Source of the DNA: Hymenobacter monticola
GTDB lineage: Bacteria > Bacteroidota > Bacteroidia > Cytophagales > Hymenobacteraceae
Length of the DNA stretch: 64,000 bases
Assembly: GCF_022811645.1 (NCBI RefSeq)
Contig: NZ_CP094534.1
Coordinates: forward strand, 434,001 to 498,000
Reading direction: 5' to 3'
Both the position numbers and the translations under genes were made by a program. Below, piece after piece: positions 1 through 64,000 of the stretch. Under the pieces are notes generated by a model. That model searched no databases. It saw nothing but the letters and a program-made list of their open reading frames with translations, and was not told the origin of the DNA. The stretch's first letter is position 1. Each line of letters opens with the position of its first letter.

Positions 1-1237
1 TTCCGACGGTGGTGGAGGCGTCGTCTTTTTTGGCGGCGAGGCGGTCCTGCATCAGGTCCACCATTTGTTGCCAGGTCTGGTCCCAGGAGATGGTGGCCAG
101 GTAGTCGTCGGTGCGCTTCCGCCAGTCGGCATCTTCGCGCTGGGTGAGGGCCTTTTCGATGGCCTTGCCGAAATCGGCCGCGTTGTCGGCAATTTGAACG
201 AGGTTCAGGTCGCCGTAGGGCCGCACCACGTCGCGGATGGGCGTGCTCACCACGGGGTTGCCGGCGGCGAGGTACTCGGGGGTCTTGGTGGGCGAAATGA
301 ACTTAGTGCTTTCGTTGTCGGCGAAGAGCAGCGTTGCCACATCCCAACCTTTTAAATAGGAAGGCAGTTCCTTGTAGTCCTTACCGCCGAGGTAATGCAC
401 ATTGGCCGTGCGCGGTAGCGTGGCGGGGTCAATCTTGACTACCGGCCCGATGATGACAAATTGCCACTCCGGGTGCGCCTGTGACAGTTGGCGCAGCAAC
501 TCTATGTCGAGCCGCTCATCTACCACGCCGAAGAAGCCGATGCGCGGGTGCGCAATGCCGGCCTGGTCGGCAGGCTCGGCCAGCGGGCCGCGGGCCTGAC
601 CGAAGTGGGCCTTGTCGATGCTGCTGGGGAAGGGGTGCGCGTCGGGGTGCTGCTCGCGCTTCGACTCGTAGAGGGTGTGGCCGCCGGTGAATACCAGGTC
701 GGCTTTGGTGAAGAGTTCCAGCTCGCGCTTTTTCAGCTCGGGCGGGGCAAACTTGAAGGCTGCCAACTCGTCCATGCAATCGTACACGGTGAGCTTGGGC
801 GTGAACTGGCGCGACTTGCCGAGGGCCATCGGCGTGTAGTACCAGAAAATGTAGTTTGTAACGCCTTGTTCGTTAAAATAGTGGCTTAGAACTTCAAATT
901 GGGCTTGGTCGGCGGCGGTTTCGTCGGCGCGGAGGCGTTGGGGCAAATGCACCACCACCACCTTCACGCCGTTGTCGCGGTTTTTGATTTCAACGTGCGG
1001 CTCAATCAGGTCGTCGTTGTGGTAAAAAGCATCTTCGACGTAAAAAACCCGGCCGTGCTGGGCAAAACGCGAGAGCAGATGCTGCGGGCGTTGCCAAACA
1101 AAATCCCAATGCAGGTGTGCGAAGCAAACCAAATCGGGCAGGGTGTAAGCAGTAGGGGTTTCGGCGGCTGAGTCGCTGGGCCGGGCAGCGTTGGCAGAAG
1201 CGCGCAAAGGCGTTTCCACCGTCGAAGAAGGTGGCAT
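1..1237 (-). CDS. Glycosyltransferase, GT4/TuaH-like (3' end outside window)
   Basis: A reading frame on the minus strand stays open from an ATG at 1237 to the left edge (412 codons seen, stop not reached). Residues 42-54 read HLHWDFVWQRPQH, the WD...QRPQ signature near the N terminus of the TuaH-like glycosyltransferases. A C-terminal nucleotide-sugar half follows, with FISPTKTPEYLAAGNPVVST, the usual donor-binding ExLAxGxPV pattern. The family transfers a sugar from an activated donor to a cell-surface glycan; the substrate cannot be told from sequence. There is no signal peptide or membrane helix, so it is probably cytosolic. The visible length is near the usual size of about 400 residues, so little is missing. 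Confidence 0.85.
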   Translation of the reverse strand, partial: MPPSSTVETPLRASANAARPSDSAAETPTAYTLPDLVCFAHLHWDFVWQRPQHLLSRFAQHGRVFYVEDAFYHNDDLIEPHVEIKNRDNGVKVVVVHLPQRLRADETAADQAQFEVLSHYFNEQGVTNYIFWYYTPMALGKSRQFTPKLTVYDCMDELAAFKFAPPELKKRELELFTKADLVFTGGHTLYESKREQHPDAHPFPSSIDKAHFGQARGPLAEPADQAGIAHPRIGFFGVVDERLDIELLRQLSQAHPEWQFVIIGPVVKIDPATLPRTANVHYLGGKDYKELPSYLKGWDVATLLFADNESTKFISPTKTPEYLAAGNPVVSTPIRDVVRPYGDLNLVQIADNAADFGKAIEKALTQREDADWRKRTDDYLATISWDQTWQQMVDLMQDRLAAKKDDASTTVG

Positions 1238-1431
1238 GAAAGTGTAGCAGGAAGAAAAGGAGTTTCGCGCCGTGCCGGAATAGTGCAGGGAAAACCCGTC
1301 CGGGGTGCTTGCCTTCTTATACGTGGCCCCCGGTAAAAGGATATAGCTGCCCGGAGTTCGGCTCAGCCAACACTACTACTCATCAAATCTTCATTTTACA
1401 TACGCGCAGCCCTATTCCGATGTTCATTGCG

Positions 1432-1932
1432 CTACAACAAACACTGCCATTCCACCGCGTCGGCCCACCCGCCGGGGGTGCGCAACCACTCTTGCCGGGT
1501 GCCCACCTGTCGAAAACCTGCTGCTTGGAACAGCCTCATACTTGCGCCATTAGTATGCTCTACCGTAGCATAAATCTGGTGCAAGCGCAGCACCTCACGC
1601 GCATGTTTTTTCAACAGTTCGAGCGCCTGTTGAGCGTAGCCACGCCGCCGCTCGCTGGCCAGAATGGTGATGCCCACACCGGCCCTTTGGTGTAGCGGGT
1701 CGTAGTCGAAAAGGTCGACCACGCCCACCGGTAGCCCATTAATTTCAGTATTAACCACCTGCCGCAGCTGCCGCACTACGTAGAAATCCGCAGATGCATG
1801 AGCCAAATACTCACGCAAGGCGTGCCGCGACACCGGCGCCAAGGTATCCGACACGCCCCAAATGTCCCGGTCATTCTCCAATTCATAGAGAAAGTCAAGG
1901 TCATCTGGCTCAAGTGCGCGGAGACAAGTCAT
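1432..1932 (-). CDS. GNAT family N-acetyltransferase (SpeG/RimJ-like)
   Basis: This 166-residue protein is a single GNAT domain that would transfer acetyl from acetyl-CoA to an amine. The acetyl-CoA pyrophosphate-binding stretch is around residues 85-104, with RRRGYA at 95-100 and GVGI just before it, followed by the C-terminal AAGFRQVG motif. The layout (IWGVSDT near the N terminus, VVDLFDYDPLH in the core) resembles Bacteroidota relatives of the spermidine acetyltransferase SpeG, but the substrate is not established. The gene has somewhat lower GC than its neighbours (about 52% in the sampled lines). It lies 67 bp downstream of dapF on the same strand and may be cotranscribed with it. Confidence 0.85.
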   Translation of the reverse strand: MTCLRALEPDDLDFLYELENDRDIWGVSDTLAPVSRHALREYLAHASADFYVVRQLRQVVNTEINGLPVGVVDLFDYDPLHQRAGVGITILASERRRGYAQQALELLKKHAREVLRLHQIYATVEHTNGASMRLFQAAGFRQVGTRQEWLRTPGGWADAVEWQCLL

Positions 1933-1999
1933 TGTTTATAATAACTATTTAGCAAAAACGTCATATTGAGCAGCTACTCAGTATGACGCCCTGAATTCT

Positions 2000-2803
2000 T
2001 TATTCCACTTCGCCGCTGAACACCCGCTTGGCCGGACCACTTAGCCACACGTTGGTGAAGCCGCCATCGGCCCGGTGGTCAAAAGACACTTCCAGCTCAC
2101 CGCCCATGGTTTGCAGGCGCACGGGCGATGCCGCGCCGCGCTGAGAAGCGGCCAGCGCCACGGCCGTGACGCCGGTGCCGCAGCTCAGGGTTTCGTTTTC
2201 GACGCCGCGCTCGTAGGTGCGCACGGGCCAGGCGTGGGCGGGGTCGGCGGGCACTTCCACGAAGTTGACGTTGGTGCCGGCGGGGTCGTAGGCCTGGTCG
2301 TAGCGGATGTCGTGGCCGGCGCTGTACACGTCGAACTCAGCCAGCTTGTGGCCTTCTTCGGGGTCGAGGAAGTGGACGTGGTGGGGCGAACCGGTGTGCA
2401 GGAATACGTCACCCTCCTCCCCTACCTCGGCTTCGATGGCGGGGTTCACGTCAATCATTCGGAGGCGCACGGTGCCGTCGGCCTCGATGCGGGCATCGTG
2501 GGGGCCATCCACGGCCAGGAAGTGGGCTTGGTCGCCGATGAGGCCGAGAAATTTCGCGAAAGCCACGGTGCAGCGGCCGCCGTTGCCGCACATGGAGCTG
2601 GGCCGGCCATCGGCGTTGAAGTACACCATTTCAAAATCGAAATCCGGCTTGTTGCGCAGCAGAATCAGCCCGTCGGCGCCAATACCAAAGCGGCGGTCGC
2701 AGAGGCGGGCAATGAGGGGCTGGTTGGTTTCGTCGAAGGTGCGTGCGCGGTCGTCAATCATGACGAAGTCGTTGCCGGTGCCCTGGTATTTGTGGAAGTG
2801 CAT
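2000..2803 (-). CDS. dapF: Diaminopimelate epimerase
   Basis: This enzyme converts LL- to meso-diaminopimelate in lysine and peptidoglycan precursor synthesis. The 267-residue protein starts with MHFHKYQGTGNDFVMID, the family N terminus with its GTGNDF motif. Both catalytic cysteines are present: C72 in MCGNGGRC and C208 in SCGTGVTA. The length fits the family (about 260-280). A -7-like element TAATTTTG lies at 2829-2822, only 18 bp before the ATG. The transpeptidase gene ends 71 bp upstream, so the two peptidoglycan-related genes are adjacent on the same strand. Confidence 0.97.
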   Translation of the reverse strand: MHFHKYQGTGNDFVMIDDRARTFDETNQPLIARLCDRRFGIGADGLILLRNKPDFDFEMVYFNADGRPSSMCGNGGRCTVAFAKFLGLIGDQAHFLAVDGPHDARIEADGTVRLRMIDVNPAIEAEVGEEGDVFLHTGSPHHVHFLDPEEGHKLAEFDVYSAGHDIRYDQAYDPAGTNVNFVEVPADPAHAWPVRTYERGVENETLSCGTGVTAVALAASQRGAASPVRLQTMGGELEVSFDHRADGGFTNVWLSGPAKRVFSGEVE

Positions 2804-2821
2804 TTGTTGATTTTAAGCCTG

Positions 2822-2829
2822 CAAAATTA
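2822..2829 (-). promoter_or_regulatory. -7 element of dapF promoter
   Basis: Read on the minus strand this is TAATTTTG, a match to the Bacteroidota TAnnTTTG -7 element, 18 bp before the dapF ATG. No clear -33 TTTG was seen at the expected distance, so the call is moderate. Confidence 0.5.
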
Positions 2830-2874
2830 GCGCGCTCCCACAGGCTTTTGGTTGTCCTGTTTGCCTGTGGTGTC

Positions 2875-4713
2875 CTACCGGTGCTCCCGCTCATACGCCA
2901 AACCCCGGTATTTCATGCGGCGCTCCCAGTGCTTGCGCTTGGGGGCGATGCTGCCGCGCAGGTGCTTTTCGATGACCAGGGCCGCGACCGGAGCGGCTTC
3001 CGTGGCCCCGAAACCGGCGTTTTCGAGGTACACGGCAATGGCAATTTTGGGGTTGTTGGCGGGCGCGAAGGCGACGAAGGTGGCATGGTCGTCGCCCTCG
3101 TCGTTTTGCACGGTGCCGGTTTTGCCGGCAATGGTGATGCCCACATCGGCCAGGTTGGAGGTGGCGGCGGTGCCGCCGCGCTGCATCACGGCCATCATGC
3201 CGGGCACCAAGGCTTCGAAGTTGGCACTGTCGATGAGGGTGTGGTGCTTTTCGAGAAAGCGCGGCAGCGGGCCGCTACTGCCCACGCTGCGCACAAAATG
3301 CGGCGTGTAGTACCAGCCCCGGTTGGCGATGATGGCCATCATATTGGCCATTTGCAGGCCGGTGAGGTTGATTTCGCCCTGCCCTACGCTTAGCGAGTAG
3401 ATGGAGCGAAACTTCCAGTAGCGGGTGCGCCGGGCCTTGTCGTAGAAGGCCGGCGTGGGCAGGAAGCCGGCCTGCTCGCGGGGCAAATCGACGCCCAGCA
3501 GCGTGTCGAGGCCGAAGGACTTGGCGTAGCGCTGCCAGGCGGCCAGGTTGCGGTGGCGGGCGGTGGTGGTGTCGGCCACCAGGCTATCGGGCACGTGCTC
3601 GATGAGCTTGCGCATCACCTGGTAGAAATAAGGGTTGCAGCTGTATTGCAGGGCCAGGGTCAGGTTGCGGGGCACCGGGTGGTGGTGCACGCAGTTGATG
3701 AGCGACTGGTCGCAGCGGAACCCGGTGGTGGGCTGGATGGCCCCGAGCTGCAGGGCCACGGCTGCGTTCACCAGCTTGAACACCGAGCCGGGCGGGTTGG
3801 CCAACGTGGCCGAGCGGTTGAGCAAGGGCATGTCTTCGTTGTAGAGCAGCTTGTTGCGCGTGCCGGCGCGGTCGGGCGCGGTGAGGACGCCGGGCGCGAA
3901 GGTGGGGGCCGACACAGCCGCCAGCACTTCGCCGGTGCGCGGGTCGAGGGCCACGAGGTAGCCCTTGCGGCCCGCCAGCAGCTTTTCGGCGTAGGCCTGC
4001 AAGTTGGCATCAATGGTCAAATGAATGTCCTGCCCCTGCTGGAAAGCCGTGTCGGTGGCCCAGGTGCCGTGGGGCTGGCCCAGCGTGTCGACGAGTGGGT
4101 GGGCGTAGCCGCGGTGGCCGTTGAGGAGGCCGTTGTAGTAGGTTTCGACGCCACCGTTGCGCACGCGGTAGAACCGGCCGCGGCGGTAGCGCTGAATCAG
4201 GCTCAGGAAGGACTGGGCGTTGCTGTAGGCGTAGCCCAGCACCGGCGCGCCCGTGCTGGTGGTGTAGCTGCGCAGGGTGCGCTGCTCCAGCTTCAGCATG
4301 GGCCAGTCTTTTTGGTTGTCCTGAATTTTTTGGGCCTCGGCGTTGGTCAGCAGCAGCTTCACGCCGCCTTTGGGGCGGGCGCCTTCGTAGGGCAGGGCGG
4401 CTTCGATGCGGCGCCAGAGCAGGCTGTCGCGCCAGCCGAGCAGGCTGCTGAGCTTGAGCGAATCGAGGGGCGGGCGCTGGGGCAGCGTGAGCACGTACAC
4501 GGGCCGCGTGGCGATGAGCACCGAGTCATTGCGGTCGAGCACGCGGCCGCGGCGCAGCGGCTCGGTAGAGGCAAGGCGGCGCGGCGTGAGCGGCCCGAAC
4601 GTGGAATCCTGCACGGGCGGCGGTGCCCCTGCCTCCTGCCCCGGTGAGGAACAGGCATTGAGCAGCAGCGCCAAAACCAGGAGCAAGGTTTTCCAGGGAA
4701 GAGCTTTTTGCAT
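2875..4713 (-). CDS. PBP2-like D,D-transpeptidase lipoprotein
   Basis: This 612-residue class B penicillin-binding protein would crosslink peptidoglycan in the periplasm. The three active-site motifs are intact: S310-V-F-K313 (in NPPGSVFKL), S358-C-N360, and K531-T-G. The PBP dimerisation module sits N-terminal (RGRVLDRNDSVLIATRP). The C terminus (VYLENAGFGATEAAPVA) resembles PBP2/MrdA rather than PBP3/FtsI. Instead of the usual uncleaved membrane anchor the N terminus reads as a lipoprotein signal, LLNAC followed by SSPG. No rodA or mre genes are near, so it may be a second PBP2-type enzyme rather than the elongasome copy. A near-consensus TAGCTTTA lies at 4725-4718, immediately before the ATG. 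Confidence 0.9.
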   Translation of the reverse strand: MQKALPWKTLLLVLALLLNACSSPGQEAGAPPPVQDSTFGPLTPRRLASTEPLRRGRVLDRNDSVLIATRPVYVLTLPQRPPLDSLKLSSLLGWRDSLLWRRIEAALPYEGARPKGGVKLLLTNAEAQKIQDNQKDWPMLKLEQRTLRSYTTSTGAPVLGYAYSNAQSFLSLIQRYRRGRFYRVRNGGVETYYNGLLNGHRGYAHPLVDTLGQPHGTWATDTAFQQGQDIHLTIDANLQAYAEKLLAGRKGYLVALDPRTGEVLAAVSAPTFAPGVLTAPDRAGTRNKLLYNEDMPLLNRSATLANPPGSVFKLVNAAVALQLGAIQPTTGFRCDQSLINCVHHHPVPRNLTLALQYSCNPYFYQVMRKLIEHVPDSLVADTTTARHRNLAAWQRYAKSFGLDTLLGVDLPREQAGFLPTPAFYDKARRTRYWKFRSIYSLSVGQGEINLTGLQMANMMAIIANRGWYYTPHFVRSVGSSGPLPRFLEKHHTLIDSANFEALVPGMMAVMQRGGTAATSNLADVGITIAGKTGTVQNDEGDDHATFVAFAPANNPKIAIAVYLENAGFGATEAAPVAALVIEKHLRGSIAPKRKHWERRMKYRGLAYEREHR

Positions 4714-4855
4714 CGGGTAAAGCTAGGGAATCAGAAGTAGGTAGGCGCGCGCTCTTCGATCAACTGGCAGGCACACCGCTTGAATACATCTGCAAAAAGG
4801 ATAAGTAATTATTTCTGGTTAAGCTTATATATTTAGCCCTCCTTTCTCTTCTACC

Positions 4856-6322
4856 ATGCCTTACGTCGACTACCGCAAGCTCTTCAGCCCCGAACGGCCT
4901 TCTGCAGCCGTGCGTTTGCTGCGGAGCCAGAACGCGCCGCTGGTGCTATGCTTCCTACAACAGAGCTTCAAGGCTGGCAACTACTCGCCGGTGCTGGCGA
5001 GCGAGGAGCTGGCCCGGGACTTGGCTGAGTTTTTAGAAACCGAGCAAGCCGGCGACGCCGAGGAGGGCGACCTGACCACGCTGGGCCTCCCCTACGACGA
5101 ACAAGCCGCGCAGCTGCTGAAGAAATGGGTGCGCCACGGCTACCTCACCCTCTACACCGACGAGCACGGCACCGACCAGCACACTCTCACGCCCGAACTG
5201 GAAAGCGTGCTCGACTGGGTGCATTCGCTGCTCGACAAGCCGGCTCACGTGGGCACCGAATCCCGGTTTCTGGACATTATGCACAAGCTGCGCGAGCTGG
5301 TGCAAAACTCCGACGACGACTGGCGCAATAAACTGGCGGAGTTGGAAAATCAGAAAAGCAACCTCGAAAAGCAAATTCGGGAGCTGAAGCTGAGTAAAAC
5401 CGTGGTAACCTACGACGACGTGCAAATCACGGAGCGTTACCAGAACGTGAGCGGGCTGGCGCGCGGGCTGCTGCGCGATTTCCGGGAGGTGGAGGGCAAT
5501 TTCCGGGAAATTACGCAACGAATTTACCAGCAGCAGTCGGCCGCCGGGCACACCAAGGGCAGCTTGCTTAGCTTGGCTCTCGATGCGCTCGATGCCCTGC
5601 GCGACACCCCCCAGGGCCGCAGCTTCTAGGCCTTTTACCAGCACCTCACCAACCCGCGCCAGAAAGCCGAGCTCGACCAGTTGGTGAAGCAGGTATTTGA
5701 GCTGTTGCAGGCGCGCGGGCTGGCCAATGGCGACGGCTTTCTGCGCAAAATCCGGTTTTACCTGCATGGCGAGGGGCAGAAGGTGAACGAGTCGTTTCAC
5801 GCCTTAGCCCGCAAGCTGGAGAAAATAGTTTCGGAGAAAAACCTGCGTGAACGCCGCCGCTCGCTGGCCCTCATTCGGGACATTCGCCAGCTGGCGTTTG
5901 ACGCCATGGAAGCCCCACCCGAAGACGCCGTGTTTCTGGAAATCGACGGGAGGGCTGATTACCAGGCCAGTGAGCTGCGGGAGCTTGTGGCGCTGGAGGA
6001 GCGCGAAAGCGGCATCGTGGCCCGGCCACTGGCGGTGGCGCGGCAGGAAGAAGCCGATTTTGTGCCGCTGCTGGGGCCGCGCGTGGTGGAGAAGGCGGTG
6101 CTGTTGGCCAACATCGACCAGTTGCTGCGCGCCCGGCCGCAAGTGAGCCTGCGCCAGGTGGTGGACGCCCACGCCCTGCAACACGGCCTGGCCGAGCTGA
6201 TGACCTACGGCAGCATTGCCGCCGCCTCCGACAAGCACCTGCTCAACGACCAGCGCACCGAGGTTTTCGTGCTCGGGCCGGGGCGGGCCTGCGAGTTTCC
6301 CGAAATCATTTTCTGCCGCTAG
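4856..6322 (+). pseudogene. jetA: Wadjet JetA (DUF3375), interrupted by an in-frame amber codon
   Basis: JetA is the kleisin-like subunit of the Wadjet SMC complex, which recognises and destroys plasmid DNA. The frame opens at ATG 4856 and reads 257 codons to TAG at 5627-5629. It then continues in the same frame, without any indel, for 230 codons to the real stop at 6320-6322. The total of 488 codon positions matches DUF3375 proteins (about 480-500). The stop lies inside conserved sequence, GRSF before it and AFYQHL after it. A coiled-coil stretch (residues about 163-183) precedes it. After the stop the first in-frame ATG is over 90 codons away; only TTG/GTG codons at 5681/5684 could restart. 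A single base change can create this TAG from CAG, GAG, AAG, TGG, TTG or a Tyr codon. It could be a pseudogene, a readthrough product or a sequencing error. Confidence 0.85.
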
Positions 6323-6334
6323 CCTTTCTACTTT

Positions 6335-6922
6335 ATGCCCAAACCTTACGCCTCGCTGCTCATCAAGCTGCTGCAAACGCACGCGCTTTACTCCGACGAC
6401 GACCCGCAGTACTGGCAGCAGTTACAGGACTATGAAGTGCCTGTGCGGGATTACTTCGAACAGATTGGCGTGAGCCTGGACTTGAACCGCGCCGAGGGCT
6501 ACGCCCGCCTCACGCAGCCCGAGCCCGCCGAGGACGACCCGGCCCCGCCCCGGCGCCTGCTGCGCCGGGTGGGCCTCAGCTACGAGCAAAGCTTGCTGTG
6601 TGTGGTGCTGCGCGAGTGGCTGGAGGAGCACGAAGCCAGCGCCCAAACCACCACCCGCCGGCTGTTTGCCACCCGCGCCGAAATCCGGGAGCGGGTGGAG
6701 CTTTTTTTCAATCAGCCTACCAACCGCAAGGCCTGGCTCGGTAAGCTGGACGCCGTGGTGGAAAAGCTGGAGCTGCACGGCCTGCTGAAGCTGCATCAGC
6801 GCGACGACAACCAGCCCGACCAGACGAAATACGAGGTTAAAGCCCTGCTCAAGGCCAAAATCAGCCTGGAGAAACTCGAAGAATTTAAAGAAAAGCTGCT
6901 CCGCCATGCTGAATCTGTTTGA
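6335..6922 (+). CDS. jetB: Wadjet JetB (DUF4194)
   Basis: The 195-residue product is the MukE/KITE-like subunit that bridges the kleisin JetA and the SMC protein JetC. It has the two winged-helix layout of DUF4194: an N-terminal half, an Asp/Glu/Pro-rich break around residues 65-75, then RVGLSYEQSLLCVVLREWLE and a C-terminal helix bundle rich in Lys/Glu. It begins 12 bp after the JetA stop and its last 17 bp overlap the start of jetC, so translation is probably coupled. The frame is intact. Confidence 0.9.
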   Translation: MPKPYASLLIKLLQTHALYSDDDPQYWQQLQDYEVPVRDYFEQIGVSLDLNRAEGYARLTQPEPAEDDPAPPRRLLRRVGLSYEQSLLCVVLREWLEEHEASAQTTTRRLFATRAEIRERVELFFNQPTNRKAWLGKLDAVVEKLELHGLLKLHQRDDNQPDQTKYEVKALLKAKISLEKLEEFKEKLLRHAESV

Positions 6923-9900
6923 TGAGCTGACCGGGCCGGCGGGCTACCGCCTCCGCCGCCTGCAGGCGTTCAACTGGGGCACGTTTCACGAGGGCAGCAC
7001 GCAGAACGACATCTGGGAGCTGAAGCCCGATGGGGAAAACACGCTGCTGACGGGCGCCAACGGCTCGGGCAAAACCACCCTCGTGGATGGGCTGCTGGCC
7101 TTGCTGGTACCGCCCACGAAGCGGTTTTTCAACCAATCGTCGGGGGCGCAGAAACGGACCGACCGCAGCGAGGAATCGTACGTGGAGGGCCACTACGGCC
7201 GCACGCAGGGCGATGAGCAGCAGAAGTCGCGGGTGGAGCAGCTGCGCAAGCGCAGCGACAACCCGTATTCCATCATTCTGGGCGTGTTTGCCAACGCCCA
7301 AAGCCTGCCCGTGACGCTGGTGCAGGTGCGCTGGTTCAGCAGCGCGGGCCTGCAGCGCCGCTACCTGGTGGCCAAGGCCGAGCTTAACATCGCTGAACAC
7401 ATTCAGTTCAGCACCAGCGGGCAATGGGTGAGCCAGCTGAAAAAGAAGTTCCCAGACCGCGTGGTGGAAGAATTCGACAGCTTTCCGCGCTACGCCGACA
7501 AATTCCGGCAGCTGTTTGGGATGCGCAGCGACAAGGCGCAGACCCTGTTCAACCAAACCGTGGGCATGAAGGTGCTGGGCGACCTGGACGAGTTCATTCG
7601 CACCAACATGCTGGAAGAGAGCACCGCGCAGGCCGAATTTGACAAGCTGCTCGGCAACTACCAGACCTTGCTCACGGCCTACTGTGCCCTCGAAAAAGCC
7701 CGCGCTCAGCTCCAGCTGCTCCAGCCCGTGCACGAGCTGAGCGCTGAGTACGAGCAACTGCGGCAGACATTGCAGCAGCTGAAGGCGCAGCAGCGGCTGC
7801 TGGAGCCGTGGTTTGCCGGCCATCAGGTGGCGCTGTGGGACGACGAAACCGCGCGCCAGCACCGGGAGTTGGACCAGCTCATCGACCAGCTGGGACAGCA
7901 GGAAAAAGGTCACGATGCCACCAATGAGCAGCGCGTGGCCCTGGAAGTGCAGGTGGCCAACAACCAAGTGGCGCAGCAAATCCGCGACTTGAGCCGCGAC
8001 ATCAGCGACCTGACCAAAACAAAAAACGAGAAGGAAAAGAGCCTGCGCGGCTATAACACGCTGGCCCGCGGGCTGGGCCTGGTTGAGAACCCCGACGCGG
8101 GCACCTTCGCTGCCAACGTGGAGCAGGCGCTGGCCCTGCAACGGGAAGTGCGCCAGACCCGGCAGGACCTGGAGCAGCAAAAGCTGGACGACTACGCCCA
8201 CCTAAAGGAGCAGCAGAAACGGCACACCGAGGTGCAGGCCGAGGTGGACCAGCTGGAAAGCAGCAAGGGCAAAATCACGCGTCGGCCGGCCGAAATCCGG
8301 CAGGAGATATTGGAAGCCGTGGGCGCCACGGAGGCTGAAATACCGTTTCTGGCCGAGGTGGTGCAGGTGAAACCCGATGAGCGCAAGGTGTGGAACGACG
8401 CCCTGGAGAAGCTGCTGCACAGCACCGGCCTGAGCTTGCTGGTGCCCGAGCGGCTGTATTCGGCGGTGCGGGCCTACGTGCACGAGCAGCGCGACCTGCG
8501 CGGCAAGGTGGTGTTTCACCGCGTGGAGCGCCGGGCGCCGCCTACTGTTTTTCAAAATGATGACTCGGTGTGGGGCAAGCTTGATCTTAATGACAAAAGC
8601 GAGTATGCCGCCTGGGCCGAGCACCACATTGCCAGCCGCTTCGACCACCTTTGTACCGAGGACGCGGCCAACTTTGAGCGGGCCGATAAGGCACTGCTAC
8701 CTTCGGGCTTGGTGCGCAACAAAAACCGCCACGAGCGCGACGACAGCCGCCGCCAAGACCACATTCTAGGCTGGGACAACCGCGAGCTGCTGCGCGAGCG
8801 TACCCGCCAGGCCCGCGACCTGAGCGAGGCCATTGCCAAAGCCGAAGCCGGCCTGCGCCGCCTGAGCAAGGAAATTGCGCAGGCCGAGGACCGCGAAAAA
8901 GCGTGCGCCAACTTCCTGCTGGCCGAGCATTTCTCCAAAATCGACTGGCAGGCCGACGCATTCCAGATTCAGGCGCTGACCGACCGCCGCGATGCGCTGG
9001 AAAACGACAGCACCGCCCTGAAAACCATGCAGGAACAGCTGCGGACGCTGAAAACGGAGCTGCAAAAGCAGGCCGATGAAATCAAGGCAACCAACCAGCG
9101 GATTACACGCACGGAAGACTTGCTGAAAAGACTTCGGGATGAGCGACAAGCGGCCCGGCAACAACTGGACAGCTTCGACTCGGCCAACACGGCGGCCGAC
9201 CTCGCCAGCCTGGACGAACCGACGCGGGAGTTGCGCGGCCGCCTCAGCTACGCGCAGTTTGCGGCCCAGAAAGAAGCGTTTGGGCAGGACATGGGCCGGC
9301 GCGTGTTCCGGCAGGACGAGCAGGTGCGGGCGCGGGCCAAGGAGATTTGCGAGGCGATGTACCGCTTTCTGCACCCCGGCCCGGCCGTCACGGCCAAGTT
9401 TACCGACTGGGAAAGCGACAACCGGGAACTGCGCCCCGAGATTGAGCGACTGGCCGAGTACGTGGACCGCTACGAGCACATCAAAAACGACAACCTAGCC
9501 GAGCTGGAAACCCGCTTTCACGACGAGTTCAAGCGGGGCGTGACCAAGGCCCTCAGCGACTTCGTGACCTCACTGGAGCAGCAGCACGACCTCATTTGCG
9601 AGACCATCGGGCAGATAAACGAGTCGTTGCGCGGCATCCCGTTCAACCTCAACCCCGACACCTACATCCAGCTGGAGCAAACCGACTCGACCGAGCCGCT
9701 GATTCATAAGTTTCGGCATGAGCAGCTGCGCAGCTGGCAGCCCGACTACACCGTGCACGGGCTGGCCAGCAACCAGCGCGAAATCGAGCTGGCTCACTTT
9801 GCCGAGGTCATTCAGCCCTTCATTCTGGAGCTGCGCGACCAGGAAAAGTGGCGGCAGTACGTCACCGATGTGCGCAACTGGTCACGCTTCAAAGCCCGCG

Positions 9901-10322
9901 AAAAATACCGACACGACGACACATCGAAGCAAGTGTACGAAAGTTCGGGTAGCCTGTCGGGCGGCGAAGGGGCGCAGCTGGCCTACACGGTGCTGGGGGC
10001 AGCCATTGCCTACCAGTTCGGCATCAACCGCGAATCGGGCGGGCACCGCTCGTTCCGGTTTATCGTGATTGACGAAGCCTTCAGCAAGCTAGACGAGGAC
10101 AAGTCGGCCTACCTGCTCAAGCTCTGCGCCAGCCTGGGCCTGCAGCTGATGGTGGTGACGCCGCTGACCTCGCTGCATTTGCTCGAAAAAGACGTGCGCG
10201 TGATTCATTGGGTGACCAAAGCCAAGCAGGACAAGCGCCGCTCGGTGGTACGCGACATTCCCATTCGCGTGTATCAGGCCGAGAAGGAAGCCTTGCTCAC
10301 GGCCGAAGCCAGCCATGATTAG
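6906..10322 (+). CDS. jetC: Wadjet JetC, SMC-like ATPase
   Basis: JetC is the motor ATPase that extrudes DNA loops in the Wadjet complex. The 1138-residue protein has Walker A GANGSGKT (residues 50-57) at the N-terminal head. Long Gln/Glu/Lys-rich coiled coils follow (about 250-470 and 600-760) around a central hinge-like region. The C-terminal head carries the ABC signature LSGGE at 1017-1021 and Walker B VIDEAF with D1056-E1057. Head motifs at both ends with a coiled-coil middle are the SMC plan. It overlaps jetB by 17 bp and jetD by 8 bp. No disruption is visible. Confidence 0.93.
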   Translation: MLNLFDELTGPAGYRLRRLQAFNWGTFHEGSTQNDIWELKPDGENTLLTGANGSGKTTLVDGLLALLVPPTKRFFNQSSGAQKRTDRSEESYVEGHYGRTQGDEQQKSRVEQLRKRSDNPYSIILGVFANAQSLPVTLVQVRWFSSAGLQRRYLVAKAELNIAEHIQFSTSGQWVSQLKKKFPDRVVEEFDSFPRYADKFRQLFGMRSDKAQTLFNQTVGMKVLGDLDEFIRTNMLEESTAQAEFDKLLGNYQTLLTAYCALEKARAQLQLLQPVHELSAEYEQLRQTLQQLKAQQRLLEPWFAGHQVALWDDETARQHRELDQLIDQLGQQEKGHDATNEQRVALEVQVANNQVAQQIRDLSRDISDLTKTKNEKEKSLRGYNTLARGLGLVENPDAGTFAANVEQALALQREVRQTRQDLEQQKLDDYAHLKEQQKRHTEVQAEVDQLESSKGKITRRPAEIRQEILEAVGATEAEIPFLAEVVQVKPDERKVWNDALEKLLHSTGLSLLVPERLYSAVRAYVHEQRDLRGKVVFHRVERRAPPTVFQNDDSVWGKLDLNDKSEYAAWAEHHIASRFDHLCTEDAANFERADKALLPSGLVRNKNRHERDDSRRQDHILGWDNRELLRERTRQARDLSEAIAKAEAGLRRLSKEIAQAEDREKACANFLLAEHFSKIDWQADAFQIQALTDRRDALENDSTALKTMQEQLRTLKTELQKQADEIKATNQRITRTEDLLKRLRDERQAARQQLDSFDSANTAADLASLDEPTRELRGRLSYAQFAAQKEAFGQDMGRRVFRQDEQVRARAKEICEAMYRFLHPGPAVTAKFTDWESDNRELRPEIERLAEYVDRYEHIKNDNLAELETRFHDEFKRGVTKALSDFVTSLEQQHDLICETIGQINESLRGIPFNLNPDTYIQLEQTDSTEPLIHKFRHEQLRSWQPDYTVHGLASNQREIELAHFAEVIQPFILELRDQEKWRQYVTDVRNWSRFKAREKYRHDDTSKQVYESSGSLSGGEGAQLAYTVLGAAIAYQFGINRESGGHRSFRFIVIDEAFSKLDEDKSAYLLKLCASLGLQLMVVTPLTSLHLLEKDVRVIHWVTKAKQDKRRSVVRDIPIRVYQAEKEALLTAEASHD

Positions 10323-11457
10323 TCTGCCCGAGTTGCGCGCCAAAGCCATGCGGCAGTACATGGCCGTGCTGCGGGCGCACCTGGAGGGCGAAAACATATT
10401 CCCGCTGCCAATCCGGGCCAGCAAGGCGCTGGACCGTACACAAGGCGGCGCTCATATCTATGAGCAACTAAAAGAACTAGTCGAGCACTCTAAAAACCGC
10501 ACGGGTTCCGGCTATTGGCTATCCACCAAGCCCAACCGCAAGACCGGGCAGAGCGAAGTCAGCCGTATTGAATTTGAGACGCGGGCCGATTTTCTGGGTT
10601 TCATCGATAAGCAAACGGAGTTCGACCTGCTTGAAGCCAATGCCCGCCGCACCGCCAGCGAGGTGCCTGAGCTGCTGCCGCTGCTCCAACAAACGCCGCG
10701 CCTGCTGCTGGATAACCTCGCTGACTGGCCCGGCTTGCTCACGGTGTGCGCTTATTTCCAGGCAAACCCGCAGCCCAATGAGTACGTGCGCAGCCTGGAA
10801 CTGCCGCTGCCCACCAAGTTTGTGGAGCAGCACCAAGTCGCCCTACGCCCGCTGCTCGACTGGCTGATTCCCAACTTCGTGCGAGCCGAGGAAACCGACT
10901 TTTTCCGGCGATTTCACCTCTTGCTGGAAGAGCCCGGCATCAAGGTGCGCTTTTTGGACGCGGCGCGGCGGCTGCACCCGGCCGTGTCGCAGTGCAGCGT
11001 GTGGGCCAGCGAGTTCCGACAGCTTAATCTGCCCGTGCGCCGGGTGTACATCATCGAAAACCTGACTTCTTTTCTGGCTTTTCCGCCGGTGGCGGAGGCG
11101 CTGGCCGTTTGGGGCGGCGGCTTTGCGGTGAGCCTGCTGGCCGGGGCCGACTGGCTGCGCGACAAGCCGCTTTTTTACTGGGGCGACCTTGACGTGCACG
11201 GTTTCCAGATTCTGGCGCAACTGCGGACGCATTTCCCGGCCGCGCAGTCGCTGCTGATGGATGTGGGCACGTTTGCGCGGTACCACGGCGGCGGCACGGG
11301 CGGCAATTTTATGCCCCAAATACTCCCCAACCTGACCAGTGCCGAGCAGCAGCTGTACCAAACCCTGCTGCAAACCAACGCCCGCTTGGAGCAGGAGCAG
11401 CTGCCGCCACGCTACGTGGCCGCCGCCGTGCAGGCCACGGTGTCGGGCGGCCGTTAG
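10315..11457 (+). CDS. jetD: Wadjet JetD nuclease subunit (DUF3322/DUF2220)
   Basis: JetD is the topoisomerase VI-like endonuclease that cleaves circular plasmid DNA held by JetABC. The 380-residue protein has an N-terminal DUF3322 half and a C-terminal DUF2220 half with a Toprim-type centre: a Glu in YIIEN (E248) and the acidic G290-D-L-D293 in FYWGDLDVHGF. Length and motifs match the family. The start codon overlaps the jetC stop (ATGATTAG), so the gene is translationally coupled. It is intact, so only jetA of this system looks damaged. Confidence 0.92.
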   Translation: MISLPELRAKAMRQYMAVLRAHLEGENIFPLPIRASKALDRTQGGAHIYEQLKELVEHSKNRTGSGYWLSTKPNRKTGQSEVSRIEFETRADFLGFIDKQTEFDLLEANARRTASEVPELLPLLQQTPRLLLDNLADWPGLLTVCAYFQANPQPNEYVRSLELPLPTKFVEQHQVALRPLLDWLIPNFVRAEETDFFRRFHLLLEEPGIKVRFLDAARRLHPAVSQCSVWASEFRQLNLPVRRVYIIENLTSFLAFPPVAEALAVWGGGFAVSLLAGADWLRDKPLFYWGDLDVHGFQILAQLRTHFPAAQSLLMDVGTFARYHGGGTGGNFMPQILPNLTSAEQQLYQTLLQTNARLEQEQLPPRYVAAAVQATVSGGR

Positions 11458-11475
11458 CAGCGCCCGCCCCGCCCC

Positions 11476-11483
11476 TACCTTTG
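11476..11483 (+). promoter_or_regulatory. -7 element for the methyltransferase gene
   Basis: TACCTTTG matches TAnnTTTG and ends only 10 bp before the ATG at 11494, implying a very short leader. It lies in the 36-bp gap after jetD, suggesting the next gene has its own promoter. No good -33 element was found. Confidence 0.45.
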
Positions 11484-11493
11484 CAGCCTGCTT

Positions 11494-12378
11494 ATGTACG
11501 ACTTCCTCACTACCTCGCCCTGGCCCGACTACGAGCTGATTGATTCCGGCAACTTCCAGAAGCTCGAACGCTTCGGCAAGTACGTGCTGGCCCGCCCCGA
11601 ACCACAGGCCATCTGGGACCCACACCTGCCGCTGAAAGAGTGGGAAAAAGCCGATGCCGCCTTCGCCCGGGCCCCCGGCAGCACCGAAAAAGGCCAGTGG
11701 CGCCTCAAGCCCAGCATGCCCGAGCAGTGGGTGATTGCCTACGAGCGGCCCGATGGGCTGCGGCTGAAATTCCGCCTCGGCCTGTCGTCGTTTAAACACG
11801 TGGGGCTGTTTCCGGAGCAGGACCCCAACTGGCAGTTCATCTTTAACCAAACCAAAAAACGCCGTGCCAAGCTGCCGCGCGTGCTCAACCTGTTTGCCTA
11901 CACTGGGGCCGCCACACTGGCCGCCCGCGCCGCCGGGGCCGACGTCACCCACCTCGACTCGGTGAAGCAGGTGAACTTCTGGGCCCGCGACAACATGGAC
12001 GCCAGCCAGCTCGACGGCGTGCGCTGGCTGGTGGAAGACGCCATGAAGTACGTGCGGCGCGAGGTGAAGCGCGGCAGCAAGTACCAGGGCCTCATCCTCG
12101 ACCCGCCCGCCTACGGCCGCGGCCCCAACGGCGAGAAGTGGCAGCTCGAAGACGAGCTGAACGAGATGCTCAAGCTCAGCCAGCAGCTCCTCGACCCGGA
12201 GGACCATTTCTTCGTGGTGAACCTGTACTCGCTGGGCTTCTCGGCCCTGATTCTCGACAACCTGACCACCGCTGTTTTCCCCGGCCCGAAGGCCGTGCGC
12301 GAGCTGGGCGAGATTTACCTGCACGACGCTGGCCAGCGGAAATTGCCGCTGGGCACGTTCTGCCGGTTTGCCAACTGA
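11494..12378 (+). CDS. Class I SAM-dependent (RNA) methyltransferase
   Basis: The 294-residue protein is a Rossmann-fold methyltransferase. The SAM-binding motif I is NLFAYTGAATLAA (from N132) and the catalytic-type motif is D203-P-P in LILDPPAYGRG. This pair is typical of the RlmI/RlmK-like group that methylates rRNA (Methyltrans_SAM family). It lacks the PUA domain of RlmI, and its N-terminal part has the short beta-rich region seen in the shorter COG1092-related proteins. The target base is unknown. It follows jetD by 36 bp but appears to have its own -7 element, and it is probably housekeeping rather than part of Wadjet. Confidence 0.85.
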   Translation: MYDFLTTSPWPDYELIDSGNFQKLERFGKYVLARPEPQAIWDPHLPLKEWEKADAAFARAPGSTEKGQWRLKPSMPEQWVIAYERPDGLRLKFRLGLSSFKHVGLFPEQDPNWQFIFNQTKKRRAKLPRVLNLFAYTGAATLAARAAGADVTHLDSVKQVNFWARDNMDASQLDGVRWLVEDAMKYVRREVKRGSKYQGLILDPPAYGRGPNGEKWQLEDELNEMLKLSQQLLDPEDHFFVVNLYSLGFSALILDNLTTAVFPGPKAVRELGEIYLHDAGQRKLPLGTFCRFAN

Positions 12379-12397
12379 TTTCTTCGGTCATTAAAAC

Positions 12398-12494
12398 CGC
12401 CTTTCATCCTGAGCGCAGCGAAGGACCTTCTCACATCAGAATATTAAATGCGCTGATGTGGTAAGGTCCTTCGCTGCGCTCAGGATGAAAGGCG
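12398..12494. repeat. Palindromic repeat with perfect 32-bp arms
   Basis: The arms at 12398-12429 and 12463-12494 are perfect reverse complements (32/32). Eight of the next ten inner bases also pair, around a 13-base AT-rich loop (12440-12452). Read through, the arms give the peptide HPERSEGP on either strand, which marks a dispersed repeat rather than a gene. It fills the gap between the methyltransferase and ppx and could also end transcription there. Confidence 0.85.
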
Positions 12495-12508
12495 AATAAA
12501 ACATCCCT

Positions 12509-13462
12509 ATGCACACCTCGCACGCCCATCGCCGTGTCGCCCTCATCGACATGGGCACCAACACCTTCCACTTGCTCATTGTGGAAATGCCCACCCAGCC
12601 CGGCGGCAAGCCCCACATCCTGCTGCGCACCAAAGCCGGCGTGCGCCTCGGCGAAGGGGGAATCAGCCGCGGCATCATTGCGCCTGAGCCCTACGCCCGC
12701 GCCCTGCACACGCTGGCCGGCTTCAAGGAAGAAATAGAGCTGCACGAAGTGCAGGAGGTGCGCGCCACGGCTACCAGCGCCATGCGCGTAACCAGAAACG
12801 GGCCGGAGCTGGTGCGCGACATCTTTGAGCAAACCGGGATTCAGGTCAACGTCATTCCCGGTGAGCGGGAGGCGGAGCTGATTTGCGAAGGCGTGCGCCA
12901 GGCCGTGGATTTGGGCCAGGAGCCGCAGCTGATTATGGACATCGGCGGGGGCTCGGTGGAATTTATTGTCGCCAACCAAACCACCATTTTCTGGAAGCAG
13001 AGCTTCGAAATCGGCGCCCAACGCCTGCTCGACAAGTTCTTTCCCGACCCCAGCGGCGTGTTTCCGGCCGAGGCAGTAGAAGCCGAGCAGCAGTACCTAG
13101 CCACGGTGCTAGCCTCACTGGTGGAGGCCGTGCAACGCTACCGGCCCGTGGGCCTGGTGGGCGCTTCCGGCAGCTTCGACAGCCTGGCCGACATGCAGCT
13201 CGGCCGCCTGCGCACCGAAAGCGAGCTGCCACCCAGCACTGAGCTGGCGGTGGAATCGTTCCAGGAAAGCTACCGCCACCTGCTCAGCGGCAACCACGCG
13301 CAGCGCCTGGCCCTGCCCGGCATCCTGCCCATGCGGGCCGACATGCTGGTAGTGGCATCGGTGCTGATTGACTACGTGCTGGGCATCACCGAAATCACGC
13401 GCATCCGCACATCGGCTTATGCCTTGAAAGAAGGCGTACTGGCAGAAATGCTGGGCCGGTAA
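12509..13462 (+). CDS. ppx: Ppx/GppA family phosphatase (exopolyphosphatase)
   Basis: This member of the ASKHA fold would hydrolyse polyphosphate and/or pppGpp. The 317-residue protein has the first phosphate loop DMGTNTFHLL (from D14), the catalytic-Glu region GEREAEL (118-124) and the second loop MDIGGGSVEFIV (from M143). Its length fits the short two-subdomain class that lacks the C-terminal HD extension of E. coli Ppx. It starts just 15 bp after the palindromic repeat and ends before a strong hairpin terminator. The choice between exopolyphosphatase and pppGpp phosphatase cannot be made from sequence. Confidence 0.9.
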   Translation: MHTSHAHRRVALIDMGTNTFHLLIVEMPTQPGGKPHILLRTKAGVRLGEGGISRGIIAPEPYARALHTLAGFKEEIELHEVQEVRATATSAMRVTRNGPELVRDIFEQTGIQVNVIPGEREAELICEGVRQAVDLGQEPQLIMDIGGGSVEFIVANQTTIFWKQSFEIGAQRLLDKFFPDPSGVFPAEAVEAEQQYLATVLASLVEAVQRYRPVGLVGASGSFDSLADMQLGRLRTESELPPSTELAVESFQESYRHLLSGNHAQRLALPGILPMRADMLVVASVLIDYVLGITEITRIRTSAYALKEGVLAEMLGR

Positions 13463-13492
13463 AACCACCGAAAGTCTCTTTGGCTCTATGAC

Positions 13493-13531
13493 AAACGAGA
13501 GGCATTTCCCGCGGGGAAATGCCTCTCGTTT
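13493..13531. terminator. Bidirectional intrinsic terminator
   Basis: A perfect 18-bp inverted repeat (13493-13510 with 13514-13531, 3-base loop) ends in T-rich sequence on both strands. It lies between the converging ppx gene and the T9SS gene and can serve both. Confidence 0.85.
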
Positions 13532-13560
13532 ACTTAGAATCAGCTTGAACTTGATTTAGG

Positions 13561-13665
13561 GTAGGACGATGTGGAGGTGGGGCTGGCCTTCGCCCTGCTA
13601 CTTGCGCCGTTCCAACGAATCGTTCAACGTCCGGGCGGGGGCCAGCCCCGCCCCTACGTCGTTCT
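13561..13665. repeat. Imperfect palindromic repeat, shares a 19-bp core with 20135-20153
   Basis: The left part (from 13561, GTAGGACGATGTGGAGGTGG) is an imperfect reverse complement of the right part (13640-13665, GGCCAGCCCCGCCCCTACG and on). The 19 bases at 13646-13664 recur exactly at 20135-20153, both times preceded by GGGGC. This looks like a dispersed REP-like element just past the 3' end of the T9SS gene. Confidence 0.65.
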
Positions 13666-13666
13666 G

Positions 13667-16600
13667 TTATTCTACCACCACTTTGCGGGTCAGCGTCTCG
13701 GCACCGGCTTGCACCAGCAGGGTGTAAAGGCCCGGGGCCAGGCCGCGGGTGCTCACCTGCTGCTCAGGTGCGGCGGTCAGCGCCTGGGTGCGCACGGCCT
13801 GGCCCAGGGCGTTGAGCAACTGGAGGCGGCCGGTGCGGGCGCTGCCGTCGGCCAGGCGCAGGGTGAAGGAGCCGGTGGCCGTGGGATTGGGGAATACCGC
13901 GAGGGCCGGGGCGTTGGTTTGCGGGCGGGTGCCGAGGGGGGTGAGGCCAATGGTGAAGGGGCCCGTGGGGTCGTTGCTGGCGTAGCCGCTTACGGCCAGG
14001 TAGTAGCGCGTGCCGGCTGTGAGACCGGTGAAGGCCACGGCGCCCAGGCTGGTGTTGGGACCGGCGCTGGCGCGGCAGGTCACTTGTACAAACCCGGTGG
14101 CGCAAGTAGCGGCCGTGAACACGCGCACCAGGCCCGCCGCGTTGCCGCCGAAGTACAACGTGGGGTTGCTGACGGTGGGCGTCCAGGTAAACCAAGCATC
14201 CTTGGGTAGCTGCGCGTTCGAGCAGGTAGGTAGCGAGTTCACGATGCCGCCGATGGTGCTGGTGGTGCAGTTGGCGGTGGTGCTGGTGAGCTGGCCGGTG
14301 AGGGCCAGGGCGCCGCAGGGCTCGTCGTTGGCCGGCTGGTTTTGGTCGAAGGTGATGGTTTGGAGGTTATTGCTGGCGTTGCCGTCGGGCTGGCCGTTAG
14401 GCAGGCTGCCGGTTACGGTGAGGGTGAAAGTGCCAGCTTGGGCGAGGCTAATGGGCGTGGTGAAGGTGAGTTGCTGGGTGGCGCGGTAGCCCAGGCTCAG
14501 GCCATTGAAGGTTTGGGAGTTGGTGGCGGGCGTGGCACCGTTGTTCACGGTGTACGTCAGCGTGGCCGAAGTCAGCGTGGCCGTGCCTTCGTTGCGGATG
14601 GTTACGGTCACGGGGTTGGTACCAAGCACGGCGGGCGTGGCGGGGGCGTTGATGCTCACCACGGCCACGTCGTTGGGCACTACGGTCATTTCATAGGCGC
14701 CAGGGTCGGGCAGGGCCGGGCGCAGCACGCCCACGATGTCGCGCGGCACGCGGGCCAGCAGCGCGCTGGTGCCGGTGCCGTCGAGGGCCACGTTCAGGGG
14801 CAGCAGGTTGCCGGTGGCCACGTCCACAAACTGCGGGGCTATCTGCACGCTGTTCTGGTCGTAGGCGGCGCTGTTCACGGTGCGCCAGTTGGCCAGGGTG
14901 GCCTGGTTGCTGCCGTAGTAGCCGGTGTAGCTGGTGGCGCCGCTCACGTACAGGTCGTTGTAATCCGACGTGATGGCGGAGCCTGCCGTGCCGAAATACA
15001 GCGCGTATTTGCTGCCCGTGCCGCCGCGCGTCACGCTCACCAGGTTATTGCGGAAATCAATAAAGTTGGCCACCCCCGTCTGGTAGAAGCCGTAGCAGCT
15101 CGACGTGCCGGTGTACGTCGTTTGGTCCAGCGATACGGTGTTGTGGTAGTAGCGCGTATAGCCGGTGCTCGAATTGTAGATGCCGTAGTCGATGCCCGTA
15201 CCAGTGAAGTTGTACACCACGTTGTTCACCACTTCGTTTTCAGTCCCTAGCGTGCCGCTGTTAGACGCATAGTAGATGCCGTAGGCGCTGGCGTTGGCCC
15301 CGCCCGTGGGCGACCCCGTGAAGGTGTCGTGGACGCGGTTGCTTTCGACCACCGACGACAGGTTGTTGAAGCCGTAGATGCCGTAGAAGACCGTCGTCAC
15401 CGAGCGGCTGGTGCGGTGCACGTTGTTGCCGATTACCCGCGCGCCGGTGCTGTTTTCCACATCGATGCCGCGCTGGTAGAAGTCGCGCACCTCGTTGCCA
15501 ATGGCCCGAAACCCTGCGGCCCGGCTGGCGCTGGTGTAGCCGATTAAGGCCATGCCGGTATAGCCGCCGCTGATGACGTTGCCCGTCACCCGCAGGTTGT
15601 TGGCGTTGCCGGGGGGCACCAGCGTGCCCGAGTTGCCGGGCGCTACGGAAATGCCCACACAGCCGCCCGAAGTGGTGGTCAGCGAGGCCAGTATCACGCA
15701 GTTGGCAATGCGGTTGTTTTCGGCCGCGCCCTGCAGCTGCACGCCCGTGCCGTAATTAATAGTTGCCCCCAGGGCACCCGCCACGTCAATGGTCAGGTTT
15801 TGCAGGGTTACGTAGTCGGTATCGAGCAGGGAAATGGCCGCCGACTGCGACACCGTGCCGTTGTAAGTCAGGGTTTGCTTGGCGGTGCCGCCGTCCACCA
15901 CCACCGTGTCGGTGGCGCTCACGCCGGGTATCACACCCAGGATGAACGGGTCGTTGGTGTAGGGGCCATTGAGCACGTTCAGGCGCACGGGGCCGCTCAC
16001 GCCGCCGCCGTTCAGCGCCGCCGCGGCCGTGCCAAAGCTCACGAAGTTGGTGGCGCTGGCGGGCTGCTGCTGGTTGATGGTGTAGGTGCCGCGCAGGGCG
16101 GTGTAGGCCACGGTGGTCCGGGTGTTGTTGGCGGCGTTGGCATCGGGCTGGCCGTTGGGCAGGCTGGCCGTCACGGTCAGCGTGTCGGCACCGGCCACCA
16201 GGTTGGCGGGGGTGGTGAAGGTCAGGCTTTGGGCGGTTCCCGGGGCCAGGTTGCTCAGCGTGAAAGTTTGGCCCACGGCGGTGCCGCCGTTCAGCACGTA
16301 CTGCAGGCGCACCGACGTCAGGACCGCGCTGCCGTTGTTGAGAATAGTCGTCGTCACCGGCCGGGGGCCGGGGGCCAGCGGCGGGGCCAGGGCATCGATG
16401 CTGAGCACGGCCACATCGAGGGCCGGGGGCGTGAATTCGTAGGCGCCCAGGTCGGGGGCGGTGCCACGGGCCACGCCGGCAAAGTCTTGCGGCACGCGGG
16501 CCAGCGGCGTGCCCTTGCCGTCGAGGGCGCTGGAAGTGGGGCGCAGGTTGCCGGTGGCCGCGTTTTCAAAGCCCGGCTCGGCGTTGGTGCTGGCCTGGTC

Positions 16601-17908
16601 GAAGGCGCCGCCGTTGGCGGTACGCCAGGCAGCAAAAGTCGGGAAGCTGGTCAGGGCGTAGGAGCCGGTGATGTAGTTGGCGCCCTGCCCGCTCAGGTCG
16701 TTGTAGTTGCAGATGGTGGAGCCCCCGGAACCCGTCGAGAGAAACACCCCGAACTGGGGCATGCCTCCGCCCTTGTTAATGCGCACGATGTTGTTCAGGA
16801 ATTCCACATTCGGCCCCAGCAGCTGGTAGAAGCCGTAGGAGCTGTTCACGGACGTGCTGGTGGGGTCGTTGATATCAATCGTGTTGTGGTAGTAGCGGGC
16901 GTAGGCCGAGCTGTTGTTATAGATGCCGTACGTCGCGCCCGAGCTGGAAATGTCGTACACCAGGTTGTTCACCACGTCGTTGGTAGTGGTGGCCGTAGCC
17001 GCCGTGCCCGTGCCCACGTAGATGCCGTAGGCCACGCCGCCCAGCCCCGGGGCGTAGGCGCCGTGCAGACGGTTGCGCTCCACCGCTGCGCCGCTCACGC
17101 CGGTGGTCAGGTAGATGCCGTAGTAGGTGGTGACGGAGGCGGCCGTGGGCCGCGTGGCCTCATTGCCCGTAATCTGGGGCGCCGTGAGGTAGCCCGCGTA
17201 CACGCCATACTGGTAAAAGTCACGCACCGTGTTGTTGCTGATGACCACGCCCGGCGTGGGCGCGGCGGCCGTGTTGCCCATCACGATAATGCCGTAGTAA
17301 CCGCCCTGCACCGTGTTGCCGCTGATGGTCACGTTCTGGTTGGCCGTGGCGCCGGCCCCGGTGATGCTCGTGGTGGAAGCCCCCGACACGATGCCGGCGC
17401 AGTTGAAGGCCACGCCGGCAGTCACGGTGCAGTTGCTCACCACGTTGTTGTCGGCGTTGTTCACCAGCTGCACGCCCCAGCTGGCCGTGCTGCCGGTCAG
17501 AGCCGTCACGTTCAGGTTGTTGATGGTCACAAAGTCGGCCCCGTCCAGCGTCACCACGGCCGGCGCAGCCGCTACCGTGGGCGTAAACTGAATGGTGCGC
17601 CCACCGCCGTTGAACGTGACGCGGTTGGTGGCGCTGCTGCCCGTGATGGCCGGCAGGCGCAGCTGCTCGGTGTAGGGTCCGCCGCTCACTGTGAATGTCA
17701 CCGGGCCGCTCACGCCGCTGGTGGTCAGGGCCGTGGCCGCCGCTCCGAAGCTGGCGTAGTTGGTGCCGCCCGTGGGCTGGGCGCTGTTGATGGTGTAGGC
17801 GCCGCTGAGCTGGGCCAGGGCCGCCGGGCCGCTCAGCAGCAAAGCCAGTAGCGCGCCACTTAGGCGAAACCAGCGAGTGGACCGGGACAAAGTAGTCGTT
17901 TCAGGCAT
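13667..17908 (-). CDS. Secreted beta-helix/CARDB protein with T9SS sorting domain
   Basis: This 1413-residue secreted protein starts at ATG 17908, chosen because a signal peptide (LSGALLALLLSGPAALAQ) follows it; the frame extends further upstream without one. It contains two large right-handed beta-helix modules, each opening with (A/T)YTIN...SFG(T/A)AAAL and each followed by a CARDB-like Ig domain (DVAVLSIDALAP and DVAVVSINAPAT). A domain starting NDEPCGALAL and resembling pre-peptidase/jelly-roll modules comes next. The C-terminal type A T9SS sorting domain (LAVFPNPTATGSF to the end) sends it across the outer membrane, where it is anchored or released. Beta-helix modules often bind or cleave polysaccharide, but no catalytic residues can be assigned. 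The two module pairs look like an internal duplication. Confidence 0.85.
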   Translation of the reverse strand: MPETTTLSRSTRWFRLSGALLALLLSGPAALAQLSGAYTINSAQPTGGTNYASFGAAATALTTSGVSGPVTFTVSGGPYTEQLRLPAITGSSATNRVTFNGGGRTIQFTPTVAAAPAVVTLDGADFVTINNLNVTALTGSTASWGVQLVNNADNNVVSNCTVTAGVAFNCAGIVSGASTTSITGAGATANQNVTISGNTVQGGYYGIIVMGNTAAAPTPGVVISNNTVRDFYQYGVYAGYLTAPQITGNEATRPTAASVTTYYGIYLTTGVSGAAVERNRLHGAYAPGLGGVAYGIYVGTGTAATATTTNDVVNNLVYDISSSGATYGIYNNSSAYARYYHNTIDINDPTSTSVNSSYGFYQLLGPNVEFLNNIVRINKGGGMPQFGVFLSTGSGGSTICNYNDLSGQGANYITGSYALTSFPTFAAWRTANGGAFDQASTNAEPGFENAATGNLRPTSSALDGKGTPLARVPQDFAGVARGTAPDLGAYEFTPPALDVAVLSIDALAPPLAPGPRPVTTTILNNGSAVLTSVRLQYVLNGGTAVGQTFTLSNLAPGTAQSLTFTTPANLVAGADTLTVTASLPNGQPDANAANNTRTTVAYTALRGTYTINQQQPASATNFVSFGTAAAALNGGGVSGPVRLNVLNGPYTNDPFILGVIPGVSATDTVVVDGGTAKQTLTYNGTVSQSAAISLLDTDYVTLQNLTIDVAGALGATINYGTGVQLQGAAENNRIANCVILASLTTTSGGCVGISVAPGNSGTLVPPGNANNLRVTGNVISGGYTGMALIGYTSASRAAGFRAIGNEVRDFYQRGIDVENSTGARVIGNNVHRTSRSVTTVFYGIYGFNNLSSVVESNRVHDTFTGSPTGGANASAYGIYYASNSGTLGTENEVVNNVVYNFTGTGIDYGIYNSSTGYTRYYHNTVSLDQTTYTGTSSCYGFYQTGVANFIDFRNNLVSVTRGGTGSKYALYFGTAGSAITSDYNDLYVSGATSYTGYYGSNQATLANWRTVNSAAYDQNSVQIAPQFVDVATGNLLPLNVALDGTGTSALLARVPRDIVGVLRPALPDPGAYEMTVVPNDVAVVSINAPATPAVLGTNPVTVTIRNEGTATLTSATLTYTVNNGATPATNSQTFNGLSLGYRATQQLTFTTPISLAQAGTFTLTVTGSLPNGQPDGNASNNLQTITFDQNQPANDEPCGALALTGQLTSTTANCTTSTIGGIVNSLPTCSNAQLPKDAWFTWTPTVSNPTLYFGGNAAGLVRVFTAATCATGFVQVTCRASAGPNTSLGAVAFTGLTAGTRYYLAVSGYASNDPTGPFTIGLTPLGTRPQTNAPALAVFPNPTATGSFTLRLADGSARTGRLQLLNALGQAVRTQALTAAPEQQVSTRGLAPGLYTLLVQAGAETLTRKVVVE

Positions 17909-18159
17909 AGGTAAAGCTTTAGAGATTTGGGATGGGCAAGAGGTTGGTGGAAAAACCTCGGATGGGGCTAACGCCGGATGGGGCACCGGCCCCGGATTCC
18001 TTGCTGCACAAGGTATACCCACCGACTGCCCGCCGAAACCCTCCGGGCGCGAGTGCAGCGGTTTTGGGTGCGAGTCCGTGGGTTCGGAGTGCGAGTCCGC
18101 GTTGGCCGTTTCAACCCGGCCACTGTATCTTGGGTAATTCCGTCTGTTTCATCCGGCTC

Positions 18160-20118
18160 GTGCGCTTCCTTCGCCTCCTGCTTTTACTAGTGTTGCCCTT
18201 GAGCGCAGGGGCCCAGACGTCGCCCATTGACAGCCTGCGGCAGCGTTTGGCCGCCGCGCCGCCCGACACCAACCGCGTGCTGCTGCTCAACCACTTGTGC
18301 TGGCAAACCAGCACCCACAACGTGGCCCAGGCCTTGGCCTATGGCCAGCAAGGCCTGACGCTGGCCCGGCAGCTGCATTTCGGCCTGGGCGAAGTGTACC
18401 TGCTCAACGCCCTGGCCCGGGCCGCCTACCTGCAGCACGACGAGCTGACTGCCATTCGCTACTACCAGCAGGCCGTGCGCCGGTCCGAAACCACGCCCCG
18501 CGCCGACCGCCAGCTCATGCTGGCCCTGCTGGGCCTGAGCCGGGTGGCCATCCAGCAGCAGGACTTTGCCGAAGCCGAGAAGTACGGCCGGCTGGCCCTG
18601 GCCCACCTGCAGCGCCGCCGCCCGGTTTCGCTCACCGACCAGGGCCTGAGCCAATACAGCCTGGCCTCGCTCTACTACGGCTGGCTGCGCTCCGGACAGC
18701 CCGCGCCCGATTCTGTCGACCGCCTTTGCACCCATTACACCCGCCAGGCCTTGGCCACCTTCCGCCGCCTGCCGCCCGACGCCAACCAAGCCTCCTGCTT
18801 CGGCGACATGGGCAAGGTGCACGCCCTGCACCGGCAGTACGACTCGGCCGAGTATTGCTTCCACGAGTCGTTACGGCTCTACCAACGCTTCGGCGACCGG
18901 TTCGGCCAGACCGAAACGCGCCTGAACCTGGCCGAGGTGCTACTGGCCCGCCACCGCCCCGCCGAGGCGGCTGCGCTGTTGCGCCCCGCCGTGGCCTGGG
19001 CCCGGCAGCTCAAAGCCACCGGCCTCGAAGCCCAGGGCGATAAGCTGCTGGCCGCTGCGCTGGCCGAAACGGGCCAGGGCCTGGCCGCTTACCGCCTGGC
19101 CTACACCGGCCAGGCCCTGCTCGACAGCCTGGAATCGGCGGAGCGGAGCCAAACCCTGGCCCGCCTGCGCGTGCAGTTCGACACCGAGCGGCAGCAGAGC
19201 CGCGTGCGCGAACTCACCCACCGCACCCAGCTGCAGCAGCAACAAGCCGCCAAACAGCGGCAGTACCTCTGGCTGCTCGGGGGCCTGCTGCTGGCCGTGG
19301 CCGCCGGCCTGGGCGGGGCCGGCCTGTTGGCCTGGCGCCTGCGCCTGAGCCGGGCCCAACTGGCCCGTCAAAACACCGAGCTGCAAGCCACCCGCACCGA
19401 GCAAGACCGCCTCTATGCCCTCATTGCCCACGATTTGCGCAGCCCCGTGGTGGCCTTCTCGGCATTGGCCGACCTGCTAAAGCGATACGTGGAGCGGCAC
19501 GACACGGCCCGCCTGCTGGGCCTGGGCGAGCGTATGCGACAAGCCGCCGAGGGCCTCCGCGGCCTGCTCGACAACCTGCTGAGCTGGGCCCTTACCCAGC
19601 GCGGCGAACTCACGCCCCAGCCCGAAACCCTGGACGCCGCCACCCTGCTGGCCGAAGCCGCCGAGCTCTACCAACCCGGCGCCGAAGCTGCCGGGGTGCG
19701 GCTCACCGTGGCCCCCGGCGCCACCGGCCAGTTGGTGGCCGACCGCAACATGACGCACACCATCCTGCGCAACCTCATCAGCAACGCCTTGCGCGTCACC
19801 CCAGCCGGCGGCACCATCACCCTCGCCGCTGAAGCCGGGCCGACCAACTACTTCAACCTGGTGGTGCGCGACACCGGCGCGGGCATGGACGCCGCGCAAG
19901 TGCAGCGGCTGTTGGCCGAGGCACCCATCGCCTATCCGGCCGGGCGGCGCGGCCCGGCGGGCCTGGGCTGGCGGCTGAGCCAGTCGTTTGCCAGCGCCCA
20001 GGGCGGACAACTGGGGCTGACGAGTGCGCCCGGGCAGGGCACCACGGTGGTTGTCGCGCTGCCCGCAGCCGTGAGCACGCGCGTTGGGGTTGCGCAATTG
20101 GCAGGCGAGGTGGCTTGA
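18160..20118 (+). CDS. Sensor histidine kinase with periplasmic TPR region
   Basis: This is the sensor of a two-component pair with the LytTR regulator downstream. A GTG start at 18160 is preferred because it gives a signal peptide (MRFLRLLLLLVLPLSAGAQ); the frame stays open upstream to 17932 but without coding character. The 653-residue protein has periplasmic TPR-like helices (about 25-330), a membrane helix (about 369-390), a HisKA motif IAHDLRSP with H424, and a HATPase domain with NLISNAL (N box), DTGAGM (G1) and GLGWRL. This is the common Bacteroidota TPR-kinase plan. What it senses is unknown. GGAGL between the membrane helix and the coil suggests a short linker without HAMP or PAS domains. 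Confidence 0.88.
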   Translation: MRFLRLLLLLVLPLSAGAQTSPIDSLRQRLAAAPPDTNRVLLLNHLCWQTSTHNVAQALAYGQQGLTLARQLHFGLGEVYLLNALARAAYLQHDELTAIRYYQQAVRRSETTPRADRQLMLALLGLSRVAIQQQDFAEAEKYGRLALAHLQRRRPVSLTDQGLSQYSLASLYYGWLRSGQPAPDSVDRLCTHYTRQALATFRRLPPDANQASCFGDMGKVHALHRQYDSAEYCFHESLRLYQRFGDRFGQTETRLNLAEVLLARHRPAEAAALLRPAVAWARQLKATGLEAQGDKLLAAALAETGQGLAAYRLAYTGQALLDSLESAERSQTLARLRVQFDTERQQSRVRELTHRTQLQQQQAAKQRQYLWLLGGLLLAVAAGLGGAGLLAWRLRLSRAQLARQNTELQATRTEQDRLYALIAHDLRSPVVAFSALADLLKRYVERHDTARLLGLGERMRQAAEGLRGLLDNLLSWALTQRGELTPQPETLDAATLLAEAAELYQPGAEAAGVRLTVAPGATGQLVADRNMTHTILRNLISNALRVTPAGGTITLAAEAGPTNYFNLVVRDTGAGMDAAQVQRLLAEAPIAYPAGRRGPAGLGWRLSQSFASAQGGQLGLTSAPGQGTTVVVALPAAVSTRVGVAQLAGEVA

Positions 20119-20126
20119 ACAATGTT

Positions 20127-20153
20127 GGGGCAGGCCCCGCCCCTACGTCGTTC
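20127..20153. repeat. Second copy of the 19-bp repeat core
   Basis: 20135-20153 (CCCCGCCCCTACGTCGTTC) is identical to 13646-13664 and is preceded by GGGGCAGG, near-palindromic with the following CCCCGCCCC. It sits between the kinase and regulator genes. Confidence 0.65.
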
Positions 20154-20189
20154 GGACTGCGTACTTTTCGGCAGAAACCCGAAAAAACT

Positions 20190-20942
20190 ATGGGCGATTT
20201 AGCCATTCGTGTGCTGGTGGTGGAAGACGAGCCGATTTACGCCGACCAACTCGAAGCCTACCTGCAAGACCTGGGCTGCGAGTTCATCGGCCCGGCCACG
20301 GACGCGCGCACAGCCCTCTCGCTGTTTCGCACCGAAGCCATCGACCTGGTGCTGCTCGACGTGCACCTGCGCGGAGCGGTGGATGGCATCGAGCTGGCGG
20401 GCCAGCTGCAGGAATTGCGCGCCGTACCCATCATCTTCCTCACCTCCCGGGCCGACGACGAGGCCTTTGACCGCGCCCGGCCACTGGGCCCGGCCGCCTA
20501 TCTTATCAAGCCCGTGGCCTTCGATGCCCTGAAACGAGCCATGGCACTTGCCATCGACAGCTTCAGCGGCGCGGCGGCTGACTCTTCGGCTGCCCCAGTC
20601 GCGCCGCTTCCGGTCAAAGCCCCGGAAACGCTGTTCATTAAAGAGAACGGCTTGCTGGAGAAAATTCGCGTGAGCGAAATTCAGAGCGTGGAAGCCGACA
20701 ACAAGGTGTGCCGCCTGGTGCTGGCCGGGCGCACGGTGGTGGTGCGCATGCCCCTGCGCGAGGTGATGCGCCACCTGCCGCCTGACCGCTTCGTGCAGAT
20801 TCAGCGCAGCTACCACATCAACCTCGACTACCTGGAGCGTTTCGACCCGGTGCGCAACCTGGCGCAGGTAGGCGAACAGGTGCTGCCCGTGAGCCAAACC
20901 TATCACCACGAGCTGCTGCGCCGACTGTATAAGCTGGATTAG
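20190..20942 (+). CDS. LytTR-family response regulator
   Basis: The 250-residue regulator receives phosphate from the adjacent kinase and should bind DNA. ATG 20190 is chosen because MGDLAIRVLVVEDEP is the receiver N terminus; the open frame upstream runs through the repeat. The receiver has acidic residues E12/D13, phosphoacceptor D57 (LVLLDVHL) and the KP motif (LIKPVAF). A Pro/Ala-rich linker joins it to a C-terminal LytTR DNA-binding domain (VEADNKVCRL, FVQIQRSYHINL). Class members usually bind direct repeats near promoters. No target is evident in the window. It begins 71 bp after the kinase stop. Confidence 0.92.
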   Translation: MGDLAIRVLVVEDEPIYADQLEAYLQDLGCEFIGPATDARTALSLFRTEAIDLVLLDVHLRGAVDGIELAGQLQELRAVPIIFLTSRADDEAFDRARPLGPAAYLIKPVAFDALKRAMALAIDSFSGAAADSSAAPVAPLPVKAPETLFIKENGLLEKIRVSEIQSVEADNKVCRLVLAGRTVVVRMPLREVMRHLPPDRFVQIQRSYHINLDYLERFDPVRNLAQVGEQVLPVSQTYHHELLRRLYKLD

Positions 20943-21027
20943 CGCCGCGCACCGCTTCGGCCCGGGCCGCTCGTAGCAAGAAGCCTGGGGAAACCGGGGC
21001 CGCGGGACGTCACGCCGCAGCCGCCCT

Positions 21028-21035
21028 TAATTTTG
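21028..21035 (+). promoter_or_regulatory. -7 element for the Ldh-family gene
   Basis: TAATTTTG matches TAnnTTTG and ends 5 bp before the ATG at 21041, implying an almost leaderless transcript or a downstream-shifted start. The -33 region is GC-rich without a TTTG. Confidence 0.45.
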
Positions 21036-21040
21036 CCGCC

Positions 21041-22102
21041 ATGACCTTTTCCTACAGCCAACTCTTTGCCTTCACGGAGGCCGTTTTTCGCAGCATCGGC
21101 TGCCCCGAAGAAGACGCCACCCTCGCCACAGAAACCCTGCTTTCGGCTGATTTGCGCGGCGTGGACTCGCACGGCGTGGCCCGCCTCGTGGGCTATGTGC
21201 GGCTGTGGGAGGCCGGCCGCATCAACGCCGCGCCGCGCGTGGGCGTGACGTATGAAACGCCCAGCACCGCTGTGGTGGACGGCGACGGCGGCCTGGGCCT
21301 GGTGGTGGGGCCCAAGGCTATGCGCGTGGCCATCGAAAAGGCCGGGCAAGTGGGCACCGGCTGGGTGTCGGTGAAGAACTCCAACCACTTCGGCATTGCC
21401 GGCTACCACGCCATGCTGCCCCTGGCCCACGACATGATAGGCGTGGCCATGACCAATGCCTCCCCTCTCGTAGCGCCTACCTACTCGCTTGACCGCCTGC
21501 TCGGCACCAACCCCATTGCCGTGGCCGTGCCCGCCGGCGAGCAGCCCGATTTTGTGGCCGACATGGCCACCACCACCGCCGCCAACGGCAAGCTCGAAAT
21601 AGCCCAGCGCAAGGGCACGCCCCTGCCCGAAGGCTGGGCCCAAACCGCCGACGGCCAGCCCAGCACCGACGCCAACGCCGTAAAAAACGGCGGGGCCCTC
21701 CTCCCCCTCGGCGGCGCCACTGGCTCGCACAAAGGCTACGCCCTGGGCAGCATCGTCGACATTTTCTCGGCCGTCCTCTCCGGCGCCAACTACGGGCCCT
21801 GGGTGCCGCCCTTCGTGGCCTTTCTGCAGCCCTCGGCCAACCCCGTGGGGCAGGGCCTGGGCCACTTTTTCGGCGCCATGCGCGTCGATGCCTTTCGGCC
21901 CGCCGACGAATTCAAAGCCCACATGGACAACTGGATTTCGACTTTCCGCAACGCGCAGGCCGTGGAAGGCAAGAAAGTTCTCATCCCCGGCGACCCGGAG
22001 CGGGAAATGGCCGCCCATCGCATTATGGACGGCATTCCGCTGCTCGATGCGGTGGTGAAAGACCTGGAAGGCGTGGGCGCGAAGTTTGGTGTGAAACTCT
22101 GA
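21041..22102 (+). CDS. Ldh-family NAD(P)-dependent oxidoreductase (malate/lactate dehydrogenase type)
   Basis: The 353-residue cytosolic enzyme belongs to the malate/L-sulfolactate/ureidoglycolate dehydrogenase family, which reduces 2-oxoacids with NAD(P)H on a non-Rossmann fold. Family motifs are clear: RGVDSHGVARL near residue 40, SNHFGIAGYH with H116 (catalytic region), and the cofactor loop GSHKGYAL. Length is usual (330-360). Which 2-hydroxyacid is used cannot be read from sequence. The next gene converges on it with a 7-bp gap and no obvious terminator, so transcripts probably overlap. Confidence 0.9.
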   Translation: MTFSYSQLFAFTEAVFRSIGCPEEDATLATETLLSADLRGVDSHGVARLVGYVRLWEAGRINAAPRVGVTYETPSTAVVDGDGGLGLVVGPKAMRVAIEKAGQVGTGWVSVKNSNHFGIAGYHAMLPLAHDMIGVAMTNASPLVAPTYSLDRLLGTNPIAVAVPAGEQPDFVADMATTTAANGKLEIAQRKGTPLPEGWAQTADGQPSTDANAVKNGGALLPLGGATGSHKGYALGSIVDIFSAVLSGANYGPWVPPFVAFLQPSANPVGQGLGHFFGAMRVDAFRPADEFKAHMDNWISTFRNAQAVEGKKVLIPGDPEREMAAHRIMDGIPLLDAVVKDLEGVGAKFGVKL

Positions 22103-22109
22103 GACTGGC

Positions 22110-23903
22110 CTATTGGAGGCGGGCCAGTTCGGCGCGTAGCTCGGCCATGGTGACGGGATGGAAGCGTAGAGTCTCTAGCGCCATGGGCTGCACCAGCACT
22201 GAGCGCGTGGCCAGGTACGTCACGCCGGCTTCGCGCCGAAGGGCCACCACGGTAGCACTTTTGCCCAGGGGCACCCTATCAAACAACACCTTGAAGCCGC
22301 CAGTGTCCTGGCCGCGCATTACGGAATTCATTTCTTTGAAGACCAGACTGGTAATAGCGTCCGATTCGGGCACCCGCACTTTGTAGGCCACACGGGCCAC
22401 AGCATTCATGAACCGGTCGCAGTTAATCAGGTTCAACCCCTGGGTGCTCAATTCGTTGTATACCCCGGCCGACGTCACGGCTGCCCGCGAGGTATCGGTG
22501 AACTGCGTGCGCAGGCGGGCCCGCTCCTGCTCGGCCAGTGCACCTTGCCGAGTTTGCTTAAGCGCTTCCAGCGAGTCCAGGTCTTGCCGGTAGCGCTTCC
22601 GAAAGCCGGTTTCGGCCAGCAGCGAATCCAGCTCGTGGCGCAGGGCTTTCGCCCGCTTCCGGTTGGGGCTCGGTAAGCTCCAGGCAGATAAGTAAACCCG
22701 GGGGTTTCCCACCTTGGGGAACGCCAGGTTCAGCCGGCACACCGCCGGCGTATTTTCCGTCCGCACGTGGCCTTTGAGGGCGCGCGGCAGTTCGGCAGGA
22801 TTCCACGCTTTCATCTTCAGGAGGGCCTGGCTGGCAATGGCGCCCAGCTCAGGGTCGGTGCCGGGGTCGGGCACGGCCCGCGTCACGGCCCCGCTGGAAT
22901 CGACGGTGAAAGCCACCGTGGCCCGCCGCACGATGCGCACGTCGTAGGTCTGCGACAATTCTTCCAGGGTCATTTTTTCACGGAAGGAGGCGTCGGGCAC
23001 GCGGTGCAGGCGGCGGCGCGTACCCGACGGGGCACGGAAAGCCTGGCGCATTTCCTCATGGAGCTCTTCATATTCGGGCCACTTCATTTGGGGGCGTGGC
23101 ACGTCCTCGAAATGGGACCGGTCGGTGCTCTCCTCTCTCGCTTTCCGGGCCTTGCCGGCGGGCTCTACGCGGGCCACGGAGCCGTGCCCGGTGGGCAGCC
23201 GCCAGTCCACGCGCTGGTCGTGGCCGCGCACGGTGCCTGTGAACAGCTGCATGCCCGGCTTTTTTTCTTTGGCTGGCATACGCAAATGCACGTAGCGGCC
23301 CGGCCGCAGCTGCACCGGCCGCCCTTTGGCCGTGGCCGTGACGCGCAGCATGCCGCCGGTTTCCAGCAGTTCCGTGCCCGAGGTGGTGCTCAGGCCGGCG
23401 AGTATCATGTCGGCAGGGCTATAAAACTCCTGCACTTCGAGCTGCACGGTGGCCGCGCTGTCGGGCAGGTCCCAGGCATTGCCCGGAATGAGCAACTGGG
23501 TGCCCTGCGCGCCAACAATCATCGTATCGCGCCCAGGCCGGATGCTGAAGGCCTGCGCCGCGGGCAGCCCGGCCCGCAGAAACTCCTGCAGCTCTGCCGT
23601 GCGGGCCGAATCGACAGCCGGAGCGGGGCTTTCAGCCGGCTCCTCATCGGGTACATCGGCAAAGGAGGTGGCGCCGCGCTTGGGCCGGGGGCTAACGGTT
23701 GCTGGCACATTAGAGGCCCGAGGTGGTGCTGCGGCCACCGCTTCGGCCGGCAGGGCAGTGGGTGGCGCGGCCGGACGGGTTGCGAGTGGGGCGGTTACAG
23801 TTGCTGCGGGCGGCGCAGCCGTTTCCTGCGGGCTGCGCTCGCGGCCGCAGCCCGCCAACAACAACCCAGCAAGTCCAATTACAACGGGATAAATTTTCAG
23901 CAT
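22110..23903 (-). CDS. Lipoprotein with TonB C-terminal-like domain, function unknown
   Basis: ATG 23903 gives a lipoprotein signal (MLKIYPVVIGLAGLLLAGC); the frame continues upstream but without one. The 597-residue mature protein has an Ala/Pro-rich linker, then a beta module (DTMIVGAQGTQLLIPGNAW ... ELLETGGMLRV) of a kind common in Bacteroidota surface lipoproteins. A segment resembling a TonB_C domain follows (RATVAFTVDSSGAVTRAV ... MKAWNPAE), then a helical charged region. TonB_C-like domains occur in energy transducers, but this protein is lipid-anchored and has no transmembrane anchor, so it is not a normal TonB. A TAACTTTG promoter element lies upstream. Function unknown. Confidence 0.75.
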   Translation of the reverse strand: MLKIYPVVIGLAGLLLAGCGRERSPQETAAPPAATVTAPLATRPAAPPTALPAEAVAAAPPRASNVPATVSPRPKRGATSFADVPDEEPAESPAPAVDSARTAELQEFLRAGLPAAQAFSIRPGRDTMIVGAQGTQLLIPGNAWDLPDSAATVQLEVQEFYSPADMILAGLSTTSGTELLETGGMLRVTATAKGRPVQLRPGRYVHLRMPAKEKKPGMQLFTGTVRGHDQRVDWRLPTGHGSVARVEPAGKARKAREESTDRSHFEDVPRPQMKWPEYEELHEEMRQAFRAPSGTRRRLHRVPDASFREKMTLEELSQTYDVRIVRRATVAFTVDSSGAVTRAVPDPGTDPELGAIASQALLKMKAWNPAELPRALKGHVRTENTPAVCRLNLAFPKVGNPRVYLSAWSLPSPNRKRAKALRHELDSLLAETGFRKRYRQDLDSLEALKQTRQGALAEQERARLRTQFTDTSRAAVTSAGVYNELSTQGLNLINCDRFMNAVARVAYKVRVPESDAITSLVFKEMNSVMRGQDTGGFKVLFDRVPLGKSATVVALRREAGVTYLATRSVLVQPMALETLRFHPVTMAELRAELARLQ

Positions 23904-23936
23904 AAGCAGCAGGTGAAACGCGAACGGCACGCCAAC

Positions 23937-23944
23937 CAAAGTTA
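23937..23944 (-). promoter_or_regulatory. -7 element for the TonB_C-like lipoprotein gene
   Basis: On the minus strand this is TAACTTTG, a TAnnTTTG match 33 bp before the ATG at 23903. A TTG about 22 bp upstream is a possible -33. Confidence 0.5.
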
Positions 23945-24064
23945 GCGCGCCGTTCGCTTTATCAGGCAATAATTTAGAACCAATTGGCTGGGTTATAGCA
24001 ATTCGTGAGCCCACCCTGGTCGGCCCGGGCCCAGCCCCGCGTTATCGCTGGTTCCTGCAACAGC

Positions 24065-25909
24065 TCAACGCAGCAGCAATACCTTTTGCCGGGCCACGCC
24101 GCCCGCAGTTTGCAGCACCACCACGTAGAGGCCGGCAGGCCAGTCGGCCGCATGCAGCGCTGCCTCGTGCCGGCCGGCAGCCTGTAGCCCTTCCGCTAGC
24201 ACGGCCACTTCCCGGCCCGCCAGGTCGATGACGCGCAGGCTGACGGGGCCGGCGGTGGGCAGCGTGAAGGCCAGGCGGGTTTCGGCGGTAAAGGGATTGG
24301 GCGCGGCGGGCTCGAACAGGGCCAGCGCGTTGGCTTGCGCGGTGGCTGTCAGCAGGAACACGGACACGTTGGCGGGGGCGCTTTCGTTGTGCAGCCGGTC
24401 GAGGGCCGTCACGGCGTACACGTAGCGGGCAGGGTCGGGCGGGCCACCAATGCGGTACGCCGTGGTATCGGTGATGCCCAGCAGGTTGGCGGGGTTGGCC
24501 AGGTCGGCGGCGGTAATGGGCGTGGTGCGGCCCGGAAAGCGGTAGACGGCGTACCAGCGCGCCGTTTCGCCATCGGTGGCGGGCAGCGGGGCCTGCCAGC
24601 TCAAGCGGGTTTCGGCCTGGGCGACGTCGTTGTACTGGCTTACCTGGCGCGGGGTTAGCGGCGGCACGGCATCTTTCCAGGGCATGGTGGGCACCAGGGC
24701 CGGGAAGCGGTAGAAGCTGGTGCGCAGCGAATCGACAAACCCCATGGGGTTGGCCAGCAACGTATTGGAACTATAGAAGATACTGCCCTGCACGTTGGGC
24801 TGCTGGCGCAACAGCCGGATTTGGTTCGGCAACTGCGTGGGCAGGCGGAAGCCCGGCTCGGTGGCCGTGGCGCTCACCCGGTACGCGCCCTGGCCCACGT
24901 ACACGTGGCGCACGGTGTCGGGGTTCACCTGCTGGCTCCACCACGGCACAATCAGGCTGTAGTTGGCGGCCGTCTGACCGATGGCGAAGTACACCTGCGG
25001 CGCCAGGTAATCAACCCAGCCGCGCTTGAGCCACTTGCGCGAGTCGGCGTAAACGTCGGTGTAGCTCTGGAAGGCCGTGGTGGCCGTGCCGCCCACGCTG
25101 GTGCCGTTGCGCCACACGCCGGGCGGCGAAATGCCGAACTTCACCCACGGCTTGGCCGCCCGAATGCTGTCGGACACCATTTTCACGAACAAATCCACGT
25201 TGCTGCGCCGCCAGTCGGCCAGCACCGTGAAGCCGCGCGGGTAGGCCGCAAACGTGGCGGCATCGTTGAAAGTAACGCCCGTTTGCGGGGCCGGGTAGAA
25301 GTAGTCGTCGAAATGAATGGCGTCCACATCGTAGCGCCGCACCACGTCCATCACCACGCGCACCAGGTACTGGCGCACGGCGGGCAGGCCGGGGTCGAGC
25401 ACGCGCAGGGTGCCGTAGGGCACCACCCAGTCGGGGTGCTGCACCGTGACGTGGGTGGGCGCCACGCTGGCCGTGGCGCTAGTGAGGGCGCGGTAGGGGT
25501 TTATCCAGGCGTGAAATTCCATCTCGCGGCGGTGCGTTTCGCGCACCATGAAGGCCAGCGGGTCGTAGGCCGGGCTGGGGGCCTGGCCCTGCGTGCCGTT
25601 CAGCCACTCGCTCCAGGGCTCCAGGGTGCTGGGGTAGACGGCGTCGGCGGCGGCACGCACCTGCACCACCACGGCGTTGATGCCGTTTTGCCGGTGCCGG
25701 TCGAGCAGGCTCACGAACTCCTGGCGCTGCTGCACGGGCGTGCGGGTGCGGGCGCTGGGCCAGTCGAGGTTGAAAACGTGGGCTATCCAGGCGGCGCGCA
25801 TCTCGCGCTTGGGCGGCGCGGAGAGGGTTTGGGACTGGCCTGAAAAAGCCAGAGCCAGCAGGGCTAGCGCAAGACTAAGCCCGCGCCAACATTGTGTAGA
25901 AAAAACCAT
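24065..25909 (-). CDS. Family 10 glycosyl hydrolase-like (GHL10) protein with T9SS domain
   Basis: This 614-residue secreted protein belongs to the GHL10/DUF187 group of TIM-barrel hydrolases. ATG 25909 is chosen for its signal peptide (SLALALLALAFSGQSQ). The barrel starts at REMRAAWIAHVFNLDWP and includes HAWINPYRA and IHFDDYFYP, the conserved GHL10 strands, where acidic residues may act in catalysis. A fibronectin III-like domain (about 400-520) and a T9SS sorting domain (LALFEPAAPNPFTAET to the end) follow. Related proteins act on peptidoglycan or other amino sugars, but the substrate here is unproven. It is the second of four T9SS cargos in the window. Confidence 0.88.
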   Translation of the reverse strand: MVFSTQCWRGLSLALALLALAFSGQSQTLSAPPKREMRAAWIAHVFNLDWPSARTRTPVQQRQEFVSLLDRHRQNGINAVVVQVRAAADAVYPSTLEPWSEWLNGTQGQAPSPAYDPLAFMVRETHRREMEFHAWINPYRALTSATASVAPTHVTVQHPDWVVPYGTLRVLDPGLPAVRQYLVRVVMDVVRRYDVDAIHFDDYFYPAPQTGVTFNDAATFAAYPRGFTVLADWRRSNVDLFVKMVSDSIRAAKPWVKFGISPPGVWRNGTSVGGTATTAFQSYTDVYADSRKWLKRGWVDYLAPQVYFAIGQTAANYSLIVPWWSQQVNPDTVRHVYVGQGAYRVSATATEPGFRLPTQLPNQIRLLRQQPNVQGSIFYSSNTLLANPMGFVDSLRTSFYRFPALVPTMPWKDAVPPLTPRQVSQYNDVAQAETRLSWQAPLPATDGETARWYAVYRFPGRTTPITAADLANPANLLGITDTTAYRIGGPPDPARYVYAVTALDRLHNESAPANVSVFLLTATAQANALALFEPAAPNPFTAETRLAFTLPTAGPVSLRVIDLAGREVAVLAEGLQAAGRHEAALHAADWPAGLYVVVLQTAGGVARQKVLLLR

Positions 25910-26002
25910 AGAATGTGGAAAGGGTGGGAATAAGAAATGAGGCTTGGAAGGTACCGCTTTTGCCTGATGCTTTACCCATTCTCTCCAGTGGCCTTTCACG
26001 AA

Positions 26003-26052
26003 GGCAAAAAAAAGAGCGGCGCCTCCCGGAAAAATTCCGGTGAGGCGCCGCT
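26003..26052 (-). terminator. Intrinsic terminator after the first L,D-transpeptidase
   Basis: Arms 26015-26030 and 26036-26052 form a 16-bp stem (11 + 5 bp, one bulged base, 5-base loop). On the minus strand the stem is followed by CTTTTTTTTGCC, giving a strong U-tract just past the stop at 26081. Confidence 0.9.
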
Positions 26053-26080
26053 GGCTAATCATAAATGCGGTGCTTTATAC

Positions 26081-26923
26081 CTACGACACGTGCCCAGTGG
26101 CAGCCGGCACCAGCGCCGCAATGGCCACGTCCTGGTTCAGATACTGCGAGGAGTAGCCGGCGTCCGACTTGTTCAGGAACAAGCAGGTGCCGCCATCCAC
26201 GGCGTCAATAATCTGGGCGTATTGGTCCATGGGCAGGGCGGGGCAGCCCAGGCTACGGCCCAGGCGGCCGTTCTGCTTGATGAAGTCCTCGCTCACGTAA
26301 TCGGCGCCGTGCATCACCACCGAACGCGCTTCGGCGTTGGTGTTAAAGCCTTCGTCGAGGCCCTCCAGCTTGAGAGAACGGCCGTGCTTGCCCACATACT
26401 CGCCGCCCGTGGCATAAAAGCCCAGGCTACTCATGTTGCTCTGGTCGGTGTTAGAGAAGTTGGTGGCTTCGTTCTCGCCCGAGTTGTGGCCGTGAGCCAC
26501 GAGAGTGTGGAACAGAATTTCGTTTTTGGCCAAATCGAGCACCCACAGGCGCTTTTCGGTGCTGGGCAAGTCGAAGTCGACCACTGTCAGGGTCTGCTTG
26601 TCCTCGGCCAGCTTGCCGGCCTGACGCAGGTTGAGGTAGCCGGTCATGGCCTTGGCAAAGGTTTCGAAGCGCAGGCCTTGCTGCTCGGCCCCGAGGGCGT
26701 CGTAGGTGGTGCGCAAAGTTTTGTCGAACTGCGCCTGGGGCGAGAAAGCGATTTTGGGCATTCGCACTTCACCACTGGGCGAGCCGCCGGCCATGGACTT
26801 CGTGACCGGGCCAGCCATGGGCGTAGCCAAGAACAAAGAGGCCAGGAAAGGCAGCACCCGCCGCGCCAGGCGCTGACGACGCAAGGACTTCCGTTTCCGC
26901 TGAATGATGCTGGTCTGGTGCAT
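26081..26923 (-). CDS. Murein L,D-transpeptidase family protein (YkuD_2), copy 1
   Basis: The 280-residue exported protein belongs to the YkuD_2 group of L,D-transpeptidase-like enzymes, which remodel peptidoglycan through a Cys nucleophile. The catalytic pair is visible: H205 in VMHGADYVS and C227 in SLGCPALP. The N terminus has a long basic n-region (KRKSLRRQRLARR) and a hydrophobic core (VLPFLASLFLATP), so it is exported, but no lipobox is present. The neighbouring upstream gene is a paralogue with a lipobox. The gene ends at a strong terminator. Confidence 0.88.
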   Translation of the reverse strand: MHQTSIIQRKRKSLRRQRLARRVLPFLASLFLATPMAGPVTKSMAGGSPSGEVRMPKIAFSPQAQFDKTLRTTYDALGAEQQGLRFETFAKAMTGYLNLRQAGKLAEDKQTLTVVDFDLPSTEKRLWVLDLAKNEILFHTLVAHGHNSGENEATNFSNTDQSNMSSLGFYATGGEYVGKHGRSLKLEGLDEGFNTNAEARSVVMHGADYVSEDFIKQNGRLGRSLGCPALPMDQYAQIIDAVDGGTCLFLNKSDAGYSSQYLNQDVAIAALVPAATGHVS

Positions 26924-27080
26924 GATAGTGAGAGAATAGCTGGTGAATTAACCAATAAAGGGGCCTTTAAATCAGGCCGCCATTGGCTTAAGACATTATA
27001 CGAGTGCGCTGCCCGAATGGGCAAGGTCAGAACGCATTTCACCGCCAAATAATTCCAAACCGCTATGCTCGGCTCCTCCC

Positions 27081-27956
27081 CTACCGCCAGCCCCGCTGCA
27101 AAAAGCGCCGTCCGGCCGCTGGCCCGTCGAGCCAGCGCGACTTGATGCCGGGGCCGCTAAGCAGCATCATGCTGCCCACGCGCATGGTGGCAATGATGTC
27201 TTTGAACTGCTCAGGCGGCAGCGCCGGACAGCCGCGGCTGTAGCCCAGGTGGCCGTACTTCTCGATGTACTTCGGGCTGACGTAATCGGCCGCGTGCAGC
27301 ACCACGTAGCGGTCGAAAGCGTTGGCGTTTTGGCCCTTATCTAGCCCCTCGATGCGGCGCGAGTAGCCGTGAATGCCGTCGTAGGTGCCGGCCGTGCGGT
27401 AGAAGCCCAGCGAAGTGCAGGCCGATTTTTCCTCGTTGGAAAACCGCTTGGCGCGCAGGTGGCCGGAGCCCTCGCCGTGGGCCACGTAGCTGCGGTGCAG
27501 CACTTTGGCTGCTTTCAGGTCGATGACCCAGAGGCGCTCGGTGGTGTTGGGCAGGTCCATGTCGGCCACGGCCAGCAGGCCGGCCCGCTCGATGCGGCCG
27601 GTGGGGTGCAGCGTGAGGTATCCCACGCAGGCCTGTTCTAGCACCTCGGGGCGCAGCTCGGCGGCCGTGGGTCCCAGGGCGGCGTGCAGCTGCCGGATAG
27701 CCTGGCGCAGCGTGTCGGGCACACCGGGCGTGGCGGTCACGGGCGTGAGGCGGAGCGAATCGGGTACGGGCGCGGCGGACACCACAGCTGTATCAACCAC
27801 CGGTGGTGGCGCGGCGGCAAGCGCTACTCGCGGAGCCTGCGTTTCACTGGCCCGTAGCTGGCAACCGGCCAGCAGCAGGCCGGCTGCTGCTGGCCAAAGC
27901 ACTGTCTTTATCGCCCTGTTTATGGCTGGCAAATAGCCATCAATCATCCCAAACAT
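27081..27956 (-). CDS. Murein L,D-transpeptidase family lipoprotein (YkuD_2), copy 2
   Basis: A paralogue of the next gene with the same HxADYVS and GCPALP motifs (H221, C243), 291 residues. Unlike copy 1 it has a lipoprotein signal, AAAGLLLAGC, so it is likely lipid-anchored. A variable Ala/Pro/Thr-rich stretch separates the anchor from the catalytic domain. Start at 27956 or 27947 (second Met) is uncertain. A near-consensus TAATTTTA lies at 27968-27961. The pair arose by tandem duplication and now probably sits at two envelope locations. Confidence 0.87.
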   Translation of the reverse strand: MFGMIDGYLPAINRAIKTVLWPAAAGLLLAGCQLRASETQAPRVALAAAPPPVVDTAVVSAAPVPDSLRLTPVTATPGVPDTLRQAIRQLHAALGPTAAELRPEVLEQACVGYLTLHPTGRIERAGLLAVADMDLPNTTERLWVIDLKAAKVLHRSYVAHGEGSGHLRAKRFSNEEKSACTSLGFYRTAGTYDGIHGYSRRIEGLDKGQNANAFDRYVVLHAADYVSPKYIEKYGHLGYSRGCPALPPEQFKDIIATMRVGSMMLLSGPGIKSRWLDGPAAGRRFLQRGWR

Positions 27957-28009
27957 GCCCTAAAATTACCACTAAACCGCTGGTTGGTGCCGCTTAGAGG
28001 CCCAGCCAA

Positions 28010-30313
28010 TCAGAAAAAGATGCTGGCGTTCAGCTTGGCGTAGAACGGGGTGCCGGGTGTGAAGTGCAGCTCATCGACCGGCACGGTTTCGTTGCGCAGG
28101 CGGGTTTCGGTGGCAAACTGGGCCTGGTTCCAGGCTACATTGAGCAGGTTTTCGGCAGTGGCCCCGATTTGGAAGCGGGGCGTGGTGTAAGCTAGCACAG
28201 CATCGAAGAGGAAGTAGCCGCGGGCCGTGATGCTGCCATCGTCGTTGGCCGGGCGCGAGTCGATGTGGCGGTAGCGTAGGCTGCCGCTCAGGCCCCGCGG
28301 CGCCTTGTAGGTGAGGCCGCCGGTGCTGGTGAAGGTGGGCGCGAGCGGGATGTAGTTGGCTTCGGCGGGCGCGTCGAGCTGGCGGCCGTGGTTGTAGTTA
28401 AAGTCGCCATCCAGAAACAGGCGGCGGCTGAGCTGGTAGCGCAGGGACACGTCCACACCATAGCGCTGGGTGGGGCCGGTGCTCTCCACCACGGCCTCGT
28501 CGCCCACGTACACCAACTCGTCCTGCAGGTGAAGGCTCCAGAGGGCGGCATTTACCACCAGGCTGGGCAATGGCTTGAAGGTGCTGCCGATTTCGGAGCC
28601 CAACGCACGGGGCAGCACGTTGGCATTGGCGTCGCGAATCACGCCCCGCGCATCATTCGAATGGAAGCCAAAGCCCGAGCGCGCAAACAGCTGCACGGCG
28701 GGCGTGAGCTGATAGTAGAGGTTGAGCTTGGGCGACACGCGGGCGTGGCTGACGCGGCCCCGTAGCGGGTCCAGGTCGCCGTTGTTGTCCTTGTTGGCGA
28801 GCTGGCCGCGGAAATCGAAGGTGAAGAAGTCGGCTCGCACGGCGGCGTTCACCGTAAGGCGGTCGGTCAGGTTCAGGGTTTCGTCGAGGTAGGCGTTGAT
28901 GTTGCGCTCGTACAGCTTGCCCTCGGTAGTGGTGCCCAGGCGCTGGCGCTGCACGGCCGCGTAGAGGCCCAGGTTGGAGAAGTCGTTGCGCGTGCCCACG
29001 CCTAGGGTGCTGTGCAACTGGCGGGCGCCGAGCTGGTCGTCGCGGTCGTAGGTGGCGGTGTAGCCGAAGAGGTGGCGGTCGTCGGTCTGCTCAATTTCGT
29101 CGCCGTTCACCGAGTCGCGCAGGAAGAAGGTGAAGTTGGAAAACAAGCTGAAATCGTACTTCGAGTAGTAGGCCTGCTGGCGCAGCACGCCGTCGTGCGG
29201 TAGCGCGGTGGTGAGCACGGCGCTGGCGTTGGTGCGGCCGGTGCGGCCGCCCTCGCTGGGGTCGATGCTGCCGTAGCGCGAGATGCTGCCGTCTTCCACG
29301 GCGCGCTCGGGAATCTGCCCGCTGGCGTCCCAGCGCGAGGCGAAGTGCGAACCCAGCAGCGTGAGCGAGGTGCGCTCCGACAGTTGCCCGGTGTATTTGG
29401 CCAGGCCGTTGAAGCGCTTGAAGTGCTGCGGCTGGTCGAAGTAGGCATTGGTGAAGTTGTACTCGGCGGCCACGTAGGCGCTTTCGGGGCGCTTACTCAG
29501 CAGGTGGCGGCCGCTGCCCAGTAGGTCAAGCATCACCAAGGCCCGGCGGGTATCGAATTGGCCCAGCTCCAGCTTCACCTGACTGTGCTCCAGCCGTGTT
29601 TTGGTGCTGAACTCGCCTGCGCCGGCCGTGGCGAAATCGCCAAAGCGCGCCGTGTAGGGTCCTTTGTACACCTTCAGCTGCTCCACCGTTTCGGGAATCA
29701 CAAAGTGAAAATCGGCGTAGCCCTGGCCGTGGGCGTGGCTCACCATGTTCACCGGCAGCCCGTCGATGCTCACCGCAAAGTCGGTGCCGTGGTCCACGTC
29801 AAAACCGCGCAGGAAAATCTGCTCGGCCTTGCCCCCGCCTGCGTGCTGGGCAATGAACAGGCCCGGCACCAGCCGCAGCAGGTCCTGGGCCGAGTTCACG
29901 GGCCGCAAGGTTTGGTCGATGTGCGAGATGGCGGCCAGGCTCTGGTTGGGGTCGCGCGGCTGGCTCACGGTCACTTCGGCCAGGCTGAGCGTGGTGGCGG
30001 CGGCCCGCAGTTTCAGGTTTTGCGTTTCGCCGGCGGCCAGGGTCACGGGCACCGTTTGGGCGCGGTAGCCTAAAGCGCCGATGCGCAGCGAATACGCGCC
30101 CGGCGCGAGGCCATTGAGGCGGAAATTGCCCAGCGCATCGGTGGCGGTGCCGCCGGGCTGGCCCTGCAGGGCCACGCTCACGCCCGCCACCGGCAGGCCG
30201 GAAAGAGAATCGGCCACGGTGCCGCGTAGCGTGGCGGCAGTCTGGGCCGCGGCGGGCAAACGCAGCCCCAGCCCGATGAGCAAAGCCAGTAAAAGAGTAA
30301 CGAGTTGTTTCAT
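28010..30313 (-). CDS. TonB-dependent receptor with CarboxypepD_reg-like domain
   Basis: This 767-residue outer-membrane transporter has a signal peptide (MKQLVTLLLALLIGLGLRLPAAA) and an N-terminal carboxypeptidase regulatory-like domain (about 27-110). The plug (about 120-240) carries QIFLRGFDVDHGTDFAVSID, and a 22-strand-type beta barrel ends in Phe. The plug contains HAHGQGYADFHF, rich in His. Such receptors import metal chelates or other ligands with TonB energy. It is separated from the upstream minus-strand genes by a hairpin and is the last gene of the HupE/TPR/DUF4331 neighbourhood. The His-rich plug and HupE neighbour hint at a metal ligand, which is inference only. Confidence 0.9.
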   Translation of the reverse strand: MKQLVTLLLALLIGLGLRLPAAAQTAATLRGTVADSLSGLPVAGVSVALQGQPGGTATDALGNFRLNGLAPGAYSLRIGALGYRAQTVPVTLAAGETQNLKLRAAATTLSLAEVTVSQPRDPNQSLAAISHIDQTLRPVNSAQDLLRLVPGLFIAQHAGGGKAEQIFLRGFDVDHGTDFAVSIDGLPVNMVSHAHGQGYADFHFVIPETVEQLKVYKGPYTARFGDFATAGAGEFSTKTRLEHSQVKLELGQFDTRRALVMLDLLGSGRHLLSKRPESAYVAAEYNFTNAYFDQPQHFKRFNGLAKYTGQLSERTSLTLLGSHFASRWDASGQIPERAVEDGSISRYGSIDPSEGGRTGRTNASAVLTTALPHDGVLRQQAYYSKYDFSLFSNFTFFLRDSVNGDEIEQTDDRHLFGYTATYDRDDQLGARQLHSTLGVGTRNDFSNLGLYAAVQRQRLGTTTEGKLYERNINAYLDETLNLTDRLTVNAAVRADFFTFDFRGQLANKDNNGDLDPLRGRVSHARVSPKLNLYYQLTPAVQLFARSGFGFHSNDARGVIRDANANVLPRALGSEIGSTFKPLPSLVVNAALWSLHLQDELVYVGDEAVVESTGPTQRYGVDVSLRYQLSRRLFLDGDFNYNHGRQLDAPAEANYIPLAPTFTSTGGLTYKAPRGLSGSLRYRHIDSRPANDDGSITARGYFLFDAVLAYTTPRFQIGATAENLLNVAWNQAQFATETRLRNETVPVDELHFTPGTPFYAKLNASIFF

Positions 30314-30330
30314 TTGATGCAGAAGAAAGC

Positions 30331-30358
30331 AGGCGGCCCCGCCGGAGCAGGGCCGCCC
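30331..30358 (-). terminator. Hairpin between the small ORF and the TonB receptor
   Basis: An 8-bp GC-only stem (GGCGGCCC/GGGCCGCC) is followed on the minus strand by TGCTTTCTTCTG. It is a plausible but weak-tailed terminator that separates the receptor from upstream genes. Confidence 0.55.
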
Positions 30359-30365
30359 GTTCAGG

Positions 30366-30599
30366 TTAGAAATTGGCTTTGCTCATGCAGTTGGCCCGGC
30401 ATTGGGCGCGGTGCTGGGCCCGGTGCTGGCCCGGGGCCCCATGCAGCTGGCGGTGCGCAGTAGTTTCAGTGGGCAAGGCCACGCGGCCGTGCAGGCCCAA
30501 TGGATTGGCGGCAAGGCGACCCGTGGCTGGCAATTGCACGCAGGAAACAACGCCCGCAGCAGCCGCTACGGGTTGGAGGGAATTAGCCCGGAAAATCAT
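30366..30599 (-). CDS. Possible small Cys/His-containing protein, unrecognised
   Basis: A 77-codon frame from ATG 30599 to a stop at 30366, with GC-rich third positions like real genes here and a hairpin just after the stop. The product ends in a short His/Gln/Cys/Arg-rich tail (HRAQHRAQCRANC) that could bind metal. The frame is also open upstream to 30770. I do not recognise it, and an overlapping plus-strand frame exists, so it may be spurious. Its place between the TonB receptor and the Cys-containing small protein makes it worth noting. Confidence 0.35.
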   Translation of the reverse strand: MIFRANSLQPVAAAAGVVSCVQLPATGRLAANPLGLHGRVALPTETTAHRQLHGAPGQHRAQHRAQCRANCMSKANF

Positions 30600-30716
30600 A
30601 GGAATAAGAGTTGAACGCGCCCGGGCACCACGGCCCGGCAAGCAGCGTCGGATGGTTGGATAAGCAGAAGCGGCGCCGTTGCTTTGGCGCAAACGCACGC
30701 ATTGGCCCCGTTTGGA

Positions 30717-30743
30717 TTCGAACCAAAGACTGAATGGTTCGAA
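30717..30743. repeat. Perfect 9-bp inverted repeat (hairpin)
   Basis: TTCGAACCA (30717-30725) and TGGTTCGAA (30735-30743) form a perfect stem with a 9-base loop, 14 bp past the stop of the small exported protein. TTCGAATCC-like sequence resembles a tRNA T arm, but no tRNA fold could be built. There is no U-tract on the minus strand. Confidence 0.5.
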
Positions 30744-30757
30744 GGCCAGGACCCTAC

Positions 30758-31144
30758 TTACCCCCGACAAGGCGGCAACTCAACTTCTCCCCCATACCCC
30801 GTGGGAACAGCCACTACGCGGGCCGCCAGCCGGGATTGTGAGGTAACAAAAACGGGCCGGGCAAACGCCACCTGCACATCGGACAGGCAGTGCGTATCCA
30901 AGCCCTTAAACGAACTGAGCAGCTGCTGCAAAGGCAGCCGCTCGCCGGCTTTTTTCACCGTGTACTGCACCCCGTTGCAGTCGTCGAAGCAGGCCAGCCG
31001 CAGGGTGTGCTTGAGCTGGCAATCCTGGCTGTGCACGTAGGCAAAGGGCCGCTCGATGGGCCGCGCCGGACGCTCCACGAGGCCCGCACCCACTACCAGC
31101 AGGTAGTTGAGCAGCAGCAGCAACGTGAGGAACTGGCGAGGCAT
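30758..31144 (-). CDS. Small exported Cys-containing protein, function unknown
   Basis: The 128-residue protein has an N-terminal hydrophobic segment (FLTLLLLLNYLLVVGAGLV) that is either a signal peptide or a membrane anchor. The exported part contains DCQLKHTLRLACFDDCNG and a later HCLSD, so four cysteines can be counted. Short proteins with a similar NYLLVVG start occur near metal-related and TonB receptor genes in Bacteroidota, but I cannot name a family. It lies between HupE and the TonB receptor on the same strand, with a 108-bp gap to HupE, and is probably part of the same system. Confidence 0.7.
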   Translation of the reverse strand: MPRQFLTLLLLLNYLLVVGAGLVERPARPIERPFAYVHSQDCQLKHTLRLACFDDCNGVQYTVKKAGERLPLQQLLSSFKGLDTHCLSDVQVAFARPVFVTSQSRLAARVVAVPTGYGGEVELPPCRG

Positions 31145-31252
31145 AGGGTTGGGAGAGTAGTCAGCGAAACCACCGTGGGCAAAAGCCCGGCCGTGGCCGT
31201 GTCAATCAGTTACGAGAATCAGCCGACGAACAGACTGACTTAACGAAATTTA

Positions 31253-31942
31253 TTAAGTAAAAAAGACGCGCTCCACGGTCCAGTAAGCGGCCACCAGCCC
31301 GATGACTACCGACACCGGCACCACCACGCGCTGCTTATACCAGCTTTTGTGGGCTGCCCAGCGCCCCACCAGCGCCCAACACAACATAATCACAGCCACT
31401 TGGCCTAATTCCACGCCCACATTGAAGGAGATGAGCGAACCGAAATAGTCCTGCTGCGGCAGCCCCAGCCCCGTCAGAGCTGAGGCGAAGCCCATGCCGT
31501 GCACCAGCCCAAAACCGAACACGATGAGCAGGCGCCAGGGATTCAGCCGGTCGGTAATGATGTTCTCGATGGCCACAAACAGGATAGACAGCGCAATAAT
31601 GGGCTCAATCACCGCCGAGGGCGGCGAAATCAGCCCATACATGGCTAGGCCCAGCGTGATAGAATGCGCCACCGTGAAAGCCGTGGCCTGCATGAGCACC
31701 GGCTTGAGGCGCGGCTCCAAGATGTAGAGGCTGACAATGAACAGGATGTGGTCGAACCCCAGCGGAATGATGTGCGTGAAGCCCAGCTGCAGGTAGGTCC
31801 AGAAAATCTCCGTGCGCGAGAGCTTGCTCAGGTCCGTGTTGAGGACGTGCGCGGCGGCCGGCTGGGTCAGCAACAGCAGCAACGGCAGCGCCGCCAGGGC
31901 GCGGCGCGTGAGCTTTTGCAACGGTCCTCGGGTAGGGTACAT
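31253..31942 (-). CDS. HupE/UreJ family membrane protein
   Basis: The 229-residue integral membrane protein starts at ATG 31942, directly after the upstream TPR gene's stop (TAA, one base, ATG), so it is translationally coupled. An N-terminal signal peptide (ALPLLLLLTQPAAAH) is followed by about six membrane helices. The HupE/UreJ His motifs are present: FTHIIPLGFDHILF and GLVHGMGFA. Family members are linked to nickel/cobalt entry near hydrogenase and urease genes, but no such enzyme is encoded here. In Bacteroidota this form occurs in other settings with no known role. Confidence 0.88.
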   Translation of the reverse strand: MYPTRGPLQKLTRRALAALPLLLLLTQPAAAHVLNTDLSKLSRTEIFWTYLQLGFTHIIPLGFDHILFIVSLYILEPRLKPVLMQATAFTVAHSITLGLAMYGLISPPSAVIEPIIALSILFVAIENIITDRLNPWRLLIVFGFGLVHGMGFASALTGLGLPQQDYFGSLISFNVGVELGQVAVIMLCWALVGRWAAHKSWYKQRVVVPVSVVIGLVAAYWTVERVFFT

Positions 31943-31943
31943 T

Positions 31944-33272
31944 TTAGCGGGCCGCCAGCATCTTCTTGCCTTCCGCTTCCACCTCGGGGTTGAGGTAGGG
32001 CGCGGTGCGCAGCGAGTTCTCAATCAGGGCCTGGCCTTCGGCCGTTTTGCCCAGCTTGCTGAGTATGAGGCCAGCGCGGCACAGCAGCACCGAGTTCTTC
32101 GAGCCGGTGCGGCGGGCCACCTGCATGTACTTCTGGGCCTCGGCAAACTCGCCGCGCTTGTAGTGAACCCAGGCCATGGTTTCGTTCACATCGATGTTGT
32201 CGGGCCGGCGCTCGTACTCAATTTTGGCGTGCTCCAGGGCCTTGTCCAGCTCGTTGGTTTTCACGTAGGCGTAGGCCAGCTCGCGGTCGGCGTAGTGTCC
32301 CATCTGTTCGTTGTCGTCGGCCTCTTCGGCGGCGCTGGCCAGCATCTCGATGGATTCCTTGGCCATTTTATCGGCTTCCGCAGGCTGGCCGTTCAGTCGG
32401 TACAGGTCGGTCAGCTCGTCCGAGAAAGCGTAGTCCTTCACCGTTACGCGGGCCTGTTGATACAGCTTGATGGCCTTTGCATAGTCCTTGTGTGCCGCCG
32501 CAATGCGGCCCAGGCCGGCCAGAGCGTAGGCGTAGCCGGGGCGCGCCAGCAGGGCCATTTGGTAGTGGGCGCGGGCGTGGGCGGTATCGCCGCTGATTTC
32601 GTAAAGGTGGCCGAGCGCTACGCGGGTCCACTCGGTTTGCTCAAGGCCGATGTAGCCGGCTTTGGCCGCCATGTCCATAGCTTCAATGGCGCCGGGTACA
32701 TCACCATAAATTTCGCGCAGGTAGCTGGCGCGGGCGTACGACGCCAGCTCTGGGCGCAGGGCATTCATCTTGTCGGCCATCTTGATGGCTTCCTCATAGT
32801 GGCCCATTTCCACGTTGGCGTCGGTCAGCAGGCCGTACACGAAGCCGCTGTTGGGGTTCAGCTTCACGGCTTGCTCGGCCAGGGCCAGCCCCTGAGCAAA
32901 GTGGTGCTGCGTGAGGCAGAGCGACGACTTGCAGCACAGGGCCTCAAAGTTTTCGGGCTCGGCTTTCAGCACTTCGTCAAGCAATTCCGTGGCGGCACCG
33001 TCGTAATACGGGTGGTCGCCGGTCACGCGGGCTTCCTGCATGTAGGCCTGGGCCAGCAGCAGGCGGCTTTTCTGGTCGTTGGGGTCGGCGCGCAGCTTGG
33101 CCAGCAAGCCTTCAATCGCCGCTTTGGTGTTCAGCCACTCGCCGCCGGCGGCCAGGTCGCCGTGGCGCTCTTTCAGCTGGGGCGTGCGCGGCGCCGGTTT
33201 CTTGAATACAAAAATGGCGGCGGCCAGCAGGCCAAAAACCACCAGCAAGGACGGGTATAGGTACTTTCTCAA
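31944..33272 (-). CDS. Membrane-anchored tetratricopeptide repeat protein
   Basis: The 442-residue protein has one N-terminal membrane helix (YPSLLVVFGLLAAAIFVF) followed by about ten TPR-like helical pairs from residue 45 to the end, for example GHYEEAIKMADKMNAL and GYAYALAGLGRIAAAHKDYAKA. TPRs bind other proteins, so it may be a periplasmic scaffold for the adjacent DUF4331 and HupE proteins. Its stop and the HupE start are separated by one base. Between it and the DUF4331 gene stands a terminator, so TPR-HupE probably have their own promoter. Confidence 0.85.
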   Translation of the reverse strand: MRKYLYPSLLVVFGLLAAAIFVFKKPAPRTPQLKERHGDLAAGGEWLNTKAAIEGLLAKLRADPNDQKSRLLLAQAYMQEARVTGDHPYYDGAATELLDEVLKAEPENFEALCCKSSLCLTQHHFAQGLALAEQAVKLNPNSGFVYGLLTDANVEMGHYEEAIKMADKMNALRPELASYARASYLREIYGDVPGAIEAMDMAAKAGYIGLEQTEWTRVALGHLYEISGDTAHARAHYQMALLARPGYAYALAGLGRIAAAHKDYAKAIKLYQQARVTVKDYAFSDELTDLYRLNGQPAEADKMAKESIEMLASAAEEADDNEQMGHYADRELAYAYVKTNELDKALEHAKIEYERRPDNIDVNETMAWVHYKRGEFAEAQKYMQVARRTGSKNSVLLCRAGLILSKLGKTAEGQALIENSLRTAPYLNPEVEAEGKKMLAAR

Positions 33273-33320
33273 AGCAGAAGGGTACTTAAAAAGTCAAATG
33301 CACTACGTAGATAAAAATAC

Positions 33321-33370
33321 TGAAAAAGAGCCGCCGCTAGTCCCATACGGGTCCAACGACGGCTCAGTTT
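33321..33370 (-). terminator. Intrinsic terminator after the DUF4331 gene
   Basis: GAGCCGCCG (33328-33336) pairs with CGACGGCTC (33357-33365), one G-U pair, and the stem is followed on the minus strand by CTTTTTC. It lies 24 bp past the stop at 33389. Confidence 0.8.
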
Positions 33371-33388
33371 TTCAAGCGTTAAAACCGC

Positions 33389-35632
33389 TTATTGGCGCTC
33401 GATGCGAACCGATTGCACCATCGTCTTACCGTTGTACAGCGTGGCGATGTACTGGCCAGGGGCCACGTCGCGGCCCGGCTGCCAGGTTAGTTCGTTCACG
33501 CCCTGGCCGAAGACCCGGTCTTTGGCTACGGTAGCCACCCGGCGGCCCGCTGCGTCGCTGATTACGATGCTCATCGTGCCTTTGACGGGCAGTTCAAAGT
33601 GCAGCGTGGTGCTCCCAACAAAGGGGTTGGGGTAGGCTTGGGCCACGGTCAGGCTGGGCGAAAGGCCGAGGCCGGTCGAGCGCTGGGCCAGGGCCACGCG
33701 CTGGGCATTGGTGCCGCTCCAGGGCGTTTGCACATACGGGAAGGCCGTGCGGAAAGTCGTGTCGTTGCGCTCCACATTGGTAGTGAAGCCTACCACGTTG
33801 GTCAGCTGCGTCGTGAGGGGCGAGGGCGAGGTGCCTACGGTGTAGTCGTCGTACCACAGGCCAATGGCGGCCAGCACCGCGCCGCTCACGGCTTGCAACT
33901 CAATGCGGGTCACGTCGTCTTCGAGGCGGCGGCCGTTCGGGAAGCCGTCCATGTTCGGGATGGCAATGTAGTTGGCGCCGCTGGCGGTGTAACGGGCATC
34001 GGTGAGGCCGAGCACGGCGGCTGCGAGCAAGCCTTCCGAGCTAAAGTCGGCCGAGGTACGCGACGTGGGCGGCACGGCCAGGTTGATGCGCAGCATGTCG
34101 CCGAAGGTGGGCAGGAAGTTGTTGATGAAGGGCTTGCCAGCCGTCAGCGGGTTGTTGCCGGTTTTGCCGGTAGCCAACTGGTAGGGGGGCAGGTTGGGCA
34201 CGCCGGTGTGGAAGATGGGCAGCAGGTCGACCGAACGTGGGGCACCGCTCACGCCGCCGTTCAGCAGCACTTCGCCAAAGCCACCCTGTGCCTGGGGGGC
34301 CAGGGCCGTCCCGTTCGTCAGGGCATTGTTGAAAATCGGAGCCAAGCCCGGAGCGCCGTTCCGGAAGTCGAAGCCACCGGCCAAAGGCGCGGGCAGCAGG
34401 CCAGCCAGCGACTTGGACTGAATGCGCAACAGGCCCAGGCCACGCGTCGGACCTACCGGACCTTGGATGGCTTCGCCATAGTACGTCTGGTTGGCCGGCT
34501 TGGGGGCCGCGCCGTTCACGGGCACGTTGTCGGCCATGTACAGCCCCAACTCGGGGTTTTTCAGGTTGGCTTCAAACATGGCCTGCCGCGAGCCGGCGGC
34601 CGGTACGGCCACCCCATACGGCGAGTCGTTGTTCCAGGCATCCTTCATGCCCACGGGCTGCACCACTTCGTTGGTGAGGGGCATGCCCAGGCGCGATACC
34701 TGCACGTAAGTACCCGTCTGGGTGCGCGTGCCATCAGCGTTGATGGTGCGCAGCGACAGGCGGCTGGCCGAGGCCCACACGCCAATGGTGTAGGGCGACA
34801 CGGGCGACGCCGGCGAGGTGGTGCCCGCCAAGGGGTTGGTAGTGGCCGTGAGAGCGGGCGTGCCGCTGCGAACCAAGGCCGCTACTGGAATCTGCATCAC
34901 GATGCTGTGCACGTTCTTGCGGGCCAGGCCGTCGCGGGCGCTGCTGGGCGCACGCACCGCGCCCAGGTCGAAAATAGCGCCCAGGTCGGTGAAGAAGGCG
35001 TCGTCGGAAGGGCCGCAGAATACCCGCATGTTGCCCCCGGTAGTTGCCACCGACTGAATGGTGCTTTCCAGGTAAGCCTGGTAGTTGGGCCGGCTCAGGC
35101 CAGCCGCGCTGTTGATAGACCGGGGCCCGATGTTAGGCGCCGGCACCAATCCGTTGGTTACCAGCGTCGTGAAGGCACCACCAGCCAGGCTTTGCTCCAG
35201 CTGGTAGGTGGTTTTCAGGTTTTCCTGCCCCAGTCGCACCCGGAAGAAAGTCGTCGGGTCCTGGTTGGTGCGGGTGAAGGTGAAGCGGTAGGTGATGTCG
35301 TCGCCCGTCGTGGCGGGGTTGTTTTTGACGTGTATCTCGTAGCGGATGTTCTCGCCAAACGAGTTGAAGTTGGGGCCGCCCTGTGGCAGCTCAAACGGGA
35401 TGTAGTTGGCAATGATGGTGGCCGTGGCGTTGGCGTCGTTGGCGGGCGCGTCGGGCGAGCGGAACACGTAGAGGTCGGTGTTGTCGGCCAGCGGGTCATC
35501 GGCGATGAGCGGGGCTTCGCGGTGGCTGGAAGCTTCGAGTATGTTGTGCTGACCACTCCAGGCCAGCATCCCTCCTACCGCAGCGGCGAATACCGCAGCC
35601 GGAACCAGAGGACGAGTAAGCAATTTTTTCAT
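33389..35632 (-). CDS. DUF4331 protein with T9SS sorting domain
   Basis: The 747-residue secreted protein opens with a signal or anchor segment (PAAVFAAAVGGMLAW) and then ASSHREAPLIADDPLADNTD, the hallmark of DUF4331. The domain continues to about residue 640 with no recognised catalytic motif. A T9SS sorting domain ends it (LTVAQAYPNPFVGSTT onward), so it is exported over the outer membrane. DUF4331 proteins have no known function. In Bacteroidota they recur beside TPR, HupE and TonB-receptor genes, as here, which suggests one envelope process. It is terminated separately from the TPR gene. Confidence 0.9.
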   Translation of the reverse strand: MKKLLTRPLVPAAVFAAAVGGMLAWSGQHNILEASSHREAPLIADDPLADNTDLYVFRSPDAPANDANATATIIANYIPFELPQGGPNFNSFGENIRYEIHVKNNPATTGDDITYRFTFTRTNQDPTTFFRVRLGQENLKTTYQLEQSLAGGAFTTLVTNGLVPAPNIGPRSINSAAGLSRPNYQAYLESTIQSVATTGGNMRVFCGPSDDAFFTDLGAIFDLGAVRAPSSARDGLARKNVHSIVMQIPVAALVRSGTPALTATTNPLAGTTSPASPVSPYTIGVWASASRLSLRTINADGTRTQTGTYVQVSRLGMPLTNEVVQPVGMKDAWNNDSPYGVAVPAAGSRQAMFEANLKNPELGLYMADNVPVNGAAPKPANQTYYGEAIQGPVGPTRGLGLLRIQSKSLAGLLPAPLAGGFDFRNGAPGLAPIFNNALTNGTALAPQAQGGFGEVLLNGGVSGAPRSVDLLPIFHTGVPNLPPYQLATGKTGNNPLTAGKPFINNFLPTFGDMLRINLAVPPTSRTSADFSSEGLLAAAVLGLTDARYTASGANYIAIPNMDGFPNGRRLEDDVTRIELQAVSGAVLAAIGLWYDDYTVGTSPSPLTTQLTNVVGFTTNVERNDTTFRTAFPYVQTPWSGTNAQRVALAQRSTGLGLSPSLTVAQAYPNPFVGSTTLHFELPVKGTMSIVISDAAGRRVATVAKDRVFGQGVNELTWQPGRDVAPGQYIATLYNGKTMVQSVRIERQ

Positions 35633-35939
35633 GTGAAAGAAAGGGGGGGTAAAGTGGTGAAAAAAGAGGCAAAGCGGTGCCTGACACTAGTTGTTGTAAC
35701 AACCAGATAATGAGACAACCCAAATGTGTTTATGCATTTGTTCTTCCCTTACGAGCCCACCGTTCTTTTCGGTTTGGATGCCGCCCGAAAATGTCCAATA
35801 AAATTTGGGCTTTTGTCTTCTTCCGCAGCCGCGCTTGCATCAATTTATAGCCTGCTTGGTTTAGGGGCTACTTTTGTACCGCGCTTTGCGCTATTATTTT
35901 TTTATTTCCCGGGCAGCGTTTGCACCGCCCCCTCCTCCT
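35633..35939. other. Divergent intergenic region, AT-rich
   Basis: These 307 bp separate the DUF4331 and hscA genes and are clearly more AT-rich than their flanks. They hold a short palindrome (GTTGTTGTAACAAC near 35689) and the hscA promoter. Plus-strand frames here have no coding character. Confidence 0.6.
35869..35876 (+). promoter_or_regulatory. -7 element for hscA-like gene
   Basis: TACTTTTG matches TAnnTTTG, 64 bp before the ATG at 35940. No -33 TTTG was found at 19-20 bp. Confidence 0.45.
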
Positions 35940-37895
<1,956 letters not shown>

Positions 37896-37938
37896 CCACC
37901 TTATTGCGACGCGCAACGGCGCACTTTTTAATTACCGC

Positions 37939-39297
37939 ATGACTCCTTCGCTTTTCCGAAGCCGGCTGCTGGGGCTATTTTATGTAGCGCTGGCCAGCGT
38001 GCCCTTGTCGGTGTCCTGGTTTTCGGAGCGGTGGCGTTTTGGGTTGCTGCTGGCTTCAGAGCCGCTGATGGTCCTCACGGTGGGCGTGCTCGGCCTGGGG
38101 CTGCTGGCGGGCTGGGTGGCCTGGCCCCGCACCGCCCGGCGCCTCGACAAACTCATTGGCCTGCACGTGGGGGCGCTTTTTCTCTCCACGGTTTTTTCGG
38201 GCAATGTGCTGGTATCGGCTAAGTACTTTGCCACGATACTGCTCTACATCGGCTTTGGCTACGGGGTGCAGCGCGTGCTGCGGCTCGAGCGCGCCGAGTG
38301 GTTTCGGGCCCTGGGTGCGCTGGCGCTGGGCACCGGCCTGCTGGCGGCCTACGCCCTGCTGCAGCACGCGCAAATCGGCATTTCGTACACGTTTTCCTAT
38401 TTCGTGGCCCGGCCCTTTCTGGAGCACGGCCACACCAACCTCACCGTCATTTTGGAGCCGCTGGTGCTGGTGCTCAACATGATATTGCTGTACCATGCGC
38501 GGGCGCAACAGCAGCGTGGGCGGTTTATGGTCACGATGCTGCTCACGGCCGTGCTGATGGTGGTAGCATTCTCGTATTCGCGGGCGTCCTACATCTCGCT
38601 GCTGGCCCAGGCGCTGCTGCTGCTGGCTTTCTCGGGCCGCGAGGCGGGGGTGCGGCTGCTGCTGCCCTGGGCGGTGGCCGGTGGCCTGGTGCTCAGCGCC
38701 TGGCAGGTCATCAACATCGTGCACCCGCACCCACCCACGGCCACCGAAACCAACCTGCTGCACGAGTTGGGCTCGGTGAGCGACTTTTCTTCGGCCAACG
38801 AGTCGAACGCCGAGCGCATGAGCCGCTGGGTGTTCAGCCTCGACCTTTTCCAGCAGGAGCCCGTGGTTGGCGCGGGCCCCGCCACCTTTCCCGACCGCTA
38901 CTTGGAGTTTGTGCGCCACGACCCGGCCCATCCCAACTACACCCCCACCCTGCGCCGCATGAACGCCCACAACCTTTACCTCGACTGGCTGGCCGAGTCC
39001 GGGGCGTTGGGCCTGCTTTCGGGGCTGCTGCTGCTGGGCTATCTGCTGGTGCGGCAGCTGCGGTGGGTGTTTCGCGGGCAGCAAACGCCGGCACAGGTGG
39101 GCTTCACCGTTTACCTGCTGTTTTTCCTGCTGCATTCCTTCACCCAGGACTTTTGGCAGGAGCCCCGCGTCATTGTGCTGTTTTGGCTGGCCATTGGCTT
39201 GCAGCGCCACTACGCCCGGGCGGCCATGCTCCCCAGCGCCACTGACACGGCGGCGCTGCAGCCTTCCGTAGCATCAGCAGACGTTTCGTCCCGCTAA
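37939..39297 (+). CDS. O-antigen ligase family protein
   Basis: The 452-residue membrane protein has about eleven predicted helices and the Wzy_C/O-antigen ligase core. SYSRASYISLLAQ lies near residue 213, and a long periplasmic loop includes NAERMSRWVF and RMNAHNLYLDWLAESG, the conserved ligase loop. It would join or polymerise lipid-linked surface glycan in the inner membrane. It may act with the glycosyltransferase at the left edge, though they are far apart. A second family member is cut by the right edge. It is downstream of hscA by 43 bp and may be cotranscribed. Confidence 0.87.
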   Translation: MTPSLFRSRLLGLFYVALASVPLSVSWFSERWRFGLLLASEPLMVLTVGVLGLGLLAGWVAWPRTARRLDKLIGLHVGALFLSTVFSGNVLVSAKYFATILLYIGFGYGVQRVLRLERAEWFRALGALALGTGLLAAYALLQHAQIGISYTFSYFVARPFLEHGHTNLTVILEPLVLVLNMILLYHARAQQQRGRFMVTMLLTAVLMVVAFSYSRASYISLLAQALLLLAFSGREAGVRLLLPWAVAGGLVLSAWQVINIVHPHPPTATETNLLHELGSVSDFSSANESNAERMSRWVFSLDLFQQEPVVGAGPATFPDRYLEFVRHDPAHPNYTPTLRRMNAHNLYLDWLAESGALGLLSGLLLLGYLLVRQLRWVFRGQQTPAQVGFTVYLLFFLLHSFTQDFWQEPRVIVLFWLAIGLQRHYARAAMLPSATDTAALQPSVASADVSSR

Positions 39298-39367
39298 AGA
39301 AATCAGTTTGCCTGAGGACGCCCTTTAGCGACCATTTGAACGGCTGCTTTCATTGCATTAGCACCAT

Positions 39368-39832
39368 TCATTTGCGGGGACCTGCTTTAGCCGTGCTGCG
39401 CAAGCCAAAGCCCAGCACGGACCGCGCCGCCGTATCACGAAAAGTTACTTCTAACAGCTCCGAAGGGCTTTTCATGGCCGAATCGGCGGCGAATGAGAAG
39501 GTATAAAACAACCGCGAGCCTCCGCGGTCGCCCAGGCGTACGCCCAGTTTGTAAAGCTCAATGCCCGTTCCATGCCGCTGCCCGCTTTTCCAGATGGGCT
39601 GGGCGGCAGCGGCAAATTGCCTCAAGTTAAGGCCCTGGCGCACCTCGGGTGCCAAGCGCGCGTAGGCCGCCGGGTAATTGGCGCGCAGCACAGCCCGCAG
39701 AAACAAACCCGCGGCCTGCGCCTGCCCCAGCCGGGGCCTGGGCTGCACTGCAGGCGCCGTGCTGCCCAAGCCAAACCCCGCACCCGCAGCCACCGTCATC
39801 AGCACCAAACCCCGGCAAAGCTTCTTTAGCAT
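39368..39832 (-). CDS. Small exported protein, function unknown
   Basis: The 154-residue product has a basic N terminus and hydrophobic core (LCRGLVLMTVAAGAGFGLG) suggesting export. The remainder (FLRAVLRANYPAAYARLAPEVRQGL ... with a Tyr/Leu-rich middle) vaguely recalls NTF2-like or DUF3887-type folds, in which a helix pair precedes a curved sheet. I do not recognise the family with confidence. A 10-bp hairpin lies between it and the next minus-strand gene, so it may have its own transcript. Confidence 0.65.
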   Translation of the reverse strand: MLKKLCRGLVLMTVAAGAGFGLGSTAPAVQPRPRLGQAQAAGLFLRAVLRANYPAAYARLAPEVRQGLNLRQFAAAAQPIWKSGQRHGTGIELYKLGVRLGDRGGSRLFYTFSFAADSAMKSPSELLEVTFRDTAARSVLGFGLRSTAKAGPRK

Positions 39833-39839
39833 GGCCCAA

Positions 39840-39890
39840 AATAAGCGAAGGCGGCCGGTCCGGCGCTGATGCCGGGCCTGCCGCCTTCGT
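39840..39890 (-). terminator. Hairpin after the CUB/CARDB gene
   Basis: CGAAGGCGGC (39846-39855) and GCCGCCTTCG (39880-39889) are perfect complements, followed on the minus strand by CTTATTTTGG. It is a reasonable intrinsic terminator for the gene ending at 39923. Confidence 0.6.
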
Positions 39891-39922
39891 TCCGGTACCG
39901 TGGCACCGGCTTCTGCTAGTCG

Positions 39923-42900
39923 TTATTCAATCACCACGCGGCGCGTCACGCTCAGGCCGCTGCCGGTGAGGCGCAGCGTATACACGCCCGTAGCCAGGCC
40001 CTGCGTGGGCAATTCCGCTTGGTTGACCCGGCCGCTGCCCAGTTGCATGGCCTGGGTCAGCACGCGCTGGCCAAGGGCATTGTAAAGGTCAGCCGAGGCC
40101 GGGCCGCTGGTGCCGGCACCGCTCAGCTGCACGCGCATCACGCTGCCGTTCGCCACGGGGTTGGGTACTACGGCCACAGTGTAGCCGGCCGTCTGGTCGC
40201 GGGCGGCCAGGCCACGGGTCACCGTCACGGCCAGAGCAGCCAGGTTGTTGTTCTCATTGGCTTCCGTTTCCGCGTTCAGCGGGTCAGCCACGAAGAGAAC
40301 ATAGTAGGCGCCCGGCGCGGTGGCGGCCGGCACGGCCGCCGTCAACTGACGGTTGGCGCTCACATTCGAGACCAGCGTCGAGCCGGCGTTGCTGCCCAGC
40401 AGCACGTCGCTGGCGTCCAGCGTCTGGTTGGTCGAGAGGTAGTAGCCCACGGCCGACGTTGCGGCCGTGCCCGAGCCTTGGTTAAGCACCGTGGCGCTCA
40501 ACGACAGGTTGCCCCCGGCAGGCACCGACGACGGCGAAGCCCCAATCTGGGTCAGCAGCAGGTCGGACAACAGCACCGGCGCCGCCACGCACGACACCGT
40601 GGCGTCGAAGCCGGTGCCCGTCACGCTGCCGTCGCTGGTAAATACCAGCGTGAGCGCGCCCGTGGTGTTGGTGGGGCTGGCCTGGATGGGCAGCGTGGGC
40701 AAGTAGTTCAAGGTGGCCAGCAAGGGCGACTGCGCGTTCGGGCCATCGTAGATGCGCAAGGCATCGCAGCAGGATTCCACGGCAAACGAGTTGAACGCCA
40801 GTTGCACGCGGCTGCCGGCCGTGCCGGGGTTGATGACGAGGGTACCGTTGGCGTTGTCCGAGTAGGGGCCGAATCCGCCGTGGTCGTATACCGTTGTGTT
40901 GCAGGTGGTCACCGTGGCGGTGCCCGTGTACGGCACCACCGTGCCCGTAAACGGCCCCGTTATCGTGAATTGGTAATAGGCCACGTTGTTGTTCTCGTTG
41001 GTTTCGCTCACCAGGTTGGTGGGGTCGGCCACGGCCAGCATGAAGTAGTTGCCCGCCGTGGTGCCCGTCGGAATCGTAACGCTGCCGTTGGAAGTGGTAT
41101 ACTGGTAGCTGCCCAGCACGCCACCGGTGGTGCTGGTGAGCAGCACGTCGCTGGCATCGAGGATGGTGTTGGTCGAGAGGTAGTAGCCCACGTTGCTGCT
41201 CGCCGCACCGGTGTTGCCGGCGTTGAAGACAGACGACGAAACCGACAGCGTACCGCCGGGCGACACCGGTGCGCCGCTCAGGTAAAACTGCGAAATCTGC
41301 AGGTCGATGGACGGGGCCGTCACCTGAATGGTGGCGTAGGCCACGTTGTTGTTCTCGTTCGTTTCCGTTACGGCGTTCGTGGGGTCGGCCACAAACAACA
41401 CGTAGTAGTAGCCGGCCGTGGTGCCGGCCGGAATGGTGGCCGTGGCCGTGCGGTACGAGCTCAGGCCAGCCGAGAGCGAAGTGCCCGCTGTAGTGGTCAG
41501 CAGCACGTCGCTGGCGTCCAACGTGGCGTTGGTCGAGAGGTAGTAGCCCACGGTGCTGCTGGGCGATACCAGCGTGCCCGTATTGTAGATGTACGAGGTC
41601 ATGCTCAGCGTGCCGCCGATGCCTACCGTGTAAGGGCTGGCGTACGTCTGGCCCATCTGCAGGTCGATGCCCGGCGCCGTTACCAGCAGCGTGGTGTAGG
41701 CCACGTTGTTGTTCTCGTTCGTTTCCACCACCAGATTGCTGGGGTCGGCCACAAACAGCAGGTAGTAAGTGCCCGAAGCCGTAGCGGCCGGCACCGTGAC
41801 GCTGGAGTAGATGTTGACGTAGTTGTTGCTCGTCAGGGTGGCCGTGTTCTGGCTGCCCACCAGCACGTCGCTGGCGTCGAACGTGGTGTTGGTCGACAGG
41901 TAGAAGCTCAGGTTGGCCGGGCTGGCGGGCGCGTTGCCCTGGTTGTAGAGGTAGCCCGAAACGTTGGTCGAATTGCCCGCGGCCACCGTACTCGGCGACG
42001 CGTAGGCCGACGACACCGTCAAATCGATGGAAGGCGCCAGCACCGTGAAAGCCAGGCTGCGCACGTTGTTGGTTTCGTTGGTTTCGCTCACCAGGTTGGT
42101 GGGGTCGGCCGCGAACAGGATGTAGTACGTGCCGGGCGTGGTCCCCACCGGAATGGTCAGGTAGCCCGAGCGGTACGATGCCAAGTTGGGGCTGAGGGCG
42201 CTGCCCGTGGCCGTGTACAGCAGCACGTCGCTGGCATCGAGCGTGGTGTTGGTCGAGAGGTAGAAGCCCAGGTTGCTGCTCGTGGCCATCACGTTGCCCT
42301 GGTTCAGAATGGAAGCCGAAGCCTGCACCGTGCTACCGGCCGCGCCGGAATAAGGATACAGCGTTTCCTGCTGCACCACCAGGTCCACACCCGGAGGCGC
42401 TACCGTGATGGCCACCGCGGCTACGTTGTTGGTTTCGCTGCTCTCGCTCACCTGGTTCTGGTAGTCGGCCACAAACAGGATGTAGTACGTGCCGGGCGTC
42501 AGGCCCGTGGGAATGGCCGCCGTGCCGTAGCGCGACGACGAGTACGTCGTCGAGAGCGCGCCGCCGTACTGCGAAGTCAGCAGCACATCGCTGGCGTCCA
42601 GCGTGGCGTTGGTGGAGAGGTAAAAGCCTACGCTGCTGCTGGGCGACACCGCGTTGCCCGAGTTCAGAATGTAGCAGCTCATGTTGATGGGCGTGCCCAC
42701 GGCCGTGTTCAGCGGCGACACCGCGGCCTGCTGAATGGTCAGGTCGATGCTCGGGGCCACCACCGTCACGTTCACCGCCGCCACGTTGTTGCTTTCGTTG
42801 CTCTCGGTCACCTGGTTCTGGTAGTCGCCCACAAACAGGATGTAGTAGTTGCCGGGCGCCGCCGTAGCCGGGATGGTGGCGACACCCGAGCGGTAAGAGC

Positions 42901-43579
42901 TCAAACCCGGGTTCAGCGCGTAGCCCGTCGAGGAACTCAGCAGCACGTCGCTGGCGTCCAGCGTGGCGTCCGTCGAGAAATAGAAGCCCACGTTGCTGCT
43001 CGCTGCCGCGCCCGCCCCGATGTTGTAGACGGAGCAGCTCAGCGAAACCGAGTTGCCGGCCACCGTGCTCAGCGGGCTCACCGAAGCGCCCTGCACGGCC
43101 AGGTCGGCCAGCGGCACGCTCGTCACGCAGGAAATAGAAGCCGCAAAGCCCGCCTGGTTGTAGTAGTTGTCGCTTTGCAGCACCACCGTGAGCGAGCCCG
43201 ATGCGTTGGTGGCGTATAGCGACGTCGGCGGCTGGTTGTAGCTCGTGTACTCGCCAATCAGCGGCGCCGAGGTCGAGTTGCCATCGTACACCCGCACCAC
43301 GTCGTAATAAGGGTCCACGTTGAGCGAAGAGAACTGCAGCCGAATCTTATTGCCGGCCGTGGCTGGCACCAGCGTCGTCCCGCCGAAGGCGTTCGACGAA
43401 TAGCTGCCCGTCGCGCCGCCGTCGTCGTACAGCGTCCCCGAGCAGGTCGTCACCGACGTGATGCCCGTGGTGGGCAGGTTATACGTTTGGGCCCGGGCCG
43501 CCTGGCCCCACCACAACACTGCAGCAAGCAGCACCAGCCACGTTTTGCCCCGTAATAGCAAATGGTAGTTTTGTTTCAT
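39923..43579 (-). CDS. Large secreted CUB/CARDB-repeat protein with T9SS domain
   Basis: The 1218-residue protein has a signal peptide (TWLVLLAAVLWWGQAARAQ) and a CUB-like domain (about 32-150, TCSGTLYDDGGATGSYS). Six CARDB Ig-like repeats of about 112-116 residues follow, each with TLDASDVLL and ending NESNNVA or similar. A second CUB-like domain (TTCNTTVYDHGGFGPYSDN), a seventh CARDB and a T9SS sorting domain complete it. CARDB arrays act as cell-surface adhesive stalks. DASDVLL repeats suggest Ca binding (inference). The DNA repeats strongly, period about 340 bp, which can confuse assembly. It lies upstream of a small gene and follows ftsB. Confidence 0.88.
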   Translation of the reverse strand: MKQNYHLLLRGKTWLVLLAAVLWWGQAARAQTYNLPTTGITSVTTCSGTLYDDGGATGSYSSNAFGGTTLVPATAGNKIRLQFSSLNVDPYYDVVRVYDGNSTSAPLIGEYTSYNQPPTSLYATNASGSLTVVLQSDNYYNQAGFAASISCVTSVPLADLAVQGASVSPLSTVAGNSVSLSCSVYNIGAGAAASSNVGFYFSTDATLDASDVLLSSSTGYALNPGLSSYRSGVATIPATAAPGNYYILFVGDYQNQVTESNESNNVAAVNVTVVAPSIDLTIQQAAVSPLNTAVGTPINMSCYILNSGNAVSPSSSVGFYLSTNATLDASDVLLTSQYGGALSTTYSSSRYGTAAIPTGLTPGTYYILFVADYQNQVSESSETNNVAAVAITVAPPGVDLVVQQETLYPYSGAAGSTVQASASILNQGNVMATSSNLGFYLSTNTTLDASDVLLYTATGSALSPNLASYRSGYLTIPVGTTPGTYYILFAADPTNLVSETNETNNVRSLAFTVLAPSIDLTVSSAYASPSTVAAGNSTNVSGYLYNQGNAPASPANLSFYLSTNTTFDASDVLVGSQNTATLTSNNYVNIYSSVTVPAATASGTYYLLFVADPSNLVVETNENNNVAYTTLLVTAPGIDLQMGQTYASPYTVGIGGTLSMTSYIYNTGTLVSPSSTVGYYLSTNATLDASDVLLTTTAGTSLSAGLSSYRTATATIPAGTTAGYYYVLFVADPTNAVTETNENNNVAYATIQVTAPSIDLQISQFYLSGAPVSPGGTLSVSSSVFNAGNTGAASSNVGYYLSTNTILDASDVLLTSTTGGVLGSYQYTTSNGSVTIPTGTTAGNYFMLAVADPTNLVSETNENNNVAYYQFTITGPFTGTVVPYTGTATVTTCNTTVYDHGGFGPYSDNANGTLVINPGTAGSRVQLAFNSFAVESCCDALRIYDGPNAQSPLLATLNYLPTLPIQASPTNTTGALTLVFTSDGSVTGTGFDATVSCVAAPVLLSDLLLTQIGASPSSVPAGGNLSLSATVLNQGSGTAATSAVGYYLSTNQTLDASDVLLGSNAGSTLVSNVSANRQLTAAVPAATAPGAYYVLFVADPLNAETEANENNNLAALAVTVTRGLAARDQTAGYTVAVVPNPVANGSVMRVQLSGAGTSGPASADLYNALGQRVLTQAMQLGSGRVNQAELPTQGLATGVYTLRLTGSGLSVTRRVVIE

Positions 43580-43616
43580 ATGAGAAATTTGATGAGAAAA
43601 GTATGAATATTAAAGT

Positions 43617-43674
43617 GCAAAAACCAAGCCACCCCGCCCACTGCAAAGAGTGGAAATTCGGGCGGCTTGGTTTT
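43617..43674 (-). terminator. Intrinsic terminator after ftsB
   Basis: AAAACCAAGCCGCCC-type arms (43660-43674 with 43620-43639) form a long, partly bulged stem followed on the minus strand by TTTTTGC. It lies just past the ftsB stop at 43680. Confidence 0.8.
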
Positions 43675-43679
43675 CCTTT

Positions 43680-43994
43680 TTAGTTATCGTTTTGGGGCAC
43701 CAGCACGAATACGTCCTCTCCGGGACGCTTCATGAGGTATTTCTCCCGCGCAAATTTTTCCAGCAGGGCCGGCGAGCTCATCAACTCCGCCCGGTCTTTC
43801 TTTACCACCTCAATGTTGTCGAGGTAGTATTGCTTCTCGTTGCGCAGGTCCTGCCACTTGCGGTAGATGTCGAACTGCTTGCCTAAATCATTGGCGTCGA
43901 ACACCAGCATCCAGACCAAAAAGCCCATGCCGGTGAGAAAATAAAAGCTGCGCAACACCCGAAACAACGGGCTAATAAAATGAGGTAGATTCAT
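43680..43994 (-). CDS. ftsB: Septum formation initiator FtsB/DivIC
   Basis: The 104-residue protein starts at ATG 43994 (frame open upstream with no likely start). It has a short cytoplasmic part, one membrane helix (FYFLTGMGFLVWMLVF) and a periplasmic coiled coil (residues about 45-75) ending in AREKYLMKRPGEDVFVL, the FtsB/DivIC signature. It belongs to the FtsQLB complex of cell division. A near-consensus TACCTTTA element (44007-44000) lies 6 bp before the start. It follows eno after a terminator, an order common in Bacteroidota. Confidence 0.9.
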   Translation of the reverse strand: MNLPHFISPLFRVLRSFYFLTGMGFLVWMLVFDANDLGKQFDIYRKWQDLRNEKQYYLDNIEVVKKDRAELMSSPALLEKFAREKYLMKRPGEDVFVLVPQNDN

Positions 43995-44011
43995 TGGGAT
44001 AAAGGTAATAC

Positions 44012-44047
44012 AAAAGGCCAATTCCACTACCGCAGAATTGGCCTTTT
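44012..44047 (-). terminator. Intrinsic terminator after eno
   Basis: A perfect 12-bp inverted repeat (44012-44023 with 44036-44047) with a 12-base loop runs into TTTTG on the minus strand. Its right arm starts 23 bp past the eno stop. Confidence 0.8.
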
Positions 44048-44069
44048 ATGCAACTAAGACTCAGCAGGA

Positions 44070-45362
<1,293 letters not shown>

Positions 45363-45374
45363 TTAAATATGCCG

Positions 45375-45382
45375 CAAACGTA
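45375..45382 (-). promoter_or_regulatory. -7 element of eno promoter
   Basis: On the minus strand this is TACGTTTG, 34 bp before the ATG at 45341. A -33 TTTG at the usual spacing is not obvious. Confidence 0.5.
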
Positions 45383-45410
45383 CGCGAATCGGCCGGCATA
45401 AGCACATCTT

Positions 45411-45452
45411 GTTTAAAAACAAAAAGGGACGCCCCTTACGGAACGTCCCTTT
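45411..45452 (-). terminator. Terminator of the alpha operon
   Basis: AAAGGGACG/CGTCCCTTT (45444-45452 with 45423-45431) makes a 9-bp stem, and the minus strand continues TTGTTTTTAAAC. It lies 25 bp after the rplQ stop and ends the ribosomal cluster. Confidence 0.85.
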
Positions 45453-45476
45453 CAACTTTGCAGAAACTGCTACAAA

Positions 45477-46082
45477 TTAAGCACCAGCTTCGTCAGCTTT
45501 AGCTTCTTCGCGGCTCTCGCCGTTGTGCAGGGTTTCGGTAGCCGTATCAGCCGGAGCCGATTGCTCAACTACAGCGGCGGGAGCTACAGCCTCACCCGAT
45601 ACTTCGGTAGCCGAAGTACCAGCTTCGTTGGTAGCATCCGTAGCCTTTTTGCCACCACGACGCGAACGACGGGTAGTCGTAGTCTTCTCGGCAGCAGCTT
45701 GCTTCGACTCGAGCAGGGTCTCGTTAAAGTCCACCAACTCGATGATGCACATATCAGCGTTGTCACCCAGACGGGTAGCGCTCAGCTTCAGGATGCGGGT
45801 GTAGCCACCGGGACGGTTGGCAATTTTGCCCGAAATGTTGCCAAACAGTTCCTTAATCGACTCTTTATCTTGCAGGGCAGCAAACACCATGCGGCGCGAG
45901 TGCGTCGTGTCTTCCTTCGACTTGGTCAGCATCGGCTCCACGTACTTGCGCAGGGCTTTGGCTTTGGCCACAGTCGTAGTCACACGCTTGTGCAGGATGA
46001 GCGACGAAGCCATGTTCGACAACATGGCGTGGCGGTGGGCGGTAGTCCGGCCCAATTGGTTAACTTTTCTTCCGTGACGCAT
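45477..46082 (-). CDS. rplQ: Ribosomal protein L17 with long C-terminal tail
   Basis: L17 lies near the peptide exit tunnel in the 50S subunit. Residues 1-121 are the conserved core ([20 protein letters not shown]). A tail of about 80 residues follows, with a basic patch (RRSRRGGKK) then Thr/Ala/Glu-rich sequence. Such tails are usual in Bacteroidota. It is the last gene of the cluster and lies 181 bp from rpoA because a palindromic repeat sits between them. Confidence 0.97.
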
Positions 46083-46184
46083 CGGTCGTTTGAAAAAATG
46101 TGTGCTTGCGGGCGGCGACCACGGCGGGCTATTTAAGCCTCATTAGAACCGCTGCCCCTGGGGCACACTGATGAAAAATAAAAA

Positions 46185-46254
46185 AGTAGTCGGTAGTAAG
46201 TACTCAGTAGTCGGACGGATGAGTCTGCTTACTGACTACCCACTACCGACTACT
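46185..46254. repeat. Palindromic repeat between rpoA and rplQ
   Basis: AGTAGTCGGTAGT (46185-46197) and ACTACCGACTACT (46242-46254) are perfect 13-bp arms. Inner sequence repeats the same TCAGTAGTC-type units. The element accounts for about 70 of the 181 bp between the two genes. Confidence 0.7.
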
Positions 46255-46263
46255 CAGCAATGG

Positions 46264-47253
46264 CTATTCTTCGTCGAGCCGGTACTTGCTCAGGTCCATG
46301 CCGAACTCCAGGCCACGCTCTTCCACGAGGTTTTCAAGTTCGGTGAGGCTCTTCTTACCGAAGTTGCGGAACTTCATCATGTCGGCGATTTCGAGCTGCA
46401 CCAACTCACCCATCGTCTTAATATCAGCCGCCTTGAGGCAGTTTTTAGCGCGTACGCTGAGCTCCATGTCCTCCAGCGGAGTCTTAAGCATCTTGCGCAT
46501 CTGCATGGTCTCTTCATCAATCGGCTCGTCTTCGGTCACACGCGGACCTTCGAGGGTCATCGTGTTGTCCGAGAACAGCATGAAGTGCTGAATGAGGATG
46601 TTGGCCGCACCTTTCAGCGCGTCCTCCGGGTGAATCGAACCGTCGGTCTGAATCTCGATAACGAGCTTCTCGTAGTCGGTCTTCTGCTCCACACGGGTGT
46701 TCTCGATGCTGTACTTCACGTTCTTGATGGGCGTGTAGATAGCGTCGATGGCAATCTGACCGAAAACCTGGTCAGCCGGCTTGTTCTCGTCGGCGGGCAC
46801 GTAGCCACGGCCGCGCGCAATCGTCAGCTCCATCTCCAGCTCCACGCTGGGGTCAAGGTGAGCAATTACGTGGTCGGGATTCAGTACTTCGAAACCGCTG
46901 GCGAACTTGGCGATATCAGCACCCGAGAAGGTATCCTGGCCTTTCACGCGCACCGTAATTTTATCCGAGATGGCGTCGCTCACCTTCTTGAAGCGGACCA
47001 TCTTCAGGTTCAGGATGATTTCGGACATGTCCTCAATCACGCCTTCGATGGTCGAAAACTCGTGCAGCACGCTGTTGGTGCGCACCGAAGTGATGGCGAA
47101 ACCCTCCAGCGACGACAACAGAATGCGACGCAGCGCATTGCCGATGGTGACGCCGTAGCCCTTCTCGAGCGGCTTAAATTCAAACGTCCCGGTGAAGTCG
47201 TCGGATTTCTCCATCACCACTTTCTCCGGCATCTGAAAAGCTAAGATTGACAT
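46264..47253 (-). CDS. rpoA: RNA polymerase alpha subunit
   Basis: RpoA assembles beta and beta' and contacts promoter DNA. ATG 47253 is chosen because [18 protein letters not shown] is the family start; the frame is open upstream. The 329-residue protein has the alpha NTD with [17 protein letters not shown] and the alpha CTD ([20 protein letters not shown] ... FGKKSLTEL). It lies 90 bp after rpsD, a gap holding a strong hairpin, and before rplQ. Confidence 0.98.
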
Positions 47254-47303
47254 ATATGGGGCGTAAAAAATGTAAAAAAAGTTGGTGAAGTATAAGCACA
47301 AGT

Positions 47304-47328
47304 GCGGCCCGGCAAATTGCCGGGCCGC
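47304..47328 (-). promoter_or_regulatory. Strong hairpin between rpsD and rpoA
   Basis: GCGGCCCGGC (47304-47313) pairs perfectly with GCCGGGCCGC (47319-47328), loop 5. No U-run follows directly on the minus strand, so it is a regulatory or RNA-stability element rather than a clear terminator. Confidence 0.55.
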
Positions 47329-47343
47329 TACCAGTAGCGCTAT

Positions 47344-47949
47344 TTACTTCGAATACAGTTCGACGATGAGCTGCTCCGTGATTTTCTCCGGAATCAGCTC
47401 GCGCGAAGGAGCGTTGGTGAATTTACCAGCCAGCTCCTTGCCGTCCCACTCCAGCCACGAGAACTGGCGTGAGTTGCGAACCGACAGGCTCGTGGTGATG
47501 GCTTCCAGCGACTTCGACTTCTCCCGCACGGCCACGATGTCGCCGGGACGCAGGTGGTACGAAGGAATGTTCACCACTTCACCGTTAACCGTGATGTGCT
47601 TGTGGCCCACCAGCTGACGAGCCGCGCGACGCGTCGAGGCAATGCCCAAACGGTACACGGTGTTGTCCAGACGGGCTTCCAACAGGGCGAGCAGGTTGTC
47701 GCCGGTGATGCCGGGCATGGTGGCAGCCTTGTGGAACAGGTTTTCGAATTGCTTCTCCAACATGCCGTACATGTACTTCACCTTCTGCTTCTCCATCAGC
47801 TGCACGGCGTATTCCGACTGCTTCTTGCGGCGGCCGCGGCCGTGCTGGCCCGGAGGATATGCTTTCTTGTTGAGCGCCTTGCTCGGGCCGAAAATCGGCT
47901 CGTTGAAGCGACGGGCAATTTTTGAGGTAGGGCCGGTATAACGTGCCAT
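47344..47949 (-). CDS. rpsD: Ribosomal protein S4
   Basis: S4 is a primary 16S-binding assembly protein. The 201 residues show [15 protein letters not shown] and the S4 RNA-binding motif ([34 protein letters not shown]). The N terminus lacks the zinc-binding cysteines. It sits between rpsK and rpoA, the usual alpha-operon place, 26 bp after rpsK. Confidence 0.98.
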
Positions 47950-47975
47950 CTTATTATCCTAACTGAAGTGAAAAA

Positions 47976-48368
47976 CTAAACGCGACGACGCTTGGGGGGG
48001 CGGCAGCCGTTGTGGGGCAGCGGCGTTACGTCGCGGATGGTGGTCACCTCAATGCCCACGTTGCCGAGGGCGCGGATGGCCGACTCACGGCCCGCACCCG
48101 GGCCTTTCACAAATACTTCGGCTTTGCGCATGCCCAGGTCGTGGGCCACTTTGCCGCAGTCGCTCATCGCCATTTGAGCGGCGTAGGGCGTATTTTTCTT
48201 CGAACCACGGAAGCCCATTTTGCCGGCCGAAGCCCACGAAATAACTTGACCGTTGTTGTTGGTGATGGAGATGATGATGTTGTTGAACGAGGCACGAATG
48301 TGTACCTGGCCCACCTGCTCCACCACGACAACGCGCTTCTTGGCTTTGTCTTTTCTTTTTTGTGCCAT
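47976..48368 (-). CDS. rpsK: Ribosomal protein S11
   Basis: S11 forms part of the 30S platform near the mRNA exit channel. The 130-residue protein has the conserved [20 protein letters not shown], the [13 protein letters not shown] motif, and the basic C terminus [12 protein letters not shown]. It follows rpsM with an 87-bp gap. Confidence 0.98.
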
Positions 48369-48455
48369 TTGGTTATCGCAAAAAATGCGGGAGGTGTTGG
48401 CGCTGGCTGCGCGAGTATGCTACTCGCCAGAGCCAGCGCCGATTCCCGGTTAAGT

Positions 48456-48833
48456 TTATTTCGTTGCCTTCTTCTTGCCGGCCACCGTTTTGCGCTTGCC
48501 CTTGCGGGTACGCGAGTTGTTCTTGGTGCGCTGACCACGAACCGGCAGGCCTTTGCGGTGACGCAGACCACGGTAGCAGCCGATGTCCATCAAACGCTTG
48601 ATGTTCGTCGTTACTTCCGAGCGCAGCACGCCTTCAGTCTTGTGCTCGGCGGCAATGATGGCGCGGACAGCACCCGACTCCTCGTCGGTCCAGTCCTTCA
48701 CCTTCTTGTTGACGTCGACGCCAGCTTTTACCAGAATCTTGCTGGCATTGCTCCGGCCGATGCCGAAGATGTAGGTCAGCGAAATTTCGCCGCGCTTGTT
48801 GTCCGGGATATCAACCCCTGCGATACGAGCCAT
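48456..48833 (-). CDS. rpsM: Ribosomal protein S13
   Basis: S13 bridges the 30S head and the 50S subunit. The 125 residues include [20 protein letters not shown], the [17 protein letters not shown] segment and a basic C-terminal tail. It is first of the alpha group and lies 112 bp after rpmJ. No TAnnTTTG element was seen in that gap. Confidence 0.98.
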
Positions 48834-48945
48834 TGTGTGTGGTTATGTGTTTGCGGACAGAAACCCGGCAACTACTTGGAAGGCGGGCCGAAGGCTAGTA
48901 ACCAACGACTCAGTACCCAAGGTTCCGGGGTTCTAAAAATTTGAA

Positions 48946-49062
48946 TTAACCCTGACGCTGCTTGAAGCGGGGGTTTTTCTTGTTGATGACGTAGAGCTTG
49001 CCATTACGGCGGACCAGTTTGCAGTCCACGCTACGCTTTTTCACCGAGGTTTTTACTTTCAT
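48946..49062 (-). CDS. rpmJ: Ribosomal protein L36 (zinc-free form)
   Basis: This 38-residue frame from ATG 49062 reads [20 protein letters not shown] then ends in NPRFKQRQG, which is L36. Only one cysteine remains of the canonical C-C-C-H zinc site, so it is the zinc-independent type, usual in this group. It sits between infA and rpsM, 21 bp from infA. Confidence 0.97.
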
Positions 49063-49083
49063 GACCTGTGAAGGGAAACGGGT

Positions 49084-49302
49084 TTATTTATAACGATACT
49101 TAATCCGGCCCTTCGACAAGTCGTAGGGCGACATTTCCAGTTTCACCTTGTCGCCGGGCAGAATCTTGATGTAGTGCATCCGCATCTTGCCCGAGATGTG
49201 GGCAATCAGCTGGTGACCGTTTTCCAGCTCCACGCGGAACATGGCGTTGGAAAGGGCTTCGAGGATGGTACCGTCCTGCTCAATCGAGGCTTGTTTTGCC
49301 AT
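49084..49302 (-). CDS. infA: Translation initiation factor IF-1
   Basis: IF-1 binds the ribosomal A site during initiation. The 72-residue OB-fold protein has [37 protein letters not shown] and KGRIKYRY, all family signatures. It lies 5 bp from map on the same transcript. Confidence 0.98.
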
Positions 49303-49307
49303 AAGGG

Positions 49308-50093
49308 CTACTGCTGCAATGCTTTTTCGATGTATTCAAAAGAGGTCAGAATTTCTGCCTTCTCTTTTCTAACTACTACGGTGTGCTCGAAGTGCGCCGA
49401 GGGCTTGCGGTCCTTGGTGCGAATAGTCCAGCCATCCGCTTCCTGCACCACGTCCTTCTTGCCCAAGTTCACCATCGGCTCAATGGCCAAAACCAAACCC
49501 GTCTGCAAGAGCGGCCCGGAACCCCGCTTGCCGTAATTCGGCACCTCAGGCTTCTCGTGCAGCTCAGCGCCAACTCCGTGACCAACCAACTCGCGCACCA
49601 CCCCGTAGCCCAACCGGCTTACATGGTTCTGGATAGCATAGCTGATGTCGCCCACGCGGTTGCCGCTCACGGCTTGTTCGATGCCTTTGTACAGGGCCGC
49701 TTTGGTTTCTCGCAGCAGGGCCTGCACTTCCGGCGCCACCTCCCCGATTGGATAGGTGTAAGCACTATCTGAATGAAAGCCATTCAGGAAAACGCCCCCG
49801 TCCACTGTCAGAATATCGCCGCTTTTCAGCGGCTCGTCGGTGGCGAACCCGTGCACCACGACCGCATTTGGCGAGAGGCACAGGCTGTAGGGAAAACCGT
49901 ATAATCCTTTGAAGGAAGGTACTCCGCCATGGTCTCGGATGAATTCCTCCGCGCGGTTGTCGAGTTGGCGCGTTGTTACTCCTTCCTTGATAAGGCTCGC
50001 GACTTCGCCGTGAGCCTTGGCCAGCAGTTGAGCGCTGGCCCGCATGAGGTCAATTTCCTCTTCGGTTTTGTATTGAATCGGACCCTTTGCCAT
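49308..50093 (-). CDS. map: Methionine aminopeptidase, type I
   Basis: Map removes the initiator Met from new proteins in the cytosol. The 261-residue enzyme has the five metal ligands of the family: Asp in TVDGG and HSDSA, His in [10 protein letters not shown], Glu in AIEPM and the C-terminal EHTVVV. Its place between secY and infA is the usual spc-operon arrangement (6 and 5 bp gaps). Confidence 0.98.
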
Positions 50094-50099
50094 TGCTAA

Positions 50100-51419
50100 T
50101 TACGAGGCAATGGAAATGGGCTGGGCCGTGCGACCGCGCAGCTTACCCGATTTCATCATGCCGTCGTAGTGCTGCATCAACAAGTAGCTCTGCACCTGGT
50201 TCACCGTGTCGAGCACTACACCCACCATGATGATGAGCGACGTGCCGCCATAGAAAGCCGAGAACGGACGTGTTACGCCCAGCAACAAAGCCAGTGCGGG
50301 GAAGATGGCGATGAGGGCCAGTGCCACGGCACCCGGCAGGGTGATGCGCGTCAGGATTTCATCGATGTATTCCGAGGTATCGCGGCCAGGCTTCACGCCG
50401 GGTACGAAACCACCGCTCCGCTTCAGGTCATCGGCAATCTGGTTAGGGTTAACGCTGATGGCCGTGTAGAAGTAGGTGAAGATGATAATCAGCAGGCCGA
50501 AAGTCAGGTTGTACTGCCACGAGGTGTAGTCCGAAAACTTCACGCCGATGTAGCTGGCGGTATCACTCTGGTTTTGCCATACCGACGCCACAATGGCGGG
50601 CACGAACATCAACGACTGAGCGAAGATGATGGGCATTACGCCAGCCGCATTCACCTTAAGGGGGATGAACTGACGCTGGGCATCCAGCTGCGTAGTGCCA
50701 CCCACTTGCTTAGCGTACTGTACCGCGATGCGGCGAACCGCTTGCGTGAGTACGATAACCGCCATTACCACGAGGAACAGCACCACCATTTCCAGCAGGA
50801 AGATGAGGGACTTGTTCACGCCTTTGGCAGCGGCTTCGCCGATGATGGCACCGGGGAGACGCGACACGATACCAATCATGATAATCATGGAGATACCGTT
50901 GCCGATGCCTTTGTCCGTGATTTTCTCGCCCAGCCACATGCAGAACAACGTGCCGGCCGTGATGATAATCATGGTCGAGACGGTGAAGAACGTGCCGGGG
51001 TTGATGATGGCTTCGGCGTTAATCGTGGCGATGAAGCCAACCGATTGGGCCAGCACAATCGGAATTGTGAGAATCCGGGTGTACTGATTGATTTTCTTAC
51101 GTCCCGACTCGCCTTCCTTCTGGAGTTTTTGGAAGTAGGGCACGGCGATGGTGAGCAGCTGCAACACAATCGACGCCGAGATGTACGGCATAATGCCCAG
51201 CGCGAAGATGGACGCGTGGCTGAATGCGCCGCCAAGCAGCGTATCCAGAATGCCAAACAAGCCTTGGGCGCCGGTCTTGAGTTGCGTGGGGTCAACGCCC
51301 GGCAACACCACGTAAACGCCTAGGCGATAGATGGCAATGAAGAAAAGCGTATTGAGGATTCGCGTACGCAAATCCTCAATCGCAAAAATGTTTTTTATCG
51401 ACTCGATAAACTTATTCAT
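50100..51419 (-). CDS. secY: Protein translocase channel SecY
   Basis: SecY forms the inner-membrane channel for export. The 439-residue protein has about ten membrane helices. It shows LNTLFFIAIYRLG at helix 1, the plug region after it, and the conserved cytoplasmic loop GFVPGVKPGRDT. It is in the normal spc position, 15 bp after rplO and 6 bp before map. Confidence 0.98.
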   Translation of the reverse strand: MNKFIESIKNIFAIEDLRTRILNTLFFIAIYRLGVYVVLPGVDPTQLKTGAQGLFGILDTLLGGAFSHASIFALGIMPYISASIVLQLLTIAVPYFQKLQKEGESGRKKINQYTRILTIPIVLAQSVGFIATINAEAIINPGTFFTVSTMIIITAGTLFCMWLGEKITDKGIGNGISMIIMIGIVSRLPGAIIGEAAAKGVNKSLIFLLEMVVLFLVVMAVIVLTQAVRRIAVQYAKQVGGTTQLDAQRQFIPLKVNAAGVMPIIFAQSLMFVPAIVASVWQNQSDTASYIGVKFSDYTSWQYNLTFGLLIIIFTYFYTAISVNPNQIADDLKRSGGFVPGVKPGRDTSEYIDEILTRITLPGAVALALIAIFPALALLLGVTRPFSAFYGGTSLIIMVGVVLDTVNQVQSYLLMQHYDGMMKSGKLRGRTAQPISIAS

Positions 51420-51434
51420 TGCCGAAGGTAGCTA

Positions 51435-51887
51435 TTAGAGCGTTACCGCTTTGCCGCCGGCCTTCTCGATGGCTTCAACAGCCGACTTCGAGAACGCGTG
51501 AGCATGAACTTCTACAGCCTTGGCGATTTCGCCGCGGCCGAGAACTTTGATTTTGGCGTTTTTCGACACCAGACCGTTTGCCACGAAGTAAGCGGCATCC
51601 ATGGTCGTGGCCGAAGCGTCTTTGTCGAGCAGCGAGGTCAAAGCATCGAGGTTGATGGCTTTGTACTCGACGCGGTTCAGGCTCTTGAAGCCGAACTTAG
51701 GCACGCGGCGCTGGAGGGGCATCTGTCCACCTTCGAAGCCGGACTTGCGCTTGTAGCCCGAACGCGACTTGGCACCTTTGTGACCACGGGTCGACGTGCC
51801 ACCGCGGGTCGAGCCTTCGCCCCGGCCGATGATTTTCTTGCCCTTGGTAGAGCCGACGGCGGGTTGGAGATTGCTGAGATTAAGCAT
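51435..51887 (-). CDS. rplO: Ribosomal protein L15
   Basis: L15 binds 23S rRNA late in 50S assembly. The 150-residue protein has the Gly-rich start GRGEGSTRGGTSTRGHKGAK and the C-terminal fold with GRGEIAKAVEVHAHAFSKSA. It is 15 bp from both rpmD and secY. Confidence 0.98.
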   Translation of the reverse strand: MLNLSNLQPAVGSTKGKKIIGRGEGSTRGGTSTRGHKGAKSRSGYKRKSGFEGGQMPLQRRVPKFGFKSLNRVEYKAINLDALTSLLDKDASATTMDAAYFVANGLVSKNAKIKVLGRGEIAKAVEVHAHAFSKSAVEAIEKAGGKAVTL

Positions 51888-51902
51888 GACGAATTACGAG
51901 TC

Positions 51903-52088
51903 TTACAGTTCGGTTACTTCGAGCAGGTGTTTCACGCTGTTCACCATGCCCATGATGGACGGGTTCACGTCGTGCTGCGCGGTGCTGTTGAGTTTGTTCA
52001 GGCCCAGGGACTGAACGATGCGCTTCTGACGCTCGGGGCGGTCGATGGCGCTGCGCACGAGCTTTACTTGAATTTGTGCCATGTTCAA
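51903..52088 (-). CDS. rpmD: Ribosomal protein L30
   Basis: The 61-residue protein MAQIQVKLVRSAIDRPERQ then SLGLNKLN is L30. The ATG directly abuts the rpsE stop codon (no gap), implying translational coupling. Confidence 0.97.
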   Translation of the reverse strand: MNMAQIQVKLVRSAIDRPERQKRIVQSLGLNKLNSTAQHDVNPSIMGMVNSVKHLLEVTEL

Positions 52089-52667
52089 TTAACCGTTAAA
52101 AACGCGGGCCAAAGAGATACCACGGGCTTGAGCGATTTGCAGCGGGTCGCGCATTTTGGCGAGGGCAGCAAACGTAGCTTTTACCACGTTGTGAGGGTTC
52201 GACGAGCCTTTCGACTTCGCCAGCACGTCCTTGATGCCGGCGCTCTCGAACACGGCGCGCATGGCACCGCCGGCGATTACGCCCGTACCAGCGGCAGCGG
52301 GCTGCACCAGCACGAAACCACCGCCGTAGCGGCCTTCCATGAGGTGGGGAACGGTGTGCTTGTACATCGGTACTTTCACCACGTTCTTCTTGGCGTCGTC
52401 AATGCCTTTGGCAATGGCGTCGGTCACTTCGTTGGCTTTGCCGAGGCCGTAGCCCACGTTGCCGTTGCCGTCGCCCACTACCACGATGGCAGAGAAGCTG
52501 AAGCGGCGACCGCCTTTCACCACCTTCGCTACGCGGTTGATGGCTACTACTTTTTCTTTGAAGTCGGAATCAGCGCCCATGCGGGAGTTGTCCTTGTTCC
52601 GGTCGCGGTCGTTGCTGCGCTGACGGTCGCCCCCGCCCCGGTTGTTGTTGTCGCGTTCTTGCGCCAT
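52089..52667 (-). CDS. rpsE: Ribosomal protein S5 with charged N-terminal extension
   Basis: S5 supports translational accuracy in the 30S subunit. The 192 residues contain the conserved [19 protein letters not shown] and [10 protein letters not shown] motifs. The N terminus (about 35 residues) is an Asn/Arg/Asp-rich extension ([19 protein letters not shown]) before the core. It lies 6 bp from rplR. Confidence 0.98.
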
Positions 52668-52673
52668 GATAGT

Positions 52674-53024
52674 TTAGAAATTGAGGCCGCCTTCGCGGGC
52701 ACCTTCAGCCAATGATTTTACGCGACCGTGGTAGAGGTAGCCCGAGCGGTCGAACACCACTTTCGTGATGCCTTTCTCCTTGGCTACTTCGGCGATTTGC
52801 CGGCCAACGGCAGCGGCCAGGGCCACACCGTTACCACCTTCGGCGGTTACTTTTTTCGAGGAAGCGGCAGCCAGCGTGCGGCCAGCCGTGTCGTCGATAA
52901 TCTGGGCGTAGATGCCCGTGTTGCTGCGGAACACCGACAGGCGCGGACGCTCCGAGGTGCCGGACACTTTCGTGCGGATGATGCGCTGAATCCGCTTGCG
53001 GCGAGTTGCTTTATCAAATGCCAT
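52674..53024 (-). CDS. rplR: Ribosomal protein L18
   Basis: L18 binds 5S rRNA in the 50S central protuberance. The 116-residue protein has the basic start [19 protein letters not shown] and the conserved [14 protein letters not shown] and [16 protein letters not shown]. Gaps to neighbours are 6 and 9 bp. Confidence 0.98.
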
Positions 53025-53033
53025 GATGCGAAT

Positions 53034-53588
53034 TTATTTAGAAGCCGTTTTACCAGCTTTGCGACGGATAACTTCACCCACGAAGCGCACACCTTTGCCT
53101 TTGTAGGGCTCCACTTTGCGCAGCGAACGGATTTTGGCGGCCACTTGGCCAAGCAGCTGGTTATCGATGCTGGTCAGGGTCACGATGGGGTTTTTGCCTT
53201 TTTCAGTAACGGCCGTGGCGGCTACTTCTTTCGGCAGGGCCAAGTACACGTTGTGCGAGTAACCGAGGGCCAGCTCCAGCGTGCTGCCGGTAGCGGTGGC
53301 TTTGTAGCCTACGCCTACCAGTTCAAGCTGCTTGGTGAAGCCGGTGCTCACACCGGTTACCATGTTGTTGATGAGCGAGCGGTAGAGGCCGTGCATGGCC
53401 TTGTGGCGCTTCTGCTCGGTGGGACGGGTTACGGTGAGGGTACCGTCTTCGATAGCAACGGCGATGTCGCGGTCCACCGGGGTGGTCAGCGTGCCCTTGG
53501 GGCCTTTCACCGTCACCGTGTTGTCTTTGTCGACCGAGATGGCGACCCCGGCGGGGACGGCAATCGGCAGTTTACCAATACGTGACAT
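53034..53588 (-). CDS. rplF: Ribosomal protein L6
   Basis: L6 lies near the factor-binding site. The 184 residues carry the two L6 repeats and the C-terminal PYKGKGVRFVGEVIRRKAGK. It follows rpsH with a 27-bp gap. Confidence 0.98.
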   Translation of the reverse strand: MSRIGKLPIAVPAGVAISVDKDNTVTVKGPKGTLTTPVDRDIAVAIEDGTLTVTRPTEQKRHKAMHGLYRSLINNMVTGVSTGFTKQLELVGVGYKATATGSTLELALGYSHNVYLALPKEVAATAVTEKGKNPIVTLTSIDNQLLGQVAAKIRSLRKVEPYKGKGVRFVGEVIRRKAGKTASK

Positions 53589-53615
53589 AATTGAATTTGC
53601 TAAAGCGGTTCCGGA

Positions 53616-54014
53616 CTAGTACACGTAGCACAGCACCTCGCCGCCCACGTTCTCGGTTTTGCACTCTTTCTCGGTCATCACGCCTTTCGAAGTCGAGATG
53701 ATGGCGACGCCCAGGCCGCTGAGGACGCGGGGCAGGTTGTCGGCGGCCACGTACTGACGCAAGCCGGGCGTCGAAACGCGCTGCAGCTTGGTGATGGCGG
53801 GGGCCTTCGTGGTGGGGTTGTACTTCAGGGCGATTTTGATGGTGCCCTGAACCGACGAATCATCAAAACGGTACGACTGGATGTACCCTTTGTGGTACAG
53901 CACTTTCGTGATTTCCTTTTTGATGTTGCTGGCCGGGATTTCTACCACCCGGTGGTTCGCCTTGATGGCGTTGCGCACCCGGGTCAGGTAGTCGGCAATG
54001 GGGTCAGTGTTCAT
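53616..54014 (-). CDS. rpsH: Ribosomal protein S8
   Basis: S8 binds 16S rRNA helix 21 and represses the spc operon in E. coli. The 132-residue protein has MNTDPIADYLTRVRNAIKA, RVSTPGLRQYVA and the C-terminal GLGVAIISTSKGVMT. Here it starts a separate transcript: instead of rpsN, a 284-bp region with two promoter elements and a hairpin lies upstream. Confidence 0.98.
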   Translation of the reverse strand: MNTDPIADYLTRVRNAIKANHRVVEIPASNIKKEITKVLYHKGYIQSYRFDDSSVQGTIKIALKYNPTTKAPAITKLQRVSTPGLRQYVAADNLPRVLSGLGVAIISTSKGVMTEKECKTENVGGEVLCYVY

Positions 54015-54047
54015 TGATAATTAAATACGTCCGCTTTTTTCGGAGCG

Positions 54048-54078
54048 CAAAGATAAGAAAATTTCGCCCGGCTGCCAA
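54048..54078 (-). promoter_or_regulatory. Promoter P2 of rpsH operon
   Basis: On the minus strand TTGG (54078-54075), 19 bp spacer, then TATCTTTG (54055-54048): a near-ideal Bacteroidota -33/-7 pair. The predicted start is about 28 bases before the rpsH ATG. Confidence 0.75.
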
Positions 54079-54096
54079 TGGCGCCCAGCGAAATTT
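54059..54096 (-). promoter_or_regulatory. Hairpin in rpsH upstream region
   Basis: AAATTTCGC (54059-54067) and GCGAAATTT (54088-54096) form a perfect 9-bp stem followed on the minus strand by TCTTATCTTTG. It lies between promoters P1 and P2 and overlaps P2, so it may end or attenuate P1 transcripts. Confidence 0.5.
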
Positions 54097-54195
54097 CGGG
54101 TTAAGACTACTTGGCACGTCCGGCGACGGTCCGGCCAATGGTTTCTTTCGGCAACCTGCCAAATATTTTTGAGGCACGCCTCGGGTTTGGGAGTG

Positions 54196-54203
54196 CAAAG
54201 GTA
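54196..54203 (-). promoter_or_regulatory. -7 element P1 upstream of rpsH
   Basis: On the minus strand TACCTTTG followed by CACTCCC, the same extended start-site sequence as the rplC promoter. A CTTG about 21 bp upstream may be the -33. The leader to rpsH would be about 175 bases. Confidence 0.65.
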
Positions 54204-54298
54204 GCAGGCTTCCAAGGGCTTTTGCAAGTGCCTGACAGAATTATTCTTGGACACAGCACAGCCGCTACCCCAAAACCGCCAAATCCGCAGCGTCGCTA

Positions 54299-55156
54299 TT
54301 ACTGCTGCAAATGCTTGAGAATGGCAATCACGTCTTCGTCGCCGTGCGTGGCTTCAGCTTCCTGAAAGGTCTGATGGGCTACATTGGCCAGCGGGGTATT
54401 CGAGCCCTCGGCTTTGGCTAGGCGCAGGTCTTTGGCAAGTAGCTTAAGAGCGAAGGCGGCTTGGTAATTCTCATTGAGAATGGCCTCGCCCTTGAGGTTG
54501 ATGAAGACGCTGGCAAGGGCGCTGCTTTTGATGAGATTGAGCAAGTCGGCCGTTTCCAGCCCGTGCTGCTGAGCGAAGAGGACGGCTTCGGCCAAGCCCT
54601 GGGCCTGGAAGCCGAGCAGGGTGTTCATGGCCAGCTTGGCGGTGTTGCCGGCGCCGGTGGGGCCCACGCGCAGGGCGAGCTTGCCGAGGTGGGCGAACAA
54701 GGGTTCGGCTTGCCGGAAGGCTGCTTCCTCCCCTCCCACCATGATAGCGAGTTGGCCAGTTTCGGCTTGCTTCACGCTGCCGGATACCGGCGCATCGAGG
54801 TACTCGTGGCCGTGGGTGCGGCTAAGCGCAGCTACATCCTGACTGACGCCGGGCGAGACGGTGCTCATGTTGACGATGAGCTTGCCGATGGCGCCGGATT
54901 GTAGCAGGCCGTGCTCGCCGGTGAACAGTTCCCGGATGGCTTGGTCATCCGATACCATGATGAAGATGACTTGTGCGGCATCGAGCACGGCGGCGGGGGT
55001 GGGCGCGACTGTGGCCCCTTCGGCGCGCAGGGCTTCGGCTTTGGCGGGGCCGCGGTTGTAGGCGGTGAGAGGGAGGCCAGCGGCGAGCAGGCGGCGCGCC
55101 ATGGGCGTGCCCATGTTGCCGAGGCCAATCCAGCCGGTGGTTGTGGTGGGTTGCAT
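54299..55156 (-). CDS. NAD(P)-dependent oxidoreductase, HIBADH family
   Basis: The 285-residue enzyme belongs to the beta-hydroxyacid dehydrogenase family, close to the glyoxylate/succinic semialdehyde reductases. ATG 55156 is chosen because TTTTGWIGLGNMGTPMARRL is the Rossmann start. Further motifs: DAPVSGSVKQAETGQLAIMV (substrate site) and GNTAKLAMN with the catalytic Lys. The substrate is not known. It has no ribosomal role, yet sits inside the split spc operon between rpsN and rpsH. GC content is like the genome. Confidence 0.9.
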   Translation of the reverse strand: MQPTTTTGWIGLGNMGTPMARRLLAAGLPLTAYNRGPAKAEALRAEGATVAPTPAAVLDAAQVIFIMVSDDQAIRELFTGEHGLLQSGAIGKLIVNMSTVSPGVSQDVAALSRTHGHEYLDAPVSGSVKQAETGQLAIMVGGEEAAFRQAEPLFAHLGKLALRVGPTGAGNTAKLAMNTLLGFQAQGLAEAVLFAQQHGLETADLLNLIKSSALASVFINLKGEAILNENYQAAFALKLLAKDLRLAKAEGSNTPLANVAHQTFQEAEATHGDEDVIAILKHLQQ

Positions 55157-55354
55157 GTGTAAGTAAAAATGGATGGGGTGAATGGCGATGCCAGAGGCTT
55201 CAACGGCAAACCTTGCGGCGCGGGTACCACAAGCACGCGTTTGCTGCAAATGGCGCCCTGAACAGCCATTCAGAAAGGGGCTCCATTGTTGCGCTTTTAT
55301 GCTTATGGTGTGCCTCCGGGCAACGTCGCCCGCGGTTTATCTACCCTATTTCGC

Positions 55355-56083
55355 ATGGCTAAAAAACCCACCAAGCTTTTCAGCACCAAGTTTCGCAACT
55401 GGTTTCTCTACCTCGTGGTGTCGCGGCAGAACCTGAAAGCGGTTGCCCGCTACACCATCCAGGCCCTGGAGCAGGACGGCCCGCTGTTCAAAACTCAGCT
55501 CGACCGCCTCCGGCCGCTTTACGAGGGCTTCGACGCCGGCCTCACCACCTCGGCCGGGGCCAGCGCTGGGCGCGGCTCCCAAACCCTTATGGCCGATACC
55601 GTCTTCGACCTGGTTCAGCAGTTCATGAAGCGGGCCTACAAGCGCAACTTCGCCGCGCTGGAAGAAGACAACCCGGCGCTGTTCAAGGAATTCTTCCCGG
55701 CCGGGCGCACCGAGTTTTCGTCGGCCTCGCGCAAGGGCATGGGCACGGCCTTCGCCCGCTTCGTGAAAACCCTGACCGAGCACAAGGCCGACGTGCCCGG
55801 CGGTGCCGACCTGCTCAAAACCGCTCATCCCCTGGCCGAGCAATACACCGACGCCCGCGACGCGCAAGCCGCCCGCAAGAAGCAGGTAAAAGCCGCCAGC
55901 ACCGACCTCGACGCCGACGAAACCGACCTGCTCGTGGAGCTCTTCGGCGCCTACACTGCCTTGCTGGCTCACTACTACAAAACGCCCGAGCGCGCCGCCA
56001 CCTACTTCGATTTCTCCATGCTGCCCCACAACCAGCCCGAAGCCGCCGCCCTCTCCTCCGGCAGCATTCCAACGAAGCCCTAG
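55355..56083 (+). CDS. Conserved-looking helical protein, function unknown
   Basis: The 242-residue product starts at ATG 55355 (MAKKPTKLFSTKFRNWFLYL); the frame is open upstream to 55286. It is mostly helical with no signal peptide, many Lys/Ala/Leu, and a charged central stretch. No family is recognised. It is on the plus strand, opposite to the surrounding ribosomal genes, so it is transcribed independently and ends just before a palindrome pair that can terminate it. Confidence 0.7.
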   Translation: MAKKPTKLFSTKFRNWFLYLVVSRQNLKAVARYTIQALEQDGPLFKTQLDRLRPLYEGFDAGLTTSAGASAGRGSQTLMADTVFDLVQQFMKRAYKRNFAALEEDNPALFKEFFPAGRTEFSSASRKGMGTAFARFVKTLTEHKADVPGGADLLKTAHPLAEQYTDARDAQAARKKQVKAASTDLDADETDLLVELFGAYTALLAHYYKTPERAATYFDFSMLPHNQPEAAALSSGSIPTKP

Positions 56084-56416
56084 GCTTTTTCCCTAGTGGT
56101 CTGTCGGACGTCCGACAGACCGACAAAAAAAATGTGAAGGCCCGTTGGACGTCCAACGGGCCTTCACATTTTTCTGTAGTGCCGCGTTGGAAAGCCAGCT
56201 CGGCACTAGCTTTTTCTAGGATGGCCCGTTGGACGGTTTTTGGGCAACGGCAGCTGTTCGCCCCTCCCCCACCCCCCGCCGCCCCAGCAGCTAAGGAAAT
56301 AGGAGTGGCTCCCTAACCTTGGTGCCAAACGCATTGGTAGTTTCCGGCCAACGGTTCGGCTGAAAAGGTCCCACAACCAGCCGGACGCCGAAGATTTGGG
56401 AACGGCGACATAATCC
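56084..56416. other. Intergenic region with palindromes and no gene
   Basis: The first 90 bp hold the twin palindromes. The rest shows a short relic of the second palindrome's arm (GGCCCGTTGGACG near 56223-56235) and pyrimidine-rich sequence (56255-56290). No frame has coding character. Confidence 0.6.
56098..56173. repeat. Twin perfect palindromes (24 bp and 46 bp)
   Basis: 56098-56121 is a perfect 24-bp palindrome and 56128-56173 a perfect 46-bp palindrome; both centre on GGACGTCC. The second ends in ATTTTT on the plus strand and begins with an A-run, so it is also an efficient bidirectional terminator for the converging genes. Confidence 0.85.
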
Positions 56417-56932
56417 TTAATCCGCTAAATAGGCAACAAAACCATCAACTGTATGCTGAATATCCTCTTTGTGTTCAGTATACTCAGGGCATAGCTCAGG
56501 ATGTTGTTGCACGTCATTCCATTTGGCTTGAATAGTATGTAGGTCATCCGAATCGAACTCGAATATCTGTTCATCTAATATGCTCATTGCTCCCATTTTG
56601 ACTTCGGCATTTCCGTAAAATAGCAAGTCAAACATTTCAACTAGTAGGTGAGAACAGTTCAAATTTTCTAGGGCATATACCATTGTACCCCGATAGTTTT
56701 CATTTTCCTTTTTGGTAATTGCCTGCATCAGGGGCTTCACAGCACGGCTATCTTTTAAATCGTGCAGAGCAATGGACGCGCGATTTCGCAACGTAGTATT
56801 AGTCCCGGGAAGAAAGGAAATGAGAAATTCAAATACTTCGTCCCCGCCAATGCTTACTAGCTTATCTAGAGCAGGCTGAGCAATGGTCCAATCCGATGAT
56901 AGAAAATCCATTTTAAGAGTCGTTAAATCCAT
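56417..56932 (-). CDS. HEAT-repeat-like protein, AT-rich, possibly acquired
   Basis: The 171-residue protein consists of short helical repeats like HEAT (ALDKLVSIGGDEVFEFLISF, NRASIALHDLKDSRAVKPLM, MVYALENLNCSHLLVEMFDL) and an acidic C terminus. HEAT-like proteins of this size often serve as immunity proteins or partners, but no toxin gene is adjacent. Its GC is about 40% in the sampled lines against over 60% around it, with a different codon choice, a sign of transfer. It lies inside the split spc operon. Confidence 0.75.
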   Translation of the reverse strand: MDLTTLKMDFLSSDWTIAQPALDKLVSIGGDEVFEFLISFLPGTNTTLRNRASIALHDLKDSRAVKPLMQAITKKENENYRGTMVYALENLNCSHLLVEMFDLLFYGNAEVKMGAMSILDEQIFEFDSDDLHTIQAKWNDVQQHPELCPEYTEHKEDIQHTVDGFVAYLAD

Positions 56933-56980
56933 TGCCGTATTCTGTTTTCCAGTTAGAAATTACTCTAGTAGTCTTGTGAA

Positions 56981-57019
56981 ACGAAAATAGGCGTCCCTAC
57001 CGAAGTAGAGACGCCTATT
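56981..57019 (-). terminator. Intrinsic terminator after rpsN
   Basis: Arms 57005-57019 and 56986-57000 pair 14/15 with a TTCG-type loop, and the minus strand continues TTTCGTTTC. It lies 25 bp after the rpsN stop and ends the first ribosomal transcript. Confidence 0.85.
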
Positions 57020-57043
57020 CTTTCTTCTATAATCGTGCTGATA

Positions 57044-57313
57044 CTACCAGCTCGACTTGGTCACGCCGGGGATTTTGCCGGCGAGGGCCATTTCGCGGAA
57101 ACGCACGCGGCTGATGCCAAACTTGCGCATGTAGCCGCGGGGGCGGCCGTCAATCATGTCGCGGTTGTGCAGGCGCACGGGCGACGCGTTTTTGGGCAGC
57201 TTGTCGAGACCTTCGTAGTCGCCGGCAGCTTTCAGCGCCTTACGCTTCTCAGCGTAGCGGGCCACGGTGGCAATGCGCTTGCGCTCCCGTGCTTTGATGG
57301 ATTCTTTAGCCAT
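57044..57313 (-). CDS. rpsN: Ribosomal protein S14 (zinc-free form)
   Basis: S14 completes the 30S head. The 89-residue protein ([40 protein letters not shown]) is the long form without the zinc-binding cysteines. It is normally followed by rpsH; here an intrinsic terminator and about 3 kb of other genes follow. Confidence 0.98.
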
Positions 57314-57325
57314 GAGTTCGGAAGA

Positions 57326-57880
57326 TTAAGCGTCTTTTTTAGCGTTGGCGAAAGGCATGCCGAACGCCTTGAGCAGCTCGTAGCTCTGCTCGTCGTTCTC
57401 GGCCGTGGTCACGAACGTGATGTCCATGCCCGAGATGCCTTTGATTTTGTCAATCGAGATTTCGGGGAAGATGATTTGCTCCTTCACGCCGAGCGTATAG
57501 TTGCCACGGCCGTCGAAACCTTTGTCGTTGATGCCCTTGAAGTCACGTACGCGGGGCAGGGCCACCGTCAGCAGACGGTCCATGAACTCGTACATGCGTT
57601 CGCCGCGCAGGGTCACTTTTGCACCGATGGGCATGCCTTCGCGGAGCTTAAAGTTCGACACCGAACGCTTGGCGATGGTCGGAACGGCTTTCTGACCGGT
57701 GATGGTCGTGAGCTCTTCCACGCCGTTATCCACCAATTTCTTATCGGCTACCGCCGCGCCAATGCCGCGGTTGATGCAGATTTTGGTGATGCGCGGTACC
57801 TGCATGATGCTCTTGAACTGGAATTTCTCCTGGAGCGCCGGTACTACGTCTTTCTGATAAATATCCTTGAGTCGTGCCAT
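57326..57880 (-). CDS. rplE: Ribosomal protein L5
   Basis: L5 binds 5S rRNA and the P-site tRNA region. The 184 residues include [40 protein letters not shown] and [16 protein letters not shown]. It is 12 bp from both neighbours. Confidence 0.98.
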
Positions 57881-57892
57881 GATAGGTGCGGA

Positions 57893-58153
57893 TTAAGCGT
57901 TGGCCGAATCAACTTTCTTCACGTTGGAAACGTGAATCGAGCCTTCGATTTTGGTGATGCCGCCCTGGGGCGACTTTGCGCTCGGCTTGTTGTGCTTGGT
58001 CATCAGGTTGAGACCTTCCACCACCACGCGCTGGGTTACCCGGTTCACCGACTTAATCACGCCGGTTTTGCCCTTCTCGTCGCCGGCAATCACCTTCACG
58101 GTATCGCCCGACTTCACGTGCAGTTGCACGGGGTCTGCTTTCTTGATAGCCAT
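57893..58153 (-). CDS. rplX: Ribosomal protein L24
   Basis: L24 starts 50S assembly. The 86-residue protein has the KOW segment (VKSGDTVKVIAGDEKGKTG) and HNKPSAKSPQGGITKIEGSI. It is shorter than many L24 proteins (about 100 residues) but both conserved segments are complete. Confidence 0.96.
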   Translation of the reverse strand: MAIKKADPVQLHVKSGDTVKVIAGDEKGKTGVIKSVNRVTQRVVVEGLNLMTKHNKPSAKSPQGGITKIEGSIHVSNVKKVDSANA

Positions 58154-58156
58154 GGT

Positions 58157-58525
58157 TTAGATTACTTCGGGGGCTAGGGATACGATTTTCATGAACTGGC
58201 GCTCACGCAGCTCGCGGGCCACGGGGCCGAAGATGCGCGTGCCGCGGGGCTCGTCGTTGTTATTGAGCAACACGGCGGCGTTGTCGTCGAAGCGGATGTA
58301 CGAACCGTCTTTGCGGCGCACTTCCTTCTTCACACGCACCACCACGGCCTTGCTCACGGTGCCTTTCTTGGCGTTGCCCGAAGGGATAGCCGACTTAATG
58401 GCCACCACAATCTTGTCGCCAACGCTGGCGTATTTCTTGCCCGTGCCACCCAGAACGCGGATGCAGAGGACTTCCTTGGCGCCGCTGTTGTCGGCCACCG
58501 TCAGGCGGGATTCTTGCTGTATCAT
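58157..58525 (-). CDS. rplN: Ribosomal protein L14
   Basis: L14 forms an intersubunit bridge. The 122 residues start [20 protein letters not shown] and contain [18 protein letters not shown] and [15 protein letters not shown]. The gap to rplX is 3 bp. Confidence 0.98.
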
Positions 58526-58534
58526 CGGACTGAA

Positions 58535-58831
58535 TTATTTAGCGCGTTCAACAATTTCAACCAAGCGCCACCGCTTGGTCTTGCTCAGCGGACGGGTGCT
58601 CATGATGCGCACCGTGTCGCCTTCGCCGCACTCGTTTTTCTCGTCGTGGGCGTGGAATTTCGTGGTTTTGGTCACGAACTTGCCGTACTTGGGGTGCTTC
58701 TGCTTTTGCACCACAGCCACGGTGATGGATTTGTCCATCTTCGAGCTCGTTACCGTGCCGGTGATTTCCTTGCGCATGTTGCGCGAGTCTTCAGCTACGG
58801 CTTGGTCTTGGGTTGTTACGTCGGTTGCCAT
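58535..58831 (-). CDS. rpsQ: Ribosomal protein S17
   Basis: S17 is an early 16S-binding protein. The 98 residues include [20 protein letters not shown] and [19 protein letters not shown]. About 18 extra residues precede the core. The gap to rpmC is 3 bp. Confidence 0.97.
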
Positions 58832-58834
58832 CGG

Positions 58835-59050
58835 TTATTGAGCGGAGTTAGTGGACTGCTCGCTTTTGCGACGGTTCTGCTCGGTGAGCAGGCGGGCGAC
58901 AGTCTTACGGTTGGCCTTCAGGCGGGCGGGGTTTTCGAGGGGCGAAATCGCGTGAGCGAAACGCAGCTGCTGACCCGTGGTCTGCTCGGCTTTAATTTGC
59001 TCTTTCAGCTGGTCAGCCGAAAGGCCTTTGAGGTCGGTCTTGTTCTTCAT
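58835..59050 (-). CDS. rpmC: Ribosomal protein L29
   Basis: L29 lies at the tunnel exit. The 71-residue two-helix protein has MKNKTDLKGLSADQLKEQIK, with the conserved LR.A...L.N.. part (LRFAHAISPLENPARLK) and a short extra C terminus. It is 5 bp from rplP. Confidence 0.96.
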   Translation of the reverse strand: MKNKTDLKGLSADQLKEQIKAEQTTGQQLRFAHAISPLENPARLKANRKTVARLLTEQNRRKSEQSTNSAQ

Positions 59051-59055
59051 CGGAA

Positions 59056-59481
59056 TTAGGCGGCTTCAGTGTAGTCGCGGCGAACCACGAAAGAAGTTTT
59101 CACCGGCAGTTTCTGGGCAGCCAGACGGAGCGACTCCTTGGCTACTTCCAGCGAAACCCCGTCCGACTCGAACATGATTTGGCCGGGCTTCACGCAGGCT
59201 ACCCAATACTCGGGCGAGCCTTTACCCTTACCCATGCGCACCTCAGCGGGCTTCTTGGTAATCGGCTTGTCGGGGAAAATGCGAATCCATACTTGCCCTT
59301 CGCGTTTCATGGCGCGGGTCATGGCGATACGGGCAGCCTCAATTTGGCGAGCCGTAATCCAAGACACTTCCAGCGACTTGATAGCGAACGAACCGAAGTC
59401 TATGGAGCTGCCGCGGTAGGCCAAGCCTGTTACGCGACCCTTTTGCATCTTGCGATACTTGGTCCTTTTCGGTTGTAACAT
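59056..59481 (-). CDS. rplP: Ribosomal protein L16
   Basis: L16 contacts A-site tRNA. The 141-residue protein has [20 protein letters not shown] and [19 protein letters not shown]. The gap to rpsC is 107 bp, unusually large for this operon, because a hairpin repeat lies there. Confidence 0.98.
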
Positions 59482-59533
59482 TTTAGTTTATTGTAAAAAG
59501 AGTGTTCTTAAAAGAGAGGGGCGAACAGCCAAA

Positions 59534-59575
59534 TATTTCGCTTCGTTCACCTGAAGCGGCAAACGAAGCGAAATA
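59534..59575. repeat. Palindromic repeat between rpsC and rplP
   Basis: Perfect 14-bp arms (TATTTCGCTTCGTT at 59534-59547 and AACGAAGCGAAATA at 59562-59575) with a 14-base loop. It lies inside the ribosomal transcript and has no U-tract directly after it on the minus strand. Confidence 0.75.
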
Positions 59576-59588
59576 ACTGAACTTTGTT

Positions 59589-60473
59589 CTAGCGACGCGG
59601 GCCACGGCCAGCACCGCCGGCGGCACCACCACCTTGGGCGGGGCCGTTGCGACGGGGACCGGCGTTGTCGCCAGCACCACCGCGGGGGCCACGGTCGTTG
59701 CCGCCACGGCCACCGGCACCACCGTCACGACGGGGGCCACGGTCGCCTTCGCGACGCTCGCCGCGGGGGCCGCGGTCGTCACGACGACCACCGCCACCTT
59801 CGCCACCACCGGGGTTGGTGAGCTGCTGGTTCGGCGAGAGGTCGGGCTTGCCGAACACCTCACCGCGCATCACCCACACCTTGATGCCGATTTTGCCATA
59901 CACGGTCTGAGCTTCCGACAAAGCGTAGTCGATATCAGCGCGCAGCGTGTGCAGCGGCGTACGACCTTCTTTGTACTGCTCCGAACGGGCGATTTCAGCA
60001 CCGCCGAGACGGCCACCGCACTGAATCTTGATGCCTTCGGCACCAACACGCATGGCAGCCTGAATCGACATCTTCATGGCGCGACGGAAGGAGATACGAG
60101 CGGCCAACTGCTGGGCGATGCTCTCGCCTACCAGCTTGGCATCCAACTCCGGACGCTTGATTTCGAAGATGTTGATTTGAACGTCCTTGCTGGTGATTTG
60201 CTTCAGCTCGTCCTTAATCTTGTCTACTTCCTGGCCGCCTTTGCCAATCACCACACCCGGACGAGCCGTGTTGATGGTGATGGTGATGCGCTTCAGGGTG
60301 CGCTCAATCACAATGCGGCTGATGCCGCCTTTCTGAATGCGTGCGTTGATGTACTTGCGGATTTTCTCGTCCTCCACCAGTTTCTCGGCGAAGTCCTTGC
60401 CGCCGTACCAGTTAGAGTCCCAGCCTTTGATAACGCCGAGGCGGAAGCCAGTTGGATTTACTTTCTGTCCCAT
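59589..60473 (-). CDS. rpsC: Ribosomal protein S3 with RGG-like C-terminal tail
   Basis: S3 lines the mRNA entry channel. Residues 1-221 are the core: [20 protein letters not shown], the KH domain ([19 protein letters not shown]) and the C-terminal S3 domain. A 73-residue tail (222-294) follows, made of Gly/Arg/Asp repeats of the DRGPRGG type. Such tails are RNA-binding-like and absent from E. coli S3. Confidence 0.98.
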
Positions 60474-60479
60474 ACTAAA

Positions 60480-60926
60480 TTAGGATTTGGCGTCGGCCTT
60501 GGGGTTTTCGGTAGTGCCAACTTGCTTAGCGTGCTCGGTAGTTTTCTCAGCTTGAGCACGAGCGGCTTTCGAGCCAGCCTTCTCAATTTTCGTGTCGATT
60601 TTCAGCGTCACGTGGTTGCTGCGCTTGCGGATGCGGTGGCCACGGCCCTGGGGGGCGGGGCGCAGGCGCTTCAGCTGGCGTCCTTCGTCCACGAAGATTT
60701 CGCTGATGTAGAGGTTTGCGTCCTCAATCCGCTCTTCTTCGTTGTGCTGCTGCCAGTTGGCCAGGGCCGACAGGAGCAGTTTCTCAATCTTCTCGGCGCC
60801 GATGTTGGCTTCGAAGCGCAACAGGCCGAGGGCCTGGGTCACTTTCTTGCCGCGCACGAGGTCGGCCACCAAACGCATCTTGCGAGGCGAGGTCGGCACA
60901 TTGCGGAGTTTTGCTACTGCTTCCAT
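60480..60926 (-). CDS. rplV: Ribosomal protein L22
   Basis: L22 reaches into the exit tunnel through a beta hairpin. The 148 residues have [20 protein letters not shown] and the hairpin segment [20 protein letters not shown]. An Ala/Lys/Glu-rich tail of about 30 residues follows the core. It is 1 bp from rpsS. Confidence 0.98.
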
Positions 60927-60927
60927 C

Positions 60928-61206
60928 TTAGCGCTTGCCTTTATCTTTTTTGGCGATGTGACCGCGGAAGTTGCGCGTCGGGGCGAATTCGCCCAGCTTG
61001 TGCCCTACCATGTTCTCGGTCACATACACCGGGATGAACTTATTGCCGTTGTGAACAGCGAACGTGTGGCCAACGAAATCCGGGGAAATCATCGAGCGGC
61101 GCGACCAGGTCTTCACCACCGATTTCTTACCAGCCGTATCGAGTGCCGTGACTTTCTTTTCCAGCCGGAAATCAATGTACGGCCCTTTTTTTAGTGAACG
61201 TGCCAT
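60928..61206 (-). CDS. rpsS: Ribosomal protein S19
   Basis: S19 is in the 30S head. The 92-residue protein [19 protein letters not shown] has the conserved [20 protein letters not shown] and [16 protein letters not shown]. It is 3 bp from rplB. Confidence 0.98.
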
Positions 61207-61209
61207 CTA

Positions 61210-62037
61210 TTACTTCTTGCCTTTGCGGCTCACAATGAGGTTCTCCGAATACTTGTTCTTGTTGCGGGTCTTCTGACCTTTAGCCAGAATGCCGTTGCGG
61301 CTACGCGGGTGACCACCCGACGACTTGCCTTCGCCACCACCCATGGGGTGGTCAACGGGGTTCATTACCACACCACGAACGCGGGGACGACGACCGGCCC
61401 AACGGTTGCGGCCGGCTTTGCCCATGCGGGTGTTCATGTGGTCGCCGTTCGAAACGGTACCAACCGTGGCCATGCAGGTCACGAGGACCATGCGCATCTC
61501 ACCGGAAGGCAATTTCAGCGTGGCGTAACGGTCTTCGCGGGCTACGATTTGAGCGTAGGTGCCGGCCGAGCGAGCCATTGCCGCGCCCTGGCCGGGCTGA
61601 AGCTCGATGTTGTGGAGGATGGTACCGAGGGGAATCTCGCGCAGCGGCAAGGTGTTGCCCACTTCGGGAGCTACGCCGGGGCCCGACACAATCGTCGTGC
61701 CTACCTGCATGCCGGCGGGCGCGATGATGTAACGCTTCTCGCCGTCAGCATAGTTGAGCAGGGCGATACGCGCGGTGCGGTTGGGGTCGTACTCGATGGT
61801 CTTCACGACAGCCGGCACGCCGGCTTTGTCGCGCTTGAAGTCCACGATGCGGTACTGGGTTTTATGACCACCGCCGATGTAGCGGTTGGACATTTTACCG
61901 GAAGAGTTCCGGCCACCCGTTTTGTTGAGGGAAGTCAAGAGCGACTTCTCCGGGGTCGACGCAGTAATCTCGTCGAACGCCGGCGCAACGCGGAAGCGCT
62001 GCCCTGGGGTTGTTGGTCTGAGTTTTTTAAGTGCCAT
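61210..62037 (-). CDS. rplB: Ribosomal protein L2
   Basis: L2 supports the peptidyl-transferase centre. The 275 residues have the conserved [20 protein letters not shown] with the functional His region and the [19 protein letters not shown] start. The gap to rplW is 42 bp. Confidence 0.98.
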
Positions 62038-62079
62038 TACTAGCTAGTTGTGCTTTTGCGGCGGAAAAATTGAAGAGGC

Positions 62080-62367
62080 CTACAGGTTGCCGTAGAAGTC
62101 GATAACGTCGCCTTCTTTCACGGTCACGATGGCTTTCTTACCGTGGGCCCGACGGCCGGTCACCTGACCGCCTTTGGTGCCACGGGTTTTCATTTTGCCA
62201 ATGGTGCGCATCGTGTTGATTTCGGTCACCGTCACGCCGTACAGGGCTTCGATGTCCTTTTTGATTTGCACTTTATTGGCGGTGCGCTCCACTTCAAAAG
62301 TGTAGCGACCTTTTTCGTTGAGGCCGGTGGCCTTTTCGGTCACGATGGGGCGTTTCAGCGTGCTCAT
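62080..62367 (-). CDS. rplW: Ribosomal protein L23
   Basis: L23 is the docking point for trigger factor and SRP at the exit tunnel. The 95 residues include LKRPIVTEKATGLNEKGRYT and ANKVQIKKDIEALYGV. Its ATG shares one base with the rplD stop codon. Confidence 0.98.
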   Translation of the reverse strand: MSTLKRPIVTEKATGLNEKGRYTFEVERTANKVQIKKDIEALYGVTVTEINTMRTIGKMKTRGTKGGQVTGRRAHGKKAIVTVKEGDVIDFYGNL

Positions 62368-63005
62368 TATTCGGCGGTGCTATAGAGTTGAACCAATGAA
62401 GCCATGCCGTCTTCCGAAATCAACAAGGTATCCGTGTTGAGCAGGTCGTGGGTGTTGAGGCCGATGGGCGTCGACACCTTTACTTTCTCTAGGTTGCGGG
62501 CGCTGAGGATAACATTCTTGTTTACCTCACCGGTAACCAGCATGGTCTTTTTGCCATTGTTCAGCTTGAGGCCGTCGAGGATGGCAACGAAATCCTTGGT
62601 GCGGGGAGCGTTCAGCGAGATGGTTTCTACGAGGGAAATCTTGCCGTCTTTCGCCAAGCTCGACAGAGCCGAGAGGCGGGCTACACGCTTGGTCTTCTTG
62701 TTGAGCTTGAAACCGTAGTCGCGGGGCTGGGGACCGAAAATGCGGCCACCGCCTACGAATACGCCCGATTTCATGCTGCCGGCGCGGGCGCCGCCCGTAC
62801 CCTTTTGCTTCTTCAGCTTCTTGGTGGTACGGTTGATTTCAGCGCGCTGCTTGGACTTGTGCGTACCCTGGCGCTGGTTGGCCAAGTACTGCTTCACGTC
62901 CAGGTACATCACGTGCTCGTTTACTTCGAGGCCGAAGATGGCGTCAGACAGGGTCACCTTGCGGCCGGTGTCTTCGCCTTTGATGTTATATACTGCGAGT
63001 TCCAT
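62367..63005 (-). CDS. rplD: Ribosomal protein L4
   Basis: L4 lines the tunnel constriction and in E. coli represses the S10 operon. The 212 residues have the loop segment KLKKQKGTGGARAGSMKSGV and GGRIFGPQPRDYGFKLNKK. It overlaps rplW by one base and is 9 bp after rplC. Confidence 0.98.
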   Translation of the reverse strand: MELAVYNIKGEDTGRKVTLSDAIFGLEVNEHVMYLDVKQYLANQRQGTHKSKQRAEINRTTKKLKKQKGTGGARAGSMKSGVFVGGGRIFGPQPRDYGFKLNKKTKRVARLSALSSLAKDGKISLVETISLNAPRTKDFVAILDGLKLNNGKKTMLVTGEVNKNVILSARNLEKVKVSTPIGLNTHDLLNTDTLLISEDGMASLVQLYSTAE

Positions 63006-63014
63006 CGTACTAGT

Positions 63015-63635
63015 CTATTTCTCGATTACCACGTAAGAGTTCTTCGCGCCAGGAATCGAGCCGCTCACCAGAATCAGGTTCTTGTCGCCTACTACGCGCA
63101 TCACCTTCAGGTTCTGCACTTTGACGCGGTCATTACCCATGCGGCCACCCATGCGCATGCCTTTGAATACGCGCGAAGGCCACGAGCAAGCACCGATAGA
63201 ACCGGGGTGACGCAGGCGGTTGTGCTGGCCGTGGGTCTGGCCACCAACACCCTGGAAGTTGTAACGCTTTACAACGCCCTGGAAACCCTTGCCTTTAGAG
63301 GTGCCTACTACGTCCACAAACTCGCCCTCTTCGAACAGAGTAGCATCGATGGTGGCGCCAGCGGCGTAGATCGATTCAGCGTCGAGGCGGAATTCAACCA
63401 GTTTTTTCTTGGGGGTCGTACCGGCTTTGGCGAAGTGACCAGCCAATGCTTTGGTGGTGTTCTTGGCCTTTTTCTCGCCGTACCCGATTTGAATGGCGGT
63501 GTAGCCGTCATTCGCGATAGTCTTAACCTGCGTCACTACGCACGGACCCGCCTCGATGAGCGTGCAGGGAATGCTTTTCCCGTCCGGAGTGAAGAGGCTT
63601 GTCATACCGATTTTCTTACCGATAATGCCAGGCAT
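63015..63635 (-). CDS. rplC: Ribosomal protein L3
   Basis: L3 acts in 50S assembly and the A-site. ATG 63635 is chosen because [20 protein letters not shown] is the family start; a TTG at 63659 also opens the frame. The 206 residues include the loop [20 protein letters not shown]. It is first in this operon; rpsJ, usually just upstream, is absent here. Confidence 0.98.
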
Positions 63636-63659
63636 TCTGTTAATGATTAAATGACACAA

Positions 63660-63686
63660 AAAGAAAACGGCCGAGTGCCGTTTTCG
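63660..63686 (-). promoter_or_regulatory. Terminator-like hairpin in rplC leader
   Basis: GAAAACGG (63663-63670) and CCGTTTTC (63678-63685) form a perfect 8-bp stem. On the minus strand CTTTTTGTG follows, a good U-tract, between the rplC promoter and its ATG. It looks like a leader attenuator. Confidence 0.7.
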
Positions 63687-63697
63687 CTAAGGGAGTG

Positions 63698-63729
63698 CAA
63701 AGCTAAGAAAAAAGGCTGAGCAATCCCAA
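63698..63729 (-). promoter_or_regulatory. Promoter of the rplC (S10-like) operon
   Basis: On the minus strand TTGG (63729-63726), 20 bp, then TAGCTTTG (63705-63698), followed by CACTCCC. The leader to rplC is about 60 bases. Confidence 0.75.
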
Positions 63730-63795
63730 CCCATCGCATAAATATTTTCGCAGTGAGGCTGTTAGCTCGGCGAAAGGCCGGTTTTGTCATCCGAA

Positions 63796-64000
63796 TTAGG
63801 CCGGACGCCAAACGGGGTCTTCGTCGTCGCTGGGCAGGGAGCCTTGTAGGGCGAGTAGCAGGAAGAATACCGCGAATGCGAGACCAATCTGCGTTTCCAG
63901 CGTGTATTCAACCAAAAACGACAGGCCGACGCTGACGTATTGGGCCAGCAATAATGGAGCACACTTTCGCCGGGCCCACCAAGCGGGGTAAAACAATCCG
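63796..64000 (-). CDS. O-antigen ligase-like membrane protein, C-terminal part
   Basis: A frame runs from the right edge to a stop at 63796 (68 codons visible, start outside the window). The visible end has a membrane segment with SFLVEYTLETQIGLAFAVFF, as in the last helices of O-antigen ligase/Wzy proteins, then a short acidic tail (PSDDEDP). It is the gene upstream of rplC, where rpsJ would normally be. The annotation is limited by the truncation. Confidence 0.6.
   Translation of the reverse strand, partial: GLFYPAWWARRKCAPLLLAQYVSVGLSFLVEYTLETQIGLAFAVFFLLLALQGSLPSDDEDPVWRPA

Follow-up and report, generated by a model that had tools for sequence, protein, structure and literature searches.

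Probable recent loss of jetA through a single in-frame stop codon in a type I Wadjet operon of Hymenobacter monticola

In a 64 kb window (the whole stretch of DNA that was analysed, taken from a Hymenobacter genome of 6.12 Mb, on its contig of 5.6 Mb) we identified by sequence a Wadjet operon of which one gene is broken. The kleisin gene jetA is interrupted by one in-frame amber codon, and jetB, jetC and jetD are full length. The explanation that we prefer, and hold to be probable, is that jetA was lost to one real and recent nonsense substitution and that the system is now off. The first-pass annotation had listed four options for this stop, namely a very recent inactivation, readthrough, synthesis of JetA as two polypeptides and a sequencing error. 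Recent inactivation came out as the best supported of these, while readthrough and the two polypeptides found no support. The features that the argument relies on are given here in positions of the window.

4856-11457, + strand, jetABCD operon of type I Wadjet, genes adjacent in the order jetA-jetB-jetC-jetD
4856-6322, + strand, jetA, whole locus including the internal stop
4856..5629, + strand, part of jetA before the stop, 257 codons plus the TAG at 5627-5629
5627-5629, + strand, in-frame amber TAG, inside a conserved QGRSF-x-AFY stretch
5630..6322, + strand, part of jetA after the stop, frame unchanged, 230 codons, with its normal end at the TAG 6320-6322
6335-6922, + strand, jetB (DUF4194, MukE-like KITE), full length by PADLOC and Pfam
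6906-10322, + strand, jetC (SMC ATPase), full length by PADLOC
7053-7076, 9954-9968 and 10059-10076, + strand, jetC motifs Walker A, LSGGE and Walker B
10315-11457, + strand, jetD (Toprim nuclease), full length by PADLOC and Pfam
11050-11061 and 11185-11193, + strand, jetD motifs, the E in IIEN and DLD (DxD)

The ATG at 4856, the TAG at 5627-5629 and the stop at 6320-6322 all share one reading frame, and the two parts of jetA fall on neighboring portions of the same family models. The 257 residues of the N part correspond to positions 4-254 of the 489 in the PADLOC JetA1 model PDLC00444 (287.8 bits) and the 230 residues of the C part to positions 256-489 (178.7 bits). Against the 474 positions of Pfam DUF3375 the N part covers 6-236 and the C part 238-474. 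These nearly contiguous matches uphold the earlier claim that one in-frame TAG splits jetA and that its halves together make a full-length DUF3375 protein. Judging from the matches, a stop flanked by two well-matching halves of one family is no chance ORF boundary, and a profile search of the whole genome returned the jetA locus as a single match containing "1 TAG". By sequence search the N half matches the solved JetA chains 8q72, 9qxt, 8as8 and 8dk1, and no solved structure was matched by the C half alone.

The rest of the operon is what would be expected of type I Wadjet (JetABCD, also EptABCD or MksBEFG). All five jet pieces, with jetA counted in two, have the type I models (JetA1, JetB1, JetC1, JetD1) as their best PADLOC matches and also match their expected Pfam families, and jetB, jetC and jetD are complete against JetB1, JetC1 and JetD1. 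The gene order, the ATPase motifs of JetC, the Toprim motifs of JetD and the likeness of the JetA N half to JetA chains of solved structure (8q72 and 8dk1 among them) are shared with the known system; what differs is that jetA is not one continuous kleisin gene but is interrupted by one stop codon. The motif places in JetC and JetD were found by pattern and are common to the 6 relatives aligned, and we take these motifs to be the Walker A, signature (LSGGE) and Walker B of the ATPase and the E and DxD of the Toprim domain. That jetB, jetC and jetD keep their overlaps and motifs had been claimed from the first reading and holds, with jetB and jetC overlapping by 17 nt, jetC and jetD by 8 nt, and every motif located. 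The jetA and jetB genes do not overlap and lie 12 nt apart. Over 6320-6335 of the window these two genes share the same reading frame, separated by only a TAG and four codons.

The place where the stop falls is highly conserved. Homologues all ending at this position would have spoken against a full-length gene, and this possibility is ruled out, as the stop column holds a sense codon in 7 of the 7 genus relatives aligned, a relic copy in the genome G023 included. In a broader alignment, for which 24 loci were tried and 20 kept (L009 was left out because the wrong strand had been picked, and L019, L026 and L027 because no ORF had been picked), a residue occupies the stop column in 20 of 20 homologues, a count that the selection of open frames makes partly true by construction. 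Next to the stop in the conserved QGRSF-x-AF stretch, none of the 20 sequences varies at G253, S255, F256 or F259 (numbered on the first sequence). The structural context was taken from an AlphaFold model of an intact JetA of the H. polaris type, built with 20 sequences and weak overall (mean pLDDT 70.8, pTM 0.36). In this model the stop site lies within a predicted helix at 251-264 (block pLDDT about 70), and the poorest-predicted stretch of JetA is 360-407, which looks more like a linker. Given the invariant neighbors and the predicted helix, a break at the stop site should destroy the fold. A Foldseek search with the model of the intact relative returned the JetABC of E. coli and P. aeruginosa ahead of MukBEF and MukEF entries, but the TM-scores are low (the top six have 0.17-0.27 over the query), so that the search confirms the family and nothing beyond it.

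Wadjet is present in a minority of related genomes, where both intact and decayed copies can be seen. DUF3375 is matched in 13 of 120 Hymenobacter genomes, over nearly the whole profile in 10; JetB is matched in 10 of the 120 (9 over the cut-off), and full-length JetC and the C-terminal domain of JetD are each found in 9. The JetA proteins of H. polaris RP-2-7 and H. setariae Fur1 are 84% and 82% identical to the one studied here. Eight other genomes of the 120 have stop-free matches to jetA, jetB and jetC near full profile length together with the C-terminal domain of jetD; in one of these intact-type operons (G054) jetB ends 7 codons earlier than ours. Among the 10 near-full-length jetA copies of the genus, an internal stop occurs in 2, our own and that of G023, and both are TAG; the full-length matches to JetB, JetC and the JetD C-terminal domain in the genus hold no internal stop. 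The G023 copy (L073, G023:C22:88000-107000, jetA at 10283-8826) is near full length with one TAG near the C-terminus, its jetB is truncated and its jetC and jetD have no match in the genome search, by which the locus is to be read as a relic Wadjet operon. A further genome, G027, keeps a jetA remnant with three stops. Widening the search to the family gave matches in 17 of 204 genomes, with 14 near-full-length copies (own included) of which the same two, ours and G023, carry a single stop. In a sample of the class 20 of 395 genomes match, 18 over the cut-off, and the only copy of the 18 with a stop is our own. We considered recurrent amber codons as a possible signal and rejected them as coincidence plus decay, with the G023 TAG lying elsewhere in the gene and in a relic operon.

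Partial copies were also seen beside or apart from intact ones. In the genome of the H. setariae type (G070), which keeps an intact operon, another contig carries a further, partial jetA at G070:C13:115364-118939. A short match to JetC and a match to JetD lie near it, so that this looks like a second Wadjet with an internal deletion. A genome from a different genus in the family (G592) has three JetA matches, on its contigs C18, C19 and C10, two of them partial (profile positions 128-474 and 6-137).

The age of the inactivation was approached through dN/dS on our own branch, estimated using three sisters and with wide bootstrap intervals. The value for jetA is 0.179 (bootstrap 0.115-0.270), which falls within the spread of the other three genes, those for jetB, jetC and jetD being 0.129, 0.245 and 0.178. 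Within jetA the part before the stop gives 0.176 and the part after it 0.179, and the latter is no more relaxed than the former. Values among the sisters are lower than on our own branch (jetA 0.104 vs 0.179, jetC 0.119 vs 0.245), and because jetC is raised too, any relaxation is not special to jetA. The implied neutral fraction of the branch is about 0.08 for jetA as a whole (bootstrap -0.006 to 0.184) and 0.102 for the part after the stop (bootstrap 0.001-0.278), which leaves some room for neutrality over a longer time. A different measure comes from the 4383 single-base changes open to jetA, of which 151 would create another stop, giving about 50 expected further stops per unit neutral distance. 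No second stop was seen in jetA, and three expected further stops would correspond to roughly 0.06 substitutions per site, a figure that ignores transition bias. Taken together, the dN/dS values, the neutral fraction and the absence of further stops mean that the stop arose late on the branch or is not real. This is the picture of a recent pseudogene, with intact orthologues, one disabling change and little or no relaxed selection yet, within dN/dS intervals that are wide.

The main rival, that the TAG is a consensus error of the assembly and the true gene is intact and active, we consider rather unlikely. A single base is all that it requires, the remainder of jetA is under purifying selection and jetB, jetC and jetD are intact. 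The stop also stands alone. A codon-usage scan of the 64 kb, designed for stops that have coding sequence before and after them in one frame and not for frameshifts, listed 5 places, 5627, 6320, 58157, 58535 and 8202. The stop at 6320 is the normal end of jetA, 8202 is antisense to jetC, and 58157 and 58535 are gene boundaries in a ribosomal-protein cluster whose genes were recognised by eye, which leaves 5627 as the sole unexplained in-frame stop from the scan. On the other side, the assembly appears to be of good quality (7 contigs, completeness 100, contamination 0.79), and a stray substitution is expected to be rare in an assembly of this kind. In long reads, indels make up most of the errors that remain, which would bear on this genome if it was sequenced in that way. 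The site is outside any homopolymer, though six consecutive C occur some 15 nt upstream of it.

The remaining rivals accept the stop and keep JetA functional in spite of it. Amber readthrough to a useful level of full-length JetA, which we regard as a remote prospect, could draw on the conserved, in-frame codons after the stop and on the single TAG in a second Hymenobacter jetA, that of G023, but the latter is at a different place and within the relic described above, where jetB is cut short and matches to jetC and jetD are lacking. The genome also does not look equipped for it. A CUA anticodon is present in 0 of the 44 tRNAs called by ARAGORN, the one further match among the 45 that Rfam gave for tRNAs (109 nt, uncalled by ARAGORN) shows no CTA by eye, RF1 is present (492.7 bits), and TAG terminates 6 of the 26 long ORFs of the window. 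The 121 nt of RNA around the stop fold no better than shuffles (z 0.19). Strong suppression would moreover fuse JetA to JetB, because the own stop of jetA is a TAG and jetB follows in the same frame four codons on. The marks of a suppressed amber codon, a CUA tRNA or loss of RF1 and a stop at the same place in relatives, were thus looked for in this genome and in the seven aligned relatives and not found, the relatives having a sense codon in 7 of 7; with a stop in a conserved stretch and an unremarkable RNA fold added, the readthrough option of the first-pass annotation is left without support. Its other proposal, a split kleisin assembled from two polypeptides with a restart at TTG 5681 or GTG 5684, is hardly credible to us. 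Both codons are in frame after the stop, as had been claimed, being the 18th and 19th past it, and an open 213-aa ORF runs from the TTG. However, the cut is in the conserved QGRSF-x-AF stretch and the predicted helix, away from the linker-like 360-407, the restart products would lack the rest of the motif, only non-ATG start-like codons are nearby (the first in-frame ATG comes only at 5906), and no promoter-like site was found in 5580-6400. Among the 14 near-full-length JetA of the family the only other stop is near the C-terminus. Repeats and promoter- or terminator-like sites were looked for as well, and yielded nothing useful. A combined form, in which JetA is still made by trace readthrough or as two associating halves and a low or conditional Wadjet tolerates the resident 13-15 kb plasmid-like contigs, is in our view very unlikely; if it were so, jetA stops would be a way to tune the system and not to lose it. 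As a separate observation, the tRNA-like gene of 109 nt (L045 1954-2062, G000:C1:4623152-4623260) has an enlarged anticodon arm and could be either a pseudogene or a tRNA that carries an insertion.

Returning to the recent loss of jetA, the course of events would be simple. A nonsense substitution would have arisen in jetA, recently relative to the divergence from the sister species, and the ribosome would now stop after 257 of 488 codons. The 257-aa product would lack the second kleisin half and have its conserved helix broken. It is this half that completes the SMC ring in complexes of the family. Without it the complex would be unable to close or to assemble into the DNA-measuring nuclease, and therefore the system should be off. 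The data show the stop, the intact state of everything else in the operon, the intact relatives and no clear sign of a long time without selection; from them we infer a real base, an absence of full-length JetA and a loss of plasmid restriction. The published part of this reasoning is that all four Wadjet subunits are required, as stated in PMC10586767. It agrees with the earlier claim that loss of the kleisin alone lets plasmids in, but the plasmid content of the genome itself does not show so.

That content can be described as follows. The genome has six further contigs, of 176, 120, 100, 92, 15.3 and 13.2 kb. The two small plasmid-like ones, G000:C6 (15253 bases) and G000:C7 (13222 bases), have related Rep3 initiators that are 63% identical; one has a MobA/VirD2-type relaxase and the other a DUF5712 protein with a type IV coupling protein, and no exact terminal overlap was found in either. 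Rep3 counts, which include chromosomal and draft-contig copies, are 0, 0, 1, 2, 6, 5, 2 and 4 in the 8 genomes with intact Wadjet (median 2). The median is 4 in the other 112 genomes, which include our own, G023 and G027, and the difference is not significant (one-sided Mann-Whitney p 0.088). Our own genome has a count of 8, and counts of 8 or more occur in 11 of the 120 genomes. A genome with an intact-looking operon, G057, also has contigs of 6.9 and 5.0 kb with Rep3 matches. Three small contigs from a set of four genomes without a DUF3375 match gave no Rep3 match (for L104 in the first 20 kb only), a result to which we give no weight. Plasmid content as proof of a lost defence was dropped in view of the small contigs of G057 and the p of 0.088. 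From their gene content, the small plasmid-like contigs of our own genome would fit a lost anti-plasmid system and prove nothing.

Broken Wadjet genes are already in print, and the locus here is a further instance. A passage of the PADLOC paper uses a frameshifted jetC as its worked example (PMC9252829), and in some strains of Xylella fastidiosa jetA (printed "JatA") and JetC are regarded as pseudogenes, according to a passage in PMC9148166. The laboratory Mycobacterium smegmatis is described as EptABCD null in a passage of PMC10586767, and according to a passage of PMC12287153 a deletion that arose spontaneously in Clostridium cellulovorans took jetABCD with it. What these precedents have in common with our locus is that jet genes were lost, either one or several from a system that can still be recognised or the entire operon at once. 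Our locus differs from the precedents, as these passages give them, in that only jetA is hit, by one stop codon, and in that the host is a Hymenobacter. Our literature search returned no paper on Wadjet with Hymenobacter and none on Wadjet with readthrough.

The known workings of Wadjet are unchanged by the finding. It is useful for genome annotation, because the default PADLOC workflow misses pseudogenes in such systems, as noted in a passage of its paper (PMC9252829). If the stop is real, the operon would be a clean natural case of an anti-plasmid system shortly after the loss of one of its subunits, in which jetB, jetC and jetD are still intact. Seen alongside the relics of related species, it suggests a ready turnover of Wadjet in Hymenobacter, by gain as well as by loss.
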